Positions 1-33,409 of a stretch of DNA of 33,409 nt are shown here, in pieces. The notes under the pieces were generated by a model. It saw nothing but the letters and a program-made list of their open reading frames with translations. It was not told the DNA's origin and ran no database searches. The position numbers and the translations under genes are program-made. The DNA comes from Xenococcaceae cyanobacterium MO_188.B32 (GTDB taxonomy: Bacteria; Cyanobacteriota; Cyanobacteriia; Cyanobacteriales; Xenococcaceae), in contig JASJDJ010000071.1 of assembly GCA_030065635.1 (NCBI GenBank), positions 1-33,409 of the forward strand. Reading direction: 5' to 3'. Positions within the stretch are counted from its first letter, which is position 1. The number at the start of each line of letters is the position of its first letter.

Positions 1-48
1 GTATGCGATATTAAATTGAGCTATTGGCAACAAAAAAGTGCAGCTTAA
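1..48 (+). CDS. C-terminal tail of an unidentified upstream gene (partial)
   Basis: The first 16 codons of the window read openly from base 1 to a TAA at 46-48 and end in the residues SYWQQKSAA. The same 15 residues and stop recur 112 bp downstream (113-160), so the stretch looks like the tail of a gene lying left of the window that was partly duplicated. The tail is too short to assign a family. That this frame is really coding is inferred only from the duplication. Confidence 0.3.
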   Translation, partial: VCDIKLSYWQQKSAA

Positions 49-200
49 TGGGGATATAATCGTAATGTCAGATGTGCTCGATAATGACAAAGTCAAATAT
101 TTTTTGACTAAGGTATGCGATATTAAATTGAGCTATTGGCAACAAAAAAGTGCAGCTTAATGGGGGTAAGAACACAATGTCAGATATGCTCAAAAATGAT
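1..200 (+). repeat. 112-bp tandem duplication ahead of the wzc-like gene
   Basis: Bases 1-53 are repeated exactly at 113-165, offset 112. In the same register, 64-86 (AATGTCAGATGTGCTC and following) matches 176-198 (AATGTCAGATATGCTC and following) with a few differences; the units differ in between and after. Copy 2 supplies the true start codon of the downstream gene (ATG 177). Copy 1 carries an equivalent ATG at 65 that opens a 31-codon frame ending at 160, so the duplication has made a decoy start plus a second copy of the upstream gene's tail. Confidence 0.85.
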
Positions 201-2483
201 TGGGAAACAGAATTTAGTTATACACAGTTACTAAATATAGTCTTAAAAAGGCGTATTTGGTTTTTAACTGTATTTTTGAGCGTATTGTTTATGACGGCTT
301 TAGCAACTCTTGTAAGTAAAGAAACTTATCAGAGTAAAATGCAGCTATTAGTAGAACCTAATTATTCAAATAAAGAGTTACTAAATGAAGGTAACAATGT
401 CAATAATTCTTCTACATCCGCGCAGAACATAGATTATGCAACTCAGCTAAATTTAATGCGGAGTTCTCAGTTTATAGCTAAAGCCTTAGAATTATTAAAG
501 CCTGAATATCCAGATACAGAAATAAAACATATAGACTCAAATTTAAATTTAATTCAACTAGTAGAGGATAAAACTAATACCAAAATTTTTCAGGCAGAAT
601 ATATAGACGAAGATCCAGTTAAGACCCAAAAAGTATTACTAGCCCTGCAACAGGTTTATCAAGATTATAACCTCGAACGAGAAAAGAGTCGTTTACGAGA
701 AGGATTAGCTTTTTTAGATAATCAGCTACCATCAGCTCAAGAAAACTTAGATAAAGCTCAAAGTTCCCTCGAAAATTTTCGTTCCGAACAACATTTAATC
801 AATCCAGAACAGAAAGCAGAAGCCATTGCTGCTAACTTGGACGAAATTCGCTCCCAAAAGCTCAATGTTGAAGCTGATTATCAAGAAACTAAAATTCGTT
901 ATCAAACTCTACAAAATCAACTTTATCTCCCCCTAGATAAGGCATTAGCCTATTCTCGTTTAGGAGAATCGAAAAGCTATCAATCACTTTTAGCAGACTT
1001 GCAAGCTACCGATGTAGCCTTAGCTGAAAAACGTTTAGTTTTCACTGATGCTAGCTATCAGGTACGAGATCTTTTAGAAAAGCGTCAAAGTCTACTCAAT
1101 CTTTTACGACAAAAAGCTAGACAAATTTTGGGAAGTAGTCTGGCCAGGAAAATGAGTAAAGAAGATTTTACAGCCCAGGCAGAGTTGGGGGCTAAAGAGA
1201 AAGGCGTCATGGCTCAACTGCTTGAATCTCATAACCAATTGTTATCTTTGGAAGCTCGCCGAAATGCTTTAGCAAAAGCAGAGCAAAATCTACAAAAAGA
1301 ACTCGATCGCTTTTCTAGCCTAATTGCTAAATACGATAACCTCAAACCAGAAGTAGCTATTCAGCGAGAAACAATTAAACAACTGCTAGAAAAAAGACAA
1401 GAATTAAGCTTAGAATTAGCTCGCGGTGGATTTAAATGGCAAGTTGTAGAAGCTCCTGAATTGGGCAAAAAAATTGCCCCAAACCCCAAGAAAAATATGT
1501 TTTTAGGGGGGGTTTTAGGGATATTTTTGGGTGGAATTGCCGTATTTATTCGTGAAGTGACAGACGATTCTATCAAGACTACCGCGGATTTAATTAACTC
1601 TGTTGCTTTTCCTTTATTGGGTGTAACTCCTGAATTACCGTCCGCGCGGGTTAAAGATTCTCCAGACAAACTTTTTCTCAATCACTCTGAATTAGATAGC
1701 TCAGAATCTTCTTTACTTAAAGCTAATAATTTTACCAATCATCTGGCGTTGAAGCCCTCTCTCAATCAAGTAGTGCGTTGGCGACCCTATCGAGAAGCTG
1801 TAGACCTAATTTATCAAAAAATTAAGCTGGCTTTTTCTACTCCCGTCAAATCAATTTTAGTTACGTCCTGTTATGGTGGAGATGATAAATCTACAGTGGC
1901 GTTGTGTTTAGCATTAAGTGCAGCCCGCTTACATCAGAAGGTAGTGGTACTAGATATAAATCTGCGTTGTTCTACCTTACATAAACAACTAAATTTAGAT
2001 AATGAATACGGACTATCGACTATTTTGTCTAACCCCGAAACTTCAGTCAGATTAAAAAGATCGACTCTGTCTAATGCTCATATTGATATTCTTACCGCAG
2101 GGCCTGAATGTACCGATCCAGTTAGTCTTTTAAGCTCTCAAAGGATGAAGCAACTAATAGACTGGTTAGAAGAAAATTATGACTTAGTTTTATTAGATGC
2201 ATCGGGACTTTTGGCTGGCAAGCTTGCGACAGATGCCTTTACCAAAACTTATAGTCAATCTGCTGATTTTATCAGTGCTTCAGTAGGTGTAGTAGATGTT
2301 TTAGAAACTGGCTCTCTTTGTAATGGTGTAGTCATGGTGACACAGTTAAATGAAACTAGTAAGTCGGAACTAAAAGAAGCAGAACAAATTTTGAGCAAAC
2401 TTAATGTGATCGGCATGATTGTCAATGGAGGTATTACTTTAGACGAAAACTTTGATTTGGATTTTGATTTTGATAAAAAGTAA
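177..2483 (+). CDS. Wzc/Wzz-type polysaccharide co-polymerase with degenerate BY-kinase domain
   Basis: This 768-residue inner-membrane protein has the bacterial tyrosine-kinase/polysaccharide co-polymerase layout. TM1 is at about 27-46, a long periplasmic coiled-coil stretch follows, then the family's proline/lysine signature (IAPNPKKN) just before TM2 near 440-460, and a cytoplasmic P-loop domain from about 540. Such proteins control chain length and export of exopolysaccharide. The ATPase motifs are altered. Walker A reads CYGGDDKST (Lys571), with Asp where the second Gly belongs. Walker A' reads VLDINLR (Asp593), with Asn for the second Asp. Walker B is LVLLDASG (Asp674) rather than the usual D-x-P-P. 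The C-terminus is Asp-rich with no tyrosine cluster. Kinase activity is therefore doubtful while the co-polymerase role is likely. A GTG at 150 is in frame, but ATG 177 gives the normal N-terminus. It heads the polysaccharide cluster. Confidence 0.85.
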   Translation: MSDMLKNDWETEFSYTQLLNIVLKRRIWFLTVFLSVLFMTALATLVSKETYQSKMQLLVEPNYSNKELLNEGNNVNNSSTSAQNIDYATQLNLMRSSQFIAKALELLKPEYPDTEIKHIDSNLNLIQLVEDKTNTKIFQAEYIDEDPVKTQKVLLALQQVYQDYNLEREKSRLREGLAFLDNQLPSAQENLDKAQSSLENFRSEQHLINPEQKAEAIAANLDEIRSQKLNVEADYQETKIRYQTLQNQLYLPLDKALAYSRLGESKSYQSLLADLQATDVALAEKRLVFTDASYQVRDLLEKRQSLLNLLRQKARQILGSSLARKMSKEDFTAQAELGAKEKGVMAQLLESHNQLLSLEARRNALAKAEQNLQKELDRFSSLIAKYDNLKPEVAIQRETIKQLLEKRQELSLELARGGFKWQVVEAPELGKKIAPNPKKNMFLGGVLGIFLGGIAVFIREVTDDSIKTTADLINSVAFPLLGVTPELPSARVKDSPDKLFLNHSELDSSESSLLKANNFTNHLALKPSLNQVVRWRPYREAVDLIYQKIKLAFSTPVKSILVTSCYGGDDKSTVALCLALSAARLHQKVVVLDINLRCSTLHKQLNLDNEYGLSTILSNPETSVRLKRSTLSNAHIDILTAGPECTDPVSLLSSQRMKQLIDWLEENYDLVLLDASGLLAGKLATDAFTKTYSQSADFISASVGVVDVLETGSLCNGVVMVTQLNETSKSELKEAEQILSKLNVIGMIVNGGITLDENFDLDFDFDKK

Positions 2484-2577
2484 AAAATTATTATTTCTGG
2501 GTGAGTAATAATCTTTAAAAAAATAAAAATATCTATTAATTATTAACTAATTATTGACAGTACCGTAATTTATATTT

Positions 2578-4416
2578 ATGCGCCTAGAATTGCCAACTTT
2601 TATTCGTAAATTTGTAAGAGCGAACAGCTTTTGGCGGGATAATGCTTTACTATTGCGAGAATTAAAACATTTTCGTTGGCTTTTAGCTTGTTCTTTCCTT
2701 TTTACTCTAATTAGTGCTGCTCTTGAAGGAACAACGGTAGGGTTTATTGCCTCCTTTTTACAAGGATTGACTAATCCTAACGATCCTCCCATTCAGACAG
2801 GAATTCAATGGTTCGATATTTGGTTTTTAGCCACCAATGCAGGTGCTTCTGAGCGAATTTATCGACTGGCAGGATTAATTTTAATCTTGGCTTGGTTGCG
2901 ATCGATCTTTTCTTATCTGGGGATAGTTTACTCCCGCAAAACATCTTTCAAATTAGCCGAACAGATCCGTAAGTCTATTTTCGAGCAACTTCAGAGTTTG
3001 AGCTTGAGTTACTATTCTCAAAGCCGTTCTGGAGAAATTATCAACACAATTGTTGCCGAGACGCAAGACCTAATTCAAGCTTTTAACGCTGCGACAACCT
3101 TGATTACTCGCATTGCAACGATGATAGCTTATTTAATTTCTCTTATTTGGCTATCGTGGCAGGTTTCTTTGGCAGTGGTCGCCATGTTTGTTTTACTCTC
3201 TTTGGGTTTATCTAATCTGGTAAGTTGGGCAAGAGAAGCTAGCTTTGCAGTTTCTAAAGCTAAGGGAAATTTAGCTTCAGCAGCAATAGAATTGATCGAT
3301 GGCATTCGTACTATTAAAGCCTTTGCCACCGAAGACTTTGAACGAAAGCGATTTTACTCTGCTACCAATGAGTTAACTAGAGCTAAAACTAAAGTTGTTT
3401 TGTTATCCGATCTAATCAAACCTCTGGCAGATGGGGTGGCTACAACTATTTTAATTGCAATCGTGACGATTGCTTTTATGACCTTAGTACAAAAAGGTGA
3501 GTTGAAAGCAGCAGAATTACTGACCTTTATGTTTGTCTTGGTGCGGATGATGCCTTTAGTATCTCAAATCAATTCTAATCGAGGCAAATTAACCAGTTTT
3601 CAGGGTGCTATTAGCAATATCCGAGAACTATTAAGCACAAAGAATAAAACTTATTTAGTTAATGGCACAATTCCCTTTGCTCACTTAAACAAGTCAATCG
3701 ATTTAGCTTGGGTAGATTTTGGTTACAATCCTGCTAAACTAGTGCTTCACAATATTACTCTATCAATTAAAAAGGGAGAAACGACAGCTTTAATTGGTGC
3801 CTCTGGTGCGGGAAAAACTACTTTAGTCGATCTAATTTGTCGATTTTACGACCCTACCAGAGGAAAAATTACGATCGATGGAGTCGATCTACAGCAATTA
3901 GATATTAATTCCTTACGCCACAAAATGGCGATCGTTTCTCAAGATACTTTTATTTTTAATACTTCGGTCAGAAATAATATTGCCTATGGTTTGGAAGGGA
4001 TAACAGATCGAGAAATCGAACAAGCAGCCATTTCAGCTAATGCTTGGGGGTTTATTAAGCAGTTACCATCAGGACTAGATACCGTATTGGGAGACAGGGG
4101 CGTTCGCCTGTCTGGAGGGCAGCGTCAGCGCATTGCGATCGCTCGTGCTTTGCTCCGTAACCCCGAAATTTTAGTTTTAGACGAAGCCACTTCTGCTTTA
4201 GACTCCGTGACAGAAAGGTTAATTCAAGAATCGCTAGAAAAATTATCTGTTGGTAGAACTGTAATTGCGATCGCTCATCGTTTATCGACGATCGTACGCG
4301 CTGACAAGATAGTAGTTTTAGAGCAAGGACGCATTGTCGAACAAGGCAAATATCAAGAGTTATTAGAAAAACAGGGTAAACTTTGGCAATATCACCAAAT
4401 GCAACATTCGAGTTAA
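2578..4416 (+). CDS. hepA: HepA-like ABC exporter (fused permease-ATPase)
   Basis: This 612-residue half transporter has an N-terminal six-helix exporter domain (about residues 35-325) and a C-terminal ATPase. The ATPase shows Walker A GASGAGKTT, Q-loop region VSQDTF, signature LSGGQRQR, Walker B ILVLDEATSALD and H-loop IAHRLSTI, so it should be fully active as a homodimer. The opening residues (a charged N-terminus running into NSFWRDNALLLRELKHF) resemble heterocyst HepA proteins, which are needed for the envelope polysaccharide layer. Length (about 600) matches that family. An MsbA-type lipid flippase is the main alternative. It lies 94 bp after the wzc-like gene and 19 bp before the first sulfotransferase, which supports export of a polysaccharide or its lipid-linked precursor. 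Confidence 0.85.
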   Translation: MRLELPTFIRKFVRANSFWRDNALLLRELKHFRWLLACSFLFTLISAALEGTTVGFIASFLQGLTNPNDPPIQTGIQWFDIWFLATNAGASERIYRLAGLILILAWLRSIFSYLGIVYSRKTSFKLAEQIRKSIFEQLQSLSLSYYSQSRSGEIINTIVAETQDLIQAFNAATTLITRIATMIAYLISLIWLSWQVSLAVVAMFVLLSLGLSNLVSWAREASFAVSKAKGNLASAAIELIDGIRTIKAFATEDFERKRFYSATNELTRAKTKVVLLSDLIKPLADGVATTILIAIVTIAFMTLVQKGELKAAELLTFMFVLVRMMPLVSQINSNRGKLTSFQGAISNIRELLSTKNKTYLVNGTIPFAHLNKSIDLAWVDFGYNPAKLVLHNITLSIKKGETTALIGASGAGKTTLVDLICRFYDPTRGKITIDGVDLQQLDINSLRHKMAIVSQDTFIFNTSVRNNIAYGLEGITDREIEQAAISANAWGFIKQLPSGLDTVLGDRGVRLSGGQRQRIAIARALLRNPEILVLDEATSALDSVTERLIQESLEKLSVGRTVIAIAHRLSTIVRADKIVVLEQGRIVEQGKYQELLEKQGKLWQYHQMQHSS

Positions 4417-4435
4417 TTATAAATAAAAAAGTTCT

Positions 4436-5278
4436 ATGAATAATATCTATCAAAAAATTAGCTTAAAATCTACTAGAATCGCAGATTCTTTTAAATACTA
4501 TACTTACGAGTTATTTAAAAAAGAAGATTTTTTTAAGTCTCTAGAAACTTATTGTATGTTTATTGGCTATCCTCGTAGCGGTCATAGCTTACTGGGTTCG
4601 CTTTTAGATGCTCATCCCGAGATAATTTTAGCTCACGAATCAAATGCGCTGCGTTTATTTGAAAGAGGATTTAATGCTAGAAAAATATATTATCTATTAC
4701 TTCAAAATTCTCATCGACACGTAAAAACAGGAAGGAGGGATATTAAATATTCTTATCAAGTACCCCATCAATGGCAGGGTAAATTCAAGACCTTAAAAGT
4801 TATTGGGGATAAAAAAGGAAGTGGTTCTAATAGAGTTATTAGTGACAATCCAGAAATATTAAATATTCTGCGCGATCGAGTAAATATTCCTGTCAAGTTT
4901 ATCCACGTCACTAGAAATCCTTATGACAACATAACTACCATGATGTTTAAAAATAAAAAAGGTTTGGAATATAGTATAGATTCTTATTTTAAAAAATGTG
5001 AATCTGTTAATAATTTAAAGCAAAAAGTCGATCCTAAGAATATTTTCGATTTGAAACACGAAACATTAATATATCAACCAAAGGATATTTTAAAGCAGCT
5101 CTGTACTTTTTTAAATGTTGAAGCAACTCAAGATTATTTAGACGATTGTGCCAGTATTATCTTTAAATCGCCTAATCAAACTCGTTTTAATTTTGAGTGG
5201 ACAAAAGAGTCTATAGATTTAGTTCAAAGTAAAATAGAGCGATTTGATTTTTTGCAAGGATATTCCTACGAAAAATAG
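4436..5278 (+). CDS. Sulfotransferase family protein (1 of 5)
   Basis: This 280-residue protein has the PAPS-dependent sulfotransferase fold. The 5'-phosphosulfate loop is at about 44-54 (GYPRSGHSLLG), followed by DAHPEI. The 3'-phosphate loop is near 155-170 (HVTRNPYDNITTM), with the Arg and a following small residue expected to hold the PAP 3'-phosphate. There is no membrane segment, so it should act in the cytoplasm on nucleotide-linked or lipid-linked sugars. It sits 19 bp behind the exporter and is probably cotranscribed with it. The acceptor cannot be read from the sequence; a sugar hydroxyl of the exopolysaccharide is inferred from context. Confidence 0.8.
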   Translation: MNNIYQKISLKSTRIADSFKYYTYELFKKEDFFKSLETYCMFIGYPRSGHSLLGSLLDAHPEIILAHESNALRLFERGFNARKIYYLLLQNSHRHVKTGRRDIKYSYQVPHQWQGKFKTLKVIGDKKGSGSNRVISDNPEILNILRDRVNIPVKFIHVTRNPYDNITTMMFKNKKGLEYSIDSYFKKCESVNNLKQKVDPKNIFDLKHETLIYQPKDILKQLCTFLNVEATQDYLDDCASIIFKSPNQTRFNFEWTKESIDLVQSKIERFDFLQGYSYEK

Positions 5279-5351
5279 TATGTGGTTATTGCCGATTACC
5301 TATGATGATATCTCAGCTAGGATAAGTATATTAAGCTATTAATCATTTAAT

Positions 5352-5380
5352 TTGTCGATCGAATAATACGGCGATATATA
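5352..5380 (+). promoter_or_regulatory. Possible sigma70-type promoter for the second half of the cluster
   Basis: TTGTCG (5352-5357) and TATATA (5375-5380) are separated by 17 bp in the 249-bp gap between the first sulfotransferase and the ATP-grasp-like gene, the largest gap in the cluster. The -35 match is moderate and this is a pattern call only. An orphan AGGAGG at 5406-5411 has no start codon at a usable distance. Confidence 0.3.
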
Positions 5381-5527
5381 TACTCTTAGACAACTACAAA
5401 CTTATAGGAGGATACAAAAACAGAGAGACAAGGTAAGAGTTTACTGATTTGTTTTCTAATTAAAAAATATTCAGCTTTTTATACACGATAGCTTACGAAC
5501 GAGTTTGAACAAAATTAAGGGGTATAT

Positions 5528-6571
5528 ATGGAAATGCAATTTAATAAAGCTTTGACTCCTTTAGTCAAGACAAAACAAGCTTTACGTGAGCATTTACCGA
5601 ACATTGCTGTTAGCTTATACAATAGATGGAAATATAATTATTTTAATGTTACTAGAACTTATGAATATAATCTTTCTACATTGGTAGAGCGGAAACCCAG
5701 AGATATTATTGACAGTTTATTAACTACAACTAAGAAATTAGTAACGCCAAAGAAAAGAATACTTTTTTATCCTGATTTTCCCTACAAAAAAGCTACCCTT
5801 TATCAAATTTGTCTTTTCTTAGGTTATGATGTTACCAACGATCCTCAAAGAAAATTCGATCTAGCAATAAAGTGGCAAAGATACGCTACATTTTTCGAGA
5901 ACGATACAGTTTTATCTAAATTATCTCGGCAAAACAACAATATTATCAACTTTAACTGTCAGGATGTCAGTAAAGAATACACCAACAAAATATTCAAACA
6001 AGTTTTTGGTTACGAGCTTGGGGTAGATCCTCGAAGTTACACTGGCAAATGTGTTGCTAAATCTAATTTAAATGCTCAACACGATGGCAAAATTATTGAC
6101 TGTCCTATTACTAAGATAGAAGCGGGAGTCGTCTATCAAAAGTTAGTTGATAATGAAGTACAAGAAAATGCTGTACTAGATTATCGAGTTCCTATTTTTA
6201 AACAAGAAATTCCGTTGGTATATAAGTACTTAAAGAAAAATCAGACAAAAGAACAACGTTTCTATGGTTATCCTAGTTTGCTCTCTGTAGAATTGGCAGA
6301 AACTGAAGAAGTTTTTAGCCAAGATGAAATTAATAAAATCATCTCTTTTTGTGAAAATATGGGTTTAGACTATGGTGAGTTAGATATTCTCAGAGATAAA
6401 CAAGACCAAAGGATATATATTGTTGATGCTAATAATACTCCTTCTTCTAGATTACTTTTTGAACCGGTAGAAAGGCCTTACAAAGAATGTATTCTTTCCT
6501 TTGAGCAACGACAAATAGTCTTACAAAAGCTCGCTCAAACTTTTCAATCACAACTTCTAAACAATAAATAA
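5528..6571 (+). CDS. ATP-grasp-like protein of the polysaccharide cluster
   Basis: This 347-residue protein is not one I can name. Its second half follows the ATP-grasp plan: a Lys/Gly-rich element (KCVAKSNLNAQHDG, near 178-191), a hinge-like VVYQKLVD, a DYRVPIF strand resembling the D-x-R-V element, and a C-terminal GLDYGELDILRD plus IYIVDANNTP. The last two match the acidic metal-binding strands ending in (E/D)-x-N. ATP-grasp enzymes usually join a carboxylate to an amine through an acyl phosphate. In polysaccharide loci that often means amidation of a uronic acid or attachment of an amino acid; here that is inference. The start ATG 5528 is well supported by AAGGGG at 5517-5522. There is no signal peptide or membrane segment. 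Confidence 0.6.
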   Translation: MEMQFNKALTPLVKTKQALREHLPNIAVSLYNRWKYNYFNVTRTYEYNLSTLVERKPRDIIDSLLTTTKKLVTPKKRILFYPDFPYKKATLYQICLFLGYDVTNDPQRKFDLAIKWQRYATFFENDTVLSKLSRQNNNIINFNCQDVSKEYTNKIFKQVFGYELGVDPRSYTGKCVAKSNLNAQHDGKIIDCPITKIEAGVVYQKLVDNEVQENAVLDYRVPIFKQEIPLVYKYLKKNQTKEQRFYGYPSLLSVELAETEEVFSQDEINKIISFCENMGLDYGELDILRDKQDQRIYIVDANNTPSSRLLFEPVERPYKECILSFEQRQIVLQKLAQTFQSQLLNNK

Positions 6572-6606
6572 TAATTATATTAATATATTGACTCAATCGC
6601 TCAAAT

Positions 6607-7389
6607 ATGGATATCTCTCCACTCAAAAAACAAATTAAAACTACAATTCAAAAAATAATAGTACCCGATAAAACCAAAGTTTTTTTTATTCACATACCTA
6701 AAACGGGAGGAACATCGATCGATTTTGCGATCAGAAAACATTATCGACATAGTTACGGTAGAGTCGAAGCTGCACCTTCTTATCAAACAACTAAATTATT
6801 TAATGATATAAATTTAGAACAAGGTAAAATAGACCCCCTCTTACAATTTCGAGAACAATTAGTTATTTATGAAATGTACAAAGGTACTCAATACATCTCA
6901 GGACACGTACCTTATAACTTTGAAAGAGGAAAGATTTTTCGTAACGAATATCTATACGTAACTTGTCTTCGCGATCCAGTCAAAAGATATATTTCTAATT
7001 ATTTTTATAACGTTTATAAAGAAAGCGATCATTTTCGTATTCATGAAGATTTACCTACGTTCTTGGAAACAGCCAGAGGGAAAGAAGCTGGTTATGAATA
7101 TGTTAGATATATAGGCGGAATCTCAGAATATTCTGATTATACATCTAGGGAGGCGATCGAAAGAGCTAAAAAAAATATTTCTCATTTTCATTTAGTCGGA
7201 TTTTTAGATAATTTAGCTGCTTTTAGCTCGAAATTCAAACAACATACAGGTATTAAAATTAAAATACGCCATGAAAGAAAAAATCCCGTTAAAAAGCCAG
7301 AAGTAGATCGAGAAATTTTAGAAAAAATCAAAGAAATTTGCGCTCCCGATCTAGCTTTATATGAATATGCTAAGAGTAAGTTTAATTAG
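6607..7389 (+). CDS. Sulfotransferase family 2-like protein (2 of 5)
   Basis: This 260-residue protein resembles the eukaryotic-type Sulfotransfer_2 group (heparan/chondroitin sulfotransferases). The 5'-PSB loop is FFIHIPKTGGTSID (about 26-39), with the K-T-G-G-T-S core typical of this group. The 3'-phosphate loop is YVTCLRDPVKRYISNYFY (about 117-134), where Arg and Ser contact PAP. A late segment rich in Arg/Lys (KIRHERKNPVKKPE) is also usual in the family. No membrane anchor is visible, unlike Golgi homologues. It starts 35 bp after the ATP-grasp-like gene and is followed after 14 bp by a glycosyltransferase, so the three are probably one transcript. The sugar acceptor is unknown. Confidence 0.8.
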   Translation: MDISPLKKQIKTTIQKIIVPDKTKVFFIHIPKTGGTSIDFAIRKHYRHSYGRVEAAPSYQTTKLFNDINLEQGKIDPLLQFREQLVIYEMYKGTQYISGHVPYNFERGKIFRNEYLYVTCLRDPVKRYISNYFYNVYKESDHFRIHEDLPTFLETARGKEAGYEYVRYIGGISEYSDYTSREAIERAKKNISHFHLVGFLDNLAAFSSKFKQHTGIKIKIRHERKNPVKKPEVDREILEKIKEICAPDLALYEYAKSKFN

Positions 7390-7403
7390 TAATTAGGGTC
7401 GAT

Positions 7404-8324
7404 ATGGATATAGACGATCGAAAATTTGTCTCGGTGATTATTCCCGTTTATAACAATCAAAAAAACTTAAAACTATGTTTATCTGCTTTAGAAAGCCAAA
7501 CTTATTCTCAAGAGTTGTATGAAATTATTGTGATAGATAATAATTCAGAAGAAAATATAGCTGCGGTGACTAAGAAATTTAAGCAGGTAATATTAGCGAC
7601 AGAAAGTAAACTTAGTTCCTATGCTGCTCGTAACCAAGGAATTAAAATTGCTAAAGGGGAATTACTAGCTTTTACAGATTCTGATTGTATACCCAATCCT
7701 GATTGGTTAGAAAAGGGAATTAATCATCTTTTATCTGTACCTAATTGTGGCGCGATCGCGGGCAAAATAGAATTATATTATCAAAATAAAAATAATCCTA
7801 ATGCTGCGGAAATTTTTGACAAAATTGTCAATCTACAACAAGAGAAATATGTTGAAGAAAAGCACTATGGAGCAACAGCTAATTTATTCACTTTTAAGCG
7901 GGTTTTTCATGAGGTAGGGTTATTTAATTCTAATTTAAAATCTGGGGGTGATGCTGATTGGGGTAATCGAGTTTTTGCTTATGGTTATAAAATAATTTAT
8001 GCTGATGACGTTATCGTTTTACATCCAGCTAGAAACTCTCTTAAGCAATTAGCTAAAAAAGTTATTCGCCAAACAGGAGGGACTTTCGATCGCGATCGAC
8101 AAAATAGTAATAATGACCGACAAAAATTGGGGTTCGAGTGGATATTGAGTTATTTTATTCAATTAAGACCACCTTTAAGATCGGCTGTTCGCAAGAGTTT
8201 AGCAGCGCGGGAATTAAAAGATATTTTTTCTAAGGTAGAACTTATTTTAATTATTATTATTATTCATTATCTACGACTAAGTGAAGAAATACGTTTACAA
8301 TTAGGAGGTGAATCAAAAGGATAG
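7404..8324 (+). CDS. Family 2 glycosyltransferase
   Basis: This 306-residue GT-A glycosyltransferase opens with FVSVIIPVYNNQKNL (about residues 8-22), the nucleotide-sugar binding strand and loop of GT2 enzymes. It continues with LSALESQTY and IIVIDNNSEEN. The metal-binding acidic motif is FTDSDCIPNPDWLE (about 91-104). A later GGDADWGNRVFAYGY segment fits the acceptor/catalytic region (an ED/DxxxG-type site). It should transfer a sugar from a nucleotide donor onto the growing polysaccharide precursor at the cytoplasmic membrane face. A hydrophobic stretch near 275-290 may help membrane association. Start ATG 7404 lies 14 bp after the upstream stop with AGGGTC just before it. Donor and acceptor are not predictable. 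Confidence 0.85.
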   Translation: MDIDDRKFVSVIIPVYNNQKNLKLCLSALESQTYSQELYEIIVIDNNSEENIAAVTKKFKQVILATESKLSSYAARNQGIKIAKGELLAFTDSDCIPNPDWLEKGINHLLSVPNCGAIAGKIELYYQNKNNPNAAEIFDKIVNLQQEKYVEEKHYGATANLFTFKRVFHEVGLFNSNLKSGGDADWGNRVFAYGYKIIYADDVIVLHPARNSLKQLAKKVIRQTGGTFDRDRQNSNNDRQKLGFEWILSYFIQLRPPLRSAVRKSLAARELKDIFSKVELILIIIIIHYLRLSEEIRLQLGGESKG

Positions 8325-8403
8325 TTAAAAATCAACATATGAGTGCAGATAAATGCAGATATTTTAAGATAAGTAGTCGATTGGGTTGATAGTTTATAGA
8401 TAA

Positions 8404-9255
8404 ATGATAAATAATTTTGCTTTAATTATTGGAGCTATGAAATGTGGCACTACTAGCCTATTTTCTTATTTAGCACAGCACCCGCAGATTGCTCCTTGCT
8501 CTGAAAAAGAACCAAATTTTTTCTCTAAAAACGTAAATTGGTCTAAAGGTTTTGACTGGTATCGAGACTTATGGGATTGGGATAGCATTAAGCATAAATT
8601 TGCTTTAGAGGCTTCTGTAAATTATACAAAATTACATCATTATATTGATACTACAGATAGAATTTTATCTCTCAAGGAGCAAGGAGTAAATTTTAAATTT
8701 ATTTACATAATGAGAAATCCTCTTGACAGAATAGAATCTCATTATAATCATGGACAGGCAATGTCTTGGAATTCTACACTTAAGCCTATTTCTGAAGGGA
8801 TAGATCGGCATTTAATAGAAACTTCGCGGTATGCCAAACAAATAGAAATTTATTACCAAAAGTTTTCTGCTGATGATATTTTACTCTTGAATTTTGACGA
8901 TTTGAAAGCAGAACCAGACAGAATTATGAGAAAAGTATGTCTATTTTTGGATATAGAAACCAGTTATAACTTTGAGGGAATAGATACAATTTACAATGCC
9001 AATAAGCAAAGAATTGTTTATGGGAATTTATGGAGAGTATTGAGGAAAAATAAATTATTACGTTCTTTAGCTAAACTACTACCAACTACACAAAAAGAAA
9101 TGTTTAGAGACCGCTTTTTTAGCAGTCAGATAGAAGAAAAAATCAAACTTTCTTCGGAGCAGAGAAATTTTATTTTATCTCAATTAAGAGAAGATTTACA
9201 CAAACTAAATTCTGAATACGGAGTTGATATTAATAGTTGGGGAATTGAAGTTTAA
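8404..9255 (+). CDS. Sulfotransferase family protein, N-sulfotransferase-like (3 of 5)
   Basis: This 283-residue protein belongs to the Sulfotransfer_1/3 group related to heparan sulfate N-sulfotransferase. The N-terminal 5'-PSB loop is IIGAMKCGTTSLFSYLAQHP (about 8-27), where the K-C/S-G-T-T-S pattern is diagnostic. EKEPNFFS follows, as in the family's acceptor-side loop. The 3'-phosphate loop is FIYIMRNPLDRIESHYNH (about 99-116). The protein begins almost directly with the first beta strand, so it is a bare cytoplasmic catalytic domain. It sits in the middle of the cluster with about 80 bp gaps on each side. Its loop sequences differ clearly from the neighbouring sulfotransferases, suggesting a different target position rather than a recent duplicate. 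Confidence 0.85.
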   Translation: MINNFALIIGAMKCGTTSLFSYLAQHPQIAPCSEKEPNFFSKNVNWSKGFDWYRDLWDWDSIKHKFALEASVNYTKLHHYIDTTDRILSLKEQGVNFKFIYIMRNPLDRIESHYNHGQAMSWNSTLKPISEGIDRHLIETSRYAKQIEIYYQKFSADDILLLNFDDLKAEPDRIMRKVCLFLDIETSYNFEGIDTIYNANKQRIVYGNLWRVLRKNKLLRSLAKLLPTTQKEMFRDRFFSSQIEEKIKLSSEQRNFILSQLREDLHKLNSEYGVDINSWGIEV

Positions 9256-9335
9256 ACTATTGTTGCAATTATTCAACAGAAAATTATAGTACGGATAGAT
9301 AACTTAGCTTTAATTATTAGTGTAATCAATTTAAT

Positions 9336-10130
9336 ATGAATATTAATCAAAGAAAAAAATTCTTGACAAAAAAAAACAAGGATCGATTAAAAAGCATTTA
9401 TCACAGCTTAATTTATTTTTCTTTTAAAAAAATAAAACTGAAATATTTTATTGTTATTACAAGGGAACGTTCTGGAAGCACTTGTCTTTTAGATTTACTT
9501 TCCTCCCATCCTAAGATATTAACTAATCCCCATGATTTTTTTAACTATAAAAAAGTCCCTGTGAATTTTGCTGAAGAAAGATTAATACATTCAAGTAAAA
9601 ATGTTCACGGCTTCAAATTTAGAATTCAGCCTTTTTATTTAGATTATAATGTTGAAAATAGAAATATTGCCCAAAAATCTCTACAGAATTTAACAGAAAA
9701 AGGGGGAACGCTGATTCACCTACAGAGAAAAAACCTCCTCAAGCAAGGAATTTCTCATCTAATAGCAAATGCTACTAAGAAAGAGAATTTTCGTAAAGGA
9801 CAAAAGCCGATAAAAATTACTTCTGTAGAAATCGATCCGCAAGAGCTAATGAAATATATAAAATCCAATGAATTAGCTCTCAAGTTTGAGCAAGAAACGC
9901 TGCAAGAATTGCCTCATGTCTCTCTTACTTATGAAAAAGACTTACAAAAACAAGACTGTCATCAAATAACTATGGATAAAGTTTGCCAAGCCTTGAACTT
10001 AAATTCTGCGCCAACAATTACTAGATATACACGAATTTCTGCCAACAAACTCAGCGATTACATTCTCAATTACGATGAAATTGCCGAAATTGTTAAAAAT
10101 TCAGGTTATGGACAATATCTCGAAGAATAA
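9336..10130 (+). CDS. Stf0-like sulfotransferase (4 of 5)
   Basis: This 264-residue protein has the 5'-PSB motif FIVITRERSGSTCLLDLLSS (about 39-58) followed by HPKI, matching the bacterial LPS/Stf0-type sulfotransferases. A 3'-phosphate-like segment, LIHLQRKNLLKQGISHLIA, sits near 130-150, with LQR-x-N in place of the usual R-D-P. The first 35 residues are very Lys-rich and weakly structured. The C-terminal half has LPHVSLTYEKDLQ, the common sulfotransferase 'YEDL'-type strand. It is followed 27 bp later by a GT4 glycosyltransferase. The family is convincing, and the substrate is unknown. Confidence 0.75.
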   Translation: MNINQRKKFLTKKNKDRLKSIYHSLIYFSFKKIKLKYFIVITRERSGSTCLLDLLSSHPKILTNPHDFFNYKKVPVNFAEERLIHSSKNVHGFKFRIQPFYLDYNVENRNIAQKSLQNLTEKGGTLIHLQRKNLLKQGISHLIANATKKENFRKGQKPIKITSVEIDPQELMKYIKSNELALKFEQETLQELPHVSLTYEKDLQKQDCHQITMDKVCQALNLNSAPTITRYTRISANKLSDYILNYDEIAEIVKNSGYGQYLEE

Positions 10131-10157
10131 ATACAGGGTTTATAGGAATTAAAGAAA

Positions 10158-11324
10158 ATGGACACCTCCCCGAAAATTCTTTCCCTAATGGAAGAACATA
10201 TGGGTCATGGGACTTATGGTAATTTACTCAGAGAAGGTTTTGCTGAATTAAACTCAACGACCGTAGACTTTTATTGGTATCCTGAAGAGCGAAAGTTCGA
10301 CACTAAATTCTTGAGATGGTTGCTTAGTCTTTCTTTTCCTAATTCCTGGATTCAAAAACAAAATTTAGATTTTCGTCGTTTGCGGGCGCAATTAAGCTAT
10401 GCTTATATGGCGAGAAAATTGGCAATTAAAAAACTCAAACAATATCCCTATTCAGCCCTTCATTTCCATACTTATATACTAGCTTTTCTTTCTTTAGATT
10501 TAATGGCGAAATTGCCCACTGTTGTAAGTCTAGATATGACGACTTATCAGGCAGCTTTTGAGCAAACAGAGCCTAATTTTATGTGGACTTATGCTCCGAA
10601 TATTTTGTTAGGTAAGAAAGTTTTTCAGGCAGCTAAAGGGATTGTAACTAGGTCGGAATGGGGTCGACAATCTGTTATTCGTGACTATAAGATCGAACCA
10701 GAAAAAGTAAAAGTTATTTATCCTGGTGTAGATATTACTAAACTAACTCCTACCGAGAAGAGCGAAGAAGAACAAAAACCATTTAATATGCTGTTTATCG
10801 GCACGGATTTTAAACGCAAAGGGGGAGACGATGTTGTTGCTGTTTTTCTCGATCGATTTAGCGATCGAGCAGAATTAAATCTGGTTACTAACGCACCTAT
10901 TACCTATCGACATTCCCGCATCCATATCCACAGAAATGTTAAGGCTTATAGTTCTGAGTGGTTAAAACTTTACCATCAAGCAGATGTATTTATTATGCCT
11001 ACATATTTTGAAGGCTTTGGTTGGGTTTTTTTAGAAGCTATGGCTGCGGGTTTACCAGTTATTGCTACCGATATTAACGCCATTCCAGAAATGGTAACTC
11101 ACGGAGAAACAGGATTTTTGATTCAACCGGGCGATCGCTCGAACCTGGCTACTCATTTACAGTATTTAATAGATAATCCTAGTTTGGCTCGGGAAATGGG
11201 AGCAAAAGGTCGAAAAAAAGTTGAAAAATATTTTAATGCCCGACTGCACTGCCAAACTTTAGCAAATATGTTTGATAAAATAATTGCCCATGAAAATTCT
11301 ACTGATCGTCCACTACCAATTTAA
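10158..11324 (+). CDS. Family 4 glycosyltransferase (first of a pair)
   Basis: This 388-residue GT-B glycosyltransferase has a variable N-terminal acceptor domain. The conserved C-terminal donor domain starts at about residue 205, shown by the FNMLFIGTDFKRKGGDD strand and loop. The signature E-x7-E site is FEGFGWVFLEAMAAGLPVIA (about 285-304), in which the two Glu residues hold the nucleotide sugar. The family retains configuration at the anomeric carbon. No signal peptide or transmembrane helix is seen. Its last 35 bp overlap the start of the next glycosyltransferase, indicating translational coupling of the pair. Confidence 0.88.
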   Translation: MDTSPKILSLMEEHMGHGTYGNLLREGFAELNSTTVDFYWYPEERKFDTKFLRWLLSLSFPNSWIQKQNLDFRRLRAQLSYAYMARKLAIKKLKQYPYSALHFHTYILAFLSLDLMAKLPTVVSLDMTTYQAAFEQTEPNFMWTYAPNILLGKKVFQAAKGIVTRSEWGRQSVIRDYKIEPEKVKVIYPGVDITKLTPTEKSEEEQKPFNMLFIGTDFKRKGGDDVVAVFLDRFSDRAELNLVTNAPITYRHSRIHIHRNVKAYSSEWLKLYHQADVFIMPTYFEGFGWVFLEAMAAGLPVIATDINAIPEMVTHGETGFLIQPGDRSNLATHLQYLIDNPSLAREMGAKGRKKVEKYFNARLHCQTLANMFDKIIAHENSTDRPLPI

Positions 11325-12435
11325 TCCTGACTCCGGGGCTGCGGGTGTTACTTGGAAGTTAGGACAATATTATCAGCAGTTAGGACATCAGGTACGATAT
11401 TATTCCCTAGATAACTTACCTAACTGGTTGCCTCAGTTAGCCAAAATAATTTTATTTCCTTGGTTTGTTGCGCTACATATTAGGAAACTGGCAAATTGCG
11501 AAGATCTTGACGTAGTAGACTCTTCTACTGGAGATACTTGGGTTTGGTCTAAAATTGGAAAGTATATCAGTAAAAATCATCCTCTAATTGTAGCCAGAGA
11601 CCACGGGCTAGACCATATAGAACATCGGGAATTTTTAAAAGATGTCAAACTAGGTAAACGACCTATGAGTTGGAAATATCCTCTATATCGAGGGAGTATA
11701 CGTCTTTGGGAAGAAGCCACGTCCCTACGTCATGCAGATTTAGTTTTATTACTCAATCGTTTTACCTTAGAATATGCAGTGAATAACTTGGGTGTAGAGA
11801 AACAAAAAACCCAAATAATTATTAATGGAATTCCCGAAGATTTTCTCAATTTACCCTATGAGCCATTAGATATCGATCGAAATCCTACTATTGGGATTGC
11901 CCAAGTAGGTACCTATATCCCCCGTAAAGGCATTCAGTATAGTGTACCCGCATTAAATAAAATCCTGGCTCGCTATCCGCAAGTAAGAGTAACTTTTTTA
12001 GGAACGCAATGCCTAGAATGTCCCGATGTAGAGCGAGTCTATGCAGATTTTAACCCCAACCTGCGCGATCGCGTTACCGTCATACCTCGTTATCCCCACC
12101 ATCAGCTACCCACTCTCCTTCAAGGTCATCAAATTAAGCTATTTCCCAGTACCTGCGAAGCTTTTGGTATGGCTTTAGTAGAAGCTATGGCTTGTGGATT
12201 AGCCCCTATAGTTAGTGCTACCCCTGGCCCTATGGAAATTGTAACTCACGAGCAGAATGGAATTATTATCCCCTCCCGCAGTTCGGACGCGATCGAAACT
12301 GCTTTAGACAAACTCATTACAGATTATGTCTATTTAGAAAGTCTGCGTAAGAATGCTTACAATTCAGCCCAAAAATACAGTTGGATGGATATTGCTCGAG
12401 ATACCCTTAATTTGTATCAAAAAGCTGTTGTTTAG
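11290..12435 (+). CDS. Family 4 glycosyltransferase (second of a pair)
   Basis: This 381-residue GT-B enzyme starts with MKILLIVHYQF and the GAAGVTWKLGQYYQQLGH element, the usual N-terminal Rossmann opening of GT4 proteins. The donor domain begins near 205 (IGIAQVGTYIPRKGIQY). The E-x7-E motif is CEAFGMALVEAMACGLAPIV (about 288-307), followed by GPMEIV. A TTG at 11284 is in frame, but ATG 11290 is preferred. The start lies inside the end of the preceding glycosyltransferase (35-bp overlap), so the two are likely produced together and may add consecutive sugars. The two sequences are only broadly similar, so they probably use different substrates. Confidence 0.88.
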   Translation: MKILLIVHYQFNPDSGAAGVTWKLGQYYQQLGHQVRYYSLDNLPNWLPQLAKIILFPWFVALHIRKLANCEDLDVVDSSTGDTWVWSKIGKYISKNHPLIVARDHGLDHIEHREFLKDVKLGKRPMSWKYPLYRGSIRLWEEATSLRHADLVLLLNRFTLEYAVNNLGVEKQKTQIIINGIPEDFLNLPYEPLDIDRNPTIGIAQVGTYIPRKGIQYSVPALNKILARYPQVRVTFLGTQCLECPDVERVYADFNPNLRDRVTVIPRYPHHQLPTLLQGHQIKLFPSTCEAFGMALVEAMACGLAPIVSATPGPMEIVTHEQNGIIIPSRSSDAIETALDKLITDYVYLESLRKNAYNSAQKYSWMDIARDTLNLYQKAVV

Positions 12436-12521
12436 GAGAAGTTTGGGAGTTGCTGGAGTAGAGGCGAAGGGCGATTTGTCCTGATGGGAGTTACAAAAAT
12501 TATAAATATCAAATAATTACT

Positions 12522-13295
12522 ATGCACAGAATACATATAGTTGGTTGTGGTCCTCGCACTGGTACTACCTTGATGGCAGAAATGATGTCTGCCTGTTTTG
12601 AAATAGACTTATATCCCAAACATGAAAGTAGTATTTATACTCGACCAACTCGCAAAGCCAAGATCTTCTTAACCAAACGTCCCCGAGATATTTTAGTTGT
12701 AGGGCCAATGCTCGGTTTAATGTCCAATCTTCATGTAATTTACATGCTCAGAGACCCCCGTGATATGGTTGTATCGAAGCATAGAAAAGATCCAGAACGC
12801 TATTGGGCAAGTCTGCGTTACTGGAAAACCTACACTATCTATGGACGTAAACTGCAAAATCATCCTCGATTTATTTCTGTCCGCTACGAAGATTTAGTTA
12901 CCCAAGCCGATCGAGTACAAACAGATTTAATGCAAAGAATGCCCTTTCTAACTAAACGCGCTCCTTTTACCCAATATCATGAAATTGCCAAACCCGATGG
13001 TGATTCCCTCGATGCACTCAAAGGAATAAGACCTGTAAGTTCTACCAGTATTGGTAATTGGCGTAACCACCTTCCTAGAATAGCAGGACAAATACAAAAC
13101 CACGGCGATATCAGTCAAGACCTAATCGAGTATGGCTATGAACGAGATGATAGCTGGTTAAAAGAATTAGAAGGTGTTACTCCAGATTTCAGTGAAAGCC
13201 ATTGGCCTGAATACTTTACTAAAGAAGAATTAAATCAAAGAATGAAGTGGAAATATATTAAACCAATTTTTGCTTTATTACCAAGCTTAGTTTAG
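12522..13295 (+). CDS. Sulfotransferase family protein (5 of 5)
   Basis: This 257-residue protein has its 5'-PSB loop right at the N-terminus: IHIVGCGPRTGTTLMAEMM (about 4-22), with R-T-G-T-T in place of the commoner K-S-G-T-T. The 3'-phosphate loop is HVIYMLRDPRDMVVSKH (about 73-90), and FISVRYEDLV (about 119-128) is the typical structural strand. SSTSIGNWRNHL (about 172-183) matches the conserved C-terminal PAPS-contact segment of Sulfotransfer_1 proteins, so all cofactor contacts are present. It is the last gene of the polysaccharide cluster. The cluster boundary after it is marked by a short T-run and the tnpB remnant. Confidence 0.82.
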   Translation: MHRIHIVGCGPRTGTTLMAEMMSACFEIDLYPKHESSIYTRPTRKAKIFLTKRPRDILVVGPMLGLMSNLHVIYMLRDPRDMVVSKHRKDPERYWASLRYWKTYTIYGRKLQNHPRFISVRYEDLVTQADRVQTDLMQRMPFLTKRAPFTQYHEIAKPDGDSLDALKGIRPVSSTSIGNWRNHLPRIAGQIQNHGDISQDLIEYGYERDDSWLKELEGVTPDFSESHWPEYFTKEELNQRMKWKYIKPIFALLPSLV

Positions 13296-13315
13296 ATACA
13301 TTTTTTTCATGTGAC

Positions 13316-13374
13316 ATCCTCCTACGCTGACTCCTTCGGAGTACAGACGTAGGCTTCCAATTCTCGCGAATTGG
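13316..13374 (-). ncRNA. Hairpins at the 3' end of the tnpB remnant (right end / omega-RNA-like)
   Basis: Two strong stem-loops abut. In 13321-13353 the arms CCTACG (13321-13326) and CGTAGG (13348-13353) enclose CTG/CAG and a tight ACTCC-TTC-GGAGT stem. In 13357-13374 CCAATTC pairs with GAATTGG around TCGC. They overlap the end of the tnpB reading frame, which is where IS605-type elements have their right-end hairpin and the omega-RNA scaffold. Whether a guide RNA is still made is unknown. Confidence 0.45.
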
Positions 13375-14035
13375 CATTTCTGGATCGGCACTTGTCTAGG
13401 CACAAGACCCCCGACAGTACGCCATTACCAGACAGTTTCCTTTCCCGACAGTCCATCGGTACTACACTGTTTAAACCTCGTTGAAGAATTACTCGACCAC
13501 TAGCATGATCGCGACTTGTACTATACCCACATTCATCACAGACATGAACTCTTTCAGTGAGTTCTTTCTTACCCGTATGAGTGCCACATTCTGGACAAAT
13601 TTGACTGGTGTACTTGTGGTCAACTTGAGCAAAGTACTTGCCACGTTTCCAACATACCCAAGACAACAAGTCACGGAACTGACCAAATCCACCGTCGAGC
13701 ATTTCTTTACCAAGAAAACCCCTGGCAGTCATTTTAAAGTTGATATCCTCAGCAAAAATCATGTCCGCCCGATCGCAGAGAAGATGGCTAGTTTGAAAGT
13801 GAAAATTCTTGCGAGTATTAGAAATTTGATGGTGGAGTCTAGCAACTTTAAGCTGTGCTTTCTCCCAGTTTTTTGACCGTTTATTTTTGCGAGATGCTCT
13901 CCGTTGCAGCACTTTAAGCCTACTTTGGAGTTCTCGGAAAAACTTAGCGGGTTCGACTCGGAAGTTGTCGCTAGTCACCAAAAACGATTCCAGTCCGATA
14001 TCTATTCCGATTCCTCGACCAAAAGGTACGGGGTC
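13322..14035 (-). pseudogene. tnpB: 5'-truncated tnpB (IS605/IS1341-type RNA-guided nuclease remnant)
   Basis: The minus-strand frame gives 219 codons from the TTG at 13981. It reads open further upstream to about 14035, adding the RuvC-I strand GIGIDIGLESFLVT. All three RuvC acidic positions can be seen: Asp in GIDIG, Glu in IFAEDINFK, and Asp in TSRDHASG. The zinc finger CPEC...CDEC lies between the last two. A stop lies in frame just above the RuvC-I strand, and no WED/REC half is found. About 170-200 N-terminal residues of a normal 370-400 residue TnpB are therefore missing. No TnpA transposase is nearby. It is an inactive relic between the polysaccharide and pix operons. Confidence 0.8.
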
Positions 14036-14118
14036 AGGAACATTGACAGAGGTTGTTCAACCGGATTTGATAGATCAAAGCTAAAAGCTAAATTTTAAAC
14101 GGCTTAATTTCGTATACA

Positions 14119-14152
14119 TTTTAGACACAATTTTAGACACAGTTTAGACATA
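14119..14152 (+). promoter_or_regulatory. Three phased TTTAGACA direct repeats upstream of pixG
   Basis: TTTTAGACACA occurs at 14119-14129 and 14131-14141, and GTTTAGACATA at 14142-14152. The repeat starts are 12 and 11 bp apart, about one DNA turn, so all three face the same side of the helix. They end 10 bp before the predicted -35 box, a usual position for an activator or response-regulator site. An origin as a mobile-element end is also possible because the tnpB relic stops about 85 bp away. Confidence 0.5.
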
Positions 14153-14162
14153 AAATCTTTAT

Positions 14163-14190
14163 TTGGCAAAGGTTTCAGCCGTTGTATAAT
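14163..14190 (+). promoter_or_regulatory. Probable sigma70 promoter of the pix operon
   Basis: TTGGCA (14163-14168) and a perfect TATAAT (14185-14190) are separated by 16 bp. It would give a leader of roughly 320 nt before the ATG at 14517. The three TTTAGACA repeats sit directly upstream. Confidence 0.5.
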
Positions 14191-14199
14191 ATTTGAAAG

Positions 14200-14290
14200 T
14201 CGAGCTACCACAGTTGGAAGTCGTGAGTACCAACACCTAAACTAATCACGTAAATCGAGGGTGGTAGTAGAGGAGCAAAAAAACTCCTTA
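14200..14290 (+). promoter_or_regulatory. Structured 5' leader of the pix operon
   Basis: CTACCAC (14205-14211) can pair with GTGGTAG (14261-14267), enclosing a GTTGG/CCAAC stem (14213-14217 with 14230-14234). CGTGA (14222-14226) with TCACG (14246-14250) is a competing pair. A third hairpin, AGGAG with CTCCT around an A-rich loop, follows at 14271-14288. The rest of the 13982-14516 gap, from 14290 to 14516, is AT-rich with nothing recognisable. I do not recognise a known riboswitch class. Confidence 0.35.
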
Positions 14291-14516
14291 AAAATACGTA
14301 CGGACATTGATAAATACTTAATGATAGAGTTTCTTCTAGTTTTAAGAGCAAGTCAGTGAACTAAGAATACAAGAATATCCGTTCTTCTGAATTGAGAAGT
14401 ACTAATTTTTGTGGAACTTAAAAAAGTAGCTAAATTTGCAATTTTATTGAAATTTCAATATGTTGAAAATAACTATCATACTCATAAAAAATCTTAATTG
14501 TTGGCTTGGTTAGCAG

Positions 14517-15737
14517 ATGTTGGAACAAAAAAATTCGTTTGGTCTAGCTTCTCAGCTACACCAGCTTCAATCACGACTTTTTAGAGGCAGGCTCGATATT
14601 GAGGCTTCAAAAGAAGTAAAGTGGAGTCTGTATTTTTATTTGGGGCGTTTAATTTGGGCAGGAGGAGGAGTATGTCCCTTAGAACGTTGGCAGAGACTTT
14701 TGAATCACTACTGCCCTGAAATTAGTCAATGGAAGGAAATCAATCTGGCAACAGCTCCATTCGACGGATATCTTATCCTTTCTAACATCTTAAAACAAGA
14801 CATGAGGAAGCGTTCTCAGATAATATCTGTAGTTCAAGACGCTTTAAGTGAAGTTTTATTTGACATCTTACAATATCAGGATCGATTAGAAGATAAGCAA
14901 CCAAACCTTCAGCTTTCTTTTAATTATGATGATAGAGATTATCCTAAAACTGCCTTCAATCTTGCTCGAATAGACCAGACTTTAACAGAAGCAACGCAAC
15001 AGTGGGAATTATGGCAACAGAGACAATTAACCCCTTACTCTCCTAACTTAGTTCCTATTATTCAACAACCCGAACGGTTACAGCAAAACTTAGCCAACTC
15101 AAGAGATGAATATCGAATATTGACTAAGCTCGTAGATGGCAAGCGGACTCTACGTAGTCTAGCTTTAGAACTAAAGCAACCACTGCCAAGTTTGACCTTA
15201 TTTTTTGTTCAATATGTTAATTCGGGGATGATGAGCTTCGTAGAAGTTCAGAAAACAAGAGAGAATGATTCTGAGAATAATGCTAAAAATGCACTAGAAA
15301 AAAGTCGACAAATTGGGCTATTGTTGAGTGGTAATTTGTCAGCATACCAATCCCCTGAAGCTTCTATTCCCCTGGTGGTATGTATCGATGATAGCCCAAC
15401 GGTATGTACTCAAATGAAACAAATTATTACCAGCGAAGGTTGTCGTTTTTTTGAGATACAAGACCCCGTAACAGCAATTCCCAAACTTCTTAAAATTAAA
15501 CCAGACTTAATTTTTCTCGATCTGCTCATGCCAGTGGTCAATGGCTACGAACTCTGCGCTCAAATTCGACGAATTTCTAAAGCTAAAGACATCCCCATCG
15601 TGATTTTGACAGGTCAAGATGGACTAATCGATCGAGTACGGACTAAAATTGTGGGGGCTAGTGATTTTATCTCTAAACCAGTCAATCAAAAGCGAGTACT
15701 ATCAATTTTATATAAGTATGCACTGATTAAACCTTAG
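14517..15737 (+). CDS. pixG: PatA/PixG-type response regulator
   Basis: This 406-residue protein has the PatA N-terminal domain (about 1-230), with the characteristic LFRGRLDIEAS...WSLYFYLGRLIWAGGG segment. The C-terminal receiver domain (about 275-405) reads VVCIDDSPTVC, phospho-acceptor Asp335 in LIFLDLLMP, a Thr in VILTGQDG, and the Lys of FISKPVN. Its homologues begin the Synechocystis pixGHIJL positive-phototaxis operon; heterocyst-patterning PatA has the same architecture. It presumably receives phosphate from the CheA-like PixL and acts on the type IV pilus machinery. The start ATG has no clear Shine-Dalgarno sequence. It is the first gene after the promoter region at 14163-14190. Confidence 0.88.
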   Translation: MLEQKNSFGLASQLHQLQSRLFRGRLDIEASKEVKWSLYFYLGRLIWAGGGVCPLERWQRLLNHYCPEISQWKEINLATAPFDGYLILSNILKQDMRKRSQIISVVQDALSEVLFDILQYQDRLEDKQPNLQLSFNYDDRDYPKTAFNLARIDQTLTEATQQWELWQQRQLTPYSPNLVPIIQQPERLQQNLANSRDEYRILTKLVDGKRTLRSLALELKQPLPSLTLFFVQYVNSGMMSFVEVQKTRENDSENNAKNALEKSRQIGLLLSGNLSAYQSPEASIPLVVCIDDSPTVCTQMKQIITSEGCRFFEIQDPVTAIPKLLKIKPDLIFLDLLMPVVNGYELCAQIRRISKAKDIPIVILTGQDGLIDRVRTKIVGASDFISKPVNQKRVLSILYKYALIKP

Positions 15738-15744
15738 CGAGTAT

Positions 15745-15800
15745 TGACCGCGGAATGCGGTCACCGCAGGCACCGTCGTTAAAAGGCGGTGTAACGGTGA
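15745..15800 (+). repeat. Compound hairpin element between pixG and pixH
   Basis: TGACCGC (15745-15751) pairs with GCGGTCA (15757-15763) around GGAAT. Just after it, CACCG (15771-15775) can pair with CGGTG (15787-15791), or alternatively GTTA/CACC with TAAC/GGTG up to 15799. It is GC-rich compared with its surroundings, like a dispersed palindromic repeat. There is no T-run, so it is more likely an RNA processing or stability element, or an attenuator, than a simple terminator. Confidence 0.55.
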
Positions 15801-15969
15801 CTAGAGAATCAGAAAACATTGATTATAGAAGAGTAATTCAAGAGCTATTTTTTTGTCTTTCAATTACAGTTTATTTCTCATTTTATCAATAAACTTGTAA
15901 TAAAATTGAGACCTGCTAACTAGAAGATTCTGGGTGGGCAACATATTCAAGATATAGAAAGAAATAGCC

Positions 15970-16329
15970 ATGAATAAAGTGATGATTGTAGAAGACAGTA
16001 TTACGGATATGGAACTGTTGACACTCTATCTAGAAAAAGAGGGTCTTTTAGTAATACAAGCAAGGAGTGGAGAAGATGCTCAGGCTAAGCTACAGCAGCA
16101 GAAGCCAGATTTAATCGTTTTAGATGTAATATTACCAGGGCAAAGCGGGTTTCAGCTCTGCCGTCAACTAAAATCCGCTCCTCAAACCAAAAGTATTCCT
16201 ATCGTGCTTTGCTCTACTAAAAATACCGAAGTAGATAAGCAATGGGGAAAAATGGGAGGGGCAGATGCTTACATAACCAAACCTGTAGATAGAGATAAGT
16301 TAATCGACACGATCCGTCAATTTATTTAA
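15970..16329 (+). CDS. pixH: CheY-like single-domain response regulator (PixH type)
   Basis: This 119-residue stand-alone receiver domain has MIVEDSITDMEL as the acidic pocket and phospho-acceptor Asp52 in LIVLDVILPGQSG. The switch Thr/Ser region is LCSTKN, and the conserved Lys is in AYITKPVD. No output domain is attached. In phototaxis systems of this type it is the CheY partner phosphorylated by PixL that modulates pilus motors or competes with PixG for phosphate. It follows pixG by 232 bp (containing the hairpin element) and precedes the CheW gene by only 14 bp. Confidence 0.9.
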   Translation: MNKVMIVEDSITDMELLTLYLEKEGLLVIQARSGEDAQAKLQQQKPDLIVLDVILPGQSGFQLCRQLKSAPQTKSIPIVLCSTKNTEVDKQWGKMGGADAYITKPVDRDKLIDTIRQFI

Positions 16330-16343
16330 GGAGATAACTATTA

Positions 16344-16877
16344 ATGAGCCAAGTAGAACCTTTTGCGAAGTTGGTTAAATCCGAGCAGATTGACTCACAA
16401 GTAATGTGGGAAGATGAAGCAGCAAGATTTTTACGATTTCCTTTAGGTGATGAAACTACAGGTTTATTATCTCTAGACCGACTAGTTGAAGTAATTAAAG
16501 TCCGTCCCCAGGAAATTTTGCCGATTCCTGAAGTACCCGAGTATTTATTGGGAATTGTCAACAGAAGGGGAGAAGCTGTGTGGATAGTAGACTTACTCTA
16601 TTTAATTGGAGCCACTCATCTGTCTCAGCGAGAGCTGGTTCCTGAAGTCTATATGGCGATACTAGTTCAAGCTGAAGAGCAAGCGATCGGACTATTAGTC
16701 GAGCGAGTTAGTTCGATCGAAGTTTATAATTCGACCAATTTACAGCCTTTTCCTGCCCAAACGTTACCTTCTAGATTACTAACTTTTTTCGAGGGCTATT
16801 TTGTCGATTCGGGGGGAAATACTTTAGCTCTCTTGAATGTAGATACCATTATCGAGAAAGCCCTGGAACTTAGATAG
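16344..16877 (+). CDS. pixI: CheW-like adaptor (PixI type)
   Basis: This 177-residue CheW domain protein has FLRFPLGDETTGLLSLDRLVE at its start. It continues with IPEVPEYLLGIVNRRGEAVW, the classic CheW G-I-x-N-x-R-G beta turn, and ends with LLNVDTIIEKA. It should bridge the PixJ receptor signalling tip to the PixL kinase. A good Shine-Dalgarno AAGGAGA at 16328-16334 overlaps the pixH stop and fixes the start at ATG 16344. The N-terminal 25 residues are an extension beyond the domain. Confidence 0.9.
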   Translation: MSQVEPFAKLVKSEQIDSQVMWEDEAARFLRFPLGDETTGLLSLDRLVEVIKVRPQEILPIPEVPEYLLGIVNRRGEAVWIVDLLYLIGATHLSQRELVPEVYMAILVQAEEQAIGLLVERVSSIEVYNSTNLQPFPAQTLPSRLLTFFEGYFVDSGGNTLALLNVDTIIEKALELR

Positions 16878-16937
16878 AAAAATTTTGTAATTAAACCATA
16901 ATTATCCATAATTATATATATTGGGAAATATTGATTG

Positions 16938-19900
16938 ATGACGACCCTATTTAATTCCCCTAATGCTAATATTAATTCTAGTAACTCTACCTTTAGCAAT
17001 GGTGCTAGCTCCAAGAGTTATCTGACTCAGCAGATTAAGGATGCTTTACGCTCTTTAGTTAAAGATTTAGAGCAGAACGACTCTCAGGATTCTCATCAGT
17101 TTCGCGACCGTCTAACAGAGATTGTCAACCTAACCAATGAAGTCGAGCGGCAGGAAAACATCGAGCAACAAAAGAGCTCGGCGATCGCCGAACAACTACG
17201 TCTAGCCGAGGATACAGAGACTCTACTCAACCAGGCAGTAACCCTACTCAGTCAACTTTTGGATGTCGAACGGGTGTTAGTCTATACCTTTAACACCGAA
17301 AATAAAGGGATTGTAGCAGCAGAGGCACTGCAAGAAGGTTTTACCCCAGCTATAGGAGAGAAAATTGCTCCCCTCTGCTTTGGACTAGCTAACGCCAATC
17401 ATTATCAACAAGTCAAAGTAGTAGCGATCGCCGATGTGGAGCAGGGAGAATTATCTCCCTATCAATTGCAATTGATGGAACGCTTTCAGGTTAAAGCTAG
17501 TTTGGCCATACCCATTCTGTTATCTGGTAAGGTTTGGGGTTTACTGGTCACTCAGCAGTGTTTGAGGACTAGACAGTGGCAAGAGTCAGAAATTCGTTTG
17601 CTAGAGCAGGTAAGTGCGGAATTAGCGGTACAGTTACAAATCGCTGAAGTAAAAGTCGAACTCCAAGGAGAGCTAAACACCCAGAAAGCTCTGGCTAGGG
17701 TACTTGATAAAATTCGTCAACCGTCTTTTAACCTCGATACAATATTTCGGGTAGCGACTCAAGAAGTTCGTAAACTAATAAAGGTAGAGCGAGTAACTAT
17801 CTATAAGTTTCGCGAAGACTATTTTGGGGATTTTGTTGCTGAAGCAGAACTACCTGGATTTCCTAAATTAGTAGGTAGTGGTTGGGAAGACCCCTATCTA
17901 CAAGAACATCAAGGAGGAATGTTCCGCGAAGATAAAGTCTTAGTTTGCGATGATATTTACAAGGCAGATTTGACCGACTGTCATGTCGAGGCATTGGAAC
18001 TCTACGGGGTAAAATCCTGTGCTGTGGTAGCAATTTTTAAGGGTCAGGAATTATGGGGTTTATTGTCGGCCTTCCAAAATACTAGTACCCGCCACTGGTC
18101 GGAGTCGGAAGTTCAATTGCTTCGGCGAGTAGCTGCTCAAATTGGGGTCGCTCTGATTCAGAAAGAAGCCTTTGCTCAGGTGCAAGCTAAAAACGATCGA
18201 CTAACTAAAGTTGCCGAGCGGGAAAAAGCCAGCGTTAACATTATCAAACGGATTCGGCAAACTCTCGACCTCGAAACTACTATGAGGACGACAACTAAAG
18301 AATTGCGCTCCCTCTTAAATTGCGACCGCGTTGCCATTTACAAGTTTAACCCAGATTGGAGCGGTAGTTTTGTCGCCGAATCAGTAGGTAGCGGTTGGGT
18401 TAGTTTAATGGAACAACAGGAAAAACTGCCTACTCTGAAAGAAAGTGTGAGTGATTGCCAGGGAATCCAGGGTATGGCAAACAATGCATCAGCGTTTTCC
18501 GATACCTATTTGCAAGAAAACCAAGGAGGCAGTTTCCGCGATCGTCAGTTGATGGTCAGAGATGATATTTACAAAGCTGGCTTTTCCCCCTGTTACCTGG
18601 AAGTGTTAGAAGAATACCAAGCCAGAGCCTATACGCTCGTCCCTGTATTTGTGGGAGAAAAATTGTGGGGATTGCTAGCTGCTTTTCAAAATACAGGCCC
18701 GCATCATTGGGAAGAAGGAGAAATCAATTTGTTGGTTCTCGTAGCGACTCAACTAGGGGTAGCTCTGCAACAAGTGAACTATGTTAAAGAACTCCATCAG
18801 CAATCGGAACAAATTTCCCGGCTAGCGGAACGGAGTGTAGCTGCTGCCAAAATAATTTATCAACTGGGACAGCAATCACCAGCCCAACTTCAAGATAGCT
18901 CCTCTCTCCAGCCTATTTTACGTCTAGCCACAACAGAGACTCGGAAATTGTTCGATACAGACCGAGTAGCGATTTATCAATTTAACCCAGACTGGAGCGG
19001 TGACTTTATTGTCGAAGACGTAGGCAAAGATTGGACTCCACTGGTGGGTACACCTTTACAGAGAACGGCAGATACCTATCTCCAAGAAAATCAGGGCGGA
19101 CGCTATGCCCAAAAAGAATCTCTACGGGTAGATAACATTTACACCCAAGGATACCAAGATTGCCACATCCAACTATTAGAACAATTCGAGGCAAAAGCTT
19201 ATATGCTTGCCCCCATTTTTAATGGAGAACAATTATGGGGACTGCTAGCAGCCTATCACAATGCAGAACCTCGCTCTTGGGAAGACAGCGAACTAAGACT
19301 ATTAACCCAAGTAGCTTCCCAGATTGGGGTGGTGATTCAGCGGATGGAAGATATACAAGAACTTGCCAGCCAGAGGCAGAAATTGACCGAAGCAGCAGAG
19401 CGAGAGAAAACGGACAAAGAAAGATTGCAACGGGAAGCATTAAGCTTACTCAGAGCCGTCGAACCCTCTTTACAAGGAGATTTGACTGTCCAAGCTCCCC
19501 TTTGGGAAGACGAAGTAGGTACGATCGCCGATGGTTACAATACCACTCTGCAAACTTTGCGCGAACTAGTCAGACAAGTAAAATCTTCGGCAGAAAAAGT
19601 AGGTCAAACTTGTAGTAACAGTACCATTGCTGTTAGTCAGCTATCTAACCAAGCCCAACAACAGTCCCAAGATTTAACCCAAGCCTTGAAGAAGCTACAG
19701 CAAATGGTAGAGCTGATCGCAGAAGTATCGATTAATGCCCAGCAGGTAGACCGAGCAGTACTAGAAGCTAATCAAACTGTTCGAGCCGGAGACTCAGTTA
19801 TGGAAGAAACCGTAGCAGGTATTGCCGAAATTAGAGAAACCGTGGCAGAAACAGCTAAAAAACTGAAAATTCTCGGGGAATCATCCCAAAAAATTGTCAA

Positions 19901-20411
19901 AGTTGTTAACCTAATTGATAACTTTGCCAATCAGACTAATCTATTAGCAATTAACGCTGCCATTGAAGCAACTCGCGCTGGTGAATATGGACGAGGCTTT
20001 GCTGTAGTAGCCGATGAAATCAGAACTCTAGCCTATCAGTCTGCCAATGCGGGTACAGAAATTGAGCGTTTGGTAGAAGAAATCCGCACCGAGACTCAAT
20101 CGGTTACCGAGGCGATGGAATTAGGAATTATGCGGGTTGTTAAAGGAACAGAATTAGTCAATAAAACTCGCCATAGTCTCGATGAAATTAAGTCAGCAAC
20201 CAAGCAGATTAGCGATCGAGTCCAACAGATTACCGTTTCGACTTCGACCCAAACTAAACAGTCACAGTTGATGACCAAAGCCATGACAGATGTGGCTGAT
20301 ATAGCTAATCAAACTTCCGAAACTTCGGTCAAGATTGCTTCTTTATTTGAGGAATTGCTCGTTACCTCCGAACAGTTACAGACCAGTATTAGTAAATTCA
20401 AAATTGATTAG
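16938..20411 (+). CDS. pixJ: PixJ-type cyanobacteriochrome methyl-accepting protein with four GAF domains
   Basis: This 1157-residue soluble photoreceptor has four GAF domains (about 95-235, 265-410, 445-620, 665-810), a HAMP-like segment (about 850-905) and an MCP signalling domain (about 930-1150). The MCP hairpin tip is [19 protein letters not shown]. There are no membrane helices, as in the four-GAF Anabaena PixJ. GAF2-4 have the red/green-type elements YLQEHQGG or YLQENQGG and DDIYKA or DNIY. The candidate bilin-linking cysteines are Cys348 (DCH), Cys552 (PCY) and Cys742 (DCH). GAF1 lacks that Cys (Tyr175) but keeps Cys147-Phe148 in LCF, where DXCF-type photoreceptors have their second Cys. 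GAF2 keeps a W-x-D before the bilin pocket, while GAF3 and GAF4 have F-x-D and T-x-D. GAF2 is therefore the best chromophore site. An in-frame TTG lies one codon upstream. Confidence 0.9.
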
Positions 20412-20566
20412 TTTGAGTAAGCATAATTGCAACTACGAACTATAAACTCAGAGATCGCTTTGTCTAAACTTTGTCCTTTTGCCTTTCACCTTTTTTTCAG
20501 CTTACTCATCTCTGATTAATCTTGAGAGTTTATATAAAACATAATTTAGTCCCACAAGAAAGGAAG

Positions 20567-23500
20567 ATGACCAAAGATCTAGATATCCAAAACCAAGTTT
20601 ATCAGTGTTTTCTGATAGAAGTTTCTTCTCTGCTGCCAGCGATCGAACAAGACCTGTTGAGTTGGCTGGAAGAACCTGACATCGACAAAATTCATAACTT
20701 GATGCGTAATGCTCATACTCTTAAGGGTTCTGCTGCCAGTGCAGGACGAGAAACTATTCGCACCGTAGCCCACCATTTAGAAGATGTTTTTAAAGCTTTG
20801 TGTAGTCCCGATCTAGAGTGGGACAAAGAGCTATCCGCATTACTCTGGGAGTGTTATGAATGTCTGCGGGAATCTGTGAGAGTAGAAATAGACCGCTCAT
20901 CTCAATTCTCGCCAGAAAATATAGAGCAAATGATAACTGACATTTCTCTAGCAGAAACTGAGATTTTAAACCGAGTAGCTGTGGTTTTTGCCAGACTACA
21001 AACTAAACTAGGGGACTTTTTCGCTCGCGAAGCTCCTCTTCCTAATTCTGATGAGTTGGGATTTGATGTCATTGGCTCTATATTTGCTGAAAGTATGCAG
21101 CAAGAGTTACAACAATTAGCAGCTGCCTTGGCAACAGAGAATGCGGAGGAAATCGCTGTCACCTTAAGTTCAGAAGCGGAGTTTTTTATCGGCATAGCGG
21201 AGTCCTATAACCTTCCTGGCATGAAAGAACTTGCCCAAACAGTTTTAACTGCCCTAGAGCAACATCCGCATCAAGCTATCCAAATTGCCAAACTGGCTTT
21301 AGAAGACTTCCAAAAGGCAAGAGTTGCCGTTCTTGCTGGCGATCGCTCCCGTGGTGGTGAACCGTCAATAGCTTTACGGAAACTAGCAAAACAAGAACAA
21401 TCTTCTTCTCCTCTCAATTTAGATAAGCTAATTAAAACAACTCAAATAGATTTATCTCCCGAAACAGAAGCTGAAGAGACAGAAGTAACTCTAGAGCCAG
21501 AAGTACAATTGGAGCAAAATTACGAACAATTACATAATAATATTCCTTCTTTAGAGCAGCAAGATCGGGATAAGGCTTTTAGTCATCGAGCGAATTCAGG
21601 AGATGCTATAGGGCAAATTTTACAAGGAATAGGATTAGACCGACAAGAGTATAAACAACCCAAAAGCTCAGATTTTACCAACCGCTTCGGGCGAGAGCAG
21701 AAGACAACACCACCAAAATCAACTTATTCATCTCAATCATCAGACAAAGATGTCCGAGTAGATTTAGTGCAACTCGAACGACTTAACTATGCATTTGGTG
21801 AATTACTAATCAATCAAAACCAGCAGACAGAGCAAACTAACCAGTCTCGGGAAAATATTCAGAAAACACTGGAGCAGTTGCACAGTTGTCAGCAAAGCTT
21901 AAGTCAGATAAGAGATTGGTCAAATAAGTATTTTTCGGCTCAAATCGGTAAATCATCTCTGTTTCCAGCCGAGCGAACAGGTATTGTTTCGTTGACTCGC
22001 TCTTTTCAAAAAGAAAGATTTGATGCTCTAGAAATGGATGCTTATGGTGAGATGCACCGTTTAATTCAATCGGTAATGGAGACGATGGTGCAGTTGCAGG
22101 AAAATATAGAAGCAGTTAAATTTTCTGTTGGGGAATCCCAGCTAATGCTCGACAAGCAAAAGAAACTCCTGACCGATGCCCAGGAGAATTTGCTCCAAGC
22201 TCGGATGCTTCCCTTAAAACTACTGTTAAATAGATTTCCCCCCATTATCAAACAGTTTATGAAGATCTATCAAAAACCTGTCGAGTTAGAACTGAGTGGT
22301 ACGAAAGTTTTAATCGATAAGAGTATTTCAGAAAAGCTGTTCGATCCTTTACTTCATTTACTGCGTAATGCGATCGCCCATGGGATTGAGTCTCCCGAAG
22401 TACGCCGTCAACAAGGCAAATCAGAAAATGGCAAAATTAGAATTCAAGCGTACCATCAAGGCAACCGCACTACAATTGAAGTGGCAGATGACGGTCGGGG
22501 ACTGAACTGGGAACGAATTCGTCAACAAGCGATCGAACAACAATTACTCGACCCTCATCAGGCAGAAATAGCTTCGGAGAGCGAACTAGCAGAGCTTCTC
22601 TTCGAGCCTGGTTTCTCTACAGCAGAAAAGATTACGGAGTTGTCTGGTCGGGGAGTAGGGCTAGATGCCGTTCGCAGTCAAATCGAGAAACTTAAAGGCT
22701 CTGTCACAGTTCGTTCCATAACAGGAGAAGGAACTGTATTCTCATTAAATCTTCCTTTAGTCTTAACCACGGCAGAGATGCTAGTTTGTCAGTCTAACGG
22801 TCTTGTGTATGCTTTACTAGCAGAGTCGATCGAGCGAGTGTTTCAACCCGAACCCGCTCAGATCGGTTCCCAAACTATCATTACAGGACATCCTCCTCAG
22901 AAGTTTTTGCTGTGGGGAGAGGGAAAAGACAAACAACAGGTACCCATTAAAACCCTTGCGAGTTTGTTAGCTTACAGCTTTCCTACTGATATCTTCCATA
23001 CTTCAATACCTACCTATCTTCAACAAGAATCTACTCTACTAATGCTATGGCAGCAAGACCAACTCTTGTGTCTAGAAGTAGAGCAAATTTTGACTAAGCA
23101 GGAATTAGCAATTAAATCTTTGAGTAAAAAACCTACTTTACCAAGCTACATTCAGGGCTATAGCGTTCTCGGTGATGGTCGTTTGGTTATGGCATTAGAT
23201 CCTTTGGAATTAGTTAGTCAGACATGGAGTATCTTCGACTCTTCCAGACAAGCTAAGATATTGCCCAAACCCATTGCCGTTCCATCTTCTCGGTTAAGCT
23301 TGTCTGCTGAAATAGAACAGTCGATCTTACCCAGTAGCTCGAATTCAAGCGATCGATTACTCAATCCTTCCGATAGCTTAAAATCAACTTTAGCACTACA
23401 AGGTCAGTCAATTTTGATTGTCGATGATTCCCCTACTCAAAGAAAACTTTTAGTTTTGATTTTAGAAAAAGCTGGTTGCTATGTACTACAAGCAGGAGAT

Positions 23501-23794
23501 GGGGAAGAAGCACTGAATCAATTACGGCAGCATCCAGAAATTAAACTCATAATCTGTGACATTGAGATGCCCGGAATGAATGGATTTGAGTTTTTGTATA
23601 CCTATCGCCAAGATTCTACCTTATCTCAAGTAGATGTGATTATGCTAACTTCTCGTAGTGGTCATAAGCACCGCCAAATGTCTTTTGAATTAGGAGCTAG
23701 AGCGTATTTGACCAAACCTTTCTCCAAGCAGGAATTGCTCAGTTTACTATCCGACTTAATTTCTCAACCAATAACCAATAGCTCCGTTTCTTAG
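20567..23794 (+). CDS. pixL: CheA-like hybrid histidine kinase with C-terminal receiver (PixL type)
   Basis: This 1075-residue CheA homologue starts with an HPt domain (about 1-110), with phospho-acceptor His50 in NAHTLKGSA. A long Glu/Gln/Ser-rich linker (about 255-390) and a P3-like helical dimerisation region follow. The HATPase domain shows N-box Asn601 in LRNAIAHGIESPEV, G1 VADDGRGL and G2 SGRGVGLDAV. A CheW domain comes next, then a receiver with Asp998 in LIICDIEMPGMNG and Lys in AYLTKPFS. No CheY-binding P2 domain is recognisable. A TTG at 20522 is in frame, but ATG 20567, with AAAGGAAG directly upstream, gives the normal HPt start. It should phosphorylate PixG/PixH under PixJ control. 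No cheB or cheR is in the window. Confidence 0.9.
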   Translation: MTKDLDIQNQVYQCFLIEVSSLLPAIEQDLLSWLEEPDIDKIHNLMRNAHTLKGSAASAGRETIRTVAHHLEDVFKALCSPDLEWDKELSALLWECYECLRESVRVEIDRSSQFSPENIEQMITDISLAETEILNRVAVVFARLQTKLGDFFAREAPLPNSDELGFDVIGSIFAESMQQELQQLAAALATENAEEIAVTLSSEAEFFIGIAESYNLPGMKELAQTVLTALEQHPHQAIQIAKLALEDFQKARVAVLAGDRSRGGEPSIALRKLAKQEQSSSPLNLDKLIKTTQIDLSPETEAEETEVTLEPEVQLEQNYEQLHNNIPSLEQQDRDKAFSHRANSGDAIGQILQGIGLDRQEYKQPKSSDFTNRFGREQKTTPPKSTYSSQSSDKDVRVDLVQLERLNYAFGELLINQNQQTEQTNQSRENIQKTLEQLHSCQQSLSQIRDWSNKYFSAQIGKSSLFPAERTGIVSLTRSFQKERFDALEMDAYGEMHRLIQSVMETMVQLQENIEAVKFSVGESQLMLDKQKKLLTDAQENLLQARMLPLKLLLNRFPPIIKQFMKIYQKPVELELSGTKVLIDKSISEKLFDPLLHLLRNAIAHGIESPEVRRQQGKSENGKIRIQAYHQGNRTTIEVADDGRGLNWERIRQQAIEQQLLDPHQAEIASESELAELLFEPGFSTAEKITELSGRGVGLDAVRSQIEKLKGSVTVRSITGEGTVFSLNLPLVLTTAEMLVCQSNGLVYALLAESIERVFQPEPAQIGSQTIITGHPPQKFLLWGEGKDKQQVPIKTLASLLAYSFPTDIFHTSIPTYLQQESTLLMLWQQDQLLCLEVEQILTKQELAIKSLSKKPTLPSYIQGYSVLGDGRLVMALDPLELVSQTWSIFDSSRQAKILPKPIAVPSSRLSLSAEIEQSILPSSSNSSDRLLNPSDSLKSTLALQGQSILIVDDSPTQRKLLVLILEKAGCYVLQAGDGEEALNQLRQHPEIKLIICDIEMPGMNGFEFLYTYRQDSTLSQVDVIMLTSRSGHKHRQMSFELGARAYLTKPFSKQELLSLLSDLISQPITNSSVS

Positions 23795-23827
23795 ACTTTC
23801 TAGAAAAACAAATTGTCAATTTATTTC

Positions 23828-24030
23828 TCCCCCATCTCCCCCATCCTCTCAAGTGTATGTTTTTAATAAAGTCGACAATCTTGACTACACTAAAAACGAA
23901 AGAATTGGCTTTTCCCCCTCTGCTTCCTCCGCTCCCTCTGCCTCCTCTGCCCATCTCAACCGTTAAATCTTAAAATCATACCCCTGAAAGTCTCCCCCAT
24001 CTCCCTTATATCCCTTATCTCCCCTGTCTT
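23828..24030 (+). repeat. Pyrimidine-rich CTCCCCCATCTCCC-type spacer repeats
   Basis: The spacer before the second CheW gene holds repeated blocks such as CTCCCCCATCTCCCCC (from 23828), CCCTCTGCTTCCTCC (from 23917) and CTCCCCCATCTCCC (from 23992). Its reverse complement in pattern, a GGGGGAGATAGGGGAGATGGGG-like purine tract, follows that gene at 24533-24560. The gene is therefore framed by inverted homopurine/homopyrimidine tracts, common low-complexity cyanobacterial spacer sequence. Confidence 0.6.
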
Positions 24031-24037
24031 TTCAATC

Positions 24038-24532
24038 ATGCCCAACTCCCATTTTCCACCGCAACGACTCTCTCACATTACTTCTGAGGTTAATTTACTC
24101 AAAGTGCTGGTGTTTGAGATGGCAAATCATTTTTTCGCTTTGCCAATTAGTGTTATTTTCAAGGTCATCAATTGCCCTCCAATTACTGAGAATAAAGATA
24201 GTAGTTTAGGAATAGCAGATTTTGAAGGACAAACAGTAACTGTTGTCAATCTTGCCCAGAAATTATCTCCCCAGAATTCGGCTACTCAGCACATACAAAA
24301 ACGCTTTTTAATCCTGAGTCAAACTCGCCAGGGAGAACTTTGTGGAATTCCCATAGATAAGTCTCCCGCTTTAATAGAACTGCCCAAAGATAACATTCGT
24401 TCCTTACCTTTATCTGCTCGCCAAGTTAATCCTTTTAGTATTGCTACTCATGTAGCTATTTTGCCCAAGCCTGAGGGTTCTCTCAAAATTTTTTTACTAG
24501 GGATGGGAGAGTCATCTTCTTTAGAAGTGTAG
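24038..24532 (+). CDS. Second CheW-like domain protein
   Basis: This 164-residue protein has a single CheW fold from about residue 22: LLKVLVFEMANHFFALPISV, IADFEGQTVTVVNLAQKL and LCGIPIDKSPALIEL. It is divergent. The usual G-I-x-N-x-R-G turn is replaced by LGIADFEGQ, so kinase or receptor binding may differ from PixI. It lies 243 bp after pixL on the same strand, separated by pyrimidine-rich repeats. It could be the last gene of the pix operon or separately expressed. No Shine-Dalgarno is seen ahead of ATG 24038. It is not part of the canonical five-gene pix set. Confidence 0.75.
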   Translation: MPNSHFPPQRLSHITSEVNLLKVLVFEMANHFFALPISVIFKVINCPPITENKDSSLGIADFEGQTVTVVNLAQKLSPQNSATQHIQKRFLILSQTRQGELCGIPIDKSPALIELPKDNIRSLPLSARQVNPFSIATHVAILPKPEGSLKIFLLGMGESSSLEV

Positions 24533-24568
24533 GGAAGATGGGGGAGATAGGGGAGATGGGGAAGTTTA

Positions 24569-25537
24569 TCAAAATAACTGACAAATTTCTAGAATTTTGG
24601 TTTGTAGAGTAGAAATAGGTTCGGCACCTTTTTTGAGACTGTATTCTAGTTCTAGTAAAATAGGCAAACTAGCTAAAAGTCGATCGCTACTGAGAAATTT
24701 TAATTCTCGACGTAGATGATCGATACGATAAGGATTACCCACCTCAGCTACTTGGGCGATCGCTTTTCGCTCTTTCTCTCCTGTTTCTTCCATTAATTTA
24801 ACCATTGTCCAAGTACGAAACTGACCTATTAAAGTAGCAACTATTTTTAAAGGTGGTTCATTACGATTAATCAAATCGGTAACTAAAGCTAATGCTCTTT
24901 CTCCATCTCCATCCCTCAGAGCAGCAGCTAATTGGAGACTATTTTGAGTGTTACAAACTACTAAACTAGCAACTAGATGGTGGTCTAAAGTTTGATGACT
25001 ATAAATACTTAATTTTTCTAATTCATTCCACAATTGTCTGGTGTTATTTCCCACAGATTCTGCTAATAATTCTATTGCTTGAGGAGTAATATGAAGTCCT
25101 AGTTCTCTAGCAACTTGACGAACTCTATTCTGTAGTTGTTCTGTTTGCCAAGGTGGAATTAAACTAAATTCTTTTTCGATAATAAATTGCTTGGCTAACT
25201 TAGTAGATTTGAGCCGACGGTCTGGTTTTTTGGGAGAAGTAAATAATAAATGAGAAGTAGCGGGAATTACTGGTAAAGTCCGTTCTAATTCTGTCAGCAA
25301 ATCTAGAGGACATTGCTGAAAAATATTGGTATCTTTCAACCAGACTAAACGCTCTCCCATGCCAAACACGGGAGTCATAGTTTGATTGAGTCCTTCTTGA
25401 ATACTTTCTGGTCGATCGCCTGGTAGTTGATGGTAATTAAACTGCAACCAATTAGGATCGAGAATTTTTTCTTGGAGCTTTTTTACTGCTCGAGCAATAG
25501 CAAAATCATCTTCTCCCCAAAATAAATAAGCTGGCAT
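24569..25537 (-). CDS. holA: DNA polymerase III delta subunit
   Basis: This 322-residue clamp-loader delta subunit opens the beta sliding clamp within the polymerase III holoenzyme. The N-terminus MPAYLFWGEDDFAIARAVKKL is the HolA domain I start, with the degenerate GEDDF in place of a P-loop. LVWLKDTN, LLFTSPKKPDRR and LVVCNTQNSLQLAAALRDGD (domain II/III linker) follow, then LIGQFRTWTMVKLM and YRIDHLRRELKFLSSDRLL, as in HolA C-terminal collar domains. Length is normal for cyanobacteria. It is transcribed against the phototaxis genes, and the 3' ends are separated by the purine-rich tract. Confidence 0.92.
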   Translation of the reverse strand: MPAYLFWGEDDFAIARAVKKLQEKILDPNWLQFNYHQLPGDRPESIQEGLNQTMTPVFGMGERLVWLKDTNIFQQCPLDLLTELERTLPVIPATSHLLFTSPKKPDRRLKSTKLAKQFIIEKEFSLIPPWQTEQLQNRVRQVARELGLHITPQAIELLAESVGNNTRQLWNELEKLSIYSHQTLDHHLVASLVVCNTQNSLQLAAALRDGDGERALALVTDLINRNEPPLKIVATLIGQFRTWTMVKLMEETGEKERKAIAQVAEVGNPYRIDHLRRELKFLSSDRLLASLPILLELEYSLKKGAEPISTLQTKILEICQLF

Positions 25538-25596
25538 ATATTAGTTATTAGCGATCGGTTACCAGTTACTAGTTATCGGGTAAATTCTCCTACTCA

Positions 25597-25626
25597 CCTG
25601 AAGCCCCTGAAGCCCCTGAAGCCCCT
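25597..25626 (+). repeat. Nonamer tandem repeat (CCTGAAGCC)x3
   Basis: Three exact copies of CCTGAAGCC run from 25597 to 25623, with a partial fourth. They lie in the gap between holA and the PPC-domain gene, after AT-rich imperfect GTTA/AGTTA repeats. Confidence 0.75.
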
Positions 25627-25645
25627 CTGCCCGAATGAAGATTGA

Positions 25646-26104
25646 CTATTTCTTGATTGCTTTTAGGCGACTTACTTTGAGTCTAAACTTCCCACCACTA
25701 GTTTCACCAAAAGCACGAACGCGAACGATATATCTACCATTTTCTTCAATTCTTGTAAAGAGAAGGGAATTAGTCGAACCATCAGTCCCATCATCATTTT
25801 CACCAACTTTTGTGCCATCTGCCCCGATCAACATGACCATGGTATCAAAATCATCAGAAACTAAATCGACCGCTACTTGATCTCCCTTTCTTAAATCGAT
25901 GTAATAGTCTCTGGCAAAACCACCTTCTCCTGTAGGAATATCTTCTTCAGAAAGATTATCAGTAATCTCTTGTTCTGAAGATAAAGGCACGGGACTATAT
26001 AGTTTCAATTGTGCTTTAGCTGGAAGTGTTTTTAGTCCTATGGTCGAGATAGAAACAAATATTAAACAAGTGTAATACCAAGCCAGGACAAATTTGTTGA
26101 CCAT
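25646..26104 (-). CDS. Small secreted PPC-domain protein
   Basis: This 152-residue protein has an N-terminal signal peptide (hydrophobic core YYTCLIFVSISTIGL, cleavage probably after LPAKA near residue 31). It consists otherwise of one pre-peptidase C-terminal type beta-sandwich domain. The domain is shown by RDYYIDLRKGDQVAVDLVSD, FDTMVMLIGADGTKVGENDDG and NGRYIVRVRAFGETSGGKFR, ending in LKVSR. PPC domains usually accompany secreted proteases or cell-surface proteins; alone, its role is probably binding or surface display. It is divergent from the M48 gene across 171 bp, suggesting a shared regulatory region. Confidence 0.75.
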   Translation of the reverse strand: MVNKFVLAWYYTCLIFVSISTIGLKTLPAKAQLKLYSPVPLSSEQEITDNLSEEDIPTGEGGFARDYYIDLRKGDQVAVDLVSDDFDTMVMLIGADGTKVGENDDGTDGSTNSLLFTRIEENGRYIVRVRAFGETSGGKFRLKVSRLKAIKK

Positions 26105-26212
26105 ATTTAATAAGGTTAAAATAGCTTAATCTTAGCTAGATACATTAATAAAAATTATAAACGCAGTTTCTTAGATGGCTAATACCAAATCAAGCAAAAT
26201 ACTATTTGCCAA

Positions 26213-26241
26213 TTGACTAGCTATTCTTATGGTAGTATCCT
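26213..26241 (+). promoter_or_regulatory. Possible promoter of the M48-like gene
   Basis: TTGACT (26213-26218) is followed after 17 bp by TATCCT (26236-26241). AAAGGGGG (26253-26260) lies 15 bp upstream of the ATG at 26276, a rather long Shine-Dalgarno spacing. Confidence 0.35.
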
Positions 26242-26275
26242 TTCACAAATTTAAAGGGGGTAATAATCATAATTA

Positions 26276-27124
26276 ATGAGCAGATTATTTATTCGTTTAG
26301 GTATAGGTTTATTATTCACTATTTTTGCTCTGTTAAATTATTGGGGAAATGTTAGTGAAAATGTAGTTACAGGAGAAAAGCAAAGGATACAAATCTCACC
26401 TCGTCAAGAAGTAGTTCTGGGTATTCAATCTATCGAACAAATATTCAGACAACATGGAGGCTTATATCCTAATCGTAGTTTACAAGCCTATGTAGCTCGA
26501 GTAGGAGAGAACTTGATCGACAACTCTTCAGCATCTAAGTCTCCTTATCCTTTTAAATTTCATTTGCTCAGAGATAACATTACTATTAATGCTTTTGCTT
26601 TGCCAGGAGGTCAAATATTTATTACTACTGCCCTTCTTAGTCGTCTTAATTCGGAAGCACAGTTAGCAGGAATTTTAAGTCATCAAATTGGTCATGTAGT
26701 TGCTAGACATGCAGCAGAACATCTTGCCAAGCAGCAATTGGGGATAGCCTTAGTTAATGTAGTTGGTCTGGCTACTAGCGATCGACCTAAAAATGGCAGA
26801 CAGGCAGCAATTTTAGCTCAGGCAGTTAACGAAATACTTACTCTCAAATATAGCAGAGATGATGAATTAGAAAGCGATCGCCTTGGTTTTCGCTTTATGG
26901 TTGAAGCTGGCTATAATCCTATTGGTCTAGTAGAAGTCATGAATATTTTAGCTTCTGCTCGTTCGGGTTCACAACTACCAGAATTTTTTAGTACCCATCC
27001 TAATCCGAAAAACCGCATCGCCATATTAAAACAGATAATTGCCAAAAATTATCCCAGAGGAATTCCTGCCGAACTCGAAGAAGGTGTAGAAAGATTCGAT
27101 GAGATAGTATCTCCTCGTCTTTAA
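26276..27124 (+). CDS. M48-family metallopeptidase homologue with altered active site
   Basis: This 282-residue protein has an N-terminal hydrophobic segment (about 4-20; signal anchor or signal peptide) and an M48 peptidase domain. YVARVGENLIDNS and INAFALPGGQIFITTALL are typical. The metal site reads SHQIGHVVARHAAEH: His136 and His140 are kept, but the catalytic Glu of HExxH is Gln137 (codon CAA at 26684-26686). The downstream third-ligand motif is present as ELESDRLGF, followed by AGYNPIG and FFSTHPNPKNRI. M48 (BepA/Oma1-like) enzymes act in envelope quality control. Here metal binding is plausible but proteolysis would be crippled, so it may be a chaperone-like pseudopeptidase unless the residue is a sequencing error. 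Confidence 0.85.
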   Translation: MSRLFIRLGIGLLFTIFALLNYWGNVSENVVTGEKQRIQISPRQEVVLGIQSIEQIFRQHGGLYPNRSLQAYVARVGENLIDNSSASKSPYPFKFHLLRDNITINAFALPGGQIFITTALLSRLNSEAQLAGILSHQIGHVVARHAAEHLAKQQLGIALVNVVGLATSDRPKNGRQAAILAQAVNEILTLKYSRDDELESDRLGFRFMVEAGYNPIGLVEVMNILASARSGSQLPEFFSTHPNPKNRIAILKQIIAKNYPRGIPAELEEGVERFDEIVSPRL

Positions 27125-27170
27125 AATTGTGGTATAAGCCCAATAAATTTTAATTAAGATAAAAATTTTA

Positions 27171-27203
27171 CAACTAACAACTAACAACTAACAACTAACA
27201 ACT
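27171..27203 (+). repeat. Heptamer tandem repeat (CAACTAA)4.7
   Basis: Four full CAACTAA units and CAACT run from 27171 to 27203 in the gap between the M48-like and DUF456 genes. Short tandemly repeated heptamers (STRR) are known from filamentous and other cyanobacteria. The tract ends 14 bp before the DUF456 start codon. Confidence 0.85.
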
Positions 27204-27217
27204 TTTTCAGGGTTTTT

Positions 27218-27757
27218 ATGAATATAACCATTCTGTATTGGATAGTACTTACTTTTATGTTTATCGGTGTTATCGGTGCAATGATACCAGGACTTCCTGG
27301 TAGTAGTATTATCCTTGCCTCAATTTTAATCTGGAGTATTGCTACTGGATTTACTGGGGTTGGTTTGCCTCTAATTTTTATTTTTATTGTGCTAATTTTG
27401 AGTGCAGGAATAGAGTATTTAGCTCTTTATTGGGGAGTGCAACAAGCTGGTGCTAGCAAATGGAGTACCTATGGAGCGATCGCTGGTATGGCATTAGGAT
27501 TTCTAGGTTTATTGCCAGCTTTACCTATCGGAGGGCCTTTGATTGGTATTCTCTTCGGGGCAATTATGGGAGCTTTTTTGGGAGAATATCTTTATTGTAG
27601 TCATTTAGAATCAAAAGAAAGAATTACACAAGCATTTAAAGTAAGTTTGAGTATTGTTGTTGCTTCAATTATTGGTAACATTATTGAAGCTTTTTTAGCA
27701 GCATTGGCAGTAATTATTTTTATTGTCAGTACGTGGCCTCCAGTGGGAGTAATTTAA
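27218..27757 (+). CDS. DUF456 family membrane protein
   Basis: This 179-residue, very hydrophobic protein has about five to six transmembrane helices. The sequence shows the DUF456 glycine-rich repeats: MFIGVIGAMIPGLPGSSIIL near the N-terminus, then SKWSTYGAIAGMALGFLG, IGGPLIGILFGAIMGAFLGE and SIVVASIIGNIIEAFLAALA. These GxxxG-rich helix pairs resemble glycine-zipper membrane proteins. Biochemical function is unknown. It is cotranscribed in direction with the M48-like gene upstream and the zinc-ribbon gene 23 bp downstream. Confidence 0.85.
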   Translation: MNITILYWIVLTFMFIGVIGAMIPGLPGSSIILASILIWSIATGFTGVGLPLIFIFIVLILSAGIEYLALYWGVQQAGASKWSTYGAIAGMALGFLGLLPALPIGGPLIGILFGAIMGAFLGEYLYCSHLESKERITQAFKVSLSIVVASIIGNIIEAFLAALAVIIFIVSTWPPVGVI

Positions 27758-27780
27758 ATATTAGTGATTAGATCGAGTAG

Positions 27781-28212
27781 ATGGCTAGAAAAAAATCGAG
27801 TCCTAAAAAAAAGCACAAGTTTTTTCTGAATCCCTATATAGATTGTGCTTTTACCAAATGTCCTAAATGTGATACAAAAACAAAAATTCGCAAATTTCCT
27901 TTAGTTATTCATATTGAGCCACAACAGCTTTTTTTCCTCAATAAGAAGTGTAAATATTGTACTAACTGCGATCTCATTATTGTTAAAAAGCAGGAAATAG
28001 AATCTTTTATAGCTGCTGGATTAAACCAACCTAATCCTGAAATTATTGAGAATAACTATTTGATAATGGGGACGATAGAAAGAAAAGATTGGCAAGCAGC
28101 GAATAAAGGTTTACTTTCTCCCCCAGAAATAATCAGCCGAATGTATGTTTTTAAGGATCTGTGGAATTTTGAAGTTATTCCCGCAGGTTGGTATCCCAGT
28201 GAAGAGAAATAG
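27781..28212 (+). CDS. Small zinc-ribbon-like hypothetical protein
   Basis: I do not recognise a named family for this 143-residue protein. It starts with a very basic tail (ARKKSSPKKKHK), then a Cys-rich region that looks like a zinc ribbon: Cys27-x2-Cys30 and Cys57-x2-Cys60-x2-Cys63, about 27 residues apart. The second half is acidic to neutral, with KDWQAANKGLLSPPEIISRM and a Trp-rich end (DLWNFEVIPAGWYP). There is no signal peptide or membrane segment. The basic tail and metal site would suit nucleic-acid binding, but that is only a suggestion. It follows the DUF456 gene by 23 bp. Confidence 0.65.
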   Translation: MARKKSSPKKKHKFFLNPYIDCAFTKCPKCDTKTKIRKFPLVIHIEPQQLFFLNKKCKYCTNCDLIIVKKQEIESFIAAGLNQPNPEIIENNYLIMGTIERKDWQAANKGLLSPPEIISRMYVFKDLWNFEVIPAGWYPSEEK

Positions 28213-28296
28213 TTAGAAAAATATCATTAATTAATTGACTTAGCACAAAAATGCTATCTATGATTGTGCATATTTTCTCTTGTTCGGTAATTGTTA

Positions 28297-31050
28297 ATGT
28301 CCAGAGTGCTGTTAGTTGATTTACCACGAAACTTTTCTGTACCAAATCATCTTCAAGTTATTACGCCAACAAAAGCGATCGCCAGAAGTTTAAATGTTCC
28401 TCACTACAGTTTGTCAAGTTTAGCTGAGGGGGTAGTACGTAAACAAGGTTGGGTAATTGCTTCTTCTTTGATGGCACATCGTATTTTACGCGAAGCAATT
28501 AGAGAAACTCATGGGAATAGAGATATTGAAGGAATAGCTAGTTTAGTTACGCCTACTTTGAATAGCTTGTTTCATAGCGGAGTAGACTTTAAGGCACTAC
28601 AGCAATATCCTTCGGTAAGAGTACAAAAGTTAGCTACATTAGCCCTTCTATATCGACAAAAACTGAGACAGAGAAAAGCGATCGCACCAGCGCAATTGTT
28701 TTGGCAGGGTAGTCAGATTGCAACGAATACAAATTCTTATTTATTTTACGGTTATTTTACTCCTGGAGAAGATCGAATTGCTTTTATCAATGCGATCGCA
28801 GACAATAACAGTATGATGGTATTGCCCTGTGGCGAAGGGGATTTGTTTACTGGAAATCGCGACAAGATTGCTTATTTACAAGCAAGAGGATGGAGAGTTG
28901 ATACTAAGTTTGATTCCAATATAGAACCTAGTCAAATAGACACGGAGATACCTAAAAAAGCAAGAGAAAAAAGTAATCTTACCTTGATGGAGGCAACTCC
29001 GTATGAAGAACTGCAAGAAAACCCTTTTGTTTTAGGAGAACAATTACAACAATCTTTTCTAACGAGGGATTGTAGTGTAAAAAAAGGGCAAAGCACTATT
29101 CTTAATGTTTACCCCAATTTAGAAGCTGAGGTACGGGGAGTATTAACTCAAGTCAAAGCTTTATTAACTCAGGGTATTGCAGCCAAAGATATTGTTCTAG
29201 TAGCTAAAGATGAACAGTTGTATGGTTCGACTCTTTTAGATGTTGCCTGGGAATATCATTTACCTCTACGAGCATTATATGAGATTCCTTTAGAGCAAAC
29301 CCGTTTAGGTGCTTGGCTAAAACTGTTGTTGGAAGTTATTGAAACTAATTTTCCGTTTGAGTCCACCGCCAAGTTACTTAGTCATCCCCTCGCAGGATCG
29401 ATATCTCAGGATATATGGATACAAGCTAGAGTCAAACATCCACAAAATCTATCAGAATGGTTGGAATTAGGAGTAGACTTATCTATATTAGATTTACCAG
29501 CAAAAGATAGTCGCGATCGCTGGTTACAATCTCTACAAGATATTTTAGAAACTTTTCAAGTAAAACAACGAGGGAAAAAGTGGGCAAGGGAAATTGTGGC
29601 TTTCTATTTGCTACAAGATGTTTTAGTTCAACTTTCTCAGCCCCAAGGCGAACAGATAAGTAAACAGGCTTTTCTACAAGAAGTTAAGCAAACCTTGGCT
29701 CTTTTTAGTATACCTATTCAACCAGAAAGGGGAGGTGTAGAACTTCATAACCCTTCATCTCTATTTGGTGCGAGTTATCAGTATGTTTTTGTGTTAGGTA
29801 CAGCCGAAGGAATTTTCCCTACTCCTATTACTAACGATCCCGTTCTTGATTTTTTCGATCGCAAGCAATTGGCCAAACAAGGATTTCCCATAGAAACTGC
29901 TGTAACCATAGCCCAAACAGAAGCATTAACTTTCTATCATTTACTGGGAGTACCTACCAAAAAAATTGTTTTTTCTTATCCTCAATTAATAGGTAGAGAT
30001 ACAGTCTTACCTAGTCCTTATCTCGATACGGACATCTCACGCGGGCGAGGAAGCCTCGCCCGTCGTGTCCTCCGCTTACAACTAAAACCAGATCCTCTAC
30101 CCGATCTACCTCTAGCTAGTAGAGAAGAAGCCCGTCAAGTATATCTACAACAAGAGAATCAGTTTGACGATCCAGTTATTCAACATACAGTAAAAGCTTG
30201 GCAAGTAGAAAAACAACGAGAAAGCGATCGGCCTGCGGATGAATATGATGGGGTTGTGGGTATACCTATAGATCCTGGGACGAGGGTTTTTAGTGCTTCT
30301 CAACTAACTCAGTTGGGGCAATGTCCGTTTAAATGGTTTGCTTCTTGTTTACTAAAATTAAGAGAATTACCCGAAGCGGAAACGGATTTGAGTACTACTC
30401 TTAAAGGTAATCTTTACCATCGCTGTCTGGAATTATCTCTAGCCCAAATCAAAACTACTGCCGACTTAGCAAAATTTAACGTCGAACAATTAACTAAAGC
30501 TTTTTTACAAGCAGAACAAAATTTAGAATTATCTCAAATATCAACTTGGAAAGCACAACGACAAGAACATTTAGAAAACTTGTGGCTTAATCTGATTACC
30601 CCCAGTTTTTTACCCCAAACAACCGAAATTATTGCCAGAGAAAAACCTTTTGAGATGGAATGGCACGGTTTACAAGTAAAGGGAAAAGTAGACCGGATCG
30701 ATCGCGCTACTGATGGATTAGTTATTCTCGATTATAAAACTAGCAGTACTCCTCCCACAGGTGTTAAAGATAATACTGGTAAAGCTAATATAGATATCCA
30801 ACTTCCTCTATACATGGATGCAGTCGAACGATCTTTCCCCCATGAGTCCATTGATACTGCCGTTTATTATTCTCTAACTAAACGTAAAATTATTAAACGT
30901 GCCAAACCAAACAAAGAAGAGTTAGCTGCTTTTGCCGAAAAAGTTAAATCTTATTTAGAACAAGGCTATTATCCCGTTGCACCAGACATAGAACAAAAAG
31001 CTTGTACCTACTGTTCTTTCGATTTAGTTTGTAGAAAAGGTAATCTATAA
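28297..31050 (+). CDS. AddB-like PD-(D/E)XK nuclease family protein
   Basis: This 917-residue protein belongs to the AddB/RecB-type exonuclease group involved in double-strand-break end processing. The C-terminal nuclease shows GKVDRIDRATDGLVILDYKT, where the Asp of VDRID and the D-Y-K triad residues lie. It is wrapped by the four-cysteine iron-sulfur pattern of AddB: Cys676 (LGQCPFKWF) with Cys903, Cys906 and Cys912 (ACTYCSFDLVCRKG) at the extreme C-terminus. The N-terminal helicase-like half has no visible Walker A; the expected place reads LLVDLPRNFSVPNHLQVITP. A palindromic insertion adds residues near 579-591. ATG 28297 is preferred over the in-frame TTG 28291. No addA partner is in the window. 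Confidence 0.82.
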   Translation: MSRVLLVDLPRNFSVPNHLQVITPTKAIARSLNVPHYSLSSLAEGVVRKQGWVIASSLMAHRILREAIRETHGNRDIEGIASLVTPTLNSLFHSGVDFKALQQYPSVRVQKLATLALLYRQKLRQRKAIAPAQLFWQGSQIATNTNSYLFYGYFTPGEDRIAFINAIADNNSMMVLPCGEGDLFTGNRDKIAYLQARGWRVDTKFDSNIEPSQIDTEIPKKAREKSNLTLMEATPYEELQENPFVLGEQLQQSFLTRDCSVKKGQSTILNVYPNLEAEVRGVLTQVKALLTQGIAAKDIVLVAKDEQLYGSTLLDVAWEYHLPLRALYEIPLEQTRLGAWLKLLLEVIETNFPFESTAKLLSHPLAGSISQDIWIQARVKHPQNLSEWLELGVDLSILDLPAKDSRDRWLQSLQDILETFQVKQRGKKWAREIVAFYLLQDVLVQLSQPQGEQISKQAFLQEVKQTLALFSIPIQPERGGVELHNPSSLFGASYQYVFVLGTAEGIFPTPITNDPVLDFFDRKQLAKQGFPIETAVTIAQTEALTFYHLLGVPTKKIVFSYPQLIGRDTVLPSPYLDTDISRGRGSLARRVLRLQLKPDPLPDLPLASREEARQVYLQQENQFDDPVIQHTVKAWQVEKQRESDRPADEYDGVVGIPIDPGTRVFSASQLTQLGQCPFKWFASCLLKLRELPEAETDLSTTLKGNLYHRCLELSLAQIKTTADLAKFNVEQLTKAFLQAEQNLELSQISTWKAQRQEHLENLWLNLITPSFLPQTTEIIAREKPFEMEWHGLQVKGKVDRIDRATDGLVILDYKTSSTPPTGVKDNTGKANIDIQLPLYMDAVERSFPHESIDTAVYYSLTKRKIIKRAKPNKEELAAFAEKVKSYLEQGYYPVAPDIEQKACTYCSFDLVCRKGNL
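30031..30069 (+). repeat. In-frame palindromic insertion inside the AddB-like gene
   Basis: CGGGCGAGG (30042-30050) and CCTCGCCCG (30054-30062) form a perfect 9-bp stem with a 3-nt loop. Outer GACA (30031-30034) and TGTC (30066-30069) extend it. It is strikingly GC-rich for this gene and encodes the Arg/Gly-rich stretch SRGRGSLARR, typical of a mobile palindromic repeat that landed in frame. Confidence 0.7.
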
Positions 31051-31164
31051 AGACGACATAATTCTTAAAGACGTTGCTGTTTCAACAATCTCGAGCGAAA
31101 ATTGCTGTAGGCAAGGCTAGAGTACAACAAGCATTGAGTAATAAGTGAGTAATTTAGCATAGAG

Positions 31165-31226
31165 CAATCAGCCGTGTCGCAGGTGAAAGTCTTACTATAG
31201 ACGTACAGATAAAGATTCGGGGGTAG
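31165..31226 (+). other. Possible group II intron scrap
   Basis: AGCCGTGTCGCAGGTGAAAG and then GATTCGGGGG recall the AGCCGTGTGCG-GTGAAAG...GGTTC-GGGGG segment that precedes reverse-transcriptase genes in bacterial group II introns. The match is partial, no reverse transcriptase follows, and the IS630 remnant begins here. The rest of 31051-31226 shows nothing recognisable. Confidence 0.25.
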
Positions 31227-32003
31227 CTATGCTGCCTTGGTTCCAAGGGATTTACAGTATTTGCCCATCAAACAGGTAATCTCCTCGGGAGTCTGAGCAA
31301 AGTAGAGGAGTCCAGAGTCTACCTGTTGAATCAAATCAGCAAATTCCGGTAAGTGACGCAGATGAGTACTCCGCTGTTTGAGCTTTTTCCACAAGAATTC
31401 AATGGGATTAAAATCGGGAGAGTAGGAAGGCAATTGAAAGATACTTAGCCGCTGTGAGTGTTGCTCAAAAAAGTTGTCCATGGCCCGGCTGGTATGATAT
31501 CTAGCTCCATCTTGAATGATAATCAAGTGTTGTTCTCCTGTCTGTGAGAGAACTTCACTCAAGAATTCTTGGTAGCTTTGGGAATTGAAGCGACCTGTAT
31601 GAGCCTTGTAGAAAAAGCGGCCCGAACGATAGTCAATCAAACCAAACACCTTGTAAGCTTTGCGTTTGCCACTGGTCTTGATAGTCGGTTGTTGACCTTT
31701 GAGTGCCCAAGTGTAACTTAACGACCCCCACTGTGCAAAACTGGCTTCATCCCCAAACAGAATGCGGGCTTTTTTCTCTTGGGCCTGGCGCAGAATTTCC
31801 GGCCATTTTTCCTCCATCCATTCTGTTCTTTTTTCTTCGTTGAGATGATCGCAAACAAAACGAGCTTTCTGAAAAGAAAATCCCAGATTCCTCAACAGAG
31901 TGCTGATATAGTGAGGATGATAGCAAACCCCAAAGCGCTTCTCAATCAAGTCTTGCACCATCAAAGCACTCCAACAGGCACACTCATATCCGGCTTTGAG
32001 GGG
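31227..32003 (-). pseudogene. 5'-truncated IS630-family transposase
   Basis: The minus-strand frame is open from 32003 (just after a TGA) to the TAG at 31227-31229 and gives about 258 codons. The ATG at 31961 or TTG at 31964 is only an internal codon. The DDE catalytic core is complete: Asp in ILFGDEASF, Asp in LIIIQDGARYHTS, and Glu in DFNPIEFLWKKLKQ. The open part starts in PLKAGYECACWSALMVQDLI, normally the middle of the protein. The N-terminal helix-turn-helix DNA-binding part (roughly 80-100 residues) is missing. Its place is taken by the palindromic repeats at 32010-32122. The element should be immobile on its own. Confidence 0.82.
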
Positions 32004-32009
32004 TCATTT

Positions 32010-32132
32010 GGCGATCGCCTTTTACCCAGTTGGCGATCGTAAAAACCCCAAAAATTAGTTTTTGGCGTACGCCAAAACCCCAAAAATTGATATTCGAGCG
32101 GATTTTGGCGCTCGCCAAAATCCCCAAGACTA
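32010..32132. repeat. Cluster of TTTTGGCG-CGCCAAAA palindromes with CCCCAA tails
   Basis: Three related units lie in tandem. They begin at 32031 (TGGCGATCGTAAAAACCCCA), 32063 (TGGCGTACGCCAAAACCCCA) and 32106 (TGGCGCTCGCCAAAATCCCC). The second has a perfect 18-bp palindrome, TTTTGGCGTACGCCAAAA (32060-32077). The third has 10-bp arms GATTTTGGCG/CGCCAAAATC (32101-32122) around CT. A GGCGATCGCC palindrome containing HIP1 sits at 32010-32019. Only the central dinucleotide (AT, TA, CT) changes. The array replaces the 5' end of the IS630 transposase. Confidence 0.8.
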
Positions 32133-32167
32133 TACTACAGAGCATATGACAACTTGACGTGCGGAAG

Positions 32168-32386
32168 ATGGGTTCAAGACTCAGTGAGAATGTATTGTTT
32201 TGGATTTCTATAGTCTTATTTCCCTCAATTTTAATCTTAGTTTTGTTAACTTTTTTGCTGATTCACTCATGGTTTATTCTGCTTGATCCTTCAACGAAAT
32301 TTGGTTTTATTATTAACAGCTCATTTTTCATTATTTTTTATTGGATGAGTTTTAGCTATTATGGCTCTACCGAACTTCAAATGTAA
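32168..32386 (+). CDS. Small two-helix membrane peptide, C-terminus altered by a MITE
   Basis: This 72-codon frame from ATG 32168 encodes a hydrophobic peptide with two likely membrane helices (VLFWISIVLFPSILILVLL and FIINSSFFIIFYW). A GTG at 32159 is in frame, with no strong ribosome site. No family is recognised. The last seven codons (GSTELQM) and the stop come from the inserted 188-bp element starting at 32363. Removing the element and one target copy would place TAG (32559-32561) immediately after SYY, giving a 65-residue ancestor. The coincidence with a clean stop supports this being a real, formerly shorter gene, but short hydrophobic ORFs can arise by chance. Confidence 0.45.
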   Translation: MGSRLSENVLFWISIVLFPSILILVLLTFLLIHSWFILLDPSTKFGFIINSSFFIIFYWMSFSYYGSTELQM

Positions 32387-32558
32387 AACTGTTAGAAACT
32401 AGAAGCTAAAAGTCTTATCCAGCAAGTGTTTTACTCTTTTTCTATTGCATTTTGAGTATTTTAGGCAGCGATCGCTGCCTAAATCCTTTATAGATCAATG
32501 GTTTCGCAGGATTAGAGCCCGTTAAGTTACATCTTAAGTTCGGTAGAGCCGCTATTAT
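32355..32558. mobile_element. 188-bp MITE with ISL3-like ends and 8-bp target duplication
   Basis: The element spans 32363-32550. Its ends are perfect 15-bp inverted repeats, GGCTCTACCGAACTT (32363-32377) and AAGTTCGGTAGAGCC (32536-32550). The match extends inward for another 9 positions with 7 identities (to 32386 and 32527). It is flanked directly by GCTATTAT at 32355-32362 and 32551-32558, an exact 8-bp target site duplication. ISL3-family insertion sequences have ends starting GGCTCTT and 8-bp duplications, so an ISL3-type transposase is the likely mobiliser. No transposase gene is inside. Confidence 0.85.
32460..32483. repeat. Perfect 24-bp palindrome in the centre of the MITE
   Basis: Arms TTTAGGCAGCGA (32460-32471) and TCGCTGCCTAAA (32472-32483) are perfectly complementary and enclose a HIP1 octamer (GCGATCGC). 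It could fold as a terminator-like stem followed by a short T-containing tract. It lies near the middle of the inserted element. Confidence 0.75.
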
Positions 32559-32627
32559 TAGATAATAAAATTGGGCTTGGTGTACATTCTCGTTCCCCTA
32601 CTACCGATCACCCAACAACAGCGATTT

Positions 32628-32641
32628 AATTAGAACTAATT
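32628..32641. promoter_or_regulatory. Short inverted repeat ahead of the glycoside hydrolase gene
   Basis: AATTAG (32628-32633) and CTAATT (32636-32641) form a 6-bp-arm inverted repeat that ends 13 bp before the ATG at 32655. It could be an operator, but it is short and AT-rich. The remainder of 32559-32654 shows nothing else. Confidence 0.2.
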
Positions 32642-32654
32642 CAACTGACTTCAT

Positions 32655-33409
32655 ATGACTCGTTCTCGATTCTTCCACACTTCTTTCTTCTTGGTGTTTG
32701 CTGCTCTTTATTATGTGTTAGACAGCAACGTGTATGCTCAAACAGACATTTCTGCAAGAAATCCAAGAACAATTGAGACTTACGAGAAACTTATCACTAG
32801 AGAGGACGGAGTTCCCTTATTTGGAATTTTTGAAAAGCTATTTTCAATTTCTGGAGGAGGGTCAAACCCCTACACGAGTGTTGAAGCCAAAGCAGAGCTC
32901 ATAAGCCCAAGCGGTAAAAGAGCAACGAGCCCACTTTTCTGGAACGGCGGAAAAACCTTCGGTCTTCGATTTTCTCCAAACGAGAAGGGACTGTGGTCGT
33001 TCAATGTAACTTCAAACGACAGTGGACTTGACGGTCAAAAAGGTCAGTTTCAAGTTACTTCGTCCTCAAATAAAGGAAGTATAGTGCCAATGAAGGAAGC
33101 TCCCTACCACTTTCAATACGAAAATGGAGAACCATTTTTCTTTTGGGGTGAAACCGCGTGGGCTGGTTTCATAAACACAAGCAAACAAAACAATCGTTCC
33201 AGATTTTTTGACTACGTAGATGTCCGAGCCGCTCAAGGATATAATGTTATGACCCTTCAAGCGTACGGAAACGCTGGAACTAGAAACGAAGGAGGAGAGC
33301 CATTTACAAATTTTAGCAATGAAATTATTAACGTTGATTATTGGAAGGAAGTAGATAAACGCATTGAATATATCGGGTCGAAAGGAATAATTTCCTGGCT
33401 CTATATGAT
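32655..33409 (+). CDS. Secreted DUF5060/DUF4038 (apiosidase-like) putative glycoside hydrolase, 3' end missing
   Basis: This frame is open from ATG 32655 to the window end (251 codons) with no stop. Residues 1-29 form a signal peptide (FFHTSFFLVFAALYYVL, cleavage likely after VYA). A DUF5060-type beta-sandwich follows (about 35-145): NPYTSVEAKAELISPSGK, SPLFWNGGKTFGLRFSPNE and KGLWSFNVTSNDSGLDGQ. A short linker, YHFQYENGEPFFFWGETAW, then leads into the DUF4038 (beta/alpha)8 domain with VRAAQGYNVMTLQAYG. Related proteins are extracellular glycosidases, including GH140 apiosidases. The catalytic acids lie beyond the window. Codon choice (frequent AAC, TTC, CTT, GGA) differs from upstream genes and no HIP1 sites occur, suggesting transfer. 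Confidence 0.8.
   Translation, partial: MTRSRFFHTSFFLVFAALYYVLDSNVYAQTDISARNPRTIETYEKLITREDGVPLFGIFEKLFSISGGGSNPYTSVEAKAELISPSGKRATSPLFWNGGKTFGLRFSPNEKGLWSFNVTSNDSGLDGQKGQFQVTSSSNKGSIVPMKEAPYHFQYENGEPFFFWGETAWAGFINTSKQNNRSRFFDYVDVRAAQGYNVMTLQAYGNAGTRNEGGEPFTNFSNEIINVDYWKEVDKRIEYIGSKGIISWLYM

Follow-up and report, generated by a model that had tools for sequence, protein, structure and literature searches.

The locus considered here raises the question of whether a small mobile element, inserted at the 3′ end of a gene, has replaced the stop codon of that gene with one of its own. The window, meaning the whole stretch of 33,409 nucleotides that was analyzed, is contig 47 (C47) of a draft genome of 281 contigs. 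The first half of the question is answered by the element itself, a family of copies, their target duplications, and cognate full elements in relatives. On the whole, the element is very probably a nonautonomous MITE of the ISL3 family, inserted in trans beside an open frame that does not appear to be a gene.

A family of 188- and 163-bp elements with target duplications

The element occupies positions 32363 to 32550 on the plus strand and has no noteworthy coding sequence of its own. Both of its 15-bp ends match GGCTCTACCGAACTT with 0 mismatches, and its terminal inverted repeats, the left at 32363 to 32386 (plus strand) and the right at 32527 to 32550 (minus strand), are perfect over those 15 nt and 92% complementary over 24 nt. 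On either side lies one copy of the target duplication GCTATTAT (32355 to 32362 and 32551 to 32558, no strand assigned), with 0 mismatches over 8 bp. An earlier note on this DNA had described a 188-bp element with perfect 15-bp inverted ends and an exact 8-bp target duplication, and every measured detail of that description was borne out.

A DNA search of the genome with the element gave 14 matches, 3 of which hit the internal palindrome in the opposite orientation, leaving 11 loci; the further copies with the same ends for which the earlier note had advised searching are thus present. Seven copies retain both ends, two of 188 bp (the window copy and C130) and five of 163 bp (C27, C63, C79, C149, and C167). 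A perfect 8-bp target duplication flanks six of the seven; at C63 there is none, with 8 of 8 bases differing. The copy on C280 is interrupted by the contig end, and those on C13, C76, and C86 each lack one end. Given this recurrence, together with the perfect duplications at six of the seven two-ended copies, the element is beyond what chance would produce. It also has the features of a MITE, being short in both length classes, devoid of a transposase, and present in several copies with inverted ends.

The same DNA search found the element in 10 of 39 other genomes, and the members of the family come from a Xenococcaceae-like genome as well as from MAGs assigned to Xenococcaceae, Pleurocapsa, and Prochloraceae. 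Across all fetched loci, 18 distinct two-ended copies were counted (140 to 230 bp long, with no more than 2 mismatches in either end). Among these, the target duplication is perfect in 10, has two mismatches in 1, and has at least three mismatches in 7. The 8 of 18 copies without a perfect duplication count against the insertion account.

One might ask whether the element has instead been kept for a function, for instance as a transcript terminator or an RNA hairpin. It folds strongly (z-scores of −6.0 and −6.8), and it carries a 24-nt perfect palindrome, TTTAGGCAGCGATCGCTGCCTAAA (32460 to 32483, no strand assigned), that is terminator-like by a simple scan, giving one such site where 0.2 would be expected. 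However, long inverted ends suffice for folds of this kind, the palindrome is found in the 188-type copies and is missing from the 163-bp copies, and a comparison with Rfam gave no match in the window. We therefore regard a retained function as improbable.

Related genomes carry full ISL3 elements whose ends match

If the MITE belongs to the ISL3 family, full elements with the same ends should encode an ISL3 transposase. Such elements were found in relatives, with a length of about 1.4 kb and a DDE_Tnp_ISL3 domain, and together with the further copies they support the name "ISL3-type MITE" that the earlier note had given. One, in a genome of the same order (G035), is 1,427 bp long, has the exact 15-nt left end and a single mismatch in the right end, and is flanked by the target duplication ATATATTC; its ISL3-like transposase frame contains one internal TAA. 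Its likeness to the window copy continues beyond the 15-nt end, with 86% identity over the first 36 nt. A second, of 1,405 bp (G021), is flanked by AAAAATAA and has a 417-amino-acid frame without stops, the product of which matches PF01610 (DDE_Tnp_ISL3) at 2.3e-68 as well as Zn_ribbon_ISL3 and HTH_Tnp_ISL3.

When the first piece of the G035 transposase was used as a query, 18 of 60 genomes were matched at an E value of 1e-20. The transposase led to 30 loci. At 12 of them, paired ends lie 1.0 to 2.2 kb apart, with up to 4 mismatches allowed per end; the other 18 show no two-ended element. Five of the 12 (in G035, G021, G051, and G058, and on C368 of G040) are flanked by a perfect 8-bp duplication. 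The 24- to 26-nt ends of the full elements in these five genomes resemble those of the window copy, with 18 to 23 of 26 positions identical to its left end and one end at 17; unlike the MITE, they carry a transposase and are about 1.4 kb long. Matching ends, 8-bp duplications, and a DDE_Tnp_ISL3 transposase are all found in this lineage.

Duplications of 8 bp are known from other IS families too, and the element could in principle be a MITE of one of these (for example, of the IS66 or IS1380 type), with its likeness to ISL3 ends arising by chance. Since the full elements bearing such ends encode ISL3 transposases, and since the likeness extends over 36 to 46 nt at one end, we consider this extremely improbable.

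Within the genome itself, a family search gave 11 PF01610 matches. The G035 protein has three matches there, of which those on C134 and C2 contain stops and that on C117 is open for 263 amino acids with its N-terminal part missing. On C101, a remnant ISL3 transposase, reduced to its 3′ part and containing two stops, is joined to the end GGTTCTACCGAACTT. No intact cognate transposase was seen in this draft genome, in which several of the matches run into contig ends. An element of another ISL3 subgroup in this same genome, 1,640 bp long (C255, at L031:296-1935) and flanked on both sides by AAAACATT, was rejected as the parent: its transposase is broken over several frames and its ends are less similar, with 3 mismatches each. 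Among nine named records matching the first 39 nt of the MITE, none had a transposase in the stretch examined. The full elements share only end sequence with the MITE, so that each is at most a candidate for its direct parent, which counts against the account given here. It seems likely that the MITE was moved in trans, through its terminal and subterminal sequences, by an ISL3-family transposase with a DDE domain.

Elements of this kind have a precedent in cyanobacteria. Passages of a study of Microcystis aeruginosa PCC 7806 describe a 187-nt MITE that is flanked by 8-nt direct repeats and shares its ends with ISL3-family elements (PMC11448079). According to these passages, that MITE is nearly equal in length to the one in the window, its ends likewise start with GGCTCT, and it is accompanied by full ISL3 elements whose ends match. 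The Microcystis inverted repeat differs in being 9 nt long and imperfect (GGCTCTTCG). There, the MITE cuts real genes (sbp and livG), whereas the frame in our window is doubtful. A literature search for an ISL3-family MITE with 8 bp and terminal inverted repeats returned none.

Age of the insertion and empty sites

The earlier note had taken the perfect ends and target copies as signs of a recent event. The argument from the ends is weakened by comparison with the siblings. The window copy differs from C130 at 5 of 188 positions, from C280 at 4 of 138, and from C13 at 3 of 114, and all three of these 188-type copies differ from it at positions 14, 17, and 18 of the left arm, with C at position 14 in each. 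Four of the 163-bp copies (C63, C79, C149, and C167) likewise have C at position 14; C27 also has C there but deviates by a T at position 13. The perfect 15-bp match is thus peculiar to the window copy and is no sign of recency. The perfect target duplication is compatible with a recent insertion, without dating it.

An empty site in a relative, which the earlier note had proposed looking for, was not found for the window locus; a search with the flanks in 27 genomes of the family returned only copies of the element and short matches. Two other loci were considered as clean empty sites and rejected, because in both the congener G001 aligns on one flank only. At C167, G001 lacks the element and aligns to 3 nt before the junction; at C149, it lacks the element and aligns from 17 nt before the junction. 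If a 188-bp copy and one target copy are removed from C253 of the relative G004, DKANNLEKAITYFNRALQV comes to stand beside RADNLEKALSYFNNVLKV and a TPR-like frame regains its repeat pattern across the junction; that frame contains additional stops as well.

The small open frame and a second repeat

What, then, of the frame into which the element reads? It is a hydrophobic open frame of 75 codons (32159 to 32386, plus strand), ending in SFSYYGSTELQM followed by TAA, and its last seven residues are GSTELQM. Read in phase 0 from its first base, the left end of the element gives GGC TCT ACC GAA CTT CAA ATG TAA, which is GSTELQM and a stop, so that any frame entering in this phase would be closed after seven codons. 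When the element and one copy of the target duplication were removed in a script, TAG followed directly after SYY. The stop-codon arithmetic of the earlier note, in which a TAG was replaced and GSTELQM added, is therefore formally right, both by translation and by the scripted removal.

The claim that this frame is a small membrane-peptide gene fared less well. The frame has its start within one repeat and its stop within another. Upstream of the MITE, positions 32000 to 32172 (plus strand) hold the right-hand portion of a repeat from a second family, with the right end TTGACGTGCGGAAGATGGG and the left end missing. TTGACGTGCGGAAGATGGG or close forms of it occur at 23 genomic sites when up to 2 mismatches are allowed (the reversed control gave 0), the 173 bp of this segment align with two other copies at 88 and 91%, and in each copy shown the sequence diverges directly after GATGGG. 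From these observations, the GTG at 32159 and the ATG at 32168, the start codons of the frame, both lie inside the end of the second repeat. Beyond the repeat, the first in-frame codon of the three usual start types is a TTG at 32195.

It is still conceivable that the frame is a real gene for a membrane peptide, with its stop replaced by the MITE and the GSTELQM tail gained, and several observations fit this. Besides the arithmetic, the composition is hydrophobic and resembles that of transmembrane segments, the codon score is the highest of the six frames and is reached by 13 of 2,000 shuffles (0.65%), the frame is free of stops in only 403 of 20,000 shuffles (2%), and the TTG could serve as a start outside the repeat. 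However, the codon score is 0.018, below the 5th percentile (0.090) of the genes in the window, which average 0.190 (89 pieces of 12 window frames served as reference). No match was found in 26 other genomes of the family, and no Pfam match at an E value of 0.01. Three weak matches (E values of 0.001 to 0.01) and no credible homologue turned up among 290 other genomes of the order; two of the three, looked at in context, lie over or against other frames and were discounted, and the third is L109. Neither conservation nor a start codon of its own was found for the frame, the TTG at 32195 being a possible start. We therefore consider a real gene rather unlikely; the frame is probably not a gene, and presumably it yields no product.

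A bolder idea is that an ISL3-type end in phase 0 (GSTE, with a stop soon after) serves as a portable module of C-terminal tail plus stop codon, tolerated at the ends of genes, with the small membrane peptide as a living example that owes its start to one repeat and both tail and stop to the other. We think this very improbable.

The surroundings contain other traces of mobile DNA. The second repeat family has the ends CCCA..TTCCGCACGTCAA and TTGACGTGCGGAA..TGGG; five inspected copies measure 144, 144, 177, 219, and 219 bp, and in two of them a 6-bp direct repeat (GTATGA and TTAATA) was seen by eye. Beside the second repeat, on the minus strand at 31227 to 31964, is a transposase-like frame with DDE_3 and HTH_33 domains, seemingly cut at its N terminus and presumably of the IS630 type. 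A frame at 13322 to 13981 (minus strand), with a CPECG motif, we take by eye to resemble a TnpB/OrfB fragment. Downstream of the MITE, after 104 bp, begins a frame with DUF5060 and Apiosidase-like domains (32655 to 33407) that runs off the window.

Very probably, then, the MITE entered a stretch already rich in the remains of mobile elements, among them a truncated frame for a DDE transposase and a piece of a different repeat. A staggered cut of 8 bp at insertion would have duplicated GCTATTAT. By chance of phase, a TAG stop would have given way to a seven-codon tail and TAA, in a frame that was probably no gene to begin with.

That a small mobile element can supply C-terminal codons and a stop has been seen in other bacteria. 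In Coxiella burnetii, QMITE insertions extend EnhC (PMC5896051), and in another case RU-1 lies at the end of ECA3499 (PMC2759123). The host genes there are recognized ones, with tails of 33 and 34 to 35 residues, compared to 7 here. Both the kind of MITE and its stop-supplying effect are already known; the element in the window adds one more member.

Our findings add a cyanobacterial family of ISL3-type MITEs in two length classes. They also call for caution in reading such loci, in that a gene altered by an insertion can be mimicked by a frame with its start and its end in two different repeats.
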